This document shows, one piece after another, positions 1 to 64,000 of a stretch of 64,000 bases of DNA. How positions within the stretch are numbered: the first letter of the stretch is position 1; each line of letters opens with the position of its first letter. This DNA is from Deltaproteobacteria bacterium (GTDB taxonomy: Bacteria; Desulfobacterota; Syntrophobacteria; Syntrophobacterales; Syntrophobacteraceae): positions 1-64,000 of the forward strand of contig JAAYVE010000030.1 of the NCBI GenBank assembly GCA_012517315.1, read 5' to 3'. The notes below the pieces were generated by a model. That model searched no databases, was not told the origin of the DNA, and was given only the letters and a program-made list of their open reading frames with translations. Position numbers and translations under genes: made by a program.

Positions 1-143
1 CCGGGGATAGCTGTCCCCAGAATTGACCTCCTCTTTCCCCAAAAACGGCTCAAACATCCCCCAACAGTCACTCAACCTTCCCTTTTGTTCCGATGCATGA
101 CAATTTTCTGTTCAACACAGGGCGCTCCGGGAATTGCTGATGG

Positions 144-1102
144 ATGGTGAAGGTACTGCACCTCAACTACATTTTGCTGTCCATTATTGTTGGGATGCTT
201 TATCGGAACGTTGTTATCGGCGGACGCATTCCGGGATGGGCGGAAGAAGGCTTTCGCACGACGCGGCTTTTCATCAAGACCGGCGTCATCATGCTGGGCT
301 CTCTGTACACCATTCAGAGTCCGGCCAAGGTGGACGGCATCGCCATCCTGCTGATTCTCTCCTTCGTGTTCGGCACCATCTTTCTGGTGATGTTTATCGG
401 GCGGTGGCTCGGCATGGATCGCTCCATGATCGGGACCATGGGAGCGGCCTCGGGCGTTTGCGGCGTCTCGGCGGCTATCGCGACCTCAACCGCAGTGAAG
501 GCCAGACCATCCCATGTGGCCCTTGCCATCGCAACGATTCTCGGCTTCGGCGTTGTGACCATGTTCATCAGCCCGTTCATCGGCAAAATGCTGGGTTTAA
601 GCGATTACCAGTTCGGCGCCTGGGTCGGCACGGGCATTCTCAACTCCGGGAAGGCCTTGGCCACCTGCCTGGCTTTCAATCCCACCATCGCGCCCGGCAC
701 CGCCGTTGCTTACGGCGAAATTTGGAATGTGGTGCGGGTCATCAGCATCCCATTCGTAGTTTTCTTCATCACCCTCTGGTACTGGAGGACCAAGGCCCAA
801 TCAGAACATGTTTCGCTTTTCGCAATCCTCCAGCAGAATTTTCCTATCTTTGTCCTTGGCTTTTTCGGCATGACGATCCTCTCTTCGCTGAGTCTGTTGG
901 GAGAGGAGGGCTCTCATACCCTCAAACTCATGCGCGAAACCATGTCCTGCATCTTTGGGATCGGCCTGGTCGGCGTTGGGGCCTACATCGATGTTCGTGA
1001 GATCAGGAGATCAGGGCGGCGGGGGGCGCGCCTCTCGAAGTCGGCATAACGGCCGGCGTGGTCAAATACGTGCTCGCCCTGGTTGTGATCCTGATTGCCG
1101 TC
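144..1102 (+). pseudogene. YeiH/UPF0324-type putative sulfate exporter, frameshifted near its C-terminus
   Basis: Multi-pass inner-membrane protein of the YeiH (UPF0324) family, whose members are annotated as putative sulfate exporters. The family's glycine/serine-rich GVCGVSAAIA motif is at about residues 110-119, and 8-9 hydrophobic segments are visible. The open frame ends at 1049. The last family-like helix (GGAPLEVG to ALVVILIA) lies in another frame at about 1022-1099. The cause is visible: GAGATCAG occurs twice in tandem at 999-1006 and 1007-1014, and removing one copy restores the frame through to the helix. The N-terminus may also be short, because an in-frame stop sits two codons upstream of the ATG. 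The product is probably non-functional unless the duplication is a sequencing error. Confidence 0.75.
999..1014 (+). repeat. 8-bp tandem duplication causing the frameshift
   Basis: Two adjacent copies of GAGATCAG (999-1006 and 1007-1014). Eight bases shift the frame by two. Removing one copy joins the YeiH body to its missing C-terminal helix. Confidence 0.85.
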
Positions 1103-1323
1103 AACGAGAACACACCGGTAAAGAAGGGAGACTTGCTCCTGACCATGCTGGTCACAGAAAAAAAGTGGTGCACGGAGAAATCGAGCAAAAGACGGCGGAA
1201 AAGCAGATCAAATCCAAGATGGATGGTATGGTGCTGAGCGTAGCCAAGGCCGCTGGAAATGAAGTCAAGAAGGATAAGGACTTGATCTTGGTGGTCAAAT
1301 CAGAGAGGGGGTCCCTCCCGTGA
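1100..1323 (+). pseudogene. Biotinyl/lipoyl-like domain remnant
   Basis: The segment encodes two halves typical of a biotinyl/lipoyl-like barrel: NTPVKKGDLLLTM just after 1106, and MDGMVLSVAKAAGNEVKKDK further on. They are in different frames. The switch falls in the A-run at about 1158-1164, and one extra A (A8 instead of A7) would merge them. No EAMKM-type lysine motif is visible, so it may never have carried a cofactor. It is fused to, or overlaps, the broken transporter upstream. Its TGA (1321-1323) overlaps the ATG of the next remnant, which suggests the locus was once a translationally coupled operon. Confidence 0.5.
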
Positions 1324-1571
1324 TGAAGATACTCCTTGCATTGGATTCATCGCCCCGCCTCGTGGACGAGGCCGTCCGGCTGGCCCGCGAGAAGCAGGCT
1401 CACCTGACCGGGCTGTTTATCATGGATGCCACCTGGAATGAGTAAATCGGCCACGACTGGCTCTCGGGAAACAATGCCAGGGCCGGCTTTCTAAACCTCA
1501 TCGAAGATGAGGAAAAGCTGGAAGCCCAACGGGCGATCATGAAAAGGGGTCTTCCTGCCCGGTTCATCTAA
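1323..1571 (+). pseudogene. Universal stress protein (UspA) remnant
   Basis: Begins MKILLALDSSPRLVDEAV, a typical N-terminal strand and helix of the universal stress protein fold. A TAA stop interrupts it in frame at 1443-1445. The frame then continues with USP-like sequence (DEEKLEAQRAI) to a second stop at 1569-1571. Even read through, it covers only 82 codons against about 140 for the family, so the C-terminal nucleotide-binding half is missing. This is the third damaged gene in a row here. Confidence 0.65.
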
Positions 1572-1613
1572 TGCGGTAGAGCCTTCAGCCCTATCTTTCC
1601 CGATCAAAATACG

Positions 1614-1652
1614 CGACTCCCGACGGCCGCCTGCCTTCGGGAGTCGTTCTTT
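1614..1652 (+). terminator. Rho-independent terminator-like hairpin
   Basis: A 10-bp perfect stem, CGACTCCCGA (1614-1623) with TCGGGAGTCG (1637-1646), is followed by TTCTTT. It lies just downstream of the decayed transporter/USP locus and would end its transcript. Confidence 0.7.
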
Positions 1653-1995
1653 CAGCGCATGAAGATCCGAAGCCGGCAATTTGCATAGATCCATGGCGGA
1701 TTACAGGGAAAAACCGGCTGACCCTTCTGGTAAAAGGCCCTTCTGCGGTTTTGCAGGCCCCTGTGCCCGTACTGACCGCCCACCTGGGACCATAGCACAA
1801 GGGCTGTTGCCCCGGAAGTAGACGGTGAGCCTTTGGGCGAGGCTCGCTGTGTCCCGGTCGTGAACAAAGATGTTCCAATAGTTCCAGAAATCGTTAATAT
1901 GCCGCCACAGTGAGAGTTTTTTCAGGAGGGATTTTTCGGTTGCTCTCGCGTCCCTCGCGACAACCAGAAAAGAGCGACGTGCGATGGGGTAATCA
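1653..1995. other. No gene recognised
   Basis: No frame on either strand shows recognisable motifs or a convincing start with a ribosome binding site. It may contain further debris of the decayed locus upstream. Confidence 0.4.
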
Positions 1996-2295
1996 GTGCA
2001 CTGGATTTTGAAAATCTTGCAGCAGGCGCCGGCATTTGCAGGATCGGTCCTGGCGTCCATGCTGCAGCCGTTCGTGCTGTTCGGCTGTGTGCTGACAGGG
2101 GCACTGATACGCAATGTCTGGCTGTCGCTCCTGACAGCCGGTGCTTGGGCGCTTCTTGTACAGAAGTTCATCATCCTGCCCAGGGTGGAAGCCATGCAGT
2201 GGACCTATACTCCGGAAATGTTTTGGGGAAGTCTCCTGGTTGCTTGGCTGCCCACAGGAATTGTACAGCTCATTGCCCGAAGTCGTCGCCGCTGA
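1996..2295 (+). CDS. Small hypothetical membrane protein
   Basis: 99 residues with about three hydrophobic segments (roughly residues 10-37, 42-60 and 74-92) and a basic tail ending RSRRR. The start is a GTG with only a weak upstream GGGG, so the exact N-terminus is uncertain. I do not recognise a family. Membrane-like composition argues for a real gene, but its neighbours give no clue to function. Confidence 0.45.
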   Translation: MHWILKILQQAPAFAGSVLASMLQPFVLFGCVLTGALIRNVWLSLLTAGAWALLVQKFIILPRVEAMQWTYTPEMFWGSLLVAWLPTGIVQLIARSRRR

Positions 2296-2672
2296 CATCC
2301 GCAGCTCGCTGCGAAGTGGTCTTCTTGCCCATTGGGTCGATTGGGGATGTCTTGAAAGACGGTGCATGCCCCGGTCTGAGGGCGAAGTACTCCTTTGGTG
2401 GCCGGTGGGGGCTACCTTCAGCCTCGAAGATGAGCTGATGATGGACGGCTCTTCATAGCCGGGCCGGCCATCACCAAAATCCTCAAGGACAACCGGCCCA
2501 TCCGGAGGCGTTTTCCTTTGTGCCTCAAAAGGAATCCGCCCCTGGCTGCCTCTGAAGCCTTGAAACATCGCAATCAGATTCGGAGACGGTGCAAATCCAT
2601 GCGCAGAAGACGAATGAGCCCTCCACCGTGAAAGATAGAGAGCTCACACCCGACCCAGGCGGCGGGGCAGGA
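2296..2672. other. No gene recognised
   Basis: Nothing supportable in any frame. It lies between the ends of two convergent small genes. Confidence 0.4.
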
Positions 2673-2909
2673 TTACCTGGCACCTCGGAACTGCCTTTGG
2701 GAGCGGGGCTGGGACCCGGCACCCTGGTTGAGTCTTAACTGAACGCCCTGCCGTGACTGAGTTCCTGGGCTCTGGGTGGTGAGACAGCTTCCATCTCGCA
2801 ATCGATCCCGGTTCCGGATCCTCACTTGGTCCGCCGCAAAGGACAGACCGCTCGTCAGTAATGTGGCCGCAGCTCCGATCGCCATCATGGTGGTGAATAC
2901 ACGTTTCAT
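2673..2909 (-). CDS. Small exported hypothetical protein
   Basis: 78-residue protein with a clear signal peptide (MKRVFTTMMAIGAAATLLTSGLSFA, cut before ADQV). The mature part is rich in Arg, Gln and Ser, with RIRNRDRLRDGSCLTTQ near its start and a single Cys. The ATG at 2909 is chosen because GGAGG lies 8 nt upstream and the signal peptide begins there; a longer frame to 3053 has no such support. The mature chain is about 53 residues, basic and probably unstructured. Function is unknown. Confidence 0.65.
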   Translation of the reverse strand: MKRVFTTMMAIGAAATLLTSGLSFAADQVRIRNRDRLRDGSCLTTQSPGTQSRQGVQLRLNQGAGSQPRSQRQFRGAR

Positions 2910-3213
2910 CCTCACAACCTCCACACGTCCGTTATTGGGTTTGGGGGTCCCCACGACCCCACTCAATGACATGTACAAGTTGAGATTGGAGTTCGTCACA
3001 AATGAAATCAAACGGGTGAATTGCCGCTGAACCGCCACCGGCAAACGCCCCAAGATTCCCTGCCGTGGTCTTCCCCGCGAAAAGGCGGGCCAAGGCTGTA
3101 TGAAGGAGTGGATCCGGCTTTCGCATCAAACGACGGCCCGTAGCGGCACCAAGTACGACGCATTATTGAGTTGCTCTTCAAGGTGTCGGGAATCGGCCTC
3201 CATTCCCTTGGAA
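2910..3213. other. Intergenic; upstream region of the small exported protein
   Basis: Contains the ribosome binding site of the leftward gene starting at 2909, and presumably its promoter. No other coding signal seen. Confidence 0.4.
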
Positions 3214-4281
3214 TCAACGGCTGCCTCCGCCACCGTTTCCCCCGGCACCTCCACCGGAGCCGTCACCGCCCCCACCACCACCGGATCCCCCTGCACCACC
3301 GGCACCGCCCCCACCACCGGTCCCCCCACCGGAGCCTCCTGAGCCTGAGGCTGAGCCCCCACTTGAGCCACCGGCAGCATCCCCTTCCCGGGAGTGGCCT
3401 TTTCCCCCATGTCCGCCAGGACCCCACCCGCCGGGACCGGGACCCAATCCCCTGCCGCCCCATCCTCTTCCCGGAGGAGGGCCTCCCACTTGCGGCCCCC
3501 TGGACCCCAGTTCGGACACCGAGACACCGAGGACCGATGCAAGGCGGCTGGCTGGAGCATTGTTCTCGATAACGGCGAACGCGGCCGCAGCCAGCTCCTC
3601 ATCCGAGAGGCCGCGGCGCTTTGCGAGGGCCAGGATACGGCCGAAGTCCTGCTGCTCCTCAGTGAAATAGCCCCGATTCAACCCCGCATTCACGATCTGG
3701 CCTGCCAGGGTCGGATCGAACCGCATCTGCTTCAGAGTGGCGAGCAACTCCACGCCGCGGATCATTACCGGCAGCGGCACCAACGGGAAATCATCCACCA
3801 CTTGTCTGATTTCTTCTCTGACCAGCCCTGCGTTGAGGAGCTCGGCGAGTCGGATCTGGGTTTCCACCGGAGGAGGAGCCTCGCGCCGGCCCCGCCGCCT
3901 GGTGCGGTCTTCCAGAAGGGAGCGTGTGAAACGATAGTCTTCTCCCTTCTTTTCCAGAACCTCCATGATCCTTGACGGGGCCACGCGTTTTGCCAGTCCT
4001 TCCTCGATCTTGTTTAGGAAGGGCTGGACAGGAAATCCGTCCTTTTGGGCCTCGATGACCGCTCGAAGCAATCCCTCGACTTCACCGGGCTTGAGCCCGT
4101 GCTCATAACTCATGGCCAGCAGCCGGTTCAGGGCGGGCGCAGGCACACCCGCATCCTGTGCTTGTCGGACGGCTCCCGAGAGGTCGGCTTCCACCCCGTG
4201 CACCCTGGGAACAGCCATCCAGCCCAACAGGACGAAGAGCAGCGTGACACTTGTGATGCAGGTCTTAGATCGAACTCCCAT
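3214..4281 (-). CDS. Secreted protein with glycine-rich low-complexity tail
   Basis: 355 residues. An N-terminal signal peptide (about residues 1-30) precedes a helical, Leu-rich region to about residue 260, with conserved-looking repeats of the type GLxxxEVExLLRAVIEAQ. The last ~90 residues are almost pure Gly/Ser/Pro with a few basic residues, resembling extracellular or surface-matrix tails. The start overlaps the previous gene's end by 17 nt, with AGGAA upstream of the ATG, so it is the last gene of the ECF sigma operon. It is a likely target or partner of that regulon. I do not recognise an enzymatic domain. The tail-coding DNA is strongly biased (GGN repeats) and gives long meaningless frames on the opposite strand. 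Confidence 0.75.
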   Translation of the reverse strand: MGVRSKTCITSVTLLFVLLGWMAVPRVHGVEADLSGAVRQAQDAGVPAPALNRLLAMSYEHGLKPGEVEGLLRAVIEAQKDGFPVQPFLNKIEEGLAKRVAPSRIMEVLEKKGEDYRFTRSLLEDRTRRRGRREAPPPVETQIRLAELLNAGLVREEIRQVVDDFPLVPLPVMIRGVELLATLKQMRFDPTLAGQIVNAGLNRGYFTEEQQDFGRILALAKRRGLSDEELAAAAFAVIENNAPASRLASVLGVSVSELGSRGPQVGGPPPGRGWGGRGLGPGPGGWGPGGHGGKGHSREGDAAGGSSGGSASGSGGSGGGTGGGGGAGGAGGSGGGGGGDGSGGGAGGNGGGGSR

Positions 4282-4933
4282 TTGTGTTTCCTATGTGCAG
4301 TACGGCGTTTTGATGGCCGAAACCGTCTTCCTCGTGGAAGCCGGCGCCCGGGTCGGGAACGATCCTTTCACCGTCCAGCACGAATGCGTATTCGTGACGA
4401 CCGGCAGGGAGCATCAAAGTGAGGGCCCAGCGCTTTTCCCCGTCGACGATCTGAGGCTCGAGGTCCTGAGCCCGCCACCCGTTGAAAGAGCCGATCACCG
4501 CAACCCTTCGGGCATCGGGGGCATCGAGGACGAGCACCACCGGGACGCGCTCATCCGCCATTTCCCTGGAAACACCTCGAGGCCACAGTGCAAGATCAGT
4601 AAGCGCGAAAGTGACCGCAATGAGCGCCGCGGCAACCGAAAAAGCTCGCAATGGGGTGAAAGTGATGGACCGGGGTGAAACCGCCCAGCGCAAGAAGCGT
4701 GCCCAGGGCGATAGCCGTGTCGTCCTCACGGAATCCATGACGGACGAGAGAAAAGTGTCCGGGGGATCGAAGTCCGGCATGTCTCGAATCGCATCCTCGA
4801 GCCGGGCCAGCTCCGGATCCTCCGCCTGAGCAAGGGGAAAAGCATCCCCTGGCTCGCGGCAGGAAGGACCGGTAGGGGTCTTCACTCGAATTTCAGAACT
4901 GAAATTACCGCCGCTTTTCTTCATTTCAGCCAT
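4265..4933 (-). CDS. Membrane protein with glycogen-binding (CBM48/AMPK-like) domain, probable anti-sigma factor
   Basis: 222 residues. The N-terminal ~95 residues are cytoplasmic and acidic, with a DPPDTFLSSVMDSVR segment like the pre-membrane helix of many anti-sigma factors. One transmembrane helix follows at about 95-118. The C-terminal ~90 residues form an early-set/CBM48-like domain (IGSFNGW, LPAGRHEYAFVLDG, a DPG turn, DGFG, N). The start overlaps the ECF sigma stop by 8 nt, the usual arrangement for a co-translated anti-sigma factor. No zinc-finger HxxxCxxC is visible, so it would be a non-ZAS type. Inference: the periplasmic domain senses a glucan-like ligand or a partner and controls the sigma factor. 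The family assignment is firm; the regulatory role rests on context. Confidence 0.75.
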   Translation of the reverse strand: MAEMKKSGGNFSSEIRVKTPTGPSCREPGDAFPLAQAEDPELARLEDAIRDMPDFDPPDTFLSSVMDSVRTTRLSPWARFLRWAVSPRSITFTPLRAFSVAAALIAVTFALTDLALWPRGVSREMADERVPVVLVLDAPDARRVAVIGSFNGWRAQDLEPQIVDGEKRWALTLMLPAGRHEYAFVLDGERIVPDPGAGFHEEDGFGHQNAVLHIGNTNGSSI

Positions 4934-5474
4934 TTTCCAATAGGCTCCGTAGCTTGGCGAGCCCCCTGTGAACCCTCATTTTGGCACCGCTCGCAGAAAT
5001 CCCCAGCGCGGCGGCGATCTCCTCTATGGTGAGCTCCTCGTGATAGCGAAGCACCACGGCCTCGCGGTAATCGACGGGAAGGGACGAAAGGGCCTTGCGA
5101 AGCCCCTTCGAATCCAGCGTTGTGCAAAGATTTTCTTCCTCTTGGCCAGGGTACTCCAGCCCAGAGCCGACGTCGCAGTCGTCAATAGAGACGGTCCGAC
5201 GGTCCTTGTTCTTCCGCAGGAAATTCCTCGAGTGGTTCAACCCGATGCTGTAAAGCCAGGGGAAGAACCTGCTCCCCGCCCGAAACCGGTGCAGCGCCTC
5301 GAAGGCCTTGATGAACGTTTCCTGCGCCAAGTCCAGCGCATCCTGGGAGGAGCCGGTCATTCGATACATCAGGTTGTATATGGGCTTCTGGTATCGCTGC
5401 ACCAGGAGGGCATAGGCCTCCGTATTTCCCATAAGCACGGAGGCAACCACCTGCCCGTCGCTGTCCTGTTCCAT
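4926..5474 (-). CDS. ECF-type RNA polymerase sigma-70 factor
   Basis: 182 residues with the two conserved sigma regions and no region 3. Region 2 (about 20-95) carries the core-binding and -10 recognition helices (LDLAQETFIKAFEALHRF, then FFPWLYSIGLN). Region 4 (about 125-178) has an HTH (LTIEEIAAALGISASGAKMR). It would direct polymerase to promoters of an envelope-type regulon when freed from its anti-sigma partner. The start has GGGA about 8 nt upstream. It sits 76 nt downstream of a CBM48-like gene and overlaps the putative anti-sigma gene, so the cassette is very likely one operon. Confidence 0.9.
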   Translation of the reverse strand: MEQDSDGQVVASVLMGNTEAYALLVQRYQKPIYNLMYRMTGSSQDALDLAQETFIKAFEALHRFRAGSRFFPWLYSIGLNHSRNFLRKNKDRRTVSIDDCDVGSGLEYPGQEEENLCTTLDSKGLRKALSSLPVDYREAVVLRYHEELTIEEIAAALGISASGAKMRVHRGLAKLRSLLENG

Positions 5475-5550
5475 GATCAGATCCCGGCCCCTCCTTTGGG
5501 CGAATGTGTTTCATCTGAATATACAATCTCATGAGCATTCCTGTCACCGG

Positions 5551-5958
5551 TCACTCCACGATCAGAATAGAATTCAAACGCCCGAAGCCGCTGTCCTCCG
5601 AAAGGACGGCTTCGGGATCGGTCCGCCATGAACTGCCGTTGACGACAAAACCGTATGTGTAGCGGCCGGGCGAGAGCATCAGCGCCACGGTCCATGTGTC
5701 CCCGTCGCGGCGCATACAGTCCGACTGACCCGACCATCCGTTGAAGCTCCCCGCCACACAGACGCTGACGGCCGCCGGGTCCCTATAGATGAAGCGGACC
5801 GGAATTCGGCCCCCATCATTTCCTGTTTGGGCTTCGAATTGGACGCACTGGGACGAACTCATGGTGAGCACAACGGCAGCGATAGCCAAGGCGAGAATCC
5901 TGACCCGCAGGTTGATCGCCATCATGAACCTATCTTTAATCTTAAGCGGATCGACCAT
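5551..5958 (-). CDS. Small exported glycogen-binding-domain (CBM48-like) protein
   Basis: About 135 residues. A hydrophobic signal segment (RILALAIAAVVLTM) is followed directly by a single early-set/CBM48-like domain: VAGSFNGW near the middle, LSPGRYTYGFVVNG, a DPEA turn and DSGFGRLNS near the end. This is the same fold and motif order as the C-terminal domain of the neighbouring membrane protein, but stand-alone and exported. The ATG at 5958 has GGGGG upstream; a GTG at 5979 and an ATG at 5925 are alternatives. It is the first gene of the ECF cassette and may be a soluble partner or competitor of the membrane sensor. A Cys follows the hydrophobic core, but the lipobox is poor. Confidence 0.7.
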   Translation of the reverse strand: MVDPLKIKDRFMMAINLRVRILALAIAAVVLTMSSSQCVQFEAQTGNDGGRIPVRFIYRDPAAVSVCVAGSFNGWSGQSDCMRRDGDTWTVALMLSPGRYTYGFVVNGSSWRTDPEAVLSEDSGFGRLNSILIVE

Positions 5959-6696
5959 AATGGCGCCCCCATAACTCACAACATGGGAATGCTAGAGACA
6001 TGCGAAGCTCGCAAAGATCCTCCCTTGGCTCACAAGTGCATGGGAAGTCTGGCATCAAAAGTTCTCACAGCCCTTAAAGCCGCCATGCCGGCCCGACCAT
6101 GATCACCCGGCTACGTACAGAGAAAATTTTTCTCGATCGGCCCCTGTGACCATGAAGCCATCTGCCCTGTATATACCAGATGGAAAACAATGTTTACCCA
6201 AAGAATCGGGTATTCGAACAAGGGCACTCCGATGGGATTTTGAGACGATGTCAGTGCTCCCCCATCGGCGATGGTTGTGGCCCACCGGGAGCTTTTGAGA
6301 TCGTCTCATGGTTCAAGCCGGCACCGTTCAGCAGCCAGAGTGCAGCTGAGGCCGTTGGCTCGAACACACCCTAAAGAGCTCTCATCATATGGACCACGTC
6401 GGGAATGCAGGGGAGACTGTTGCCGAGGTGTTGGGTCAGTTGAGCCGTTGACCGGCGAAGTCAGCTCCGTAATGTCTCCGTGCTCTTCGGATACTCCTTT
6501 TCCTGCAAGCGCTGGTAGTTTGTGAGGGTATGATGTTGTACGATGTGTGAAAGGGCAGGAACGACGACTGAGGATGAAGGGAGGTGAAAGGGGGCAACGG
6601 AATTGGAAAGGTGCAGTCGGATCAGCACCGGTGCGGGCGGGCCGTCCGGTGGGACGAGCACCTACGGGTTGTATCAGCGATAGGGAGGTTGAACTT
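5959..6696. other. Long intergenic region upstream of the di-haem peroxidase
   Basis: 738 bp between divergent genes with no convincing coding frame. It holds a 7-bp palindrome GAGAAAA-T-TTTTCTC (6120-6134) and a 9-bp inverted repeat, TGAGACGAT (6241-6249) with ATCGTCTCA (6300-6308). Either could be an operator, but there is no direct evidence. Confidence 0.4.
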
Positions 6697-7974
6697 ATGA
6701 GAAAAGTTGCATTCGGAGCTTGTTTTCTCCTCTGCTGTTTGATGGTCACGGGGGGAATGGCCGCAAAACAAACCCTCACCGACGAGCAACAATTGGGTAA
6801 ACTGCTTCTCTTCGACAAGAGCCTGTCTTTGAGGAACAACCAGTCTTGTGCCAGCTGTCATGCCCCCTCCGTCGGATGGACGAGCCCAATCCCGGAAATC
6901 AACAGGAGAGGCGCCGTGTACCCCGGATCCGTCCGCACCGCCATGGGAAACCGCAAACCGCCGACGGCGGCCTATGCCACCACCGCTCCTCTGTTTGACT
7001 ACGACCCTGGTGAAGGACTGTTTTTCGGCGGGAATTTCTGGGACGGCCGCGCCACTGGATGGGACTTGGGCAACCCTGCGGCCGACCAGGCTCGAGGCCC
7101 ATTCCTGAACCCCGTCGAACAAGCCCTTCCGGACGAAGCTGCCGTGGTGAGCAAGGTCTGTTCCTCCAAGTACGCCCCCCTGTTCAAGAAGGTCTGGGGG
7201 CCAAATGTCTGTGACAATATTGACGAGGCCTACAACAGCATCGCTCTGTCCATCGCCGCTTACGAAGGGTCTTTCGAGGTCAACCAGTACAGCTCCAAGT
7301 TCGATGCCGTCATGGCCGGTGACGTGGAGTTTACCGCACAAGAAGCCTTGGGCTGGCAGCTTTTCGAAGCTGAAGGGAAAGGCAAATGCGCACTTTGCCA
7401 CATCATTGTTGCCGATCAGGAGAATGGCACCCCCCCCCTTTTCACCGACTACACCTTCGACAACCTAGGGATCCCCAGGAATCCTCTGAATCCATTCTAC
7501 GAAACCGATCCAAACTTCGTCGACAAAGGGTTGGGCGATTTCCTGAGGAGCCTTGTGCAAAACAACAACGATTGGCGCTCTGCACCACATGTGACCGGCG
7601 TCAGAGATCTCACCGACGATGAATTGCTGTCCTTGGCCGCCGAAAACGACGGCAAGCACAAGGTGCCCACCCTCCGGAATGTGGCCCTGGCACCGGGTCC
7701 GGGCGTCACCAAGGCCTTCGGTCACAACGGCTATTTCAAGAGCCTCAAGGGCATCGTGCATTTCTACAACACGCGGGATGTAAAAGCTCGATGCGCGAAC
7801 CCCTTAACGACCGAGGCGGATGCGCTGATACAGAATTGCTGGCCTGCCCCCGAGGTAGCCGATAACGTCAACACTGATGAACTGGGCAACCTGGGACTGT
7901 CCCCGGAAGAGGAAGACGCCATCGTGGCCTTCCTCGAAACTCTCTCGGACGGCTACTGGGTCAAAAAACCCTGA
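6697..7974 (+). CDS. Di-haem cytochrome c peroxidase / MauG-family protein
   Basis: 425 residues. The signal peptide (MRKVAFGACFLLCCLMVTGG, cut near MAA-K) sends it to the periplasm. There are two haem c attachment sites, CASCH at about residue 50 and CALCH at about 230, as expected for bacterial cytochrome c peroxidases, which reduce hydrogen peroxide with cytochrome electrons. The C-terminal FGHNGYFKSLKGIVHFYNTRD region is typical of the family. The start is fixed by GGGAGG 8 nt before the ATG at 6697; the frame is open further upstream without support. It stands alone, with no maturation genes nearby. A peroxide-defence role in an anaerobe is the simplest reading, but MauG-like oxidation of another substrate cannot be excluded. 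Confidence 0.9.
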   Translation: MRKVAFGACFLLCCLMVTGGMAAKQTLTDEQQLGKLLLFDKSLSLRNNQSCASCHAPSVGWTSPIPEINRRGAVYPGSVRTAMGNRKPPTAAYATTAPLFDYDPGEGLFFGGNFWDGRATGWDLGNPAADQARGPFLNPVEQALPDEAAVVSKVCSSKYAPLFKKVWGPNVCDNIDEAYNSIALSIAAYEGSFEVNQYSSKFDAVMAGDVEFTAQEALGWQLFEAEGKGKCALCHIIVADQENGTPPLFTDYTFDNLGIPRNPLNPFYETDPNFVDKGLGDFLRSLVQNNNDWRSAPHVTGVRDLTDDELLSLAAENDGKHKVPTLRNVALAPGPGVTKAFGHNGYFKSLKGIVHFYNTRDVKARCANPLTTEADALIQNCWPAPEVADNVNTDELGNLGLSPEEEDAIVAFLETLSDGYWVKKP

Positions 7975-8432
7975 TCGCGCGCCATGACGACGCCGCAGGC
8001 CACATCAAAAAGACGATATGACGCTCCAAGCTTCTTGAGCCTCAAGCTCTGAACCCTCGCTCCAATGGGACTCGCCGTAGTAATTTCCGACTCTGAAAGG
8101 ATCTTGACGAGGGGATGTCTTGTCGATGGGACGGCATCCCCTCAATGTTGAGTTCTCCCCAGCCGAAACGGGATATCCGGTGCGCATGAACCACGTGGGG
8201 GCGAACCGAATCCACTTCAACGCCGCGGATGGTCCGTTTCCCCTCATACCATTTCGAGCCAGTTCATCTCAGATGAACGGACGCATTTTTCGGAATACTG
8301 GATCCAGGCGACGCCCCATGTGATATGACCAGGGTGTCAAATGTCCAGCCGGTTGCCGCCGCATGCGACCATCGCTTCATGATAGCGATTTCTGTGAACG
8401 GTTTCAGGTGGCTGACGAAAAATTCGAGGATC
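7975..8432. other. No gene recognised
   Basis: Between convergent genes. Several open frames exist on both strands, none with a ribosome binding site or a recognisable motif. Confidence 0.35.
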
Positions 8433-8987
8433 TTATCGGCGAGAACTGTCCAGAGGCCCTAAAGACGCGATACGCTCACCCCATTCCGCCGCCAACACGT
8501 CGCGATTGCAGACCGTCACTTCGACCAGAACCACATCCGGGCGCTGCTTGACCTCGGCGATGAGGCCCCCTCCCTTGAGGGCAACGGTGGCCACGAAAAG
8601 CTTGGGCGAATCGACTAGGCGGCGGATGAGGGCGACGAAGCGCGGGGAAAGGCATTCCATTTTGCCGATTTCGTCGACAAGCACGAGTGGCGATGCAATC
8701 CGGTCCAGGTGTTGGGCGTCCAGAAAAGCCTCGAACTGGTCCACATCGACCCCGTATCGACCCACCCGCGGTGCACCCGGATAGGCAACATGAGCCAGCA
8801 GGCCCGTCGCACCGTTGAGGCCCACGAGACGAAACCCTTGCCGCCGCCCCTCAAGGCGAATCTCTTCGGTATAGAAGCCCGCCGGATGAAAGGACGACCA
8901 CTGCCGAGCCAGATGGCGAATCAAGGTGGTTTTGCCGCAACCGGGCAATCCGGTCAGGAGGATGTTCCGTGCCAGAGTGGGCTCCAT
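8433..8987 (-). CDS. THEP1-type nucleoside-triphosphatase
   Basis: 184 residues. Walker A GLPGCGKTT is at about 13-21 and the Walker B region LVLVDEIGKME at about 101-111, the family signature of the THEP1/NTPCR NTPases, which hydrolyse several NTPs in vitro and may act on modified nucleotides. Length matches the family (170-190). The start has GGGGGTGAAGG immediately upstream. The next leftward gene is 120 nt upstream, so it may be separately transcribed. Its cellular role is not defined by context. Confidence 0.88.
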   Translation of the reverse strand: MEPTLARNILLTGLPGCGKTTLIRHLARQWSSFHPAGFYTEEIRLEGRRQGFRLVGLNGATGLLAHVAYPGAPRVGRYGVDVDQFEAFLDAQHLDRIASPLVLVDEIGKMECLSPRFVALIRRLVDSPKLFVATVALKGGGLIAEVKQRPDVVLVEVTVCNRDVLAAEWGERIASLGPLDSSRR

Positions 8988-9110
8988 CCTTCACCCCCTT
9001 GAGGTAGCATGGATTGCCGATCAAAGCGGAGGATTCGAGACCGCAGCAGCGTCACCTTCCTGGGCGGCTGCGGCTCTGCCCATCCGGGTCAACTCCCATC
9101 GCCGGCGTTG

Positions 9111-10229
9111 CTAGACGTACCGTGCTTTCCAAACCTGGAGTTTCTCGTGAGGCCATCGGACGCAAAACGCCGGTTTGCCTTTCATCACCAGCTTGGTGCA
9201 GGTGTCGTCACATCCAGGATCGCAGTGGATGATCTCATGGTCACGCCCCTCCCTTACCTTGGCCGGCCAGTCGGGGTCCGCCCACAGTACGCGCGCCAAC
9301 CCGATGAGATCGGCCTTCCCCGTCGCGATGATTTCCTCGGCGAGCGGTCCCGATTCGATGCGTCCGGCTGCGATCACTGGGACAGAAACCGCGCCTCGGA
9401 TGGCGGCAGCCAGGTGCACCATGTAGCCGGGCTGTCTGCAACGTTCGACAACATCAGGAAGGAAAAAGGATTCGTAGGTTCCGCCCATGACCGAAAGATA
9501 GGCCACCCCGGCCTCCTGCAGCATCGCGGCCGCCTTCCGGGATTCCTCAATCCCGAGCCCGTCGGGCAACCATTCGTCCGCCAAGAACCGGTAGCCGACG
9601 GGAAATTCCTTCACGGCCGCCTTCACCCGGCTCACGACCTCCACGGGAAACCGGCAGCGGTTCTCAAGCGACCCGCCGTAGGCGTCGCGCCTCCGATTTG
9701 TTCTCGGTGAGAGGAACTGGGCCAGCAGATAGCCAGTGCCGCCATGGAGCTCAACCATGTCGAAGCCCGCCTCCTTGACGCGCCGGGCCGCATCGACAAA
9801 CTTGCCCGTGATGAACTCGATCTCGTCAGGATTCAACGCCCTGGGGGTGCGGCCGAAGGTTTCCACGGCCGACGGGGCGAGGGGGGGTGACCCCATACCG
9901 GCAAATCGGCCCCCATGATTGACCTGTAAGCAGGCGAGGGCTCCCTCGTTCTTGATGGCTCGAGCCAATCGGGCCAGCCCCTCCTGGCACGCATCGGTGT
10001 CCGCACGCAGCGTTCGGTTGGATCCACTGCCCGTGGGGTGATCCACGGTCGCGTTTTCAACCACCACAAGCGCGACTCCGCTTCGTGCCATCAACTGGTA
10101 GTGTTCCAGCAAAAGGGGACTGACCGTGCCTCCCTCGCCGGCATAGCCGAGGTACAGAGGGGCCATGGTGAGGCGATTCCGGAGTTCCACTCCTCCGACC
10201 TGAAGCGGAGAAAAAAGTCGTTCCAACAT
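9111..10229 (-). CDS. NADH:flavin oxidoreductase (old yellow enzyme family)
   Basis: 372 residues forming a single FMN-binding TIM barrel. Visible landmarks are the N-terminal LRNRLTMAPL, the active-site region QVNHGGRFA, and a phosphate-binding end (VPVIAAGRI, then ADLIGLARVLWADPDW). The C-terminal tail has four cysteines, CDPGCDDTC plus a later PAFC, like the 4Fe-4S-binding segment of 2,4-dienoyl-CoA reductases, but the C-terminal FAD/NADPH domains of those enzymes are absent. It probably reduces an activated alkene, with electrons from an unknown donor. AAGGAGG precedes the ATG. A broken PPOX-like flavin-fold gene ends 10 nt upstream in the same direction. Confidence 0.88.
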   Translation of the reverse strand: MLERLFSPLQVGGVELRNRLTMAPLYLGYAGEGGTVSPLLLEHYQLMARSGVALVVVENATVDHPTGSGSNRTLRADTDACQEGLARLARAIKNEGALACLQVNHGGRFAGMGSPPLAPSAVETFGRTPRALNPDEIEFITGKFVDAARRVKEAGFDMVELHGGTGYLLAQFLSPRTNRRRDAYGGSLENRCRFPVEVVSRVKAAVKEFPVGYRFLADEWLPDGLGIEESRKAAAMLQEAGVAYLSVMGGTYESFFLPDVVERCRQPGYMVHLAAAIRGAVSVPVIAAGRIESGPLAEEIIATGKADLIGLARVLWADPDWPAKVREGRDHEIIHCDPGCDDTCTKLVMKGKPAFCVRWPHEKLQVWKARYV

Positions 10230-10238
10230 GTGCCCTCC

Positions 10239-10555
10239 TTATGCCGGCAAAAGAGCGTCGGGTTGGGTGTAACGCAGTGGAGCCATGTGAACGAGGCCGC
10301 ACCACCTCCACTCTCCCGAGCGCCCTAACGGTTTCTCGCGCCGATTCGCTGTGAGCGTCCAGCAGTATTCCACATGGGGAACGGCCCTCAACTGGACCAC
10401 TTTTTTGGAGCTGGCCGAAGTGGCGCACCACAGTTCATCCCCAAACCATGCCCAGCCGCCCATCGGACGAACCCCCACCCTGCGACCGTCCGTTGCGGCC
10501 GGCATCTCCCCCAACCGGTCTCTCACATGAGCAACTTGGCTCTTTCAAGCGACAT
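10239..10555 (-). pseudogene. Pyridoxamine-5'-phosphate-oxidase-like (split barrel FMN) remnant
   Basis: The N-terminus MSLERAKLLM starts at 10555 and hits a TGA at once. The next frame continues with RDRLGEMP, VRPMGGWAWFGDELWCAT and SSKKVVQLRAVPHVEYCW, characteristic of PPOX-type flavin-binding proteins. Removing one TG from the TGTG at the junction gives one continuous frame. The C-terminal part also looks shifted: a third frame reads TVRALGRVEVV. It lies just upstream of and co-oriented with the old-yellow-enzyme gene, so it probably once formed an operon with it. Confidence 0.55.
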
Positions 10556-10725
10556 GACGTTTCTCCCCTTGTCGTATCCATCCGCTGATCCACCGTGAGG
10601 CCACGGCCAGGACCGCAGCCCGGTCCGGACCGTGGTGACTGCAAAAAACTTCGTAAGTGATTGGGTCGCCCATCTTCTGCACCTCTCGGGTGCCAAGAGG
10701 GTCGAAGGGGATGAAACCTGGTCGA

Positions 10726-11316
10726 TCAAGGAGCCACCACCCTTCGGAAGACCGCATCCAGGTCAATCTCCAGACCGGCCAGAGTACGCAACGGCAGCAG
10801 TCCTTTGGCCTCCTTGATGTTTGGTATGCCATACCTGCCGTCGGTGCCCAGGAGTCTAACGGTCACCAGGCGGTCGGTGGGGTGGATGAGCCAATATTCT
10901 TTGACCCCATTCTTTTCATAGAGGTCCACTTTCTCAATCTGGTCCTTGGCTACGGTGGCCGGGGACAGGACCTCGATGATCATATCCGGGGCACCGCGAC
11001 AGCCGCGGTTATCTAACTTGGCTGGGTCGCAGATAACGGCGATATCGGGCTGCACCACGGTGGTTATCTCTTCGTCGGCTTCATCGGCTTCGGGCAGGCG
11101 GACATCCAAAGGGACGACAAACATCCCACACCCTTTATCAAAGAGGAAGTTGCAGATTTGTCTAAAGATTTCTCCAGAAATGCCTTGATGTTCGATGGAC
11201 GGCGCCGGGGTCGTGTTATATGGCGTTCCCTCAATCAGCTCCCAGCGCTCACCTTCAGGCCAACCCAGGTAATCACTGTAAGTATATTTTTCTTCGCTGA
11301 CGGCCGCCTGACTCAT
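10726..11316 (-). CDS. Uma2-family (DUF820) putative endonuclease
   Basis: 196 residues, usual length for the Uma2/DUF820 family, which has a PD-(D/E)XK nuclease fold. Motifs in order: YLGWPEGERWELIEG near the N-terminus, VQPDIAVICDP in the middle, APDMIIEVLSPATVAKDQIEKVDLYEKNGVKEYWLI in the core with catalytic-type E and K residues. No biochemical role is well established. GAGGGG lies about 7 nt before the ATG. It is a single gene with no obvious partner; such genes are often mobile and multi-copy. Confidence 0.88.
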   Translation of the reverse strand: MSQAAVSEEKYTYSDYLGWPEGERWELIEGTPYNTTPAPSIEHQGISGEIFRQICNFLFDKGCGMFVVPLDVRLPEADEADEEITTVVQPDIAVICDPAKLDNRGCRGAPDMIIEVLSPATVAKDQIEKVDLYEKNGVKEYWLIHPTDRLVTVRLLGTDGRYGIPNIKEAKGLLPLRTLAGLEIDLDAVFRRVVAP

Positions 11317-11826
11317 CTCTGCCCCTCAGGAGAGAGGTTTTAAGAAGACTGCGGTTTCATATTAGCGCGAAAAACTTTTTCAGCCAATATTCAGCGATTC
11401 CCGGGGCGACTCGGAACTGTTTTCAGAGAGAAATCCAGGTTTCCACCTTTTGTAGACGGATTGAAAAAAAAAGATGCAGAGGATGAGCCCAGTCGGCAGG
11501 AGTTCTCTCGAAGCCTTTCCCTCATGACTGTACAAGCCGTTTGGAGCTGTGTATGGCAAGGCCCCATGTGACCAAGACAGTTTCACCGAAAGAGAAGGAT
11601 CGAGGAGGACAAAGCCCTCAATATCACGGTGCGTAACCATGTGAGCGCTGACGCCCTCATCCGAGCTCAATGCCGGCACACAGGGGCAGACGACACGATT
11701 AACGCCTCCACAAACCGTCCCTGCGCAAAAAAGTCGGCCCCCTGTGAGCGAGTTGCCATCGCTCGGCACTCTCACCGGGGGCCGGAAAGAGGATCCGTGG
11801 GACACTGGAATCGCGGCTGCTGAAGG
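11317..11826. other. No gene recognised
   Basis: 510 bp between the Uma2 gene and the end of the sulfite-exporter operon. Open frames exist, but none shows a family motif or ribosome binding site. Confidence 0.35.
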
Positions 11827-12729
11827 CTATGGGAGAGTCGATCCTTTTCTATGCGATGCGGTCCCCTTCACAACCAGGACCGGGCAAGGGGTGCGGGCAA
11901 GGACCCTTTCCACTACACTCCCCATGAGAAGCCTTTTGAAGCCCGTTTTTCCATGAGATCCCATCAAGATGATATCCACGCCTTTCTCCGAGGCTAATTC
12001 GAGAATGGCCTTGTATGCGGATCCTTCCCGCAGGAGGCATTGCCCTCTTACGTCTTCGCTCTTGAGCCGGGCGGCGGCGTTCTCCACGCGTTCCCTCGTC
12101 TCCCTGGCAAGCCCCTCCGCGAAAGCGGGCACCTCTTCGCACAGTTCCTGAGGAAGGTCCGTTGCCGAAACGACGAACACTTCCCCCTGATATATTCGGG
12201 CAAGGGACAACCCACGGGACACGGCAGCTTCCCCCCAGGGCGATCCGTCCGTGGCACACAGGATGCGGCTCCAGCCAATCCGGCCCTCGGCAGGGATCGC
12301 CAAAACCTCTACGGTGCTTTCACCCACCACCTTGGATGCCACGCTTCCCAGGAAGACTTTTTCAAGAGTATACCCTTTGGTACCGACGACGATCAAGTCG
12401 CACCCATGTGACTCCGCGAAACCGATGATCTCTTCGTGAGGCACCCCTTCCGCACATAGGGTGCGCACGCTGACATTTTCCTCCTCAGCCGCCTTCTTGG
12501 TGACGGCAAGGGCCTTTTCACAGGGTTCGCGAAGCATCGCCTTGATGTTCTTCACCCCGAACAGCCTGAGGTCTCCCTCATATGGCGGAACAACTGATAT
12601 GGCGAAAACCTCGGCACCCTCGTTGCGGGCAAACCTCAGGGTTTCTCTGAGAGCGTGAAGACTGGGTTCCGAGCCGTCCACTCCCACGACTATCTTCTTG
12701 TACGGTTGCTGCCGGCCGTATTGTCCCAT
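11827..12729 (-). CDS. Tandem-domain universal stress protein
   Basis: 300 residues with two complete USP domains. The first starts KKIVVGVDGSEPS and carries the nucleotide-binding loop GTKGYTLEKVFLGSVASKV. The second starts SRILCATDGSPWG and has GSHGKTGFKRLLMGSVVERV, a good match to the G-2X-G-9X-G-(S/T) ATP-binding motif. It is the last gene of the sulfite-exporter operon, 33 nt after the exporter, with GGTGGAG before its ATG. USP proteins are frequent partners of anion transporters; a regulatory role here is inferred from position. Confidence 0.9.
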   Translation of the reverse strand: MGQYGRQQPYKKIVVGVDGSEPSLHALRETLRFARNEGAEVFAISVVPPYEGDLRLFGVKNIKAMLREPCEKALAVTKKAAEEENVSVRTLCAEGVPHEEIIGFAESHGCDLIVVGTKGYTLEKVFLGSVASKVVGESTVEVLAIPAEGRIGWSRILCATDGSPWGEAAVSRGLSLARIYQGEVFVVSATDLPQELCEEVPAFAEGLARETRERVENAAARLKSEDVRGQCLLREGSAYKAILELASEKGVDIILMGSHGKTGFKRLLMGSVVERVLARTPCPVLVVKGTASHRKGSTLP

Positions 12730-12762
12730 GGGGGTACTCCACCTTCCGTCCGCGCTTTCGTT

Positions 12763-13854
12763 TCAGCTCTCCTGGGAGACCACCTCGAGTGAGGAGCCCT
12801 TGTCAGGCAGCTCGGCACCCTCCTCCGCCGCAAACCGCCCTTTCCACATGGCGGCGAGAATGATGACGGCACCCACTGCAAGGGCCAGGCACATGATCCC
12901 AAAGCTGACCGCGGACAGAATCCGGATCGTGTTTTCTTCGACTTCAATCAGCTTGAGCTGGGCAAGGTACTGCGGAATGGCAAAGCCCCTGCTGAAGGCA
13001 ACGATGAGCATGATCGTGCCCATGACAATCTTGATCATGTGTTCTTTCACATACGTCGTTCCGATGGCACCCAGCTGCACACCCAAAAGAGAACCGGCCA
13101 GAATGATCAAAGTGAGGCGGATGTCGACCATGCCGTGGAGGGCCCAGTTGATGGAACCGCCAAGACCCATCACGAAGGCGATCACCAACTCGGTGGCGGA
13201 TGCGATGAGACTGGAGGCACCCAGCACATAAATCATGCCGGGAACTCCGATGAATCCCCCGACTGCAATGGTCGCCGCAAGCATGCCGGTGGCAAAACCC
13301 ACGGGAAGCGTCAACCACAGGGAGATTCTCACGTCGGCGGTCTTGAAATGAATCATCGGCGGCAGTTGGATTCGTTGCAGTCTCCTCGCAAGATTCGAAA
13401 CCATTTCACCCGCCGTATCCGTCCTCCTGGCCGATTTTCTGGCATCGTAGAAGACATACCCTCCGACGGTCACCAGGATCAACACGAAACTCAGGCTCAC
13501 GTAAAGGTTGGATCCGGCCTGGCCCCACTTTTCCAGGATGATCTGCTGAATCTTGATTCCGATCTGGACCCCCAGGGATGCGGAAGCCGCCATCACGAGA
13601 CCGAGCTTGATGTCCACCTGTCCATACTTGTAACGCTTGATGGCCCCCACGAGGGCCTTGGGGAATTTGTGGCACATATTGCTCGCCACGGCAACCGTTC
13701 CAGGGACACCCAGACTCATCATTCCTGGGGTGAGAACAAAAGCGCCCCCCGAACCGATGAATCCACTCACCAACCCTCCCGTGAACCCAACAATGAACAA
13801 ATACCCCACCATGATCAGATTCAAATCTATGAAATTAACCACTTCCTGCATCAT
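12763..13854 (-). CDS. TauE/SafE-family sulfite exporter
   Basis: 363 residues with about 8-9 membrane helices and the family's two-fold repeat. The first repeat has GGLVSGFIGSGGAFVLTPGM at about residues 25-44, the second ATIAVGGFIGVPGMIYVLGA around 190-210. Family members export sulfite or organosulfonates; in sulfate reducers this subtype occurs in a conserved regulated cluster. GAGGAG precedes the ATG (a second ATG follows at once). It is the central gene of a five-gene leftward operon that begins with a sigma-54 promoter. Hydrophilic residues between helices 4 and 5 (about 125-150) form a cytoplasmic loop. Confidence 0.9.
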   Translation of the reverse strand: MMQEVVNFIDLNLIMVGYLFIVGFTGGLVSGFIGSGGAFVLTPGMMSLGVPGTVAVASNMCHKFPKALVGAIKRYKYGQVDIKLGLVMAASASLGVQIGIKIQQIILEKWGQAGSNLYVSLSFVLILVTVGGYVFYDARKSARRTDTAGEMVSNLARRLQRIQLPPMIHFKTADVRISLWLTLPVGFATGMLAATIAVGGFIGVPGMIYVLGASSLIASATELVIAFVMGLGGSINWALHGMVDIRLTLIILAGSLLGVQLGAIGTTYVKEHMIKIVMGTIMLIVAFSRGFAIPQYLAQLKLIEVEENTIRILSAVSFGIMCLALAVGAVIILAAMWKGRFAAEEGAELPDKGSSLEVVSQES

Positions 13855-13958
13855 CTGCTCCTCACTCCCTGATGGTTCCTTGTTCCCAAGATGTCATGCC
13901 CATTGACAACAACCAAACCCGGACCGGCATCCGCACAGCTTGGGGAAAGCCTGCAACC

Positions 13959-14276
13959 CTAGGCATGGAGTCGAGGCCTCGGCCGGGAGATTTTCCGAGT
14001 GGCAGCCGGCCTTTTCTCCATTCGTTCCTGAAGACGGGTTCTTTTGGCATCAATGCCCAAAAGGCTCCACAGGCTGCCGGCAAAGGTTCCGTGTACATAG
14101 GAAAAGAGAAACACGGTGGCAATGGGAAGGACAGCATACACCCCGCCTTTTGTGAAATACGTCATGACGACGGGAGCATTGAGATAGACTGCGGCATACA
14201 ACGCCGCCGTCAGCATCCCAAACCCGATCACCTTTCCGTACGGCCTCTTTCTCCGCGCATAACTTCTCCCCGACAT
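13959..14276 (-). CDS. Small membrane protein of the sulfite-exporter cluster
   Basis: 105 residues. A basic N-terminus (SYARRKRPYGK) precedes two hydrophobic helices (about 17-38 and 45-68), with a basic, Arg-rich cytoplasmic tail. Proteins of this kind appear beside TauE-type exporters in Desulfovibrio-like bacteria, as far as I recall. GAGGAG lies about 7 nt before the ATG. It sits between the USP-like gene and the exporter, with gaps of 58 and 104 nt. An accessory or stabilising subunit is plausible; there is no direct evidence of function. Confidence 0.8.
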   Translation of the reverse strand: MSGRSYARRKRPYGKVIGFGMLTAALYAAVYLNAPVVMTYFTKGGVYAVLPIATVFLFSYVHGTFAGSLWSLLGIDAKRTRLQERMEKRPAATRKISRPRPRLHA

Positions 14277-14334
14277 TGCATCATCTCCTCTTCATCGCGT
14301 GTCTTGGTATTCTCCCAATCGTTCCGTCCATTTT

Positions 14335-14928
14335 TCACACCCGATCCTTTGACGGATTCATGGCAAACGCTGTCCAGGCGGCATCCGCCGGGATTTCATC
14401 ACCACCAACCTCCGGGGTGGTCACGACAAACTCGATTCTTCGGACCTCCAGCTTCACCTCCCTGATTGCTTTCCTGAGATCACCGAATTTCACCAAATGG
14501 ACGCAGCTGACACCATATTGGACCGCTTTTTCTCCGAACAGCTTTCCACTCCTCGCGGCGTCTTCCTGGAAAGCTTTCAGGCTGGAACTCCCATCCGCCC
14601 GGGAACGCCCCGGTTCTCGACCCGGTTCCGTGAAGACATTCATCGCCACAATGTCGTGCTCCATCCTGGAGGCCAGCAGAACGACGTGATCCATGATCCA
14701 TTCCTCAAAGCGCGGCTTCTTGCCGATAACCAGAATCTTGGGGCGCACCAGACGGTCTTGAAGCATGAGCTCCCTGGCGTCACTGTGAGCCCCTCCCTCC
14801 GCAAGAGCGATGGCGGCCATCGTCCGCTCGCATTTCTCCCGAATCCTCCCGGACTTCTCGAGGCTCAGAGCCTTCGGTTCTTTAGAGGAACCGACCTTCC
14901 GGATGCGATCCATCAGCCTCTTGATCAT
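14335..14928 (-). CDS. Cytoplasmic protein with USP-like segment, sulfite-exporter cluster
   Basis: 197 residues. The start at 14928 is set by GGAGGAG 7 nt upstream; the frame extends further without support. The N-terminal ~65 residues are basic and helical and include MAAIALAEGGAHSDARELML, which resembles the small protein encoded just upstream. From about residue 70 the sequence looks like the first strand and helices of a universal stress fold (RPKILVIGKKP, IMDHVVLLASRMEHDIVAMNV), without a clear C-terminal ATP loop. It is probably a non-nucleotide-binding USP derivative. Second gene of the operon. Confidence 0.75.
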   Translation of the reverse strand: MIKRLMDRIRKVGSSKEPKALSLEKSGRIREKCERTMAAIALAEGGAHSDARELMLQDRLVRPKILVIGKKPRFEEWIMDHVVLLASRMEHDIVAMNVFTEPGREPGRSRADGSSSLKAFQEDAARSGKLFGEKAVQYGVSCVHLVKFGDLRKAIREVKLEVRRIEFVVTTPEVGGDEIPADAAWTAFAMNPSKDRV

Positions 14929-14971
14929 GAGCAGGCTCCTCCACCTCTCGGAAGGCCGCTTCCGACGCCGC

Positions 14972-15151
14972 TCATGCCCGGAACATCCTCGAGCGATTCC
15001 TCGATTCCCTCCGCTGCAGCGTTTGCTTCGTGGCGTCCTGATCGTGCCGCCTATCTTCCTGCAACATCCGCTTGGCCTCGTCCCACTCTCCAACCTCTGC
15101 AAAGGCGACGGCCATGCTCATCATCTGGAACTTCTCCATCAAACGTCTCAT
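14972..15151 (-). CDS. 59-residue small protein, first gene of the sulfite-exporter operon
   Basis: Reads MRRLMEKFQMMSMAVAFAEV, then GEWDEAKRMLQEDRRHDQD, and ends RSRMFRA. GGAGAA lies 5-6 nt before the ATG at 15151. The segment MSMAVAFAExGxxxxAxxML repeats a motif in the N-terminal part of the next gene, arguing that both are real and related. It is soluble, with an amphipathic helix and a very basic C-terminus. It is the first reading frame behind the sigma-54 promoter (about 35 nt from the expected start site). Function unknown. Confidence 0.7.
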   Translation of the reverse strand: MRRLMEKFQMMSMAVAFAEVGEWDEAKRMLQEDRRHDQDATKQTLQRRESRNRSRMFRA

Positions 15152-15196
15152 GATGTTCTCCCTTCTCCCTGTTGTTGGCGTTGCCGTCTCCTCAAA

Positions 15197-15211
15197 CCAA
15201 GTTCTGTGCCA
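15197..15211 (-). promoter_or_regulatory. Sigma-54 (RpoN) promoter of the sulfite-exporter operon
   Basis: On the minus strand the sequence reads TGGCAC-AGAAC-TTGG, against the consensus TGGCAC-N5-TTGCA: the -24 element is perfect and the -12 element differs by one base. The expected start of transcription is near 15185, about 35 nt upstream of the first gene. An NtrC-type activator is encoded 3 kb away. Confidence 0.8.
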
Positions 15212-15289
15212 TGTATGATTGAATCACTATCCAATCGAAATACTTGACAATACGAGTAAAGGACTCCCCAACCAGCAAGTGGCGAAGGC

Positions 15290-15304
15290 GTTACAAAACG
15301 CAAC
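15290..15304. promoter_or_regulatory. Enhancer-like dyad, copy 1
   Basis: GTTAC-AAAAC-GCAAC, a 15-bp imperfect dyad (GTTRC-N5-GYAAC) centred about 87 bp upstream of the -24 element of the sigma-54 promoter. It is nearly identical to the reverse complement of copy 2. Confidence 0.6.
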
Positions 15305-15376
15305 AGATTACTGCAGTTCATTCAAATCATGTTTATTTTCAGTTAGTTGTAGGATGTTCCAGACTTCGGGCCAGAC

Positions 15377-15391
15377 GTTGCACTTTGTAAC
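15377..15391. promoter_or_regulatory. Enhancer-like dyad, copy 2
   Basis: GTTGC-ACTTT-GTAAC; its reverse complement is GTTAC-AAAGT-GCAAC, matching copy 1 at 13 of 15 positions. The copies are 87 bp apart centre to centre, a typical layout for NtrC-family activator sites. Confidence 0.6.
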
Positions 15392-15895
15392 GTTGTTCGC
15401 TTCTCCATGGGGAGTTCGGCACGCCCGGGCTGTGAAGGGCCCTCGAAGCCGTGGGGCAACCCCTGGGTCCCTGTGTGATGGGTCATGGAAAGGAAGGACC
15501 GATTCCGGCTGAGGATCTCTCCGGAATCGTCGCTGAAGCACGAGACGTATGCGTGGCGGGGGGACACGGGGCCACTCATGTGTTTCCATGTGGGATGGAA
15601 AAGGGATTTGATTCCAAGCCCGAAAGAAAGGTAAGTTACGCTTGCTGAGCGAAGATCTTCAGATGCCTTGCTCTCTTTCCCCTGCCCCCGGCGCCCCCGT
15701 GACCTTCCTCGTTTAGCACACACGACGCGCGTCCTGCTTCCCGTCGCTGTTATTCTTCCCGAGACGGCACCAGGAAGGGGGAGCGTGGCATGCCAAAGAC
15801 CTTCGGGGGAGGTCTAACGGCGGTGAGGGGACGCAGGAGAACCGTCGGGGTCAAGGGAGCACCACGTTCACCCTTCATAGCGAGCAGGTGAGAGG

Positions 15896-17944
15896 ATGGG
15901 ACTGTTCAAGAAGACGGAAGAGCGCGAACAGCGGACACCTCAGGAACTGGTGGATCTCAAGCTGGCGGTCCAGAAGGCTCAGCTGCCTGAGAATGTCGCT
16001 CAGGTGGCTTTCAAGGAACTGGAGCGTCTGGAGAACACCGATCCCTCCATGGCGGAGTACACCATTGGTTTGACTTACCTCGATCTTCTCATTTCATTGC
16101 CCTGGAAGCGCTTCACCGACGACAATCTGGACCTGGCCCATGCCAAGGAGGTTCTGGAGGCGCGTCACTTCGGGCTGCACCACGTCAAAGAGCGCATACT
16201 GGATTACCTGGCGGTGCGCACGTTGTGTTCCATCGGGGCTTTTCACATTCTTGTGGTGGACGATGAGGAGATCGCACGGACGAACCTGGAATACGTCCTC
16301 AAGAAGCAGGGTTATGAAGTGGATACGGCGGCGAACGGTGCCGAGGCCCTGGAGTGTGTCAAGAGGAAAGACTACGACTTGGTTCTCACCGACTTGAAGA
16401 TGGAGAAGCTCGACGGAATGCAGCTTCTGGAGTCGGTGAGGAAGCTCTCCCCCCATACAGACACAGTCATGATCACAGGGTACGCCACCGTGACATCCGC
16501 CGTGGACGCCATGAAGAAGGGCGCAGTCCATTATTTGTCCAAGCCCATCAACCTGGATGAACTGAGAAAGATCGTCCAGCACATCAAAGAGAAAAAGAAG
16601 CACATCCAGATGAGTCGCGGGCCGATTCTATGTTTCACGGGTCCGCCGGGAACGGGAAAGACGTCCATTGGGAAAGCCATTGCAGAGGCCCTTGAACGGA
16701 CGTTCGTGCGCCTCTCCCTAGGGGGGATGCGTGACGAGGCTGAGCTGCGGGGGCATCGAAGAACTTACGTGGGTGCCATGCCGGGCCGGATCATTCAGGA
16801 GATCCGCCGGTTGGGAATGAAAAACCCGGTGTTCATGCTGGACGAAATCGACAAGATCGGGCAAGACTTTCGTGGGGACCCGGCCTCCGTTCTCCTGGAA
16901 ATCCTGGACCCGGAACAGAACTCCAATTTTGTGGACTATTACCTGGATGTTCCCTTTGATCTGTCCAGTGTCATGTTCATAGCCACCTCCAACGTCGTGG
17001 AGAGACTCCCGGGCCCTCTCTTGGACCGGCTTGAGGTTATTAGTTTCCCCGGCTACACGGAGAAGGAGAAGCTGCACATTGCCAGGAATCACATGATTCC
17101 CCGGGAAATCAAGGAGCACGGTCTGCTGCGTTGCAAGTCCCCTTTCACGGATGGCGCCATTTTGAACATCATCAGGGACTACACCCGGGAAGCCGGATTG
17201 AGGCAATTGGAGCGGGAGATTTGCCAGGTCTGCCGCAAACTCGCCCGCATCTGCCTCGAAAGCGGTAGTGACTACTTTCCCAAGTTGGTTGACGAAAACC
17301 TGGTGCAGCAACTTCTCGGGCCTCGTCACCACGTGAGGGAAGTGGCGGCGGGTGAGAATCGAGTCGGGGTCACAACAGGGCTTGTCTGGAGCGAGTTTGG
17401 CGGGGAGATCATCTTTGTGGAAGCCACCATCATGCGGGGCACCCAGCAAATCATTCTCACCGGATCCCTGGGCAGTGTCATCAAAGAGTCCGCCCAGACG
17501 GCCCTCAGCTTCATCAGGAGTCATTCACAAGACCTCGGTGTTCCCGAGGGCTTTTTCAAGGACACGGACATTCACATCCATATCCCGGCTGGGGCGATCC
17601 CAAAGGATGGTCCCTCCGCTGGCGTGACCATTGCCATGTCTCTTCTTTCCGTGCTCACGGGAAGACCGGCACGGAGAGATGTCGCCATGACCGGCGAGTT
17701 GACACTGAGCGGCCGCATCCTCCCCGTGAACGGCATCCGGGAAAAACTGCTCGCCGCCCAGCGGGCCGGCGTCAAGATGGTGATTCTGCCCCGTTCCAAT
17801 GAGGTGGACGTGAAAAACCTGGACGCCGACGTGACCGAGGATCTCGAGGTTTTCCTGAGCGATGACTTGACCGAGATTGTCGACAGGGTGCTCATGCAGA
17901 AAGTGTCCCGCCAGCCCCCTATCTCTCAAGCTGGTACCTCTTGA
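15896..17944 (+). CDS. Lon-type protease with an inserted response-regulator receiver domain
   Basis: 682 residues. The large N-terminal LON substrate domain is missing; residues 1-110 match only the helical segment before the ATPase ([22 protein letters not shown]). A complete receiver domain (about 117-230; acidic pair VDDEE, phospho-Asp166 in [10 protein letters not shown] near 217) is inserted exactly where normal Lon passes to GPILC. The AAA+ module follows (Walker A GPPGTGKT 249-256, LDEIDKI, RGDP), then the protease domain with catalytic Ser574 (PKDGPSAG) and Lys617 (REKLLAA). All catalytic residues are present, so it is probably an active protease whose ATPase is gated by phosphorylation. 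It overlaps the convergent NtrC-type gene by 26 nt. AGGTGA precedes the ATG. Confidence 0.92.
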
Positions 17945-19274
17945 TTTTCCGCCAGAGGGAAACTCTGTCGATCCCGAGCAACTCCGCCGCCTTGGTGCGA
18001 CTTCCCTGGACCTTCTGCAGGACCCAAGCGATGTACTCCTTTTCGTTTTCTTCCAGGGTCAGGATCTCTTTCCGGGCATGGCGTCTGATGACGGATGGAA
18101 GCTGCTGCAGATCCATCGGAAGATGCTCCATCTCGATTCGGGGCCCGTTGGCCAGGGTGACCGCCCTCTCCACTATGTTTTCCAGTTCCCTGATATTGCC
18201 TGGAAAGGCGTAATCCATGAGGGCGTCCATGACTTCCGGGGAAACCCCTTCAATCTCCTTTCCCTGCTGACCGGCAAATTTGTGCAGAAAGTGGTGGCAG
18301 AGCAGAGGGATATCGTCTTTTCGTTCTGAAAGGGGCGGCACATGGAGGGTGATGACATTGAGACGGTAATAAAGGTCCTCACGAAAGGTGCCGTTGTTCA
18401 CCTCCTGCCGCAGATCCCGGTTACTGGCCCCCAGGATTCGGATATCCACGGGGACCTCCCTGGTTCCTCCCACTCGCATGATTCTCTTTTCCTGAATGGT
18501 TCTCAAGAGCTTCACCTGCATGGAAGGCTGCATGTCCGCGATTTCATCCAGGAGAACGGTTCCTCCGGAGGCCGCCTCAAGGAGGCCCTCTTTCTCCCGT
18601 TGAGCCCCGGTGAAGGCTTCCTTCTCATGACCGAAAAGTTCGTTTGCCAGGAGTTCCTCATTGAATGCACCGCAGTTGATGGCAAGGAACCTCTTTGCCG
18701 CCCGGGGACTCAGGAGATGGATGGCTCTCGCCACCAGTTCCTTCCCCGTTCCCGTTTCCCCCTCGATGAGCACGTTGCAGTCCGCCGGGGCGACCTGGGC
18801 GATCAACTTGTTGAGAGCCTGCATTTTGGGGCTTTTTCCTATGATGAAATGCGCCCCTCGGTCACAGCGCATCTGGCGTTTTAGCTCGATCAACTCCTTC
18901 TGAAGCATGCGCTTTTCCAGCGCCTTGTGCACCAAGAGTCGCACCTCATCCAGGTTGAACGGCTTCGCAATGTAGTGGTAGGCCCCTTTCTGCATGGCTT
19001 CCACCGCTGAGGATATCGTTGCATAGCCGGTGATCATGATCACCTCGGTTTCCGGATAGAGCTCCTTGGCCCTTTTGAGGACCTGCATGCCGTCCACTTG
19101 CTCCATCCTGAGATCCGTCAGCACCAAATCATATTCCGTCTTCTCCAGTTCACGGAGGGCTTTCAAGCCGTTCTCGACCGCAACAGCCTGATATTTTTCC
19201 TTGTTCAGGATGTGGGTGAGGTTTTCCCGAGTGATGGACTCGTCGTCCACGACAAGTATGCGAACGGTATCCAT
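17919..19274 (-). CDS. Sigma-54-dependent response regulator, NtrC family
   Basis: 451 residues: receiver domain 1-120 with phospho-Asp54 (LVLTDLRM), sigma-54 AAA+ domain about 140-375 (Walker [18 protein letters not shown]-finger region [11 protein letters not shown]), and a Fis-type HTH at the C-terminus ([20 protein letters not shown]). The sigma-54 contact loop reads EAFTGA rather than GAFTGA. Its receiver is very like the one inserted in the neighbouring Lon-type protease. The gene lies 8 nt after the HAMP kinase, so kinase and regulator form one operon. It is the obvious candidate activator of the sigma-54 promoter at 15197-15211. Confidence 0.93.
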
Positions 19275-19282
19275 TGTGGCGA

Positions 19283-20710
19283 TCAGCCCTTCACGGAGGG
19301 TTGCGGGTCGACAGGAAGACGGATGAAGAAGGTGGTCCCCTCTCCTTCACGGCTCTCGGCGGATATCGTTCCGCCATGCTTCTTGATGATGCCGTAGGCG
19401 ATGGACAAACCCAGTCCTGTCCCGAACCCAACTTCCTTTGTGGAAAAAAACGGGTCGAAGATCTTTCCCAGGTTCTTTGCAGGGATACCCATCCCAGTGT
19501 CTTCGACCCGAATGGCCACCATCCCCGTTTGCTTTTCCATTTCCGCCGAAACCCTGATCTGTCCGTCTTTGCCCTGCATGGCATCGATGGCGTTCATGAA
19601 CAGATTGAGAAAGACCTCCTGGAGCCGCTGGGAATCGACCTTCACCATCAGGTCAGGGGGGATGTTCCGAATGACCTCGATTCCCGGCGGGACTTGGCTG
19701 GAGATGAGCCGCAAAGCTCTGTCAATGACATTCTCCAGGGTGACGGAGAGCATGGAAAACTCCCTCACCCTTGAGAATTCAAGGAGGCCCCTCACGATAT
19801 CCCTTGCCCTGTGAACTTCTTGTTCGATGTTTGTGAGCATCCTTCGCAGGAAATCCAGTTCCCCGTTTTCCAGTTCCTCCATGACAATCTGGCAGGATGT
19901 GGAAATGTTATTGAGGGGATTGTTCAACTGGTGCGCCACTCCGGATGTGAGGACCCCCAGGGAAGATAGCCGCTTGGATTCCACCAGCTGATCCTGACGC
20001 TTTTCCAGTTCTCCCACCATGTGATTGAATGCTTCCACAACCCGCTGGGTCTCATCTCGAGTCTTGAGTACGGGGAGCCTCTTGAACTCACCCCGGCTGA
20101 TCCGTTCCGTTGTGGACTCAACCACCCGAAGGGGTTGGATGATTTTACGGCTGACGAAAGGAATGAGCGCAATACCGAAAAAGACGAAGACAAACAACGA
20201 GAAGATGAGCTGAGCCTTGAGTTGCGCAATGATGAAAAGGATTTTGCTCCGTTCGAATTTCACCAGGGATTCCGACAAATCAACGAGGCTTTTGCCCGTC
20301 TCCCGCAGGGATTCTTCCAAACGCTCCGAGCTTTGTGCCTTGGACTTGTCGTCTACCGCGGCCATGAACCTCTGGTAGGCCAGAAGGTGCTCCCTAAGTT
20401 TCTCCAGTTGCACGCTCCCCTCCAGTCCCGTCGCCTGGGGCATCACGCTGTCAAGAATCTCCAGGCCATGTTGGACGTATTTCCTGTTTTCCACGAGGCT
20501 TTCCGGCAGACCGTAGAGAAGGTAGTTCTTCTCGTAGCGCCTTGTTTCAAGAATAGTATTGCTCAAATCCTGCGCAACTTCGAGGAAACGGACCTTGTTC
20601 TCGATGCCCAACAAATAATGATAGCTCAGACCGCCCAAGACCCCTATGGCAATGAGGCATGCGGTCATGCCGAGGACAATCTTCTGGCGGATGTTCAACG
20701 CGAATTTCAT
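19283..20710 (-). CDS. HAMP-domain sensor histidine kinase
   Basis: 475 residues. TM1 is at about 10-30, a helical periplasmic sensor domain of ~130 residues follows, TM2 is at about 165-187, then HAMP (about 187-240), the dimerisation domain with phospho-acceptor His260 (GVAHQLNNPL), and an HATPase domain with VNxxxNAIDAM, DTGMGI and GTGLGLSIAYGI boxes. GGAGGAGG lies about 11 nt before the ATG. It is in an operon with the NtrC regulator (8-nt gap), and its product is the probable phosphodonor for that regulator and possibly for the receiver of the Lon hybrid. The signal is unknown; sulfite or an envelope signal is suggested by the divergent exporter operon. Confidence 0.92.
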   Translation of the reverse strand: MKFALNIRQKIVLGMTACLIAIGVLGGLSYHYLLGIENKVRFLEVAQDLSNTILETRRYEKNYLLYGLPESLVENRKYVQHGLEILDSVMPQATGLEGSVQLEKLREHLLAYQRFMAAVDDKSKAQSSERLEESLRETGKSLVDLSESLVKFERSKILFIIAQLKAQLIFSLFVFVFFGIALIPFVSRKIIQPLRVVESTTERISRGEFKRLPVLKTRDETQRVVEAFNHMVGELEKRQDQLVESKRLSSLGVLTSGVAHQLNNPLNNISTSCQIVMEELENGELDFLRRMLTNIEQEVHRARDIVRGLLEFSRVREFSMLSVTLENVIDRALRLISSQVPPGIEVIRNIPPDLMVKVDSQRLQEVFLNLFMNAIDAMQGKDGQIRVSAEMEKQTGMVAIRVEDTGMGIPAKNLGKIFDPFFSTKEVGFGTGLGLSIAYGIIKKHGGTISAESREGEGTTFFIRLPVDPQPSVKG

Positions 20711-20816
20711 GAGAACCCAAGCCTCCTCCTATAACCGAGCCGGTCGGTTTTTCAGAGCACTGTGCCTGTCGGGCGATGGAAACCCTATGGGTGGATTTCC
20801 AACGTCCCTTTCCAAC

Positions 20817-23800
20817 CTAAGTCCCCGCACTATACAGGGCTTCACGGACCTTGGCCACGAACTCCTTCAATGAAAAAGGCTTTTGGATGAAATGGCAGCC
20901 CGTATCCAGAACCCCGTGATGATCAATGACATCCGCAGTATAGCCGGACATGAAGAGCACCTTCAGGCCGCCCACCAGTGGAGCCATTTTCTCATACAGG
21001 GCCTTCCCGTTCATGTCGGGCATGATCACATCCGTCACCAGAAGATGTAGAACAGGGGGGTGAGAGGCCACTAGTTCCAGGGCCGTTTTCCCGTCGGGGG
21101 CGGTGAGGACTTTATACCCGTGCTGAGTCAAGATCTGGGCGGCAAGGGTGCGGACCTGTTCCTGGTCTTCCGCAACGAGAATGGTCTCATTGCCGCCCAG
21201 GGATTGCGAGGCGGTCTGGTCGGAGCCCAAAGACACAGCTTTTTCCTTCACCTGAGGGAAGAAGACCCTGAAAGTGGTGCCATTTCCAGGTTCACTGTGC
21301 ACACTGATGCTCCCGGAGTGCTGTTTGACGATGCCGTACACCGTGGCGAGTCCCAGGCCGGTGCCTCTTCCCATCTCCTTAGTGGTGAAGAAGGGCTCAA
21401 AAACTCGTTCGGCGGTCTGTTGATCCATCCCCGCCCCCGTATCCGTAACGGCCAGCATGACATAGGGTCCGGCTTCAAGAACCTGATGGCTCTTGGCTTG
21501 AGTGTCGTCCAGTTCCACCATTCCCGTTTGCAGCAGGAGGGTCCCCCCCTCCCGCATGGCATCTTGAGCGTTGAGAGCCAGGTTCAGAATGACCTGCTCC
21601 ACTTGCCCCACGTCGCCGCGAAACACGACGGGATAGGATGCGGGCTCGAACCGGATGTTCACGTTTTCGCGGATGGTCCGTCTGAGCAGCTGGTGAAAAC
21701 CGGTGATCACTTCGTTGAGGTCGATGGGCTGCACTTCCAGAGTCTGCCTTCTCGCAAAGGCGAGGAGTTGGCGCGTGAGGTCTCTCGCACGTCTACCGGC
21801 ACTCAGGATCTCCTTCATGTCGCCTCTCAATGGGTCGTTCTCGGACATGCTGTCAAGGAGGATCTCCGAGTATCCCAAAATGGGGGAAAGCATGTTGTTG
21901 AAATCGTGGGCGATGCCCCCTGCCAGTCGACCGACGGATTCGAGCTTTCGAGCTTGCATAAGCTGTTTCTCGAGGACCGCTCTCTCCTCCGCCGCCCTCT
22001 TTTCTTCGGTGATGTCTTCATAGGTGCACAGCAGACCCCGGACCTTACCGTCGTCGTCGTACAGGGGAATTTTGCTTGTGCGCAGCACGATGCGTGTGCC
22101 GTCCGGCGTTGTCTGAAACTCTTCGTAGTTGAGTTTGGGACGACCCGATTCCATAACCAGCCGGTCATCCGCCAAGTACTGCTCCGCTTGCTCAGCCCAT
22201 GCCATTTCATGGTCGCTTCGACCCACAATATCCGACGGAGACGAAAAACCTGCGTCCCGTGCAAACGCTCTGTTGCAGCCGAGATAGAGGGAATTCAGGT
22301 CTTTCCAGAACACCCGCACGGGTATGGTGTCCAGGACGGACCGGAGCATGCGCCGGGATTCCCGCAAGGCTTCATCCGCCCGTTTGTGCGCCGTGATGTC
22401 CACTCCCACGCATAGGATCTCCTGCACCACCCCATGGGGATCGCGAACCGCCTTGTTGGTCCAGGTCACCCACATGCGACGACCGTCTTTGTGCATGTTC
22501 TCGTTTTCGTTTGTGTAGTAAGAATCGGGGTTGTTGCAGATGTCTTGGAGAAGAGCCTTGAGGTCGCGCCCCGATGTTTCCACCTCCGGGACGATGGTCC
22601 CCACCACGTTACGGCCGATGATCTCCTCCTCGGAGAAGCCGAAGAATTCCTGGGCGAATTCGTTGAAGAACGTCACGCAACCATGAGGATCCATCCTCAG
22701 GATGATGCTCCTCGCGTGCTGGACCAGTTCACGGTACTTGGCTTCACTGGCGTGCAGGGCATCCTCTGCGCGTTTGCGATCGCTGACATCCCGCACGACG
22801 GCGATGAGCACACCTCGGCCGAACCATCGGCTGTGCCTGAGAGAAACCTCCACGTCAAAAACGCTTCCATCGTGGGGGCGAAGGGCTTTCCATTCAAAGA
22901 CGAGGTTTTCTCCCGACATCGCCCGTTGCCAGATCCCGGAAAGGCGCTCTTGTTGATTGTTTTCCCGAGCCGAGATTTCCGCGATCGTATATTCTCTGAT
23001 CCTTTCACGCGGCAACCGAAACATGGAGAGCATGCGGTCGTTCACTTCGAGGATCCTGCCCTCCGGGTCCTGGACGATGAGGGCATCGTAGATGTCGTGG
23101 AATACCTGGCGGAGGTTCTGTTCGGATAGGGCAAGGGATTCCTTGGCCTTTTCCTTCTCCGTCATTTCCGCCATGAGCATTCGGTTCCGCCGCCCCACTT
23201 CCCGCACGGAGATCAGTGCAGAAACGGTTATGAGCAGCACCAAGAGAAGCGCCCAATATTTGGCTTGGTCGAGGGTCGTGAGTTGGTCCAGAAGGGCCTG
23301 CTGCATGTACATTCCGGTCCCGATGTAGCACTGGAGTTCCGGGATTCCCATCACAAAGGCAAGTTTTTCCTGTGCGGTCTGCTGACCGGGTGGATAGTAA
23401 TGGTATCGGACAAACCCCCCATGGGTGTGAGAACGAGCCGTTTCTACCAGTTCGCGAATGATGTAGATCCCATGAACATCCTGCAGATCCCACTGGTTGT
23501 TCATCTCCATTCCCGGCTCAAAGGGCTGGACCAGCATGGTGCCGTCATAAGCGCTCATGAAAATGTAGTTGGGTCCGTACTGATCTTCGTACACAAGGCG
23601 CCGCACCCTGTCTCGAACGGCCGAAAGGGCGTCTTCTTTGGATGTTTCTCCCGACCTGACCCCCTGCACCACCGGTTCGATGGAATTCTTGGCCATGTGC
23701 ACCAACTGGGTGAGCCCGGCTTTCCTTTGGGAATCCATACTCTTCAGAAGATCCCTGGTCCAGAGATGAAAAAACAACAGGTTGGCCGCGGCGACGAAAG

Positions 23801-23903
23801 CCGCACTGAACAGGATGCGGGCATACGGCCCTCGCTTTCGTGTGACGGGATCACTCTCCCGGTCGGATGGGGGCGATACCTCGATGAATTCCCGGTTTTT
23901 CAT
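20817..23903 (-). CDS. Cache/PAS hybrid sensor histidine kinase
   Basis: 1028 residues. TM1 is at about 29-48, an extracytoplasmic single-Cache domain follows ([34 protein letters not shown]), then TM2 (about 218-235), three PAS/PAC units (each ending in a DVSDRKRAE- or DITAHKRAD-type linker), HisKA with [11 protein letters not shown], an HATPase domain, and a C-terminal receiver (about 905-1025, phospho-Asp in [12 protein letters not shown] near the end). The Cache module usually binds small carboxylates or similar ligands. GGAG precedes the ATG. The upstream ABC exporter gene is in the same direction 69 nt away. No output regulator is adjacent. Confidence 0.92.
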
Positions 23904-23972
23904 TCCGGCGCTCCTGACCCCCGTTGAGGGATCCTTTCAGGTTGACAACGGACCAATTTCCACCTCCCCTGT

Positions 23973-25970
23973 TCATTGGGCATCTGAGTCCCGGCCGAAC
24001 TGTGTGCGACTGAGGGTCGCGTAGAGGCCATCCCGGGCAAGCAGTTCCCGGTGCGTGCCCTGCTCCACAATCCTCCCCCTGTCCAGCACAAGAATGCGAT
24101 CTGCGGCCAGGATGGTGCTCAGCCGGTGTGCAATGACAATGCTGGTGCGCCCGGCCATGATGTGTCTCAAGGACTCCTGGATGAGTACCTCAGACTCACT
24201 GTCCAGATGGCTCGTCGCCTCGTCCAGGACGAGAATGCGGGGGTTCTTGAGAATGACCCGGGCCAGTGCGATGCGTTGCTTTTCCCCTCCGCTCAGCCTG
24301 TAGCCCCGTTCTCCCACGATCGTATCATAGCGATTGGGGAGGCCCATGATGAAGTCGTGAATGTTCGCGGCCCTGGCTGCCGCCTCGAGTTCCTCCTGGG
24401 TGGCATTCAGGTTGGCATAGAGGAGATTGGTGCGAATGGTATCGTGAAAGAGGTGCGTCTCCTGGGTCACCATGCCAATCTGCCTGTTCAAGGACTCGAG
24501 AGTGACCGTTCGCAGATCGTGGCCGTCCAGGAGGATTCGTCCTTGCGTCACATCGTAGAGGCGGGGAATGAGGTAAGTGAGGGTGCTCTTCCCGGCACCA
24601 CTCGGGCCGACCAGGGCGACCAGTTGACCCGGCAGAGCTTTGAAGGAAATGTTTCGGAGCGCGTATTCCCTTGCCTGACTGCGGGGAGCGTCCCCGCGCC
24701 CAAGTCGGTTCAACGGTGGATCCTTTGCCTCCCCGTCACCCCGACGACCCGACATGGAAGGGTGTGGTCCTACCACACTTGCCACACCTCCCGAAAAAAC
24801 CGCCTTGACTTCGGCCATCATGCCGTAGCGGCGCACATCCTGCAAGAGGAACCGATCCTCCATGCGATAAGCAAAAGAGACATCCTCGAAAACCAGTTCG
24901 CCGCTCACATCCGTCAAGACCACCGCATCCCGTCCGTCCTGGATCTCCACCGGAAGATCCAGCACTTCGAACACCCTCTCGAAGCTCACCATGGAGGTGG
25001 CGAATTCCACCGGGGCATTGGCCAACGCCCGCAAGGAAGCGTAGAAACCAGCCAGGTAAGCGGCAAAGGCCACGATGGTCCCGATGCTCAGCCCTCCGCT
25101 TGCGGCCAAATGACCGCCGATGCCGTAGATGAGGGACGTTCCCACCGCGCTCACTAAGCCGATCATCATCACCATGGCGGACCCCATGACCGCCCGTTCC
25201 ACTCCCATTTGCCGCACAGCAACCGCCCGTTCCCCAAAGCGGTCGATTTCCATGGATGAACGCCCGAAAAGCTTGACCAGGATTGCCCCGCCAATGGAAA
25301 GGGTTTCATTGACCATGGCGTTCATCTGGGCGTTGGCCTCCATTTGGCGACGGGAAACCGTTCGCAGACGCCTGCTCATGGGGCGGGCAATTCCGAAATG
25401 CAGGGGCAGGACTGCAATGCTCAAAAGAGAGAGCCGCCAATCCAGGGCGACCATCACGGAAAGAAGAGCCAACGCCTGGACCAAGTTGCTCACGATGTCC
25501 ACGATAGTATTGCTGATGGCGTTGTGCGCCCCGACCACGTCCATGTTGAGGCGGCTCATGAGCTCTCCCGTCTTGGTGTGGGTGAAAAAGCGCAGAGACA
25601 TGCGCTGCAGGTGACTGTAGAGGGCAATGCGCAAATCGAAGATGACTCCTTCGCCGATGGAGGCGTTCACCCTGCGCTGGAGAACGGACAACCCCCCCGT
25701 GGAAACGGGAAGAAGGAGCAGCAGCAGGCTCAGCCACAGGAGACGGTCCCGGTCCCCTGAAGGAATGGTTCGGTCGATGAGGTCCCTGAGCACCAATGGC
25801 TGGATGAGATTGAGACCCGTGACCGCGAGGATGAAACAAAGAAGGGCCAGGATCTTCCATCGATACGGAAAACCGTAGGAGAGAGAACGCTTGAGGAGCT
25901 TCCACGTAACTTGCGGCCTCTCATCCGATGCCAGCAGAGCACCTCGCCAGCCTGCGCCTTGGAAAGCCAT
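23973..25970 (-). CDS. ABC exporter, fused membrane and ATPase domains
   Basis: 665 residues: six membrane helices (about 30-330) fused to one ATPase domain with Walker A GPSGAGKST, signature LSGGEKQ, Walker B ILVLDEATS and the switch His in IVIAHRLST. This is the homodimeric MsbA/LmrA-like exporter type for lipids or drugs. Unusually, about 60 residues are inserted between the first strand of the ATPase domain (VSFAYRMEDRF) and ALRNISF; the insert is Gly/Arg/Pro-rich and looks disordered. No ribosome binding site is visible before the ATG at 25970. Substrate unknown. It may be co-transcribed with the Cache kinase. Confidence 0.9.
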   Translation of the reverse strand: MAFQGAGWRGALLASDERPQVTWKLLKRSLSYGFPYRWKILALLCFILAVTGLNLIQPLVLRDLIDRTIPSGDRDRLLWLSLLLLLLPVSTGGLSVLQRRVNASIGEGVIFDLRIALYSHLQRMSLRFFTHTKTGELMSRLNMDVVGAHNAISNTIVDIVSNLVQALALLSVMVALDWRLSLLSIAVLPLHFGIARPMSRRLRTVSRRQMEANAQMNAMVNETLSIGGAILVKLFGRSSMEIDRFGERAVAVRQMGVERAVMGSAMVMMIGLVSAVGTSLIYGIGGHLAASGGLSIGTIVAFAAYLAGFYASLRALANAPVEFATSMVSFERVFEVLDLPVEIQDGRDAVVLTDVSGELVFEDVSFAYRMEDRFLLQDVRRYGMMAEVKAVFSGGVASVVGPHPSMSGRRGDGEAKDPPLNRLGRGDAPRSQAREYALRNISFKALPGQLVALVGPSGAGKSTLTYLIPRLYDVTQGRILLDGHDLRTVTLESLNRQIGMVTQETHLFHDTIRTNLLYANLNATQEELEAAARAANIHDFIMGLPNRYDTIVGERGYRLSGGEKQRIALARVILKNPRILVLDEATSHLDSESEVLIQESLRHIMAGRTSIVIAHRLSTILAADRILVLDRGRIVEQGTHRELLARDGLYATLSRTQFGRDSDAQ

Positions 25971-26215
25971 GGTTAAACGCCTGTGTACGCCGTTTCTGTC
26001 AACAAGAGAGGAAGCTCCCCGCAGACTTTTGCATTGTGGAATCAGGGGAAGTGCCCGCTCTTTGCATAGAGCCGAATTAAAATATTATGCCACAATGAGT
26101 CACTCCCGAAAACGGGTGACTCCACAAGCCCTTCTCCGTGCGGCTTGCACTATCCGCTTGACAGGCCAGTTCCCCGGCAGTAAACAGGTTGTTGCAATGC
26201 AAAAAAATATGATCG

Positions 26216-26390
26216 GCATCAGGTGCCGCGAGGGTTAAAAGGGAATCCCGTGTGAATCGGGAACGGTCCCGCCGCTGTGATCGGGGACGAAATCCGGGTG
26301 GACCACTGCTTCTTCTGAAGGGGAACGGGAAGGTCCGGAGAGTAGGAAGATCCGAGAGTCAGAAGACCTGCCTGAGAGCCGCAGGTGATC
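26216..26390 (+). ncRNA. Cobalamin riboswitch
   Basis: The conserved core is readable in order: CAGGTGCC, AAAAGGGAATCCCGTGTGAAT, ACGGTCCCGCCGCTGTGAT, GACCACTG, GGGAAGG, GAGAGTCAGAAGACCTGCC. P1 can form from CAGGT (26220-26224) with ACCTG (26366-26370). A GCAGGT (26381-26386) just downstream can pair with the same ACCTGC, giving an alternative structure. The element precedes a small-protein gene and a cobaltochelatase gene, matching feedback by B12. Confidence 0.93.
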
Positions 26391-26440
26391 TGTACGTGGA
26401 GATGCGCGATCCCCGGTGAAGGATGAGAAAACAGGGTGCA

Positions 26441-26475
26441 ATCCTCAGGGCCGAGTGCTTCGAGGATTTTTTTTT
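26441..26475 (+). terminator. Intrinsic terminator downstream of the riboswitch
   Basis: AATCCTC (26440-26446) pairs with GAGGATT (26462-26468), and nine T residues run from 26467 to 26475. It lies 70 nt after the riboswitch core and before the first gene, so the switch probably acts by transcription termination. Confidence 0.65.
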
Positions 26476-26582
26476 GCTCGCGCTTTTCCATGGAATCCCG
26501 GCGAAACCGGTCCACTGCAATCGGTGTGCTGTTCACCCCTGGACAACGGGGTGTACACACCTTCCCGTGACGGAGGAAGCAC

Positions 26583-26840
26583 ATGAAAAAGGGTTTGGTC
26601 GTCTACGTCACCGCGGGCAAGGAGGCGGTCATGGCCGACTCGTCCATCCAGGAATTCCCCCTGTTGAAACGAGAGGATGCGGCTACTGTTTGCTTCGCGA
26701 CTTCAGAGGACGAAGTCGCATACGGGTGGTGGCACATGATCTCAAGAGGCATGCATCAGGTTTTCCTCATGACGGCAGCCTACGACGCCGTATCGGGGCA
26801 ACTGGAACCTCACGGAACCCCGCTTCGTCTGTATGGCTGA
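26583..26840 (+). CDS. Small riboswitch-controlled protein, paralogue 1
   Basis: 85 residues, soluble, no signal peptide. GGAGG stands 6 nt before the ATG. It shares a clear pattern with the 88-residue protein encoded at 28198: MKxGxxVY at the start, then VCxATS, WWxxIxxGMH, and AAYD near residue 65. It is the first gene after the cobalamin riboswitch and terminator, followed by the periplasmic cobaltochelatase, so a link to cobalt or tetrapyrrole metabolism is likely by context. I do not recognise a named family. The conserved Trp pair and GMH could form a ligand site, but that is speculative. Confidence 0.8.
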   Translation: MKKGLVVYVTAGKEAVMADSSIQEFPLLKREDAATVCFATSEDEVAYGWWHMISRGMHQVFLMTAAYDAVSGQLEPHGTPLRLYG

Positions 26841-26977
26841 AACACCTCACTCGTTCCCGCTCAACGCTGTTGGAAAAGGAGGATTTCCCTCGCATCTCTC
26901 AATGAGGGTTTTGATTTTTCACTGCAATGATCACGGGATGGAAGACAAAGATTAACAGACCGGAAAAGGAGGGTACC

Positions 26978-27862
26978 ATGAGGAGAGGATTCGCCGTCAG
27001 TGCCGCTGTCATTGGGCTCGTATTGCTTTGTTCCGCTTATGGTTTCGCAGCCCATGGGGAGAAGCGCCCCGAAAAGAGGGCCATCCTCCTGGCTGCTTTC
27101 GGAACCACGGTTCCGGAGGCACAAAAAACCCTCGACCAGGTCACTCAAAGGGTGAGGCAAGCCTTTCCCGGAGTGGATATCCGGTGGGGTTACACCTCCT
27201 CCCTCGTGAGAAAGAAACTCGCAAAGCAGGGCAAGGTCTATGATTCCCCTGAAACGGCACTCTCAAGGCTCATGGACGAGGGGTACACGCATGTGGCGGT
27301 CCTTTCTCTTCACACCATCCCGGGAGAGGAGTTCCACGACCTCAACCGGAACTGTAAACTGTTCGGACAGATGGCTGGGGGGTTCGACCGGATTCTGGTC
27401 GCGTGGCCTCTTCTGTCCTCCCACGATGACACGACCCGGGCAGCCACTGCTGTACTCAAGCACATACCCCGGGAGCGGAAGCCACAGGACGCCGTGATCC
27501 TCATGGGCCATGGAAGCGAGCATCACCCGGCCGATGCCATGTATTCTGCCATGAACATAGTCCTCCAGGAGATGGACCCCAACGTCTTCATCGCCACCGT
27601 GGAAGGGTACCCCAGTCTGGAGGATATTCTGCCGAAACTCGAGAAGAAGGGCGCAAGGAAGGTCTATCTCATGCCGTTCATGGCGGTGGCTGGAGACCAT
27701 GCGAGAAACGACATGGCCGGTGACGATCCCGACAGCTGGAAGTCCGTGTTGAAGAAAAAGGGCTACACCTGCGAGGTCGTTCTAAAAGGGACGGCGGAGT
27801 ACCCTGACGTGGTGGACATCTGGCTGGATCATCTGCGGTCTGCATTCGCCCATTTCAACTAG
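26978..27862 (+). CDS. cbiK: Sirohydrochlorin cobaltochelatase, periplasmic CbiK type
   Basis: 294 residues. A signal peptide (residues 1-25, ending YGFAA) is followed by the CbiK chelatase fold: AILLAAFGTT at about 35-44, HTIPGEEFHDL near 112, and the active-site MGHGSEHHP with His178 and His182/183. The C-terminal half supplies a further His (GDHARND). CbiK inserts Co2+ into sirohydrochlorin in anaerobic B12 synthesis. Exported versions (CbiK-P) are known in Desulfovibrio and may instead handle metal or haem in the periplasm. GGAGG precedes the ATG at 26978, and the signal peptide confirms this start. It lies downstream of the cobalamin riboswitch. Confidence 0.92.
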   Translation: MRRGFAVSAAVIGLVLLCSAYGFAAHGEKRPEKRAILLAAFGTTVPEAQKTLDQVTQRVRQAFPGVDIRWGYTSSLVRKKLAKQGKVYDSPETALSRLMDEGYTHVAVLSLHTIPGEEFHDLNRNCKLFGQMAGGFDRILVAWPLLSSHDDTTRAATAVLKHIPRERKPQDAVILMGHGSEHHPADAMYSAMNIVLQEMDPNVFIATVEGYPSLEDILPKLEKKGARKVYLMPFMAVAGDHARNDMAGDDPDSWKSVLKKKGYTCEVVLKGTAEYPDVVDIWLDHLRSAFAHFN

Positions 27863-27896
27863 CCGTCCCTTTCCCTGGGAGAGGGGGGTCTCAGCG

Positions 27897-28061
27897 ATGA
27901 AAACAGAAACACGCTGCAAGGAATGCGGCAGGATCTTCATTCGGTATGCTTATCACAGGATCACTCGGTGTGAAGAATGCCGACGAGCAGCCCGGATTCA
28001 ACGGTCCGACCATTCGGGACAAATGGAAGATCCTGAAATGAAAACGATGGCCAAACCCTGA
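27897..28061 (+). CDS. 54-residue zinc-ribbon-like peptide
   Basis: Reads MKTETRCKECGRIF, then a 14-residue spacer to RCEECRRAA, and ends TMAKP. The CxxC...CxxC arrangement with surrounding basic and aromatic residues is a small zinc ribbon. GGGGGG lies about 8 nt before the ATG. It is co-oriented with and 34 nt behind the cobaltochelatase, so probably in the same transcript. A nucleic-acid or metal-handling role is possible. Confidence 0.65.
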   Translation: MKTETRCKECGRIFIRYAYHRITRCEECRRAARIQRSDHSGQMEDPEMKTMAKP

Positions 28062-28097
28062 CCGCCCGTCCCGTACTCACCTGGGGCAAGCATTTCC

Positions 28098-28129
28098 GGA
28101 TTCCGCCTGCTTTTGCCGGGGCGGAATCC
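28098..28129 (+). terminator. Intergenic hairpin
   Basis: A 10-bp perfect stem, GGATTCCGCC (28098-28107) with GGCGGAATCC (28120-28129), without a T-run. It lies between the zinc-ribbon gene and the second small paralogue; it may reduce readthrough or stabilise the upstream mRNA. Confidence 0.4.
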
Positions 28130-28197
28130 CGGGGAAGTCCCTGAGGCTGTCGGAAACCCCATCGAGGTGAACCATAGGCATATCGGAGCGGGTTCTG

Positions 28198-28464
28198 ATG
28201 AAGCACGGCATGATTGTCTATCTGAGGAACGTTTCGCAAGATGAAAACGCCGGCGGCGGGATCGACACCTTCATCCAAAATGTCCGGACATTGGACGTGA
28301 ACGCCGTCTGCCTGGCCACCTCACAGGAACAGATCCTCCAGTGCTGGTGGTCCCTGATTCGGGAGGGAATGCACAGGATCAGCTACGTGAGTGCGGCATA
28401 CGATTCGGCGGGAAACAGTCTGCACTCCTTCAGCTCTCCTTCCGAGCTCATGGGATGCACTTGA
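28198..28464 (+). CDS. Small protein, paralogue 2 of the riboswitch-linked family
   Basis: 88 residues starting MKHGMIVYLRN. It shares with the protein at 26583 the positions MKxGxxVY, VCLATS/VCFATS, WWxxIxxGMH and AAYD, but not the middle segment, which is Gly/Asp-rich here. GGAG lies about 9 nt before the ATG. It ends the cobalt-related gene group, just after a hairpin, so it could also have its own promoter. Function unknown. Confidence 0.78.
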   Translation: MKHGMIVYLRNVSQDENAGGGIDTFIQNVRTLDVNAVCLATSQEQILQCWWSLIREGMHRISYVSAAYDSAGNSLHSFSSPSELMGCT

Positions 28465-28679
28465 CAGGGGATCCCCTCGAAAGGTCTCGCGGTAAGTCCT
28501 TCGCCTGTCCAATTCCCTGTGAGATTCTGTTCCCGCTACTGCGGATGCACTTTCATCGTTGGCGCGGCTCCAGTTTTCCCCCCCCTTGAATATTGACCGT
28601 GTCATGGCAATGTTCCGCCCCGGCTCCCGTCGACATCGCCTTAAGCCTCAACAGAGCAGGAATGTCCTGGATCCCTTTC

Positions 28680-29087
28680 TCACCCGAGCCAGCGGGCTAC
28701 GGCGTAGCTTGCCCATGCCACTGAACCGCTCAGGAAAACCCCCCAGGCGATATCCACCATCACCAGCGGCAGCGGCCATCCCTTCAAAGTCGCAAGGTTG
28801 GTCAGGTCGTACGTGCTGTAGGTGAAAAGCCCAAAAAGGGCTCCGTAAACGAGCGCATAACTCCACGACTCCCTCTCGACGGCTGGCAGCACGGCAAAAA
28901 TGAGGATGCCCGCCACGAAAAGGAGGTAAAAAATGAATGCCGCCCCCCAATTGACGCGCTCGGCAAATAGCCCTTCCAGTTGACTTTGGTAAAATCCCCT
29001 GGCCACAAGGCCCAGCCAGATGAAATCAAGAACGAGAAAGATGGGGATAGTGACGAGGTATAAATAGGCGATCCTACCCCAAGACAT
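28680..29087 (-). CDS. DUF2177 family membrane protein
   Basis: 135 residues with four membrane helices (about 6-26, 45-65, 74-94 and 108-130). It shows the family pattern LDFIWLGxVxxGFY near the N-terminus and YxTYDLTNLATLKGWP in the third helix region. AAGGAG stands 7 nt before the ATG. The family is widespread and uncharacterised. It is a single gene facing away from the DUF3108 gene. Confidence 0.88.
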   Translation of the reverse strand: MSWGRIAYLYLVTIPIFLVLDFIWLGLVARGFYQSQLEGLFAERVNWGAAFIFYLLFVAGILIFAVLPAVERESWSYALVYGALFGLFTYSTYDLTNLATLKGWPLPLVMVDIAWGVFLSGSVAWASYAVARWLG

Positions 29088-29327
29088 GACAGACTCCTTT
29101 CGTCATGGGCATCACTCGACTCAAACAAGATGCACAACGGATCTGTTCAGTCAAACTAATCTCTTTTTCAGGGGCAGCAACACGCCCCCTCCTGCCAGGA
29201 CATGAACGGGCAAACGGGGATATTTCCCTTGCCGCAGGTTTCGAATCCGGAGAAAATGCCCTGGATTGCCCACCGTCGAAAAATGAATGGATTCCTCATC
29301 GAGGGAAAACGGGCGGAAGGGAGAACG

Positions 29328-30131
29328 ATGGTCGTTCAAGGCATCTTCAGGAAACACCTCTACTCGCTGACTGCCCTGCTCCTCTTCGTTTTGCTTCACG
29401 GGGGAGCGGCCGTGGGACAGTCTTCCAGGCACGAGGGCGGCGCACCTCCTTTCAAGACCGGCGAGAGACTCTCCTACCAGCTCCGTTGGGGCATCCTTCC
29501 TGCCGGAACCGTGGTGCTGGAGGTTCTCCCCATGGAAACCGTCTCCGGGGTCACCGCCCATCATTTTGCCATGACTGCCACGAGCAGCGGCTACGTGGAC
29601 CTCGTCTATCCCGTACGCGACCGGGTGGATGCCTATGCTGATCTGGCGGCCGGCCGGTCTTTGCTTTATAGAAAGAAACAGCGGGAAGGTCGCCACAGGC
29701 GAGACGAGACAGTCCGTTTCGATTGGACTGGTTCCCGTGCCGCCTACGAGAACTTCGGGAAGAAAAGAAACCCCATTCCCGTCGGTCCGGGGACCTTTGA
29801 CCCATTGTCCGTCTTTTACGCATTCAGAATGCAGGAAATCCGCGAAAACATCGAACTCCATGCTCCCGTTTCAGACGGAAAAAAGTGTGTGACGGGGGTC
29901 GCTCGAGTCCGGACGCGAGAAAAGATCCGCCTATGGGGCCAGGAATTGGAAACATACTTGGTGGAACCGGACCTGAAACACGTGGGGGGCGTTTTCAGGA
30001 AGAGTGACGATGCCGCCCTGAGAGTATGGGTGACGGCGGACGAGAAGAAAATCCCGGTGAGGATCGCCAGCCGTGTTGCCCTCGGGAGCTTCGTAGCCGA
30101 CCTCGTTCCCGCTGACTCCAGGGTCGAGTGA
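29328..30131 (+). CDS. DUF3108 family exported protein
   Basis: 267 residues. The ATG at 29328 is preceded by GGAAGGGAGA and followed by a signal segment (HLYSLTALLLFVLLHGGAAVG). The mature protein shows the DUF3108 layout: F-x-TGERLSYQLRWGILPAGTVVLEV at the start, a middle YPVRDRVDAYAD block, and a C-terminal IPVRIASRVALGSFVADLV strand. Such proteins are predicted periplasmic or outer-membrane-facing beta-rich proteins of unknown role. It overlaps or abuts the FliK-like gene downstream, suggesting co-transcription. Confidence 0.87.
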   Translation: MVVQGIFRKHLYSLTALLLFVLLHGGAAVGQSSRHEGGAPPFKTGERLSYQLRWGILPAGTVVLEVLPMETVSGVTAHHFAMTATSSGYVDLVYPVRDRVDAYADLAAGRSLLYRKKQREGRHRRDETVRFDWTGSRAAYENFGKKRNPIPVGPGTFDPLSVFYAFRMQEIRENIELHAPVSDGKKCVTGVARVRTREKIRLWGQELETYLVEPDLKHVGGVFRKSDDAALRVWVTADEKKIPVRIASRVALGSFVADLVPADSRVE

Positions 30132-30166
30132 TTCGTGTTTACCCCTTTGCCGGATGGGAAGGCGCC

Positions 30167-31501
30167 ATGGACCCTCGTCGTATCGCCGCAAGGGATTCTG
30201 TGCTGGTCCTCTCGAGGGCTGGAGACCGAATCCTGGACATTGCCGCCGGCGACCTCGTGCGGGGGCGTGTGGTAGATGTCCGGCCCGGGGGCTCCGTGAG
30301 CCTTCGCATCCTGGGGAACCTCTTTCAGGCCAAGTCGTCGATTCCCCTCGCACCCAATAGCAACGTCCTCTTTCGCGTGGTGAGCCATCGATCGGGTCTT
30401 GGAGAAGCGGAAATCCGCCTTCAATTCCTGGAATCGATACCCGACGGGGAGGAAGCTCCCGGTCCGTTGCAAGGCCCACCTTCCAGGTTCTTGCGGATCC
30501 TGGCGCAGGAACTGGCTTCCCATGAAGGATCCGTTGAGACGCCCCGGGACATGAAGGGATTCCTGGAGAGACTTCTCAGGGAACTCCCCGACGCATCCCA
30601 CACCCTGCCGAAGCCGCTGCGCGAAGACCTCCTCAACACACTGAGAACCTTTGTGAGGCGTGGCGGTGCAACGGTTCTAGACCGCATGGCATCCCTCGTG
30701 AAAGGATCTCTCCCGCAGGAATTCCGGGGACTTGACCCATTGAACCAGGTCAGGGGCCGACTCTTCGCAGACATTGAGGACGTCCTTCATGTTCCCCTGA
30801 GGGAGTTTCTTGAAAACACCGGCGTCTCCCTGGAAGCAAAGTTGAAGGCTTTGGCCCTGCTGCTCACCTCCCAGGCCACCGAACCGTCCGAAGGCTCCCC
30901 GCCCGGACATGAGGAGAGGGCACGTCGGCTGGATTCGGATTTGAAAGGCCAGCTCCTCAAGCTTAAAGGGGCTCTGCTCGCACACATGGAGGAACTCTCC
31001 CGAGAGGAACCCCGCCTTTCCGGTGGACTCGGCAAAGAGACGGAAGCGGGCAACCCCGCTCTCAGCCGACTTCTCCACTCAGTGGAAGTGCTTCTGCAGG
31101 ATATCCAGACGTTTCAGCTCCTCTCCAGGCTGACAGACTCCTTCTACACCTTTCTCCCCTTTTTCTGGGACGGGTTGAAGGAGGGAGAGGTGGCATTCAA
31201 AAGGGGTCGATCAGGTTCACATGGCAAGTCCTACTATTGCCTCCTGCATCTTGATTTCCACCAGCTGGGCAGGCTGACCGTCGTGGTCATGCTCCAGGGA
31301 AGGGATTTCTTCATCTCCTTCAAGACGGTTGAAGACCGCTTGAGGGAGCGACTGCAAAAAGACGCCGGTGAACTGGAGCGGATGTTCCAGGCAAGAGGGT
31401 TCAGCCTCAAGTGTCTAAACTTCCTTGGGGAGGGGGAGAGCCAGCTGGCACCTTTTGAGCGGCTTGAATCCCTGGAGAACATCATCGACTTCAAAATCTA
31501 G
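30167..31501 (+). CDS. FliK-like (hook-length control C-domain) protein
   Basis: 444 residues. The N-terminal part (about 1-100) is beta-rich and may be OB-like; the middle is helical; the last ~110 residues match the conserved FliK C-terminal domain (YCLLHLDFHQLGRLTVVVML, DFFISFKT, LERMFQARGFSL). The ATG at 30167 has GGGAAGG upstream; a GTG at 30128 overlapping the previous stop is an alternative. FliK measures hook length and switches export specificity through FlhB. Here the next gene encodes only the cytoplasmic FlhB domain, and no other flagellar gene is nearby. This is like the ylqG-ylqH pair of Bacillus. Confidence 0.8.
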   Translation: MDPRRIAARDSVLVLSRAGDRILDIAAGDLVRGRVVDVRPGGSVSLRILGNLFQAKSSIPLAPNSNVLFRVVSHRSGLGEAEIRLQFLESIPDGEEAPGPLQGPPSRFLRILAQELASHEGSVETPRDMKGFLERLLRELPDASHTLPKPLREDLLNTLRTFVRRGGATVLDRMASLVKGSLPQEFRGLDPLNQVRGRLFADIEDVLHVPLREFLENTGVSLEAKLKALALLLTSQATEPSEGSPPGHEERARRLDSDLKGQLLKLKGALLAHMEELSREEPRLSGGLGKETEAGNPALSRLLHSVEVLLQDIQTFQLLSRLTDSFYTFLPFFWDGLKEGEVAFKRGRSGSHGKSYYCLLHLDFHQLGRLTVVVMLQGRDFFISFKTVEDRLRERLQKDAGELERMFQARGFSLKCLNFLGEGESQLAPFERLESLENIIDFKI

Positions 31502-31541
31502 TCGCAAATGAGAAAACAAGGAAAGAGAGGGTGAAGGGACC

Positions 31542-31805
31542 GTGGAAGACAGGGAGAGGAAAGCAGCGGCTCTCAAGTACCGGCAACAAATAGACAGCGC
31601 ACCCAGATTGGTTGCCAAGGGCCGGGGGGCCATCGCCGATCGCATTCTCGAGGCGGCCAGGCAGCACAATATCCCCATTGAGAAAGATCCGGTCCTTGTG
31701 GAAGTCCTCTGCCAGCTGGATCTCGATCAGGAGATCCCCCCGGAACTCTACCGGGCCGTTGCGGAAATCCTGGCATACGTTTACAGGACAACGAGGAAAA
31801 TTTGA
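31542..31805 (+). CDS. Stand-alone FlhB cytoplasmic-domain homologue (FlhX/YlqH-like)
   Basis: 87 residues covering only the part of FlhB after its autocleavage site: ALKYRQQIDSAPRLVAKG, ADRILEAARQHNIPIEKDP, DQEIPPELYRAVAEILAYVYR. The membrane domain and the NPTH cleavage motif are absent. A GTG start at 31542 has GAAGGGA just upstream. It pairs with the FliK-like gene 40 nt before it. In other bacteria FlhX-type proteins can partly replace the cleaved FlhB C-domain in the export-switch, which fits the FliK partner. Confidence 0.85.
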   Translation: MEDRERKAAALKYRQQIDSAPRLVAKGRGAIADRILEAARQHNIPIEKDPVLVEVLCQLDLDQEIPPELYRAVAEILAYVYRTTRKI

Positions 31806-31815
31806 GACAGGTTTC

Positions 31816-31860
31816 CCCTCGATACCGGCATCCGGCACGCTCGGATGCCGGTATCGAGGG
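31816..31860 (+). terminator. Perfect 19-bp stem-loop
   Basis: The 19-nt arm 31816-31834 is the exact reverse complement of 31842-31860, with the 7-nt loop GCACGCT. It begins 10 nt after the FlhX-like stop. There is no T-run, so it may be a 3' stabiliser or a Rho-assisted end rather than a classical terminator. Confidence 0.7.
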
Positions 31861-31896
31861 TCGGTGTTTCCCCATTCGACTCAGGAAGGTAAAAGA

Positions 31897-32511
31897 ATGG
31901 TGGGAAGTCCCCTGGATTTGCAGGATCTCAATCAATGGGCCGGCTTCGTTGTCGGGACGCTTCTGGCACTGGTCGTTCAGGGAGAAGGTGAGGCCTTTTT
32001 TGTGCTCATGTTCCAGGTTTATTCCCAGCGTGAAAAGATCACTTACGATCTCAACCCCGCCCATCATATGGACCCGCGTGCCCTGCCGGCGCTCATCGTG
32101 GCGGGGTGGGCATGGAGCCGCAAACGCATGGTGAAACCTCCCTACTTTCCAGGGGCTTGGCTCCCCTGCACCCTCGTTCCTCTGGCGGGAGCCATAGCCG
32201 TTGTCCTGCTTTGCGGGATTCTCGGGTCGTTTTACATGTTTCTCCCGGGACAAGTCCTGAGATCGGCAGTGGAAGCATCCACGGTCATCGCCGTGGCCAA
32301 CCTGCTCGTACCCGTCCCACCGCTCGCCCTGGGTCGAGCCCTTTTCTGTCCTTTCCAAGATGCGACAGGCCGCGAGAGGTATTTGGACAACTTCGGCGCA
32401 ATCGTCGTCACCGGCGTTGCACTGGTAGAGTACTGGATGAAGTGGCCCCTGTTCCAACCCCTCATTCTGCCGGTGAGCGATTTCTTGGTCCGATGGATTT
32501 TGCAGGGGTGA
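31897..32511 (+). CDS. Degenerate site-2-protease-like (M50) membrane protein
   Basis: 204 residues, 4-5 membrane helices. The alignment to compact S2P peptidases is visible by landmarks. The second helix has QGEGE (residues 28-32) where active enzymes have HExxH. It is followed by the NPAHHMDP turn (53-60; usually NPxxHxDP) and AVANLLVPVPPLALGR (usually NLLPIPPLDGGR), so both zinc-binding regions have lost their ligands. It is therefore probably a non-catalytic homologue acting as a membrane adaptor or chaperone. GGAAGG precedes the ATG at 31897. It lies behind the FliK/FlhX-like pair and a perfect hairpin. Confidence 0.75.
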   Translation: MVGSPLDLQDLNQWAGFVVGTLLALVVQGEGEAFFVLMFQVYSQREKITYDLNPAHHMDPRALPALIVAGWAWSRKRMVKPPYFPGAWLPCTLVPLAGAIAVVLLCGILGSFYMFLPGQVLRSAVEASTVIAVANLLVPVPPLALGRALFCPFQDATGRERYLDNFGAIVVTGVALVEYWMKWPLFQPLILPVSDFLVRWILQG

Positions 32512-32788
32512 TTTCCGCATCCGTGAAGGAACCTGACGCGGTTCCTTGCATGAGATGCAGTGGACCAACAGGGCAGATCCCTGGTGGCAAGACCGGCCAG
32601 CATCCGCAAGCTCCAATCTCCCGGGACGTGATGGAGGCAGACGAGGCGTGAAACGTACCGTGCCGTTCCCGTTCTTTCCGATTTCATGCCCAGATCGGAT
32701 TCAATCTTCAGGTGAACGCATCCCCGTCTTCTGGTATGTTGTGGAGAAACCGCCGTTCCCTTTGCCCCATGGACAGGAGGATTGCCCC

Positions 32789-35146
32789 ATGTCCCTTGAA
32801 TCTTCCTCCCAGATCCGGTTGGTCAATGAACTGTGCTTCCTGCGGGAGCGACTTGCCAGGCTTGAAGCTTCCATACACAGCGGGGGCGAGGAAAAACCCG
32901 CGGCCGGTAAGGAAGTCAATTACTCCAATCTGGTGGAACAGATTCCTGCCATTTTCTATACGGGTGCCATCGACGATTGCATCACGACCCTCTTCGTCAG
33001 CCCCCAGGTGAAGAACATCCTCGGTTATTCGCAGGACCAGTACACCAGCGATCCGGACATCTGGCGAAAGAAGCTGCATCCGGAAGACCGGGAGCGGGTC
33101 CTCGCCCATGCCGCCCGTTGCATACAGAAAATGGAACCCTTCTCCGCCGAATATCGGATGCTCAGATCGGACGGCAGTGTCGCCTGGTTCCGGGATGAAG
33201 CCCTCATCGTTCAGGACGATTCCGGGAAGCCCCTGTACATGCAGGGAGTCATGATCGATATCACGGAACGCAAGAGAGTGGAGGATCAACTCCGGGAGAG
33301 CGAAGACCGATATCGCACCATTTTCCGACACTCCCCCCTGGGGGTCATGTATTTCGATTCGAGCGGCACGATCCTGGACTGCAATGACAAACTTTTAGAC
33401 TCCCTCGGACTCGCCAGGGAAACCGTCATCGGCTCTAACGTGGCGGTACTGCTGGGTATAGGCGACCTCATCCATGGGATTCTCACGAGCCTTTCCGGCG
33501 AAGCAGGATATCACGAACTGGATTTGCCCGCTGTCCCTGGAAATGGCCCACAGTTTCTGCGGTGCTATTTCAGTGGAATCAAATCCCAGAGCGGGGATCT
33601 CAAGGGATGCCTTTGCATTGTAGAGGATGTCCGGGCCCGTCTGGAAGCGGAAGCAGCCATCCGGCAGAGTGAGGCCCGATACAGGGCCATCGTGGAGGCC
33701 CAGACGGAACTCGTTTCCCGTTTTCTCGCCGATGGGACCCTCACCTTTGTCAACGAAGCCTATTGCAGATATTTCGGCGAATCCCGCAGCCAACTCATCG
33801 GCAACAGGTTCTGGCATCACGTCCCCACCGAGGAAGGCAGACAGGCACTGAAAAGGCACATCGCATCCCTCAGCATGCAGAATCCCGTGGCCACGATCGA
33901 GCATGAAGTGGTCACATCCGGCGGAGAAATCCGCTGGCAGCAATGGACCGACCTGGCCATTTTCGATGACGAGGGGAACATCGTCGATATCCAGGCGGTG
34001 GGACGGGACATCACGGAGCGGAAGGAGGCGGAGCTGGCACTCCAGGTTGCCAATCAGCAGCTTCAGGACATCATCGAGTTTCTTCCGGATGCGACTTTTG
34101 TCATCGACAAGGAGAAGCGTGTGATCGCCTGGAATCGGGCCATCGAAGAAATGACGGGCGTGAAGAAGGAGAGCATTCTGGGGAAAGGCAATTACGCCCA
34201 TGCCGTTCCCTTTTACGGCGAGGCCAGGCCGATTCTGATCGATCTCGTCGTGGACAATGCGTCCTCTTACGAGGAGGAATGCGACTTCATCGAGCGGAGG
34301 GGCAACATCATCTGCGGCGAGGTTTTCGTCCCTAAGGCTTACGGAGGGAAGGGCGCCTATTTGTGGGGGACGGCCTCCCAGCTTTTCGACACCGACGGGC
34401 GGATGATCGGCGCCATCCAGACCATCAGAGACATCACTGAACGAAAGCAGGCCCAAGACGCCATTCAAAAGTCGGAGAAACAGCTCCGTTTTCTTTCCTC
34501 AAGGCTTCTGAACGCCCATGAGGAGGAGCGGAAGCGCATCGCCAGGGAATTGCACGACAGCATCGGCCAGTCGCTGGCGGCGGTCAAGTTCTTCGTCGAG
34601 AACACTCTCAAGTCCGCCCAGACGGAAGAGGCAAACCACATTGTGGAGTCTCTGCAGGCACTCGTTCCCATGATTCAGAATACGATGCAGGAGGCCCGAA
34701 GGATTTACACGGGGCTGCGCCCTTCCATCCTCGACGACCTGGGTATTGTGGCCACCATCGGTTGGTTCTGCAGGGAATTCAAAAAAGCATATCCTGCCGT
34801 TTACGTGGATTGCAAGATTGACGTCGACGAAAGGGATGTGCCGGAGGAGCTTAAGATTGTCATTTTCCGGGTCATCCAGGAGGCCATGAACAATGTGGCA
34901 AAACACAGCGGTGCGGAGTTCGTGGAAATCTCCCTTTCCAATAAGGAGGGGATTCTGAGGCTCCATATCGAAGACACCGGGACGGGATTTGACCCGGATG
35001 CCGCCATGAGCCGGCAACCGCAAGACAGGGGACTGGGACTCACGGGCATGAAAGAGCGCACGGAGCTTTCGGGAGGGGTCTTCACCATCACGTCAGCCAT
35101 GCATGAAGGGACGTCTATTTGCGCCTCATGGCCGTGCGATCCCTGA
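32789..35146 (+). CDS. PAS-domain sensor histidine kinase, NarX/DesK type (orphan)
   Basis: 785 residues, no membrane helix. Four PAS/PAC modules in series (each closed by a DITERKxxE-like linker) are followed by a HisKA_3 dimerisation domain (ERKRIARELHDSIGQSL, His phospho-acceptor) and an HATPase domain with VIQEAMNNVAKHS and GLGLTGMKER boxes. It is a cytoplasmic sensor, perhaps of redox state or a flavin/haem ligand. AGGAGG stands 8 nt before the ATG at 32789; the frame is open upstream without support. A LuxR/NarL-type partner regulator is expected but none is encoded nearby. Confidence 0.92.
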   Translation: MSLESSSQIRLVNELCFLRERLARLEASIHSGGEEKPAAGKEVNYSNLVEQIPAIFYTGAIDDCITTLFVSPQVKNILGYSQDQYTSDPDIWRKKLHPEDRERVLAHAARCIQKMEPFSAEYRMLRSDGSVAWFRDEALIVQDDSGKPLYMQGVMIDITERKRVEDQLRESEDRYRTIFRHSPLGVMYFDSSGTILDCNDKLLDSLGLARETVIGSNVAVLLGIGDLIHGILTSLSGEAGYHELDLPAVPGNGPQFLRCYFSGIKSQSGDLKGCLCIVEDVRARLEAEAAIRQSEARYRAIVEAQTELVSRFLADGTLTFVNEAYCRYFGESRSQLIGNRFWHHVPTEEGRQALKRHIASLSMQNPVATIEHEVVTSGGEIRWQQWTDLAIFDDEGNIVDIQAVGRDITERKEAELALQVANQQLQDIIEFLPDATFVIDKEKRVIAWNRAIEEMTGVKKESILGKGNYAHAVPFYGEARPILIDLVVDNASSYEEECDFIERRGNIICGEVFVPKAYGGKGAYLWGTASQLFDTDGRMIGAIQTIRDITERKQAQDAIQKSEKQLRFLSSRLLNAHEEERKRIARELHDSIGQSLAAVKFFVENTLKSAQTEEANHIVESLQALVPMIQNTMQEARRIYTGLRPSILDDLGIVATIGWFCREFKKAYPAVYVDCKIDVDERDVPEELKIVIFRVIQEAMNNVAKHSGAEFVEISLSNKEGILRLHIEDTGTGFDPDAAMSRQPQDRGLGLTGMKERTELSGGVFTITSAMHEGTSICASWPCDP

Positions 35147-35322
35147 TCGGCCTCGCAGGCTCGGGCCCCCCATTCCGCATCGAGAAATCCGACCGCTGGA
35201 GCAAATGAGGGGCTGCACTTCCGCATAGCCGGGCCAGAATTTCCACGCCATCCCAAGCAGCAGCAGGTCTGCAGCGGAACCCGCCTTCCTGGCGCTCCCT
35301 CACCCCTCTCCTCATCGTCACT

Positions 35323-36561
35323 TCAGATGCCCCGGACCTTCAGTCCCAAGGAGGCGGCGATGCGTGACAGGCTCAGGGAATAATAGCCGTGCGGAGCCCT
35401 GGCCACCGCAGGGACCAGGTCTCTGGCACTTCGCTTGATTTCTCCATCGAATGGCAGGGAGCCGACAAAGTCCACCTTGGTGCAGAGCATCTTTTCCGCC
35501 ACCTCCTGAATTCTCCAAACCACCGCATCGGTATTGGACTGGTCTTCAACCATGTTGATCACCAACTTGGGACTGAAGGAACGGAGCACCTGATTGATGA
35601 GAAACAGGTTCCTCGGCTGTTCTGTCCGGATCCTGTTTCGCAGCTCCACGATGTTCGCCACCCCATCGCTTCCGCCTTCTTCGGGCTTTGTGAGCTTGGC
35701 AATGAGATTGGCCAACTCCACATCCTTGTCCATCCCGATATCGGACTCCTCCCCGAAAAGCCTGCTCAGCTTCCGGTAAAGGGCTACCTTGATGAAATTG
35801 TATGCTTCCAGGTATGCCGCCGGATCGCACGTGGCCATGACAACTCCCACGTCCGCTGCAAGAAAGAAGTCAATGATGTTGTATGAGGTGTCCCCGCCGA
35901 GATCCAGGATGATGTAGTCCGCCTCAATCTGCTTGAGGGAACGCAGCAGTTTCATTTTGGTTGCAAAAGAGATGTTGGCGGCACCGAACTGGGAACTGTC
36001 GCCGCCGATGAGTTGCGGGCCGTAACGGGTGGATGTCATCGCATCCTCCAAACGGGGAATGCGCCTGGTGAGGAAATCATTGATGCAGGAACCAAGGGAT
36101 GTTGTCCCCAGATACAAGTGGAGGTTTGCCCCCCCCAGGTCCAGGTCCACCAGAACCGTACGATGCCCCGCCGCAGAGAGCAGAATCCCGAGGTTGGCTG
36201 CAAAAATGCTCTTGCCGATCCCCCCCTTCGCCCCCCCCACGGCGATCACTCTCCGAAGAACCGCTCCCTCGTCGGCGGTGGCGCGCACTTCTTCCTCTGG
36301 GAAGTAATGCTTTAGAATGTCGTAGGAGTCCCTGATCTTGATGAAGCGTTCCTTCCGTTTTTCCAGCATTTCTCTCGGTTCGTGCCGATGAAGGTCGGGA
36401 TGGTAGCGCTTGGCTTTTTCCCGAAAAGCCTTGGTCACATGTTCCAGTTTCAGGTTTTTCAGGAAGAGATCATCTCTTGCCTGATCCGGTGAAAAGAGAA
36501 AAGCACACGCGATCCTTATTCTTTGCAGTTCATCGTCTTCGAGATGGTGTATCGGGAACAC
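35323..36561 (-). CDS. MinD/ParA-like ATPase with N-terminal J-domain
   Basis: 412 residues. Residues ~20-88 resemble a DnaJ J-domain (helix II EHVTKAFREKAKRYHPD with the HPD triad at 54-56, then KERFIKIRDSYDILKHYF). The rest is a deviant Walker-A ATPase of the MinD/FlhG class: KGGIGKS at 112-118, DLDLGGANLHLYLG, and ILDLGGDTSYNIIDFF for switch II. No C-terminal amphipathic MinD-type tail is obvious. The HPD triad would allow DnaK stimulation, suggesting ATPase-controlled placement of a DnaK client. A GTG start at 36561 has GAGGAG upstream. Confidence 0.85.
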   Translation of the reverse strand: MFPIHHLEDDELQRIRIACAFLFSPDQARDDLFLKNLKLEHVTKAFREKAKRYHPDLHRHEPREMLEKRKERFIKIRDSYDILKHYFPEEEVRATADEGAVLRRVIAVGGAKGGIGKSIFAANLGILLSAAGHRTVLVDLDLGGANLHLYLGTTSLGSCINDFLTRRIPRLEDAMTSTRYGPQLIGGDSSQFGAANISFATKMKLLRSLKQIEADYIILDLGGDTSYNIIDFFLAADVGVVMATCDPAAYLEAYNFIKVALYRKLSRLFGEESDIGMDKDVELANLIAKLTKPEEGGSDGVANIVELRNRIRTEQPRNLFLINQVLRSFSPKLVINMVEDQSNTDAVVWRIQEVAEKMLCTKVDFVGSLPFDGEIKRSARDLVPAVARAPHGYYSLSLSRIAASLGLKVRGI

Positions 36562-36831
36562 AGAAAATCGCTCCTCTTCTTTTCCTGTTTCAATGGAACG
36601 AAGGTCTCGGGGAAGACCGGTACAAAACAGAGTGCTGCCAACGGCCCCCCCGAAAAAACAAAGACGTGACGCCTCTTGCGGGGATGCTCAGTTAGCAAGG
36701 CAAATGCCAAATAACGTTCCGCCAGAAGGCTGCGGGGCATTGTGGGGAAGCTGTCTTGCACGGCGCGCACGAAGAAAATATTATATTGCATGGCCGTGCT
36801 GTCACTGAGAGGGGAAAGGACGCTTGCCGGC

Positions 36832-37380
36832 ATGCCCGAAGTCATTGTACCGTTTGACGGGTCTTACTGGGTCGTCGAGAACAAGTTGCTCGCCGGACCT
36901 TACCCGGGGAGCATCGACGTTCACATCACGGATGTGAGGCTCAGAAACCTCCTGGGATGTGGCATCCGTCATGTCATTGACCTGACGGAAGGGCACGAGG
37001 TCTATTATTACAGCAAAGGGTGGGCACACTACGAGGACCGCCTCCGATCCCTCGCGTTCAAGTTGGGACAGGAGGTCCGCGTCGTGAATTTTCCCATCGT
37101 GGACATGGAGGTACCTTCCCGCCTTCTCATGGTCAAAATTCTGGACGACATCGACAGAGCCCTGGCTCAGGGTTATCCTGCCTACGTTCATTGCTGGGGG
37201 GGGCTTGGAAGGACGGGAACGGTTGTCGGGTGCTATCTGGCACGCCACAACATGGCGTGCGGCGACGAGGCATTGGAAAAAATCATTCAACTGCGGCGAA
37301 ACAACCCCTTTGCCGACTACCCTTCTCCGCAGACGTCGGTCCAGCGTGAGATGATCCGGTCATGGAGGGCGGGGGAATAA
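36832..37380 (+). CDS. Dual-specificity protein tyrosine phosphatase family
   Basis: 182 residues. The signature HCWGGLGRTG (catalytic Cys121, Arg127) sits in the C-terminal half, with the general-acid region VVNFPIVDMEVPS before it. The family hydrolyses phospho-Tyr/Ser/Thr or phosphoinositides. The ATG at 36832 is preferred; AAGGA lies 11 nt upstream, rather far. The next gene overlaps its end by 19 nt, so both are co-translated. No kinase is adjacent. The Trp after Cys is shared with small bacterial DSPs. Confidence 0.88.
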   Translation: MPEVIVPFDGSYWVVENKLLAGPYPGSIDVHITDVRLRNLLGCGIRHVIDLTEGHEVYYYSKGWAHYEDRLRSLAFKLGQEVRVVNFPIVDMEVPSRLLMVKILDDIDRALAQGYPAYVHCWGGLGRTGTVVGCYLARHNMACGDEALEKIIQLRRNNPFADYPSPQTSVQREMIRSWRAGE

Positions 37381-37961
37381 CGAAACGTAAGACCAGAACA
37401 TCCGATGCGAGGAATCTCATGGGAGAGATCAAAAGCACCTTGGACCTGGTGATGGAGCGGACCAAGCACATGACCCTCTCGGCGGAGGAGAGGCGCGAAC
37501 AGGCTTTATCCGAATTGCGGGGAACCCTCAACGGGATGATCCAGAGATTCCTGGATGGAACGATCCACCTGGAGCGGTTCCGGGAAGAGCACCAGCGAGC
37601 CCTGTCGGGATCGGGAGTGCAGGAACCGGGGATTCTTTTCCATCTCTTGTCGGACAGGGTGGATCCGGATGGGGAAAACGACGGGTTGTTGGAATTGATG
37701 GAGCGGGTATGCGGTGCGAACACGAGCCGGCTTTCGGACCTCCTGGAACAATACCGTCTGGCCGTCGCCGCCCAATCCCGCCTGAGGTTGGAGACTCTAC
37801 GCGCCGAACTCCGCGATAAAAGAGGAATCCACGGAACGTCCGTCCGGCCGAACCTTGACGCTGATCCTCTCTGGGCTGCAACCAGGAAGACGGTGACCGA
37901 GGACTTCAGGGAGCGCATCGCCCTGGAAATGAAGCAATTGAGGGAATCCGCAGCGGGTTGA
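37362..37961 (+). CDS. Helical conserved hypothetical protein
   Basis: 199 residues, mostly charged helix. The phrase GEIKSTLDLVMERTKHMTLSAEERREQ near the start resembles the DUF6657-type family as I remember it, which I cannot confirm. The C-terminal ~80 residues look like a coiled coil (RLRLETLRAELRDKR). The ATG at 37362 lies inside the phosphatase gene; an alternative ATG at 37419 is possible. Coupling with the phosphatase suggests a substrate or regulator. Confidence 0.65.
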   Translation: MEGGGITKRKTRTSDARNLMGEIKSTLDLVMERTKHMTLSAEERREQALSELRGTLNGMIQRFLDGTIHLERFREEHQRALSGSGVQEPGILFHLLSDRVDPDGENDGLLELMERVCGANTSRLSDLLEQYRLAVAAQSRLRLETLRAELRDKRGIHGTSVRPNLDADPLWAATRKTVTEDFRERIALEMKQLRESAAG

Positions 37962-38126
37962 ACACTGCGCCATCTCTACCGCAGGAACATTCTCGCATCA
38001 TGGCCATGCCGTCGTGTGGAAGAATGGACCGAAAGAACCGGGTGCCCCCTCTCGGTCCGGGAAGGAGTTCCGCACGAGGCAGGGATGCACCCGGATCATC
38101 TTTTCCTTCCACTTTCAAGGGGGGTG

Positions 38127-39476
38127 CTACAAGATCCCTTGGTCCATCATAGCGTTGGCAACTTTCACGAACCCCGCAATGTTGGCACCGACGACGTAGT
38201 TTCCCGGCGCCCCGTGTCTCTCCGCCGCATCGACGCAGGCCCTGTGAATGCCTCTCATGATCATCCTCAGTCTGGTATCCACTTCCTCCCGTGACCAACT
38301 CAATCGCATGCTGTTCTGGGTCATTTCCAGTCCGGAGACGGCAACCCCACCGGCATTGCTCGCCTTGCCCGGGGCATAGAGAATTCCGCTTTCCTGAAAC
38401 ACCTCCACTCCCTCGGGGGTCGTAGGCATGTTCGCCCCCTCTGCCACGAGGTGCACGCCATTGCGGATAAGGTTCCTTGCATCCACCTCGTTGATCTCGT
38501 TTTCCGTGGCACAGGGAAAAGCACAGTCGGCCCGGTGGTCCCATAGGGGATTGAATTGCCCTCCCGGAACCCGGGGAGTGTATACGGCCTCGGGGTAACG
38601 TTCGGCATATTCCCTGATCCGTCCTCGGCGAATGTTCTTCAGCTCTTTCACGAATCCCAACTTTCCTCGATCGATCCCCCTCTCATCGAAGATGTAGCCG
38701 TCGGAATCGGACAGGGTCACCACTTTTCCGTTGAGGTCCAGGATTTTTTCCACCGTGTGCTGGGCAACGTTGCCCGCGCCGGAGACCAGACAGACCTTCC
38801 CTTCCAGGGATTGGTTCCTTGTCGCCAGCATCTCCGAGGCGAAATACACGCACCCGTAGCCCGTCGCCTCCGGGCGGATGAGGCTGCCTCCCCAGTCCAG
38901 GCTCTTTCCCGTCAACACCCCCGTGAACGCGTTGTGCAACTTCTTGTACATCCCGAACATGTATCCCACTTCACGGGCCCCCACGCCGATATCCCCCGCA
39001 GGCACATCCGTATTGTGACCGATGTGACGGAAGAGTTCACACATGAAAGCTTGGCAGAAGCGCATCACTTCCGCATCCGACTTTCCTTTGGGATCAAAAT
39101 CCGACCCTCCTTTGCCCCCACCCATGGGAAGTGTGGTAAGGGCGTTCTTGAAAACTTGTTCGAACGCCAGAAACTTGAGGATGCTGAGATTCACGGAAGG
39201 ATGGAAGCGAATGCCCCCTTTGTAAGGACCGATGGCATTGTTCATCTGAACGCGGAACCCCCTGTTGACCTGCACATTGCCCTGATCGTCCTGCCAAGCC
39301 ACACGAAACATGATCACCCTGTCCGGTTCCACCATTCTCTCCAGGATCTTGCCGTGACGGTATTGGGGATTGCTTTCCAAGACCGGGCGAATGGATTCCA
39401 CGACCTCTCCCACAGCCTGGTGGAATTCCCTCTCGTGGGGGTTTCTGCTCTTCACCATTTCCATGAATTCTGCCAT
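38127..39476 (-). CDS. gdhA: NADP-type glutamate dehydrogenase
   Basis: 449 residues, the length of bacterial hexameric GDH. Substrate-side motifs: GGIRFHPSVNLSILKFLAFEQ with a catalytic-type Lys in GGGKGG shortly after, and DVPAGDIGVG. Cofactor side: GAGNVAQHTVEKIL and CATENEIN. It interconverts 2-oxoglutarate plus ammonia and glutamate for nitrogen assimilation. GAGGAGG lies about 9 nt before the ATG. It is a single gene, 25 nt downstream of the PEP/pyruvate-binding protein gene in the same direction, so co-transcription is possible. Confidence 0.96.
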   Translation of the reverse strand: MAEFMEMVKSRNPHEREFHQAVGEVVESIRPVLESNPQYRHGKILERMVEPDRVIMFRVAWQDDQGNVQVNRGFRVQMNNAIGPYKGGIRFHPSVNLSILKFLAFEQVFKNALTTLPMGGGKGGSDFDPKGKSDAEVMRFCQAFMCELFRHIGHNTDVPAGDIGVGAREVGYMFGMYKKLHNAFTGVLTGKSLDWGGSLIRPEATGYGCVYFASEMLATRNQSLEGKVCLVSGAGNVAQHTVEKILDLNGKVVTLSDSDGYIFDERGIDRGKLGFVKELKNIRRGRIREYAERYPEAVYTPRVPGGQFNPLWDHRADCAFPCATENEINEVDARNLIRNGVHLVAEGANMPTTPEGVEVFQESGILYAPGKASNAGGVAVSGLEMTQNSMRLSWSREEVDTRLRMIMRGIHRACVDAAERHGAPGNYVVGANIAGFVKVANAMMDQGIL

Positions 39477-39501
39477 GTCATGCCTCCTCGATCCAAGTAA
39501 T

Positions 39502-42483
39502 TCAACAGGAAGGTCTGAGGATCACTCCACGGGATTTCTCCCCTTCCACCTTGATGACGAATGGTTGCTCGCACCGACTCCATGCCACGTGGGCGGACTC
39601 CCTGACCCTGGGCAGCGACAGGACCCATTGCCACTGAAGAAAATCCTCACCGTCGCCGGTGATCATGAGGTAGTTGATACCGAGGCTTGCGATGTTGTGG
39701 AAGAAATGGGAGCCCTGGGACGGCTCCACCTGCAGATCGTCCGTCGTGGTCTCCACGATGGCTTCCACATTGGCAATGTCCGCCCATTCCACCGGGATGC
39801 CCAGCCATCGGTCCGCGCTTCCCCATCGGCCCGGACCGATGAGAAGGTACTTCCGGTTTTCAGCCGCCAACTGCGCGTTCATGGACCCGATTTCCCTGGC
39901 AATTTCCCGGGTGCGGCTCACGTCGAAGTCCTGCGGCTTCACGAACACGATGTCCCGAATGTCCTCCTTGACGCCGTTCCCCAGGGCGTGGGCCGAGTGA
40001 CAGAAGGCGCGGCGGATTTCATCGTCGGTGATCTGAGGGGCGGGAAAGACTTCCTGGCCTGTCATGGGGCGGATCTGGAGCAGGGCGACTTCAGGCGGTC
40101 TCTTTTCCGATGGCTGGAACACGTTGACGGAGAATTCGATTTCCACGGGACAGCCCATCCCTTTTCTTCCGAACTTTAGAATCTCGTTCACAAATGCCGG
40201 AAGAGGGAACGCGTTGTACTTCAGGAGACTGGAGAAGGTGACAACACGCGGTCCCGGCCCTCCGAACCCTTCCCGAATGCGGTGTTCATCCGGCAGGTAG
40301 GCATCCGAAAACAGGAGCACCGGTTCCTCCCCTGACGCATCCACGACGCGCCTGACTTCCAGTGTGGAGTCCTCGTGAGTGCCGCACTTCACGGGGGTGC
40401 AATCCAGGTGCAGGGAGTAAAATTCTTTTTGCGAATTGGCCAGAATGGCTTCCACCGAAGAAAAGAGAGGAAGGACCCGGGGATATTTGGGGCAGAACCT
40501 CAGCACCTTCCCCCCTTCCACCACGGTCTTGCCGAGACCAAGCGCCATGTGGACGATTCCATCCTCCGGCTTCATGGGGGAAAACGGGTAATAGTTGTAT
40601 GAATGGGCCACCCCGGAAAGCGCCGGGTAGAAATGCTCTCCGTAGGCCCTTCCAACCAGCCGTTGGACGATCACCGCCATCTTATCCTCCTCGACCCCCA
40701 GAGGTATCCTTCGGGCGAAACTCCGCGCACCTCTGAAATAGGTTGAGGCGTACACCAGCTTGATGGCCGAGGCGAGTTGATCCAGACGGACCTCGAGCTT
40801 CGGGTCATTGTTGGGCAGCATGCAGGTGCGGTAGAGTCCAGCAAAGGGCTGCGAGTGAACGTCTTCCAGGATGCTCGAAGAGCGCACGGCCAGCGGATAG
40901 GTCACATGCTGGAGATAAACAGCCAGATCCTCCTGTAGGGATTGGGGAAGATCCCCTCTTTGGAAACGATCGGCCACCTCATCGTCGGATCGCTCCAGAA
41001 GGGCTGCCCCCTTCAGACCGTTGTTCTCCACGAAGGACTCAAACACATCGGTCGTGATGATGAGGGTTTGGGGAACCACAATTTCCAGTTCCGGGAACCC
41101 ATTGTGGAGGGACCGCTCCTTCCGCAGGAGTCTGAAGAGAAAGACCAGGCCGCGTCCTTTTCCTCCGAGTGACCCCTTCCCGATTCTCAGGAACTCCAAT
41201 TCGGGGTCGAATGCGTCCCTGTCGAAATCGGCCACGACAGTCTGCTGTTCCCATCTGCGGCGCCTGCGAATGCTGGAGACGAGAAAACGTCTCATGTCCT
41301 CCACGTTTTCCTCAAAATCGGCGGCCGTGATGGGACGCAGTTTGGATGCCAGGATGATTTCGGTGCGTGCGAAGAGCCACCTGGAAAAATCATTTCGATT
41401 CCAGTGATGGCAGAACGACTCGGCAGGGATCGAAGCGATAGCCCGTTCGAGGGACCGCATGTTGGAGGCCCTGCAGATTTCCCGGCCGTCGGGCATGCGG
41501 AAGACGAAACTCCCGAACCCCAAATGATCCTTCAGAAACGCCCGGATGTCATCGTGAAGGGTGGGGGAGTTCTTGTTGAGAAAGAAAGCGGGGATCGCCG
41601 AAGCCCTGCCTTCGTTGGAGGGATCGGAACTGGTCAAGAGCAAAGGGATATCGAATCGTTCCCGCTTGACCCGTTGAAGCAGTTGGACTCCTGCATCGTC
41701 ATCCATTCTTCCGCCGCGGGGGAACCGGACGTCGGAAATGACCCCCAGCACGAAGGGTTGGAAACGGGCAAAAAGTTCAACCGCTTCCTCAAAGGTCTCG
41801 GCGATGAGAATTTTCGGGCGCGCCCGCATGGTGAGCAGTTTGTGCTCGTCGTTCAGGCCTTGTTCCATCACGGCCTGGATCTGCTTCACCACTTCCTTGT
41901 AGAGTACAGGCAGCAGAGAAGACCGGTAGAGGGGAGAATCCTCGACGAAGAGGATGACCCGTACTCCGGCGGATTCGGTATCCGGAACGACATTGAAGCG
42001 GTCTTCGGTGCTCTTGATCAGGGCAAGCATCAGATCGGCGTTGCCCGTCCACACAAATGTCCGGTCCACGCAGCGGCGCACCTTCTCCAGGTCGGGCCGA
42101 GGTTCGGGTACGCCATGGGAAAGGAGCAGAACGGGCAGGTCCGGCTGCCTCTCCTTGATTCGACCCGCCAATTCATAGGCGTCTATGTCCGCCAGCAACA
42201 GCATGCTGATGACAAGGTCGATCTGTTTCCTCTCAAGGACCTGGAATGCCTCTTCGGCGGAGGATGCCCAGTTGATCCTGGGCGGCTGGCTCAGGTTGAG
42301 TCCCCTGTACTCGTTAATGATGCGCTCCACCAGACGTCCGTCCTCCTCCATGACGCAGGCATCGTAAAGGGTGGATACCAGGAGGATGTCCCGCACCTTT
42401 CTTTGCATGAGCTCAAAGAAGACCCTGAATCGATCGTTCAGCTCGCCCTGTTCAAATGGAAGATCAGAACCTGTTGCACGCAT
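39502..42483 (-). CDS. PEP/pyruvate-binding-domain protein with two receiver-like N-terminal domains
   Basis: 993 residues from the ATG at 42483 (AGGATCGGGG upstream; an ATG at 42537 is the alternative). The N-terminal third holds two receiver-like folds. The first lacks the phospho-Asp (VISMLLL instead of VISDxxM). The second keeps acidic VEDSP, VISDVRFP and a Lys in FLNKNS. The rest is the ATP-grasp-like PPDK/PEP-synthase N-terminal domain (GSLGGKGRGLVFL, YPLAVRSSSILEDVHSQPFAG, ALGLGKTVVEGG, EIEFSVNV). The swivelling phospho-His domain and PEP-binding barrel are missing, so it cannot complete the PEP synthase reaction alone. Function unknown, perhaps a phosphoryl-transfer sensor. Confidence 0.85.
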   Translation of the reverse strand: MRATGSDLPFEQGELNDRFRVFFELMQRKVRDILLVSTLYDACVMEEDGRLVERIINEYRGLNLSQPPRINWASSAEEAFQVLERKQIDLVISMLLLADIDAYELAGRIKERQPDLPVLLLSHGVPEPRPDLEKVRRCVDRTFVWTGNADLMLALIKSTEDRFNVVPDTESAGVRVILFVEDSPLYRSSLLPVLYKEVVKQIQAVMEQGLNDEHKLLTMRARPKILIAETFEEAVELFARFQPFVLGVISDVRFPRGGRMDDDAGVQLLQRVKRERFDIPLLLTSSDPSNEGRASAIPAFFLNKNSPTLHDDIRAFLKDHLGFGSFVFRMPDGREICRASNMRSLERAIASIPAESFCHHWNRNDFSRWLFARTEIILASKLRPITAADFEENVEDMRRFLVSSIRRRRRWEQQTVVADFDRDAFDPELEFLRIGKGSLGGKGRGLVFLFRLLRKERSLHNGFPELEIVVPQTLIITTDVFESFVENNGLKGAALLERSDDEVADRFQRGDLPQSLQEDLAVYLQHVTYPLAVRSSSILEDVHSQPFAGLYRTCMLPNNDPKLEVRLDQLASAIKLVYASTYFRGARSFARRIPLGVEEDKMAVIVQRLVGRAYGEHFYPALSGVAHSYNYYPFSPMKPEDGIVHMALGLGKTVVEGGKVLRFCPKYPRVLPLFSSVEAILANSQKEFYSLHLDCTPVKCGTHEDSTLEVRRVVDASGEEPVLLFSDAYLPDEHRIREGFGGPGPRVVTFSSLLKYNAFPLPAFVNEILKFGRKGMGCPVEIEFSVNVFQPSEKRPPEVALLQIRPMTGQEVFPAPQITDDEIRRAFCHSAHALGNGVKEDIRDIVFVKPQDFDVSRTREIAREIGSMNAQLAAENRKYLLIGPGRWGSADRWLGIPVEWADIANVEAIVETTTDDLQVEPSQGSHFFHNIASLGINYLMITGDGEDFLQWQWVLSLPRVRESAHVAWSRCEQPFVIKVEGEKSRGVILRPSC

Positions 42484-42854
42484 CTCCCCGATCCTGCAGC
42501 CGGAAGGCGCACCCACGCGCTTTCTCCCTTCACACATACCCCTTGCGCCGTTTCAATCCCTACCCAGCGGACATATCCATCGGCGGCAATGAGCCCTCCT
42601 CCTTCACACCAGCAATTTACCACAACCGCCGTCGCATGACAGCATCCGTTCAAAAGACAAGGAACTGAAATTCCCCCGTTTCCCTCGCCACAGCAGCCAC
42701 GGCGGCATACAGGTTCGAGGGAGAGGACGGGGATCGGTCGCGGCCCCATTGACAGCTGGTCGACCTCTGTTAGAATTCCCTCCAAGCCACACTGAATCGC
42801 AGGTGTCCTGCGGGCGTCCGCAATCGGCGCGACAAGGAAAGGACCTTTGGAATC
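42484..42854. other. Divergent intergenic region
   Basis: 371 bp between the PEP-binding protein and the HD-domain gene, which are transcribed apart. It presumably holds two promoters; I see no recognisable operator or small gene. Confidence 0.4.
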
Positions 42855-43484
42855 ATGACCATGGATGCCCACAAGCCTCCCGGACACTCCCCCCCCCGAA
42901 TGGAAACCAATCACAGGGGGATCGTGAATTTCTTCTTCGAACTGGGCATGCTCAAAAAAACCCCTCGAAGCGGATACCAGTTCCTAGGCTCCGGCAAGGA
43001 ATCCGTCGCGGACCACTCCTACCGTGTGACCATGATCGGCTATTCCCTGGCAAGGCTTTCCGGCCAAGCAGACCCTTTCAGGGTCGTTTGCCTGTGCCTT
43101 TTCCACGATGTGGCCGAAGCCAGAACGGGGGATCTCAACTACGTCAACAAGCAGTACGTGAAGACCTATGAAGCGGAGGCAGTGGAGGACCTGGCAAGTA
43201 CTCTGCCTTTCGGGGAGGATCTCAAGGCAATGGTGGGGGAATATCGCGCCGGAGAGACTCTGGAGGCCAGACTGGCCCATGACGCCGACCAGCTGGATTT
43301 GATCCTGGAACTGAAGGAGCAAAGCGACCTTGGAAACACCTATGCGGTCAAGTGGATCCACCACGCCTTGAGACGACTCAAAACGGAAATCGGTAAGGAA
43401 ATCGCCGCGGAGATTCTGGAAACCGACTTCACAGACTGGTGGTTTGAAGGGCACGATCACTGGTGGCAGCGTCAGGAGGGCTGA
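42855..43484 (+). CDS. HD-domain hydrolase (YfbR/HDDC2-like 5'-deoxynucleotidase)
   Basis: 209 residues. Metal-binding HD motifs in order: ADHSYR (about residue 53), FHDVAEARTGD (about 81-91), and HDADQLD (about 142-148), the pattern of the YfbR/HDDC2 family, which removes phosphate from deoxynucleoside 5'-monophosphates. C-terminal Trp-rich segment DWWFEGHDHWW. AAGGA lies about 11 nt before the ATG at 42855; internal ATGs at 42861 and 42900 are possible. Convergent with the next gene, with a 13-nt overlap. Confidence 0.9.
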   Translation: MTMDAHKPPGHSPPRMETNHRGIVNFFFELGMLKKTPRSGYQFLGSGKESVADHSYRVTMIGYSLARLSGQADPFRVVCLCLFHDVAEARTGDLNYVNKQYVKTYEAEAVEDLASTLPFGEDLKAMVGEYRAGETLEARLAHDADQLDLILELKEQSDLGNTYAVKWIHHALRRLKTEIGKEIAAEILETDFTDWWFEGHDHWWQRQEG

Positions 43485-43846
43485 TCCTTCTTCCTCCTGT
43501 CGGCGAGGGAGACGACCTTTGTCGTTTCCTTTCCCGCAACGGTTTGCGGGAGGCGTTCACCCGGCTCGGACCGTTTCTCCTCCCCGCTGCCCACCGCCTC
43601 CTCCGGCCTGTCCTCCGGGGCGACGACCTTCACCACTCGAACGGGTCTTCCTCCCATGGTGAACTCATCCCCGTTGATGTAGGCATCCCGGAGAATCCAC
43701 GTGATGACCATCAGAGGGATTTGCAGCACGAGCATCTTCACCTGGTACCATCCCGGCTTCACGTCGGCGTCGATCGCCTCCACCCGCGCAAAGAACGCGG
43801 GATTGCCGTCCATGTAAACCAGGACCACGTCACCTTCACGAGTCAT
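43472..43846 (-). CDS. Conserved small hypothetical protein
   Basis: 124 residues starting MTREGDVVLVYMDGNPAFFARVEAI. A compact beta-rich N-terminal domain (about 1-75), including MVITWILRDAYINGDEFTMGGRPVRVVKVV, is followed by an acidic then basic disordered tail (SGEEKRSEPGERL, ADRRKKDQ). The start is chosen by homology-like content; the frame extends to 43951 but overlaps the Nudix gene. It may be the last gene of the hrpA-Nudix operon (46 nt after the Nudix stop). Function unknown. Confidence 0.7.
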   Translation of the reverse strand: MTREGDVVLVYMDGNPAFFARVEAIDADVKPGWYQVKMLVLQIPLMVITWILRDAYINGDEFTMGGRPVRVVKVVAPEDRPEEAVGSGEEKRSEPGERLPQTVAGKETTKVVSLADRRKKDQPS

Positions 43847-43892
43847 TCCCACCGCCTTTCCATCGGCACAGGCACAATTGGAAGCCGCACTC

Positions 43893-44765
43893 TCACCGGC
43901 CCCACGCCGCACCCTGGTTGCAGCCGCCGTTGCAGTTGGGATCGAGCACATACGATTCGTCGATGACGCCGGTGACGACAGGCAGCGATGCCGCCTGCGG
44001 CACGGTGAAGTCGAAGACCATTTCCAAAAGAAGGGTCACGATGCGGTACGTGACTCCCCATAGGAGTTCCAGCCGTTCGCCATGGGCAAAACGGAAGCAT
44101 GGAAAATCGTCCGGCCTGCCGTTGAAACGCCATTCCAGGCTGGGAGGCACCTCGAGTCGGTATCGGGCATAGTTTTCCAACCTGAAAAGCTCTCTCACCG
44201 GGAGCATGACAATGCGCTCCACTTCCCAACTGGGAGTGAACCGCTTCTGCCCCGAAATCCAGGCCACCATGGGATGGATGATGCGCCGAAAAAGCAGGAG
44301 GCACTGGGAGGGCATGGGACCAAGGAACTCAACCCGGAAAGGATTGAGTCGCATTTCTTCCCAGCTCTCCCGGAGTCCTGTCGCCAGAAGCCTCGAAACA
44401 AGTCGTGCCTCTCCGGGGAGGCAGCGCTGCAACCGCTTCCAGTGCTTCCAGCGGGTGAGTGGAGACCCCGGAAGGGTGAGAAGCCTGGCGATGAGGGGAT
44501 CCACCGTCCTCTTGGCCGTGCCTCCGGGACAACACAGGTCCCCTCCCTGAGGAACACTCATGGAACGCTTGTTCAGAATGAAGCAGATCTCCGGTGCCGC
44601 ACCGTTTTCACACGACTGGGGCCCAAGGAGAAGCATCACCGAGGAAGACTTGACACGGTCACAAGGGCTGTTCTCATAGAGGGATTCACAGCCCCACTTC
44701 CTGTTGAGCACCTCATCGATCCGAACTTTCAGTGCGTCGGGATTCGTCAGTAGGCGACGGTTCAT
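43893..44765 (-). CDS. Nudix-fold protein with an insertion
   Basis: 290 residues. The Nudix helix is seen as LATGLRESWEEMRL near the middle, preceded by CFILNKRSMSVPQGGDLCCPGG, like CoA-pyrophosphatase-type Nudix proteins. About 45 residues (TAKRTVDPLIARLL... LPGEARLVSR) separate the GG of the first strand from the Nudix helix, and the GX5E part is not standard, so activity is uncertain. The ATG at 44765 overlaps the helicase TGA as ATGA, fixing the start and showing tight coupling with hrpA. Substrate could be a nucleotide diphosphate linked to RNA metabolism, by context only. Confidence 0.75.
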   Translation of the reverse strand: MNRRLLTNPDALKVRIDEVLNRKWGCESLYENSPCDRVKSSSVMLLLGPQSCENGAAPEICFILNKRSMSVPQGGDLCCPGGTAKRTVDPLIARLLTLPGSPLTRWKHWKRLQRCLPGEARLVSRLLATGLRESWEEMRLNPFRVEFLGPMPSQCLLLFRRIIHPMVAWISGQKRFTPSWEVERIVMLPVRELFRLENYARYRLEVPPSLEWRFNGRPDDFPCFRFAHGERLELLWGVTYRIVTLLLEMVFDFTVPQAASLPVVTGVIDESYVLDPNCNGGCNQGAAWGR

Positions 44766-47700
44766 GAGACTGTCTTTACCCGAAGTTGCCATTGGCGCCA
44801 CTTTTCATCCAGCCGCTTTTCCGAAATCCGATAGAGCGTTTTGATTTCCGGTGCAAACACACTAATCTTAAATTCCTCGATCATCCAGTGAAATTCTTCC
44901 AGAAACGCCCCAGTTTCCGGGTCGGACTTCTCTGATGCCTCAAGGAGTTTTTCGTAGCGCTCCTGATGCACAGCCACCTGCCGGGCCTTCAGCGCGTCCT
45001 TTTCCGGGGCTGCGTAGGCACGCTCGGCCCTCAGCTGAACGGCCCTGAGATACCTTGGCAACTGCTGAACCCGGCTACGGCGGTAGCGCTGTAGAAAGTC
45101 GGGGGGCACCAACGCTTCCAGTTCCCGGAGAATTCTCTCCATACACCTCTGGACTGACGGATTCCCCTTTGTCGACCTGTGAAAGCGGACGATATTCGCC
45201 CGCGCGGCCTCCCTGGCCTGCAGCACCTTCAAGACTTCCTCCACCATCTCCCGGCCTGCAGCATGGAGACGGCCCCGCAGGGATTCCACCGTCCGCTCAA
45301 ATTTCCGCCGGTCCGGCCACTGGGGTTCACTCAAGTCGAAAAGCTCCCGCTTGATATAGATCTGGAGCAAAGCTCCTGCATCGCCCCTTGCCCCCATGAA
45401 AAAAACCGTGGAGGCCATGTTTTCCGGTATGGCCCAACCCCGGGCCACCTGTCGCAGTTCACTCCCCAGGGTGAATTCGTAGAGCAGCATCAAGCCGGCC
45501 CGGGTGGCAGCCATGGCGGATGCGGGATCGGAAAAGAGCCGCACGGCCACTCCTTTGCTCTCCGCCGACAGTCCCAGCCAGGCACGGCGGCGCATCCCGA
45601 TGGAATCCACACCCAGTTCCACCTGCGTGGGAAGGTCACCGAATTCCCACGATGTCAGCCCTTCCAGCTCCCAGTCAACCTGTGCCTTCTTCCAGAGTGC
45701 ATCCTCGTAGCGTCTCGATGCAAGAGATCTGAGTCTCTCCAAATCTCTCCCAGAGCCCAGAATGTTTCCCCCTACCCCCACGATTTCGAAACGCATGCGG
45801 AGGTGAATGGGGATGTCGATCGCTTCCCACGCTTCCGGAGGCACGATGAAGCCGCTCAACTCCCGGACACACCCGGTCAATTGATGGTAGAGATCCCCCT
45901 GCCGGTGACGAAGGCGCGAGACGACCTTTTCCACCGTCTCGTTCAAAGGGACCAGTAGCCTGCGGATGTTTTTGGGGAGACCTCTCAGGAGTGCCGTCAC
46001 CTTTTCGGGTAAAAGACCGGGGACCAACCACCGGAAAAAGGCTGACTCAAGCCGGGGAAGGAGGTGGACGGGAATGCGCACCGTGACCCCGTCCTCCTCG
46101 CTTCCGGGCTGAAACACATACCGCAGGGGGAATTTGAATTCGTCCCACTCGAGGGATTCCGGAAACCGGCTCAGTTCGTCTCGGTCCGGCATGACACGGA
46201 GGAGATCCTCTTCCTTCATCCGAAGCAGTGCGTCGCCTCCTTGCTCCCGGATGAACCGGTCGAGAGTGCGGGAATCGGAAAAGGATGGCAGGCGGCTGTC
46301 GTAGAATGCGTAAACGGTCTCTTCGTCCACCATGAGGTCCCTGCGCCGCGTTCTGCTCTCCAACTCCTCTATGTGGCGGATCAACCACCGGTTGTGCTCC
46401 AGGAACGCGTACCGACCCAAAATCTCCCCTTCCACAAGAGCCGCCCGTATGAAAATCTCCCTGGCCTCAGCCGGCTTGATGCGATCGTAGGCGATGGGAC
46501 GCCGTTCAACGATGGGCAGCCCATATAACGTCACCCGTTCGAAGGCGACCACCTGCCCGCGTTTCTTCTCCCAATGAGGCTCGGAGTATGAACGGCGGCA
46601 AAGGTGCCCTCCCAGGCTCTCCAGCCATTCCGGCTCCACGGCGGCCGCCATGCGTGCGAAGAGTCGAGAGGTCTGAACGAGTTCGGAGGCGACGATCCAG
46701 GCACTCCCCCGGTTGAAGAGGCCGGAACCGGGAAAAAGCATGACCTGCCGGTTTCTCGCGGCCATGTAAATGTTCTTCTCCTTCCGCAGGGCGATGTGGC
46801 TGAGGTACCCGCTCAAAACGGCCCTGTGGATGTTTTCGTACCCGGCCGGAGAGGGGTTGGGGTGAAAACCACCCAGTTCGTCCAGGATGCTGGAGATCTC
46901 CTCGTAGACGTCTTTCCATTCACGGATTCTTCGGTAAGAGAGGAAGTGGTCCCGGCAGAACTTTTTCAAACGGCTGCGACTGGGAGGGACGGGCGAAGAA
47001 CTCCCGGGTTCGGGTTCACCGCCGAATCCGTCTTCACCTTTAGGGCGGGCGTTTCCCTCAGGGGACCAGCCAGGCCAGCAGGCATGCCAGATCTTGAGGA
47101 GGGTCACGAAGTCCGAGCGGGAATCCCTGAAGGCGGCGTGCACCTGGTCTGCACGGGCTTCATGTTCCAGAGGCCGTTCCCTTGGATCCTGAACGCTCAG
47201 GGCCGATGCGAGGATCACCATTTCGTGAACACAATTCTCTTTGCGCGCCTCAAGGAGCATTCTTGCCAGTCTCGGGTCTAGGGGAAATCTCGCCATCATT
47301 CTTCCAAGGGAGGTGATCCGCCTGTGTTCGTCCACGGCTCTCAATTCCCGCAACGCGGCAAAGGCGTCCTTGACCGCCGCCGGCGCAGGAGGATCCAGGA
47401 ACGGAAAATCCTGGATATTTCCCAGCTTGAGATAAAGCATCCGCAGGATGACCTCCGCGAGATTGGAACGCTGGATTTCAGGAGACGTGTACAAAGGCCT
47501 GCTGAGATAGTCCTGCTCGGAATACAGTCTGATGCAGATTCCCGCCTCCATACGGCCACACCTGCCCTTCCTCTGGTCGGCGCTCGCCCTGGAGATGGGC
47601 ATTACGGGAAGCCCTTGGGTCCTGGAGCGGGCATTGTACGCAGAGATACGCGCCAATCCCGTGTCGATGACATACCGGATGCCCGGAATGGTGAGGGAAG

Positions 47701-48613
47701 TCTCGGCAATGTTGGTGGAGACGATGATCTTTTGCCGGGAAACAGCACTGAAGACCCTTTGCTGGTCTGCCGCCGCCATGCGGCCGAAGAGGGGAAGCAC
47801 GACGGCGTCGGGATAGGACATGTCTTCCAGGCGTTGCACCGTTTCACGGATATCGCTTTCCGTGGGCATGAAAATGAGGACATCCCCCCGCCCGAGCCGA
47901 CCACCGCCCGCGGATCGCAAAGCGTTCACCGCATCGATGGCATGGTCCGCCGCAGTGCGGTCCTCCCCCTCGGGGTCCGTCTCATCAGGTGGGCGGTACC
48001 ACACCTCCACGGGGTACATCCTTCCCGACACTTCAATAATGGGAGCACCGTCGAAAGCCCGGGAAAACTTCTCCGGATCAATGGTGGCCGAAGTGATGAC
48101 AACCTTGAGGTCTGGTCTTCCGGGAAGCACCCTCTTCACGAGTCCCAAGAGGAAATCGATGTTGAGGGTCCGCTCATGGGCTTCGTCGATGATGAGGGTG
48201 TCGTAGGCCCTGAATGCGTCATCCCTCTGGACTTCCGCCAAGAGAATCCCATCGGTCATGAACTTGATCCGGTTCGTCCTGGCCGTCCTGTCCTGGAACC
48301 GGATCTTGTGGCCCACGAGCTTCGGGCCCTGTTCCCCCAGTTCTTCGGCAACCCGAGCCGCAAGGGCTACGGCGGCGATGCGCCGGGGCTGGGTGCACCC
48401 GATGAGACCTCGCGATCCCCTTCCCGCTTCCAGGCACATCTTGGGGATCTGGGTGCTCTTGCCGGAGCCCGTCTCGCCCACGACCACCACCACCTGCCGC
48501 GTTGCAAGGGCCTGCAGGATCTCTTCCCGCTTCTCCAGGATGGGGAGATCTTGTGGGTAGGAAATACTCAGGGGGCCCTCGGGCCCCCCGTAGAGGTCGG
48601 TAGAAAAACGCAT
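44762..48613 (-). CDS. hrpA: ATP-dependent RNA helicase HrpA (DEAH box)
   Basis: 1283 residues, close to the 1300 of E. coli HrpA. Helicase motifs: GETGSGKST (I), TQPRRIAA (Ia), DEAH (II), SATI (III), FMPTESDIRETV, STNIAETSLTIPG (V), and a QRKGRCGR-type VI in the N-terminal half, followed by winged-helix, HA2 and OB-type regions and the long HrpA-specific C-terminal DUF3418 region. E. coli HrpA acts on stalled or collided ribosomes. The ATG at 48613 (GGAG upstream) gives a normal N-terminus; the frame runs another 700 bp upstream over the PNP gene, which is only a shadow. The stop overlaps the Nudix start (ATGA). Confidence 0.95.
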   Translation of the reverse strand: MRFSTDLYGGPEGPLSISYPQDLPILEKREEILQALATRQVVVVVGETGSGKSTQIPKMCLEAGRGSRGLIGCTQPRRIAAVALAARVAEELGEQGPKLVGHKIRFQDRTARTNRIKFMTDGILLAEVQRDDAFRAYDTLIIDEAHERTLNIDFLLGLVKRVLPGRPDLKVVITSATIDPEKFSRAFDGAPIIEVSGRMYPVEVWYRPPDETDPEGEDRTAADHAIDAVNALRSAGGGRLGRGDVLIFMPTESDIRETVQRLEDMSYPDAVVLPLFGRMAAADQQRVFSAVSRQKIIVSTNIAETSLTIPGIRYVIDTGLARISAYNARSRTQGLPVMPISRASADQRKGRCGRMEAGICIRLYSEQDYLSRPLYTSPEIQRSNLAEVILRMLYLKLGNIQDFPFLDPPAPAAVKDAFAALRELRAVDEHRRITSLGRMMARFPLDPRLARMLLEARKENCVHEMVILASALSVQDPRERPLEHEARADQVHAAFRDSRSDFVTLLKIWHACWPGWSPEGNARPKGEDGFGGEPEPGSSSPVPPSRSRLKKFCRDHFLSYRRIREWKDVYEEISSILDELGGFHPNPSPAGYENIHRAVLSGYLSHIALRKEKNIYMAARNRQVMLFPGSGLFNRGSAWIVASELVQTSRLFARMAAAVEPEWLESLGGHLCRRSYSEPHWEKKRGQVVAFERVTLYGLPIVERRPIAYDRIKPAEAREIFIRAALVEGEILGRYAFLEHNRWLIRHIEELESRTRRRDLMVDEETVYAFYDSRLPSFSDSRTLDRFIREQGGDALLRMKEEDLLRVMPDRDELSRFPESLEWDEFKFPLRYVFQPGSEEDGVTVRIPVHLLPRLESAFFRWLVPGLLPEKVTALLRGLPKNIRRLLVPLNETVEKVVSRLRHRQGDLYHQLTGCVRELSGFIVPPEAWEAIDIPIHLRMRFEIVGVGGNILGSGRDLERLRSLASRRYEDALWKKAQVDWELEGLTSWEFGDLPTQVELGVDSIGMRRRAWLGLSAESKGVAVRLFSDPASAMAATRAGLMLLYEFTLGSELRQVARGWAIPENMASTVFFMGARGDAGALLQIYIKRELFDLSEPQWPDRRKFERTVESLRGRLHAAGREMVEEVLKVLQAREAARANIVRFHRSTKGNPSVQRCMERILRELEALVPPDFLQRYRRSRVQQLPRYLRAVQLRAERAYAAPEKDALKARQVAVHQERYEKLLEASEKSDPETGAFLEEFHWMIEEFKISVFAPEIKTLYRISEKRLDEKWRQWQLRVKTVS

Positions 48614-48670
48614 GGGCTCCGGTGTCCATGGATCAGGGTGCCATCCGTCTGCACAGGGCAGGGCGGAAAA

Positions 48671-48704
48671 GCGGAAAGCCCGGTGACCGGCCTTTCCGCC
48701 TTTT
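48671..48704. terminator. Symmetric hairpin between divergent hrpA and PNP genes
   Basis: GCGGAAAG (48671-48678) pairs with CTTTCCGC (48692-48699), with a further CCGG/CCGG inner pairing. TTTT follows on the plus strand, and AAAA precedes it (TTTT on the minus strand). It could terminate in both directions or act as a leader attenuator. Confidence 0.45.
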
Positions 48705-48781
48705 GGGATCTTTACAAATCCCCCCGCATGTGTCAATTGTCTGGACGGTTTGTCGCCACAATCTGCAGGAGTCACCGAGCG

Positions 48782-49603
48782 ATGGAAACCTTCAGACAAC
48801 ATGTTGCAGAGGCTGCGGCATTCATCGGGGATCGTCTGCCCAACCAGCCTGAAACAGGTCTCGTTCTTGGCACTGGACTGGGCGGGGTCGCAGAAATCTT
48901 GGAGGAAACCTTTCATTTTTCGTACGGGGAGATCCCCCACTTCCCGGTATCCACCGTGGTGAGCCACCGGGGACGACTGCTCTGCGGGAAGCTCTCGGGC
49001 AGGCATGTCCTGGCCATGCAGGGCCGTTTCCACCTTTATGAGGGGTATTCCCCTCTCCAGATTTCCTTTCCCATCCGGGTCATGCGAGAACTGGGTATCC
49101 GCCGCCTGTTTCTCTCCAATGCCGCCGGCGGATTGAACCCTTATTTCCGTGCTGGAGACCTGATGCTCGTCGCCGACCATATCAATCTCACAGGCCAAAA
49201 CCCCCTCGTGGGACCAAACGTTGACGATTGGGGTCCCCGTTTCCCTGAAATGGTGGAACCTTACAGCAGACCGCTTCAAGAGCTGGCGGTCATGACTGCC
49301 CTTGAAGAAGGGATTCTTCTTCACCGCGGTGTCTTCGCGGGAGTTCTGGGGCCGAACCTGGAGACGGCCGCCGAAACGCGATTCCTACGAGGCATGGGAG
49401 CAGACGCGGTAGGCATGTCCACCGTCATGGAAGTCATCACCGCCGTCCATGCGGGCCTGGAAGTCCTCGCCATCTCGGCCATCACCAATGTCAACCTTCC
49501 CGACTGTTACCGGCCCGCCCCCGTGGAAGAAATCATCGCTACGGCGGAAAAAACCGGGCCCAGGCTCATGCAGCTATTCCGCAAGATTCTCGAAAAATTC
49601 TGA
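48782..49603 (+). CDS. Purine-nucleoside phosphorylase (PNP class)
   Basis: 273 residues of the trimeric PNP/MTAP family. Motifs: GLVLGTGLGG near the N-terminus, SHRGRLLCGKL phosphate loop, MQGRFHLYEGYSP, LFLSNAAGGLN, then ADAVGMSTVMEVITA and ISAITNVN. The Asn in SAITN is the one PNPs use for 6-oxopurines, favouring inosine-like substrates over MTA. GGAG stands 10 nt before the ATG. It is followed at 17 nt by an MTA/SAH-deaminase-like gene: deamination of methylthioadenosine to methylthioinosine followed by phosphorolysis would make a salvage route. Confidence 0.93.
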   Translation: METFRQHVAEAAAFIGDRLPNQPETGLVLGTGLGGVAEILEETFHFSYGEIPHFPVSTVVSHRGRLLCGKLSGRHVLAMQGRFHLYEGYSPLQISFPIRVMRELGIRRLFLSNAAGGLNPYFRAGDLMLVADHINLTGQNPLVGPNVDDWGPRFPEMVEPYSRPLQELAVMTALEEGILLHRGVFAGVLGPNLETAAETRFLRGMGADAVGMSTVMEVITAVHAGLEVLAISAITNVNLPDCYRPAPVEEIIATAEKTGPRLMQLFRKILEKF

Positions 49604-49620
49604 TTTGTTCGGTGGGAAAC

Positions 49621-50961
49621 ATGATGACGGGATACAGCACGGGGACTCCTGACGGCGAACTGGACCTTTTGATCACCAACGGGCTGGTGATCACCCTGGA
49701 TGACGAAGGTCGACGATTCCAACCCGGCGCGGTGGCCGTTCGGGGCAGTCGCATCGCGGAGGTGGGCCCTGCCGCTTCCATCCTCTCCGGCCGCAAGGCG
49801 TCAAAGACCATCGACGCCTCAGGGTGCGTGGTCTTGCCCGGATTGATCAATGCCCACACCCACGCCGCCATGACCCTCTTTCGCGGCCTGGCGGACGACT
49901 TGCCCCTCATGGAGTGGCTCCAGAATCACATCTTTCCGGCCGAGGCAAAGCTCAGGGAGGACTGGGTGTACTGGGGGACTCTGCTGGCCTGCGCCGAGAT
50001 GGTCCTGTCGGGGACCACCACCTTCTGCGACATGTACCTCTTCGAGCACAAAGTGGCGGAGGCGGCCAGGGCTGCCGGAATGCGGGCTCTTGTGGGAGAA
50101 GTGCTCTACGATTTCCCCTCCCCCCATTACGGTCCCATTGAAAACGGTCTCCGATTCACAGAATCCCTCATCGAGGAATGGCGATCCGACCCCCTCGTGC
50201 GCATTGCAGTGGAACCCCACGCCATCTACACGTGTTCCCCGGAGTTGCTCCGGAGATGCCACGACCTGGCCACTGCACAAGACACCCCTCTCATCATCCA
50301 CCTCGCGGAAAGCCAGTGGGAGGTGGAAGAAGTGCTGGCCCGCTATGGCCTCCGCCCCGTCGCCCACCTGGAGAATCTCGGCCTGCTGGGTCCCCATCTC
50401 ATCGCAGATCACTGTGTCGCCCTCGATTTTCATGACATGGAGCTTTTGGCGGAGCACAAGGTGCAGGTGGCCCACAACCCAGAGAGCAACATGAAACTCG
50501 CGTCGGGGATCGCCCCCGTGCCCGCGCTTCTGGAAATGGGTGTCAATGTGGCCTTGGGAACCGATGGCTGCGCCAGCAACAACGACTTGGACCTGCTGGG
50601 AGAAATGGACTCGTGCGCGAAACTGCACAAGGTGGCTGGCCAGGATCCCACCGTCCTCTCTGCGGCCACCGTGCTCTCCATGGCCACGCGCAACGGCGCC
50701 AAGGCGCTGGGGATGGAGGGACAGGTGGGTCAACTGGCCCCGGGAATGCTGGCGGACATCATCGTGGTGGACTTTGAACAACCTCACCTCACTCCCGTGT
50801 ATGAACCCGCAAGCCACCTCGTCTATGCAGCCCGGGGCGCCGACGTCCGCCACACCATCATCCACGGCAGGCTGGTCATGGAAAACCGCAAACTGCTCAC
50901 CATGGACGTGGGTGAAGTCATGGAAAGGGTCCGGTCCTATGCCCGCATCATCCGTCCGTGA
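49621..50961 (+). CDS. mtaD: 5-methylthioadenosine/S-adenosylhomocysteine deaminase-like amidohydrolase (copy 1)
   Basis: 446 residues, amidohydrolase TIM barrel with N- and C-terminal beta sandwich. Metal and substrate residues: NAHTHAAM (first two His), IIHLAESQWEVEEV (third His), IADHCVALD (fourth His) and GTDGCASNNDLD (metal Asp). The SNNDLD and HNPESNMKLASG segments are typical of the MtaD/adenosine deaminase-related group, which deaminates MTA and SAH. The ATG at 49621 has GGTGG just upstream; a GTG at 49612 is possible. It lies 17 nt downstream of PNP and 16 nt upstream of a paralogue. Confidence 0.92.
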   Translation: MMTGYSTGTPDGELDLLITNGLVITLDDEGRRFQPGAVAVRGSRIAEVGPAASILSGRKASKTIDASGCVVLPGLINAHTHAAMTLFRGLADDLPLMEWLQNHIFPAEAKLREDWVYWGTLLACAEMVLSGTTTFCDMYLFEHKVAEAARAAGMRALVGEVLYDFPSPHYGPIENGLRFTESLIEEWRSDPLVRIAVEPHAIYTCSPELLRRCHDLATAQDTPLIIHLAESQWEVEEVLARYGLRPVAHLENLGLLGPHLIADHCVALDFHDMELLAEHKVQVAHNPESNMKLASGIAPVPALLEMGVNVALGTDGCASNNDLDLLGEMDSCAKLHKVAGQDPTVLSAATVLSMATRNGAKALGMEGQVGQLAPGMLADIIVVDFEQPHLTPVYEPASHLVYAARGADVRHTIIHGRLVMENRKLLTMDVGEVMERVRSYARIIRP

Positions 50962-50977
50962 CCAACACCCGCGTCCC

Positions 50978-52339
50978 ATGCCCTTTGCGGACCTGGTCTT
51001 AACCCACATCTCCTGGCTCGTGACCTGCGACGGGCAGATGCGGTGCATTCCCTCCGGCGCCGTTGCCGTGGACGGGGGAGCAATCGTCGGAGTCGGCACC
51101 ACGGAACAGATTCTATCCCTCTTCAGGGGGCGGGAAACCCTTGCTCTCCCTGGGTTCATGGTCCTCCCGGGCCTTGTGAACACCCACACCCACGCCGCCA
51201 TGAGCTGTTTTCGGGGACTGGGGGACGACCTTCCCCTGGACCGATGGCTTCATGAAATCATCTTTCCTGCGGAGGCATCTCTCGTCCGTGAGGAAATGGT
51301 CTACTGGGGAAGCCTTCTTGCCTCGGTGGAGATGCTCAAAAACGGCATCACCACCTTCTGCGACGGCTACTTCTTCGAGGAGGCCGCCGCTAGGGCAGCC
51401 CTCGACGCGGGTTCACGGGCCGTTCTCGGCCAGGGGATCCTGGATTTCCCCTCACCCGATCGGCCGGATCCCCGGACAGGAAGGCAGCGCGCGGAAGCTT
51501 TCCTCAAGGCCTTCCCGGATGGTTCGGACCGCCTGTATCCCTCCCTGTTTTGCCACTCCCTCTACACATGCGCACCGGAAACCCTCCAGTGGGTGAAAGC
51601 CTTGTGCAGGGAAAACGACATCCTCTTCCAGATGCACCTCTCTGAAACTGCAGGCGAAGTGGGACAGCTTCTGGGGACTTACAGGGAAAGGCCCGTTTTC
51701 ACTTTGGAGCGGCTCGCCCTTCTGGACGAAGGCACCCTCCTTGCCCATTGCGTCTGGGTGAATCCCGAGGAAACGGCACTGCTGGCGGCGAATGGGGCGG
51801 GTGTCTCCCATAACGTGGAAAGCAACATGAAGCTCGCCTCAGGGGTGGCTCCCATCTCACGGATGCATGAGTCTGGAGTCCGGGTGGGCCTGGGGACGGA
51901 CGGCTGTGCCAGCAACAATGACCTGGATATCTTTTCGGAGATGGACAAGGCCGCCAAGCTGCACAAGGTCATGGAGAAGGACCCGCAAACCTGTCCTGCT
52001 CCCCGCATCCTGCAGATGGCCACCCGTGACGGGGCCTCCGTCATCGGGTTGGGAAACCGAATCGGAAGCCTGGAGGTGGGCATGCGGGCGGATTTCGTCG
52101 CCATCGACCTGGACCAGCCGCACCTCACTCCCCTCTACGACCCCATCTCTCACATCGTTTATGCGGTCAAGGGAAGCGATGTGCGGCACGTCTGGGTGGA
52201 TGGGCGAAACGTGGTTTGGAACGGAGAAATGCAGACGGTCGATGAGAAACGCGCCATGGCGGAGGTCCGGCGGCTGGCCGCTCACGTCCGAACTCAGGGT
52301 GACCTTCATATGAGCAGGATGAAGTCCTTGTCCTTGTAA
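50978..52339 (+). CDS. MtaD-like amidohydrolase (copy 2)
   Basis: 453 residues, arranged like copy 1 and clearly paralogous: NTHTHAAMSCFRGLGDDLPLDRW, HLSETAGEV, LLAHCVWV, NVESNMKLASG, GTDGCASNNDLDIF. All catalytic residues are kept. Differences cluster in the substrate side (CHSLYTCAPETL against HAIYTCSPELL; FFEE in place of LFEH), so its specificity may differ, for instance SAH against MTA or another modified adenine nucleoside. It has no good ribosome binding site of its own and probably relies on coupling with copy 1. It overlaps the convergent peptidoglycan-active gene by 34 nt. Confidence 0.9.
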   Translation: MPFADLVLTHISWLVTCDGQMRCIPSGAVAVDGGAIVGVGTTEQILSLFRGRETLALPGFMVLPGLVNTHTHAAMSCFRGLGDDLPLDRWLHEIIFPAEASLVREEMVYWGSLLASVEMLKNGITTFCDGYFFEEAAARAALDAGSRAVLGQGILDFPSPDRPDPRTGRQRAEAFLKAFPDGSDRLYPSLFCHSLYTCAPETLQWVKALCRENDILFQMHLSETAGEVGQLLGTYRERPVFTLERLALLDEGTLLAHCVWVNPEETALLAANGAGVSHNVESNMKLASGVAPISRMHESGVRVGLGTDGCASNNDLDIFSEMDKAAKLHKVMEKDPQTCPAPRILQMATRDGASVIGLGNRIGSLEVGMRADFVAIDLDQPHLTPLYDPISHIVYAVKGSDVRHVWVDGRNVVWNGEMQTVDEKRAMAEVRRLAAHVRTQGDLHMSRMKSLSL

Positions 52340-54213
52340 GGGCGCGAACGGGCACAAACCTCGAAGCCGTTGTTGGAACCGTGCTGATTGGTGTTTCCTT
52401 CGATGGTTTCGAAGTTCGCATCGTCAAGGCGGCTCACGATCCCCGTGTGGATCCAGTCGGCAGGAGCACCGCGGACGACGAAAAGGGACCCGGGGCGGAG
52501 CTTGCTGCGCCTTGCCATGGCATTGGGCAGATCCGCCTCTCGAACCAGCCGCCCCTCCTTCACCGCATCCGCCACCAGCTTGTCTACGCCCACCTGCCTC
52601 TCGATGGGCATGGGAATTCCTAATGCGGCGGCGGCCTGCCCGATGACGTAGCAGACGAAGCCGGCACACCAGAACTGGCCGGCGCCTTCGCTGCCGTTCA
52701 TGTAGAGGCGTACCCAGGGCCCGCAGTTTTCTTCCCCCTTTACGATGAACTCCATCGGGTGCTCGGCCAGATGCCGGCGAGCCACCTTCAGGACCACATC
52801 GTAGATGGTCTCACCCACTGCGGGACGGACGGGGGAAATGGCGCGACGCAAGGGAAGCGTCAGCTCGATCCAGGTTCGCTCGTCCACTTCACCCGTTTCC
52901 GCAATCCCCTTTTCCCTCTGAAACCTCTGGACCGCCCCCACGGTCCCCAAACCGAAATCGCCGTCGATGTTGGTATTGACCTTGTGGAAACAACACCATT
53001 CCTGGACGCGCTGCACCCTGCGCTGTGTCTTGCTGTCCTTCACTCCGGCTTTGAGAAGCCCGGGAAACTCCAGCTCCCCTCTGGCTGCAGTCTTGGCAAA
53101 AGTCGGCACCTGCAGCAGAGCGTCCAAGACGGCCGTTGATTCCATGGCGAGTCCCACTTCGCCCGAAACTTCGTTCTTCTTCTCGTCCAGGCGCAGGATT
53201 TTGCGCTCCAGAAGTCGCTTGAGGAGCACCGCCGCTCCGCACTGCTTCGACACGAGATTGGGATCATACTGCTTGTCGGATTTGTACTTGCCCTTTTCGT
53301 AATGGTTGGAAAAACTCCACAGGTACGGGGAGGGGAGCCCCATTCTGCGATAGCCGAGCCCGTTGTAGCGCTCGAAGAGATCCAATGCGTTGGGAAGGGA
53401 CCAGTCGGTCACCCCGTCGAGCCCGGCGTAGATCAAAGCGTCCATCGCGCTCTCCATCCAGCTGAACGGAGGTTCCCCCGCTGCGGGACGTCCCCGGGGT
53501 TCGTTCAACGTGCGCCCGGAAAGGGGATCGCCGTTGTGAAGATGCGTCTCGAAGCTGAAGGTGCACTCGAGCCCATGGAGGATCCCCACAAACCACCAAG
53601 GGATCCCCAACCTCGCCCCCACCCATTCGTACTTCTTTCGACCATTCAGGAGCAGCTCCACGTAGAAGCGATCGATTTCCGCCGTTCGTTCCGTTCGAAT
53701 CCGGCACGATGCAAACAGATCCGCCAACTGCTTCAAATCGGGTTTCATTTCTGTTTCCGGCGGGGTCGGCGCAATGGGAGGCGTTTCCGCAAAGGCGACT
53801 GGAGGCTCCGCTCCTTTCTCAGGTGGCGCCGGGGTCACCGTGGGCGGCGTTGCCTCCGGCGGGGCCGCGGACGGCGGCGCATCAGGAGCCCGGGGAGGAC
53901 GGATCTCGTGGGCTGCAGTTCCCTGTATTTCCCCGATACGATTGAACAATCCCTGCAACTCCCCCAGGATGTGATCGAAAGGCCGCGTGCGGAGGCTGGC
54001 GACCGCAGCTTCCAGACTGCCTGCCAGCTGGTTGAGGATTGCGGCCCTCTCGCTCAGATCCGCAAAATCAACGAGGTCCTTCTGGGTTCTCAATTCCTCG
54101 ATCTGTTCCCCCAGGGCCTGCTTTTCCTGGGGATCCGTCGTGTCTTGCCTGCGTTTGCGCAGCACGGCCTCAGCATCGATCAGCAGTTTTCTCACCTCGT
54201 TGGCAGTGGGCAT
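52306..54213 (-). CDS. Large peptidoglycan-active protein (lysozyme-like, peptidoglycan-binding, NlpC/CHAP-like)
   Basis: 635 residues from the ATG at 54213, 6 nt after GGAGGAGG. The N-terminal ~100 residues are charged helix, followed by a Pro/Ala-rich linker. A glycosidase-like module (about 155-330) has WVGARLGIPWWFVGILHGLE and HNGDPLSGRTLNEPRGRP. A peptidoglycan-binding repeat (about 395-445) has NIDGDFGLGTVGAVQRFQ. A C-terminal papain-like module has catalytic-type Cys (QFWCAGFVCYV) and His (WIHTGIVS), probably CHAP/NlpC-like. No signal peptide is seen, so export route is unclear. It looks like an endolysin-type cell-wall hydrolase, perhaps prophage-derived. Confidence 0.75.
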   Translation of the reverse strand: MPTANEVRKLLIDAEAVLRKRRQDTTDPQEKQALGEQIEELRTQKDLVDFADLSERAAILNQLAGSLEAAVASLRTRPFDHILGELQGLFNRIGEIQGTAAHEIRPPRAPDAPPSAAPPEATPPTVTPAPPEKGAEPPVAFAETPPIAPTPPETEMKPDLKQLADLFASCRIRTERTAEIDRFYVELLLNGRKKYEWVGARLGIPWWFVGILHGLECTFSFETHLHNGDPLSGRTLNEPRGRPAAGEPPFSWMESAMDALIYAGLDGVTDWSLPNALDLFERYNGLGYRRMGLPSPYLWSFSNHYEKGKYKSDKQYDPNLVSKQCGAAVLLKRLLERKILRLDEKKNEVSGEVGLAMESTAVLDALLQVPTFAKTAARGELEFPGLLKAGVKDSKTQRRVQRVQEWCCFHKVNTNIDGDFGLGTVGAVQRFQREKGIAETGEVDERTWIELTLPLRRAISPVRPAVGETIYDVVLKVARRHLAEHPMEFIVKGEENCGPWVRLYMNGSEGAGQFWCAGFVCYVIGQAAAALGIPMPIERQVGVDKLVADAVKEGRLVREADLPNAMARRSKLRPGSLFVVRGAPADWIHTGIVSRLDDANFETIEGNTNQHGSNNGFEVCARSRPYKDKDFILLI

Positions 54214-54261
54214 AGCATACCTCCTCCTCACAGGCTCTTCCCCAGGGGAGAGTCAAGCCGA

Positions 54262-55245
54262 TCAAAGCCCTCGACGCAAGGTGACAATGGCGTTTCGGAT
54301 ACTCTCCGTTCTCGCGCGCAGTTGGTCCGCCGATGCCGCAAGCTCGTGGACGAACAAAGGGGGGTCGCACCCGTAGGGGTGTTCCATCGCAGCGATCGTG
54401 GCACGCAGGGCCGTCCGGGTGTCATCCAGAAGGAGGACCCAGTCGGACAACATCTTCCGGTAGGTCTCGATCTGTGCAATGAACACCTGGGCAGTGGCTT
54501 TGTCCCCTCTATCCATGGCATCCTTGGCCGAGTCCGCAAGATCCCCGGTCAACAGGCCGAAAATGGCGGGCGTACCATCCCGCACGGTCACAAGGATGGC
54601 ATCGATGTTGGGCTGCTGAGCGACAACGGCATCGCGGAACGCCGCTCGGGAGGCAAGCGCGACGGCCTGGTCCGCGCCCGCTTTGACAAGGGTGAGCGCC
54701 GCACCGACGGCCGGCATGCTCAGGCCGCCAATCACTCTCGCACCTCCCACCGCATGCAGTGCCTCCTGGACCACGCTCCCGAGAACCGCGGCTTCGCGCT
54801 TCAGCTCGCTGAGCGACCGCCCCTCGGCGTAGGCGAGCACGATGTCGTTGAAAACGGCGACAGCGGCGATGGAACGGCGGAATGCCGCGGTGGCGGGGGG
54901 ATCGCCCGTCTGGGAGACGTACGGCGCATCTTCGATGTAAAACTGCTCGTCGAAGCCCGATGCCTTGATGGTCTGGGAGGCAGTGCGCGTCGCGGGAACG
55001 GGGGGCAAGCCCCTGAGAAAAAGTTGACGGGCTTTCGCCCGCTCAGCTGCCCCCATTTCATCGAAGATGGCAGTGGAGGCGACATTCACTCTCTCAAAGG
55101 AGTCCCGATACTGCCTGAACTCCGACAAGCCGGCCGTCGATACGCAGCCTGCCGACATCAAAGCGAAAAGCAGGACCAATGCAAATTGCAGGCTTTTTGA
55201 ACAGGCCACGTTTTCACCCTCGGGCATGATCCGTCGAGACAGCAT
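54262..55245 (-). CDS. Lipoprotein of unknown function next to the peptidoglycan-active gene
   Basis: 327 residues. The lipobox LMSAGC at about residue 34 closes a signal peptide; the mature part is all-helical and Ala-rich with no recognised domain. ATG at 55245 with GGGGGGA about 6 nt upstream; an ATG at 55227 is a shorter possibility. It ends 49 nt before the peptidoglycan-active gene starts, same direction, so an operon is likely. It could anchor or regulate that enzyme. Confidence 0.75.
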   Translation of the reverse strand: MLSRRIMPEGENVACSKSLQFALVLLFALMSAGCVSTAGLSEFRQYRDSFERVNVASTAIFDEMGAAERAKARQLFLRGLPPVPATRTASQTIKASGFDEQFYIEDAPYVSQTGDPPATAAFRRSIAAVAVFNDIVLAYAEGRSLSELKREAAVLGSVVQEALHAVGGARVIGGLSMPAVGAALTLVKAGADQAVALASRAAFRDAVVAQQPNIDAILVTVRDGTPAIFGLLTGDLADSAKDAMDRGDKATAQVFIAQIETYRKMLSDWVLLLDDTRTALRATIAAMEHPYGCDPPLFVHELAASADQLRARTESIRNAIVTLRRGL

Positions 55246-55700
55246 CTCCAGTCCCCCCGTCACACGGTGATTAATAGAAACAGATTGGGATTCCAACCGA
55301 TCGTCTCAGCCCTTTCAGCCTGTCCCGGATCATGATCGGGTAAACAAGAGCGACTGAAGGACACCAGAGTTCCAGTACCGCCGCACTTGGCATCCACACG
55401 GCTGAAGGATGCCATTGCCGCCTCGTGCAATGCCGCCGGGTGGTGAATGCCTCATTCCCACTCGGAACAGAAGAGAATTCCGGGAACTCTCAATGAACGA
55501 TGATGCCGACCTTCGCCTGGAAACCGGAGAAGCACGATGGGATGCTGGGTGCCAGCCGCCGAAAGCTTATGGGAAAGCCTCTGGAACGAGGCCCATCTTT
55601 GCGTAATCGTTGAAAAGCTTTTGAAGATTATGCAGGAAGGAAGAGTGGATCACAAGAGCAAAATATGTAACCTGGTGACCATGCTGCCGAGAGGCGTTCC
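55246..55700. other. No gene recognised
   Basis: 455 bp between two leftward genes. No frame has both a ribosome binding site and plausible content; it probably carries the lipoprotein promoter. Confidence 0.35.
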
Positions 55701-57425
55701 TCACCGCCGTGGAAACCCGCCCTCCGGAACCCGGAACGCCGAGGCATGAAGCAGCAGGTGGTCCCGAAAGATCCCGAAGTGAGGGGATTTTCCCACTCTT
55801 TCGAGCCTGGGCAGCTGTTCCTGAAAGCGTCTTCGCACCTCTTCCTGAGTGAGGCCCGATCGGATCCGGTAGTCATAGGCGATGGAGACGAGATCCCTTT
55901 CCGGACGTTCCAGGACCCGCGTGATTCCGTATTTCTCCGGATCTTTCATGACCTTGGATCCCGCAAGGAGCACAAACCGGGACTTGGAAACGGCATGCAC
56001 GGCCTCTCTGTACTTCTCGAGAAATCGCAGGGTCTCCTCCCACTCCGCTTCCGTTTCCGTGGGAAATCCAAAAAGGAGAAAAACGAGGTTCCACACCCCC
56101 GCATGATGGGCAAAGGTGAGTATCCGCCCTGCTCTCTCCGCACGCACCCCCTTGCCCATGGCATCCAGGACGCGTTGGCTTCCCGATTCCACTCCCCACA
56201 TGACCAGCCGCAGCCCAGAGCGATGGAGGCGTTCCATGAGCGGCGGATCGAAACTGCCGGTGGGCTTCGCGTAAACAGACCAGGTGATCTCTGCATCCTG
56301 CCCCAGCAACTCGCGGCTCAGGCGTGCCAGTCGGCGTGGATGTATCATCTCATCCACGAAGTTGAAATGGATGACCCCGTGGCGCACCGACAGTTCTTTC
56401 AGCCGAGCCGCTGTCTGCTCCTCGGACTCCTCCCGATAGGCCAGGTAGGTTTTCCGATGGGTGCAGAAAGCGCATCGCCCCCAGAAACACCCCCGGGAAG
56501 AAAGATAGGGGAGAACGGGTAGGGGGGAGAGGTACCCGGAGAGGTCGAAGTCGGAAAAATCGGGCAGGGGCAACGCATCCAGATCGGGTATCATGAGAGG
56601 GGGACTGGAGACAACCCGGCCGTTCTGCCGGTAAACAAGGCCGGGTACCCTGGCCAGTTCACCCCCCAACTGCCCCAAGAGCCTCGAGATGCCCACCTCG
56701 CCCTCTCCCAGCACCATTAAGTCCAGGATCCGCCTTGAATCCACCCGGTGCCATTCGCCGCCAACCTGCAACGGGAAGTCTCTCTCGAGCAGTCCCTCGG
56801 GATGCGGCATCACCGACAGCGTCGCCCCCCCAAGCACGACGGCGACGCCATGTTCCTTCAGAATCTTGGCCATGGCGAGGGCAAATATCAGTTGCTGGCT
56901 GAAAAGGATGGAAAAACCCGCAATTCTTGGGGAGAACCTCAGGACAGGCTGGATCAATTCTCGCAAGAAACGTTCGGCAAGCGGCGGAACCGTGAGGTCG
57001 CAGAGGGTCCTACGGCAGAAGTGATCGAAGAGTCCGTGAAGGACAGAGGCGTACTTTTCATAGAAGGAAGCGGCGACATTGTAACGGTCCAGTTCGAGGA
57101 AGGAGGCGAAGCCTTCCTCCCCCTGCAGGAATCGATTCACCTCGGCAATCTTCACAGCCGCCAAGTCCGCGTCCATCCCGGATATTCTCATTCGCAAGCG
57201 GCCTTCCTGAACCCATGAGGCGGCTTGGCGATGGAACTCCAAGTTGAGGTCCACGGCCCGAACCTGCACGGATGGGTGCGTCATTTGCAGGAAAGCCTTC
57301 AGGGCGGCGATTCCCAGGGGAGGGCTGGTGGGGTGCATGGCGGGGGGAAAAACGAGGACGACTTCGTCGTCATGGATCGCTCCGTTTCCCGCATCTGTCT
57401 CGAGAAGGCCAGAACTTCCTGTCAA
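55701..57425 (-). CDS. B12-binding-domain radical SAM protein
   Basis: About 574 residues from a TTG at 57425 (AAGGGGGGA upstream); a GTG at 57560, inside the CHAT gene, is the alternative. The N-terminal ~150 residues start with a cobalamin-binding-like strand (VVLVFPPAMHPTSPPLGI). The core domain has the radical SAM cluster motif RGCFWGRCAFC (CxxxCxxC) and later VMWGVESGSQRVL and FGFPTETEAEWEET. Family members methylate or rearrange varied substrates. It lies immediately after the CHAT protein gene and would be co-expressed. Substrate unknown. Confidence 0.9.
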   Translation of the reverse strand: MTGSSGLLETDAGNGAIHDDEVVLVFPPAMHPTSPPLGIAALKAFLQMTHPSVQVRAVDLNLEFHRQAASWVQEGRLRMRISGMDADLAAVKIAEVNRFLQGEEGFASFLELDRYNVAASFYEKYASVLHGLFDHFCRRTLCDLTVPPLAERFLRELIQPVLRFSPRIAGFSILFSQQLIFALAMAKILKEHGVAVVLGGATLSVMPHPEGLLERDFPLQVGGEWHRVDSRRILDLMVLGEGEVGISRLLGQLGGELARVPGLVYRQNGRVVSSPPLMIPDLDALPLPDFSDFDLSGYLSPLPVLPYLSSRGCFWGRCAFCTHRKTYLAYREESEEQTAARLKELSVRHGVIHFNFVDEMIHPRRLARLSRELLGQDAEITWSVYAKPTGSFDPPLMERLHRSGLRLVMWGVESGSQRVLDAMGKGVRAERAGRILTFAHHAGVWNLVFLLFGFPTETEAEWEETLRFLEKYREAVHAVSKSRFVLLAGSKVMKDPEKYGITRVLERPERDLVSIAYDYRIRSGLTQEEVRRRFQEQLPRLERVGKSPHFGIFRDHLLLHASAFRVPEGGFPRR

Positions 57426-57489
57426 TCCGTCCCCCCCTTGCTTTTCATCCGGCCATTCCCGCAGGGGCCTCGTTTGGGAAGGCCGATTA

Positions 57490-60228
57490 TCAGCTTGCGT
57501 CTCCGAAGATGACCGAAGGACCCCAGAAGAAGGGATGCCTGAGGTGTTCCCCCCTTTCACCCTGAATAAGCTCCAACTTGCTCCTGCGCAAAGCCTCCCC
57601 TCGGCCTACCCCCCCCTTGAGATGCCTGTAGAAACTGGTGTTGAGTAGCTTCGCCGATTGGGATTCCACAGACCACAAGTTGACCATGAGAGCGGGTGTG
57701 CCGGCGTACATGAAGGCTCGGGTGAGCCCGATCATGCCTTCCCCCCTGACGATCTGCCCCATTCCCGTGTTGCAGGCGGAGAGGCTCACGAAATCGGCAT
57801 TGAGCCTGAGTGTGAAAACATCGGCCATGGTCAGAAAGCCGTCCTGCCGATTTTGCGGGTCCGGATGGGACAGGACCAACGACGGTTGCCGGATGCTGTC
57901 CAGCTCCTCGGGCAGAACCCCGTGACAGGAAAACACCAGGTATCGGTAATCTCTCAACCGGTCTGAGTCGTTCATCCGCATGACATTGCTCCTGGAGGCG
58001 GCAGCCCGCAGTTGCAGCGGGTGACTTGCTTCAGGGGCCGCCAGGAGTTCCTTGATTTCCCTAGCCTCCTCTTCGGTCTCAGGCAGCTCTGCGAATGTCC
58101 CCCCCATGAGTTCCAGGAAGGCGCGGCTGCGAACGCTCGCCTCGGAAACCTCTTCGGTCGGCTCTGCCAGCTCCAGGGAAGAAAAAGGAGACCGTGTACC
58201 CTCGCCCGTCGACGCCCCATTCTCCCCGTATACCGGGTTCGCGAAAGCGAGAAGCGGGTAACGGGGCTCCTCCCGCCTGCGAATGACTGCTTCACGAAGG
58301 ATCTTGAGGAGGGAAGCGGACGAAAGGTAGGCCACAGGGTGACTCTCCACAAGGAAAACCGGCTTTTCAGGTTCAGTCGCCGGGGATTGCACAAGGGTTT
58401 CAAAAGGGAGGACGTACAAGCTGCCGCTGGGAACGATGTAGAGGGTTTTCGCCCTGGAGACCATCTTCTCCAAGGCCTGAGGAATCAGTAGGCGGTGCAG
58501 ACCCTTTCCTTTGGACCACATGGCCTCGCTGGAATCCCGGATCACATTTCGGATGACAGACTCCGGCCGAGGGTTCTGCACGGCTTCCAAAACGGCTCGC
58601 AGACCGTCTCGAAACTCCTCAACCCTTGCAGCCAACTCCTTCTCACCGACGGGGACCCTCAAGAGCTCAAAATGCTCTCGGCTCAGTACCCAGAGAGCCG
58701 TAGACCGCTCTAGGACTCCATAGACCAGGAGGAGTTCTCCCCTCTGGAGCACTTTGTCCTGGAGTTCCGCAATGGAGGCCGGCTTGGGGTGTTTAAGGGC
58801 GTGATAGTCGGGAAACTTCCTCCCAATCTCCTCTTCAAGGCCTTTCAGCGCGGTTCTCAGCCCATTGATCCGATTCTCCAGGACCCTGATTCTCTTCCCT
58901 TGTCTCTCTTTCACGGTCCCTGAAATTTCTTCGTCCAACGATCTTTCGCACTCCGCCAGTTCCTCTTCCAGTTCGCTCTCTCTGTCTCTCAGTTGGCCGG
59001 GGATCCAGGCAAAGTGTCTCGCCCCGCTTTTACCCATCGCTTCCAGGAAGCTTCTCCCCTGCTTTCGTTCGAAGATCTCGAAGGAACGCCTGTCATAACC
59101 CTTGGCAGGGTCCTTTTCGTGGAGGGTCATGAGCAACCCGATGAGGTGATCATAGACCCGCATCCTGTTCTCCATGTACGAGGTCCTCCCCTCCTCTCCC
59201 AAACCGCTGCGAAGACCCTCGATGATGTCGATGGCTTTCTCGTAATGAACGAGGGCATCCTCAAATCTTCCCTGCCTTGCATCGATGAGACCCAGACAAC
59301 TTTCGGCCCGCCAGATGAATTCCCGCTCGCCCAGTTCCGAGAAAATCTCCAGGGAGCGACTCGCGGCTTCGCGGGCCCTCCCGAACTTTCCCATTCTGTA
59401 GAGGGTATCCCCTAAATTGAGGAGACTGAGCCCTTCCCCTTTCGGGTTCTGGACTTCCTCGGCGATCCCGAGGGAGTGCCTGAAGTACTGGACGGCCTTT
59501 GGAAGCTCCCCCAGGGCGAGGTGAGCAATCCCGATGTAGAGCAGGTCATACAACTCCTGACTCCGGTTTTTCAACTCCCTGCTGATGGCCAATGCCTGTT
59601 CGTGATACGTCAGAGCCCTCTTCGGCTGTCCCATCAAGCGGTAATCCGCACCGATCTCGCTCAGGGCGGTCGCCTCGAACCCCCGAACCTTGCGCTCTCG
59701 AAACACTTCAACCGCTTTTTCAAGGTATCTTATGGACTTGAGATATTGCCCGAGAAAGCGATAAACTGCTCCTATAGAAAGAAGATCCTCGCCGATTTTG
59801 TCATTATCGATGCTGCTCCGGATGGTAAGCGCCTTTCGATGCTGTTCCAGTGCCTTTTCATACTGCCCCAGGTTTCGATAGACTTTGCCGGCGACGGTCA
59901 GGGAAGTGGCCGCATACCCACCGTATCCATGGGCAAGGCTCATTTCGTAAGCCTCCTCCAAATGCCCGAGTGCCCTCTTGTACCTGCCCATCTGCAAGCA
60001 AACCCGACCAAGATGGATGAGGCATTCGGTCATCGCCCGCCTGTCTCCCATACCCCTGGACGCATCCAGAACCCTCTCATACTCTAGGAGGGCTCGAGGA
60101 TAATCCCCCTCGACGAAGGCTTTGCGGGCCGCTTCCATGGATCCCCCGGCTGCACCATCACAAGTGGCCGGCAGACATGCCGCAAGGACCAGCAGACAGG
60201 CGGAAAACACAAGGGCCAGGTTGCTCAC
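57490..60228 (-). CDS. TPR-CHAT domain lipoprotein (caspase-like)
   Basis: 912 residues. A GTG start at 60228 is preceded by GGAGAGGGTG and followed by a signal peptide with lipobox LAAC, so it is probably membrane-anchored. Residues ~30-400 are about nine TPR repeats, ~430-510 a charged coiled coil, ~590-910 a CHAT domain with catalytic His769 (LVFSCHG) and Cys819 (SLSACNTG), both intact. CHAT proteases cleave partner proteins on a signal; TPRs usually receive it. The periplasmic or outer-facing location is unusual but seen elsewhere. The next gene is a B12 radical SAM enzyme. Confidence 0.9.
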   Translation of the reverse strand: MSNLALVFSACLLVLAACLPATCDGAAGGSMEAARKAFVEGDYPRALLEYERVLDASRGMGDRRAMTECLIHLGRVCLQMGRYKRALGHLEEAYEMSLAHGYGGYAATSLTVAGKVYRNLGQYEKALEQHRKALTIRSSIDNDKIGEDLLSIGAVYRFLGQYLKSIRYLEKAVEVFRERKVRGFEATALSEIGADYRLMGQPKRALTYHEQALAISRELKNRSQELYDLLYIGIAHLALGELPKAVQYFRHSLGIAEEVQNPKGEGLSLLNLGDTLYRMGKFGRAREAASRSLEIFSELGEREFIWRAESCLGLIDARQGRFEDALVHYEKAIDIIEGLRSGLGEEGRTSYMENRMRVYDHLIGLLMTLHEKDPAKGYDRRSFEIFERKQGRSFLEAMGKSGARHFAWIPGQLRDRESELEEELAECERSLDEEISGTVKERQGKRIRVLENRINGLRTALKGLEEEIGRKFPDYHALKHPKPASIAELQDKVLQRGELLLVYGVLERSTALWVLSREHFELLRVPVGEKELAARVEEFRDGLRAVLEAVQNPRPESVIRNVIRDSSEAMWSKGKGLHRLLIPQALEKMVSRAKTLYIVPSGSLYVLPFETLVQSPATEPEKPVFLVESHPVAYLSSASLLKILREAVIRRREEPRYPLLAFANPVYGENGASTGEGTRSPFSSLELAEPTEEVSEASVRSRAFLELMGGTFAELPETEEEAREIKELLAAPEASHPLQLRAAASRSNVMRMNDSDRLRDYRYLVFSCHGVLPEELDSIRQPSLVLSHPDPQNRQDGFLTMADVFTLRLNADFVSLSACNTGMGQIVRGEGMIGLTRAFMYAGTPALMVNLWSVESQSAKLLNTSFYRHLKGGVGRGEALRRSKLELIQGERGEHLRHPFFWGPSVIFGDAS

Positions 60229-60339
60229 GGGATCACCCTCTCCATCTACCATTCCATGGCGGAGAAGAACACTCCCGCCACGGGAGTTGAAATGATTGAG
60301 AGCACTCATTCATCAGTCCATATCCCCACGAAGACCGTC

Positions 60340-61140
60340 TCAGGGGCTGCGCATCCCCGCCATGCGGATCAATTCCTCTCGGCTGGCCCCGTAGAGTCTG
60401 ACAAAGCTCTCCTCCGGATTCTTCGCCTCGTAGAGCTTCAGGAAAACTCCCATTCCCTCTTTTTCCACAAGAAATTTCACGAAACGATGACTGGCGAGGT
60501 AGTACAGCCGGCGTCTCACAGGGTCGGAAACGACCCAGTCAAGAGGGGGTCTGGTCGTCCCCAGACATTCCAAGATTTCTCCGGGAACCGTCGACGACTG
60601 AGTGAGAACGCCGGTATTTGGGCCCACCCTTGCGCCTGGCCGCAACTGGAGGGCCGCATAGTCCGCCAGTCCCTCCCGCAGAGTGTGACTGCGGTAACGC
60701 CACGTGAAGAGATGGGTCATCTCGTGGATATAAGTGGCGTCGGTCCCATGCATTGCTCCGGCATACACCCTTGGGTTCAAGAAAACGATGCCCTTCGGGT
60801 CCCGGGGGTGCTCATACCCCATCCACACGTGGGACACGGCAACCGAATCGGAGATGTAAATGCGAACCTTGGAACCCAGCGTGGCCGTATCCAGTCTCCG
60901 ACCGAGCAATGACTCAATTTCAGCGTATGCCTCTTCGGCAAGCCTCAGAAAGCCTGGATCGACACTGACGCCGTATTGAAAGACCTCAACCCGTTCGCCG
61001 GAAGCGACAAGCTTGCCTCCCTGGACAATCTGCCGGTCCGCCAAAGCCCGTTAGTTTTCAGCATACGCCGCCAAACGGCCCAGCAGGAGAACACCCAGGA
61101 AAAGAAAACACCGTGTTGCAGTCAAACCTCTTCTCGGCAT
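60340..61140 (-). pseudogene. Peptidase-MA-type zinc metallopeptidase, split by a stop codon after its signal peptide
   Basis: A signal peptide begins at the ATG 61140 (MPRRGLTATRCF... LAAYAEN), then TAA at 61051-61053, and the same frame continues with RALADRQIVQGG and a full peptidase-MA fold: TYIHEMTHLF (HExxH), LREGLADYAALQL (third zinc ligand Glu). The enzyme part is about 234 residues and could start at a TTG (61044), but without a signal peptide. Either a single nonsense change or a read error explains this. It lies beside the CHAT lipoprotein gene in the same direction. Confidence 0.75.
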
Positions 61141-61668
61141 CGTCTCAAACGCCAACAAGGAGTGACGGAAGCTTCAACGCTCTCCGATTCGCGGGAAGCA
61201 GTCTCATGATCTGTGGGCACCCGCCAAGTTCCTGACTTCCCACATATTCATGCGGGTACGCTACCCGACGCTTTTCACTTTTGCAAGGCTTTCGTGTGAT
61301 TCCTCGCAACACGGCGCGCCTCAGGCGATTTGACCTATCCCCCCATTTCCTGTGGGGTGGCGGACCAAGACCTGAACATCGCTCGTTGGTATCAGGAAAG
61401 GGCTTGCGTGGGCGTGACGCCGTGGACCAAGCTTGCCTGGTGGATGAATGGGCATGGACCGACTTGCGAAAACGCAGTAGAATCGAGTTCCGACGCCGTG
61501 AAGAACAAGACCGGGGATGCCCATCCTCAGCCATGGCCAGAAGGTCGATCGATGACGCAGGAAACGTCACTCGACGTCTTCTTCACATCTGACCTGATTC
61601 GGCAAGGATGCTGGAAGACCTAAAAACCGAGGGAACCTCTTCGACACTGACCTTGAGAGAGGAAAATC
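61141..61668. other. No gene recognised
   Basis: 528 bp between divergent genes. Overlapping open frames exist on both strands, none with a credible start or motif; promoters of the neighbours are expected here. Confidence 0.35.
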
Positions 61669-62091
61669 ATGAGAGCGATGTTTTCAAGTTGCCTGGTTGG
61701 GTTGGCCATTCTCGTCACCATTGTCTCGGCAGGGGAATTCCAGCTCTATCCGGGAGCGAAGATGGACGAACAAGCAACCCAGGAAGCCAAGGAAGCCGCG
61801 GCGGCTGCGAAAATGACCGATACGAGAACTGCGATTTACACAACCGCCGACGCCTTTGCCAAGGTCGTCGGATTTTACCAGGGGAAGGCCGTTGAGCACG
61901 CCATGCCCAGCGCTTCCGGGTCAACGGGCAAACCCAATAAGTATGAAGAATACGATCTATGGGAAGCCTATTTCATCTTCGACGGAGCCAAAAACCTGGC
62001 GGACTCCAAGCTCTGGATCAAAGTGCAGCGGCCATACATCGGGGACAATGTTCGAGACGTCACGGCCATCGTGGTGACGGAAAAGAGGTGA
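61669..62091 (+). CDS. Small exported hypothetical protein
   Basis: 140 residues. A signal peptide (MRAMFSSCLVGLAILVTIVSAG) is followed by a ~118-residue mature domain starting FQLYPGAKMDEQATQEAKEA and containing AFAKVVGFYQGKAVEH, a pattern seen in exported bacterial proteins of unknown role. AGGA lies about 6 nt before the ATG. Ends RDVTAIVVTEKR. It is separate from the efflux genes 290 bp downstream. No catalytic motif seen. Confidence 0.8.
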   Translation: MRAMFSSCLVGLAILVTIVSAGEFQLYPGAKMDEQATQEAKEAAAAAKMTDTRTAIYTTADAFAKVVGFYQGKAVEHAMPSASGSTGKPNKYEEYDLWEAYFIFDGAKNLADSKLWIKVQRPYIGDNVRDVTAIVVTEKR

Positions 62092-62382
62092 CAGAGCGCG
62101 CGCAGTTTCCTCCCTTGAGGGTAAGGAAAACGCTGAGCAGCGGGTTGCAATCTATCAGACTTCTTAAGTCACCGTTTTTCTTCACGTAACAGAAGGACAT
62201 CGTGTTCATCGGGATCTCCCGGTTCAATTCAAGGGAACGTCGCAAATACTTGCCCATCCCTCTCGGCAATGCCTGAACCGGTTCGCTGCCTGCAAAGCGG
62301 GCCACTGAATTCTCGCCATGACCATACCGTCTGTGTTATACGACCTTTCGAAAGGAAGAGGGAGACCAAGCGGCGGAGGCAC

Positions 62383-63603
62383 ATGGAACCGGAGAAGCTC
62401 GAAAGACTCAGGATCGCTGAGAAGGAACCCGTCGTCCCCCTGAAGCGCCGGAGGTGGAGGGTTTTCTGGGTCGTGCTCCTCCTCTTTGGAGTGGCGCTGG
62501 TCGCCCATCTCCTCCATTCCCGAGGCTTCCTCTCGCCTGCCGAAACCGTGCGTCTCGTCGCCGTCAGTTCTGTGTACCCGTCCCAAACCATCACCCAGTT
62601 CAATGCCAGCGGATACGTGGTGGCCCAGCGCAAAGCCTCCGTGGCTTCCAAGGGCACAGGCAGGCTCCAGTTCATCCACGTGGTGGAGGGAAGCCGCCTG
62701 AAGGAAGGCGAGATCATTGCAGGGCTGGAAAACGACGACCTGAAGGCTGAGAAGCGCCAGGCCGAAGCGCAGCTCGCCGCGGCGCGGATGGACCTCGTTC
62801 GCGCCCGGACGGACCTGGAAAACGCCAACCGAAACTGGAAGCGCTACAGGAATCTGTGGCACGAGGGGGTGATTTCCAGGTTCAGTTACGAAAACGCGCA
62901 AGACCAGCTCACCAAGAGCAGGGCCCTTGCCGATTCGGCTGAAGCGGCTGTGAAAGCACTGGAGGCCGCCGTGCGGCGGGCGGCGATCCTCATCGAATAC
63001 ACGCGAATCCGGGCCCCCTTCGACGGCGTTGTCCTCACCAAGGACGCGGACGTGGGAGAGGTGGTGGCACCTTTCGGTTCCTCAACCAACGCCAAGGCGG
63101 CCGTGGTGAGCATGGCCGACCTGTCGTCCCTCATGGTTGAAGCCGACGTTTCCGAGTCCTTTCTTTCCCGGGTCAAGACCGGACAACCCTGCGAAATCCA
63201 ACTGGACTCCCTCCCCGACGAGCGTTTCCCCGGCAAAGTGGCCGCCATCGTGCCTACGGCGGACCGGACCCGGGGAACCGTCTTGGTCAAGGTTTCCTTC
63301 GAGCAACTGGACCCTCGGGTTCTCCCCGAGATGAGTGCGAAAGTCGCCTTTCTCTCACGCAGCCTCACCGAAGAGGAAAAGCACCCGGTCCTTGGGGTCC
63401 ACCGGGATTCCATCACGGAACGGAACGGCGGCCCTGGAATCTTTGTCTCCCGCGACAACCGGGCCACGTGGTCCCCTATCCCGTCGCCGGAGTTTCTCGG
63501 AGACTACGTGCTGGTGGGGGATATCCTCAGGGGTGGCGAAAAGGTGGTCATGCAACCCCCCCTGACCCTCAAGGCCGGCGACCGCCTCAAGGTTGCGGAG
63601 TGA
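62383..63603 (+). CDS. RND/ABC-type efflux periplasmic adaptor (membrane fusion protein)
   Basis: 406 residues. A short cytoplasmic N-terminus, one membrane helix (about 27-45), then the MFP layout: first barrel strands (SGYVVAQRKASVASKGTGRLQ), lipoyl half (VVEGSRLKEGEIIAGLENDDL), coiled-coil hairpin (about 125-205), second lipoyl half (IRAPFDGVVLTKDADVGEVV) and beta-barrel domain. GGAGG precedes the ATG at 62383. The next gene encodes a LolD/MacB-like ATPase starting 3 nt after the stop, so this is the MacA-like member of an ABC-type tripartite exporter. Substrate unknown. Confidence 0.92.
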   Translation: MEPEKLERLRIAEKEPVVPLKRRRWRVFWVVLLLFGVALVAHLLHSRGFLSPAETVRLVAVSSVYPSQTITQFNASGYVVAQRKASVASKGTGRLQFIHVVEGSRLKEGEIIAGLENDDLKAEKRQAEAQLAAARMDLVRARTDLENANRNWKRYRNLWHEGVISRFSYENAQDQLTKSRALADSAEAAVKALEAAVRRAAILIEYTRIRAPFDGVVLTKDADVGEVVAPFGSSTNAKAAVVSMADLSSLMVEADVSESFLSRVKTGQPCEIQLDSLPDERFPGKVAAIVPTADRTRGTVLVKVSFEQLDPRVLPEMSAKVAFLSRSLTEEEKHPVLGVHRDSITERNGGPGIFVSRDNRATWSPIPSPEFLGDYVLVGDILRGGEKVVMQPPLTLKAGDRLKVAE

Positions 63604-63605
63604 CA

Positions 63606-64000
63606 GTGAGTGAGGTCCCCTCCCAACAGCCTGTCGTCGTCGTCGACCGGGTTTCCAAGTCCTATCGCCGCGGCGCCCAGCTGATTCATGTTCTGAAAGA
63701 GATCAACCTGACCATTGAAGAGGGAAGCTTCGTGGCCCTCATGGGCCCTTCCGGCTCGGGGAAATCGACCCTGCTCAATCTCATTGCCGGGATCGACCGG
63801 CCCGACGCGGGCAGCCTCGTCGTGGCCGGGACGGATATCACCCAGTTGGACGAGTCGGAACTGGCGGCATGGCGCACGCGTCACGTGGGTTTCATCTTCC
63901 AATTCTACAATCTCTTGCCCGTGCTCACGGGCCTGGAGAACGTAGAGCTTCCACTGCTCCTCTCCGGCTTGTCCAGGAGGCAGCGCCGTGAGCATGCCAT
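63606..64000 (+). CDS. ABC transporter ATPase, MacB/LolD type (partial, runs off the window)
   Basis: 131 residues seen. It starts at a GTG overlapping the region just after the adaptor's stop. Walker A GPSGSGKSTLLN is followed by GIDRPDAGSLVVAG and the Q-loop stretch VGFIFQFYNLLPVLTGLENVELPL, the LolD/MacB pattern. The signature LSGGQ and Walker B lie beyond the window. It would energise export with the adaptor; a FtsX-like permease is expected next. Confidence 0.9.
   Translation, partial: MSEVPSQQPVVVVDRVSKSYRRGAQLIHVLKEINLTIEEGSFVALMGPSGSGKSTLLNLIAGIDRPDAGSLVVAGTDITQLDESELAAWRTRHVGFIFQFYNLLPVLTGLENVELPLLLSGLSRRQRREHA

Follow-up and report, generated by a model that had tools for sequence, protein, structure and literature searches.

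The question raised by this locus is how a five-gene operon encoding a TauE/SafE-family transporter is controlled, and which regulator acts on the intergenic region in front of it. The window (the whole stretch of DNA that was analysed, 64,000 nucleotides) holds the operon in the order orfA, orfB, orfC, TauE and Usp, together with a divergent Lon-type protease gene and the genes for an NtrC-type regulator and a histidine kinase (Table 1). The first gene had initially been given a start at 15152; its frame of 59 codons begins one nucleotide away, at 15151. In the window, orfB and orfC (13959-14928, minus strand) are separate frames, and in most relatives they form a single in-frame fusion. A frameshift between the two was considered and rejected, since the other frames hold no matching sequence, and the split is left as either a real separation or a divergent end.

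Table 1. Coordinates and strands of the genes and putative regulatory elements of the locus in the window.
Feature	Coordinates	Strand	Remarks
Tandem universal stress protein (Usp)	11827..12729	-	PF00582, 8.4e-61
TauE/SafE-family transporter	12763..13854	-	PF01925, 1.7e-37
orfC, small membrane protein	13959..14276	-	In most relatives, an in-frame fusion to the end of orfB
orfB	14335..14928	-	UspA-like fold judged by eye, without a Pfam hit
orfA, first operon gene, 59 aa	14972..15151	-	Homologues in genomes G163 and G099
Sigma-54 -24/-12 promoter element	15196..15211	-	TGGCACAGAACTTGGT; based on sequence and relatives
IHF-like site position	15228..15240	-	Conserved in relatives; window copy TTTCGATTGGATA weak, 6 of 9
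Proximal enhancer dyad	15290..15304	.	GTTAC-AAAAC-GCAAC, GTTACAAAACGCAAC; one-mismatch copy of GTTGC-N5-GCAAC
Degenerate third half-site	15356..15361	-	TGGAAC; place of the conserved TGYAAY, one mismatch in the window
Distal enhancer dyad	15377..15391	.	GTTGC-ACTTT-GTAAC, GTTGCACTTTGTAAC; one-mismatch copy of the same palindrome, GTTGC-N5-GCAAC
Lon-type protease with inserted receiver (residues 118-227)	15896..17944	+	Divergent from the operon
NtrC-type sigma-54 activator (receiver, AAA+, Fis-type HTH)	17919..19274	-	EAFTGA loop at residue 219
HAMP-type histidine kinase	19283..20710	-	Partner of the activator

The element nearest to the operon follows the pattern TGGCAC-N5-TTGG on the minus strand. 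Its description in the initial annotation as a near-consensus sigma-54 promoter holds for the -24 element (TGGCAC) and for the spacing to the -12 element, both of which are canonical, but not for the -12 element itself, which is TTGG where the consensus is TTGC and so is missing the C. In Desulfovibrio vulgaris, the sigma-54 -12 consensus is tTGCt (PMC4641369). A base other than C is found at this position at 39 of 49 loci, and the departure is thus conserved. The predicted +1 lies near 15185, 34 nt upstream of the orfA ATG. Taken alone, the TGGCAC-N5-TTGG pattern is not enriched genome-wide (5 matches, versus 17 for the reversed pattern). Across the 56 upstream regions described below, sigma-54 sites that agree in at least 7 of 8 positions face the operon in 35, with 0.64 expected, and face the divergent gene (Lon or kinase) in none. 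A search for a sigma-70-like promoter near the operon start found none.

Both dyads of the window lie in the intergenic region shared by the operon and the Lon-type gene, with the sigma-54 site downstream of both. The initial annotation was right that there are two dyads, but its motif, GTTAC-N5-GCAAC, is not the underlying palindrome, which is GTTGC-N5-GCAAC with one mismatch in each copy. Because both dyads copy this one palindrome, the opposite orientation attributed to them is no real property. Their starts are 87 bp from each other and, counted from the TGG of the promoter, 93 and 180 bp upstream, rather than the approximately 87 and 174 bp first given. Two one-mismatch dyads in the intergenic region of the window were reached by only 3 of 2000 shuffles. 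In the whole genome of 4.43 Mb, GTTRC-N5-GYAAC is found at 10 places, and no exact dyad other than the window pair falls outside long reading frames. The other eight were considered as further exact targets of the regulator and rejected, as all of them are inside long open frames; only two of these eight have a sigma-54-like site within 300 bp, in both cases at a distance of over 220 bp.

A search with the Lon-type protein returned nine loci with the same domain layout, and their neighborhoods largely repeat the gene order of the window. When 395 genomes of the phylum were searched with a profile of orfC, the operon turned up in 50, two of these being marginal cases, and 47 regions, chosen by protein and not by dyad, were mapped. 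The set of 56 upstream regions consists of those from the 47 genomes, the window and eight MAG contigs; a ninth MAG contig (L010) was left out as a duplicate of one fetched region. Synteny of Usp-TauE-orfC-orfB with the Lon-receiver gene, the kinase-NtrC regulator pair or both extends across many families.

The dyads, which the initial annotation had suggested looking for in orthologous upstream regions, are conserved there. The 56 regions contain 92 dyads with at most one mismatch, compared with 1.5 in shuffles, and a flank control of 648 kb contains 26 at the same threshold. Two or more dyads are present in 39 of the 56 regions, against an expectation of 0.015. The arrangement is preserved as well: 29 dyad pairs have a spacing of 85-91 bp with its centre at 88, with small groups of loci that space their dyads by 51-54 or 76 bp, and in most loci the proximal dyad starts 81 or 91-94 bp above the TGG. 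At 21 of 29 loci a third half-site, TGYAAY, lies some 30 bp (offset 26-34) away from where the distal dyad starts; shuffles give a mean of 0.43 and a maximum of 3. Many loci also have an IHF-like sequence about 29 bp above the TGG, and its mean best score is 7.63 of 9, versus 7.06 (sd 0.08) in shuffles. The third half-site, the IHF-like site, a -12 element that is usually without its C and a regulator with EAFTGA are details that are new here.

In outline, this layout resembles NtrC/IHF-type sigma-54 promoters, with paired palindromic sites upstream of a -24/-12 element and, in the relatives, an IHF-like site between enhancer and promoter. It differs from them in that the dyads are held at a constant distance of about 88 bp with a half-site between them, instead of being closely tandem, and in the frequent loss of the C of the -12 element noted above.

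The initial annotation had placed an NtrC-type activator and its kinase 3-5 kb away, and they are indeed there, with the regulator occupying 17.9-19.3 kb and the kinase 19.3-20.7 kb; the regulator has a Sigma54_activat domain with a Fis-type HTH. Directly upstream of the kinase-regulator pair, 20817-23903 on the minus strand encodes a large hybrid kinase with Cache, several PAS, HisKA, HATPase and receiver domains, which is at most a candidate member of the conserved cluster.

The connection between this regulator and the dyads is made by their distribution. Three genomes (G098, G361 and G306; loci L121, L131 and L125) have the operon, no relative of the regulator at E 1e-130 and no dyads, and these other lineages must therefore control the operon differently. 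Dyads are kept in four genomes whose regulator falls outside the mapped region: in G188, G294 and G314 it sits on a different contig, and in G163 it is at another place on the operon's contig. The dyads also remain in G297, G257 and G265, in which the kinase is the divergent gene and there is no Lon-receiver gene. Four genomes with a linked regulator (G273, G387, G097, G368) have no dyad within one mismatch. The Fis-type recognition helix, which is of an IDR type, is shared by nearly all linked orthologues, and paralogues have a different one; in a Desulfovibrionaceae-like genus with the helix LGISRSSLWRK, a changed single site, GTTTC-N5-GCAAC, is found farther from the promoter. Because the dyads are conserved, are absent from the three genomes without a close relative of the regulator and, in this genome, are the only exact copies outside reading frames, the NtrC-type regulator is very likely their ligand, judging from these sequence comparisons.

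The initial proposal of a sigma-54 promoter, paired dyads and a linked NtrC-type regulator and kinase for the TauE operon is thus strongly supported by conservation. The region may be read as controlling the orfA-orfB-orfC-TauE-Usp operon through an enhancer and a sigma-54 promoter, with the NtrC-type regulator assigned to it, and this reading is given a probability of roughly 0.86. The TTGG of the -12 element and the EAFTGA of the activator loop, both off consensus, count against the assignment. Under it, the linked kinase would phosphorylate the NtrC-type regulator, dimers of which would bind the two GTTGC-N5-GCAAC dyads and the weaker half-site. The DNA between would be bent over, probably with the help of IHF, so that the AAA+ ring of the regulator could remodel the sigma-54 polymerase waiting at 15211-15196. 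The expected output would be a burst of the TauE-family anion exporter and of UspA-type stress proteins.

The circuit had also been called complete, which it is not, as the Lon-receiver gene, divergent from the same intergenic region, had been missed. The inserted receiver of this protein follows the Lon N-terminal segment and comes just before Walker A. Judging from the alignment, the AAA+ and protease domains are intact, and the catalytic residues apparently are too. Among 51 matches in the genome, a number that includes the Lon receiver itself, the closest receiver is that of the NtrC-type regulator (54% identity, 132 bits; the next has 106 bits). This match fits a single kinase that may serve both receivers. 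The same kinase would then probably phosphorylate the Lon receiver as well, and one sensor would have both a transcriptional and a proteolytic output.

The circuit is already known from D. vulgaris Hildenborough, where DVU3303 (Lon-type), DVU3304 (kinase) and DVU3305 (NtrC-type) have DVU3302-3298 as their target. Rajeev et al. (2011) described DVU3305, DVU3304 and DVU3303 as a likely three-component system and noted the unusual make-up of DVU3303, which contains a lon protease. In vitro, DVU3305 binds in front of DVU3302-3298; it regulates these genes, and its site is stated to be conserved in relatives (PMC3333781). Kazakov et al. (2015) give the same DVU3305 targets and list the protein under sigma-54 activators (PMC4641369). 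In a 2023 fitness study, DVU3303, DVU3304 and DVU3305 show cofitness above 0.9, and DVU3299 is named as a putative anion transporter (PMC10102598).

The likeness to D. vulgaris is one of genes and target. The window shares the linked NtrC-type regulator, kinase and Lon protease with receiver, and a neighboring five-gene target that encodes membrane, hypothetical and UspA-type proteins and a putative anion transporter. The arrangement differs, in that the Lon gene of the window is divergent from the operon and the kinase-regulator pair, on the opposite strand, comes after the Lon gene, whereas the D. vulgaris genes are numbered consecutively. The activator loop also differs, with EAFTGA in the window and GAFSGA in DVU3305. 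The window system is therefore a well-supported further example of a known system and not a new kind of system. What is gained is the step from a DAP-chip assignment in one organism to a conserved cis-regulatory architecture with defined sites in many families of sulfate reducers, including exact sites through which a kinase with predicted transcriptional and proteolytic outputs would be read.

The architecture is also tied statistically to dissimilatory sulfite reductase, which bears on what the operon exports. The name sulfite exporter is a family name only, and sulfite is a putative substrate of this TauE protein. The PF01925 match relates it to the Cupriavidus necator TauE protein (PMC5840216), from which the window system differs in operon, regulator and host physiology and in having no more than a putative substrate. 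A sulfur oxyanion such as sulfite is the best guess, at slightly less than even odds: dsrA is found above the curated cut-off in 45 of 48 operon-bearing genomes, compared with 144 of 347 others (Fisher 7e-13, an optimistic p-value since lineages are not independent), and in two of the three genomes that depart from this, G331 and G293, dsrA is matched only in part, with some of the pieces at contig ends. This near-restriction to dsrA genomes argues against a different cargo, be it an organosulfonate, a chlorate-type oxyanion, thiosulfate or another anion, moved as part of a general anion or envelope stress response. Such a cargo is nevertheless about an even bet, as the functions of TSUP/TauE proteins in sulfate reducers are not predictable from sequence (PMC5840216), DVU3299 matters under chlorate (PMC10102598), and the DVU3299 operon, the DVU3303-3305 operon or both go up at high pH, under heat shock and in stationary phase (PMC3333781).

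A less probable alternative is that the regulator binds the dyads but, on balance, affects the exporter negatively or conditionally: the Lon partner might, for example, degrade an operon product, or the sigma-54 polymerase might stand in the way of another promoter. The sites are arranged as in an enhancer, no sigma-70-like promoter was found near the operon start, and NtrC-type proteins at sigma-54 promoters with upstream dyads are, as a rule, activators, all of which makes this alternative improbable. It is kept alive by a conflict of sign in the D. vulgaris fitness data, in which disrupting DVU3303-3305 is beneficial in chlorate and losing DVU3299 is harmful, an effect that the authors suggest may run through DVU3299 (PMC10102598). 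If the system simply activated the exporter, both losses should harm, and the opposite signs, brought out by the present comparison, are a misfit with that expectation.

That the dyads are sites for a different DNA-binding protein, or act on the divergent Lon gene, is far less credible than activation of the operon by the NtrC-type regulator. The intergenic region is common to two divergent genes, and DVU3305 of D. vulgaris also regulates its own operon (PMC3333781), but the strong sigma-54 sites point toward the operon and never toward Lon or the kinase, and the dyads persist in the three genomes without a Lon-receiver gene. Another binding protein is further at odds with the lack of dyads in the three genomes without a close relative of the regulator. 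That the pattern arose by chance in an intergenic region, as its unenriched sigma-54 half might suggest, is ruled out to near certainty by the shuffles, the flank controls and the conservation of sequence, number, spacing and co-occurrence in orthologues over many families.

The assigned regulator carries a natural variant of the sigma-54-contact loop, EAFTGA in place of GAFTGA, and is the sole protein with a non-glycine at this loop position among 30 sigma-54 activators examined in the genome. No mention of EAFTGA was found in the literature searched. A DNA pattern for an acidic residue at this position is detected in 44 of 395 genomes of the phylum, one per genome, and 27 of 30 acidic-loop loci that were read have the IDR-type recognition helix. 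The acidic residue thus appears to mark a subfamily.

It is conceivable, though rather doubtful, that this EAFTGA/DAFTGA subfamily works promoters without the C of the -12 element, loop and base being tuned to each other. All 13 linked acidic-loop orthologues with a called promoter are without the -12 C, as are many members with GAFTGA. A tight coupling between loop and base was rejected, as it is broken by G163, which has an acidic loop and yet a TTGCA promoter, with the regulator on the same contig outside the mapped region. Were the looser form true, it would amount to a private pairing of activator and promoter in a two-output (transcription and proteolysis) stress system of sulfate reducers. 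At a further locus, L215 in G132, where the orfC profile found no TauE operon, a Lon-receiver gene is present with an acidic-loop regulator and a kinase.
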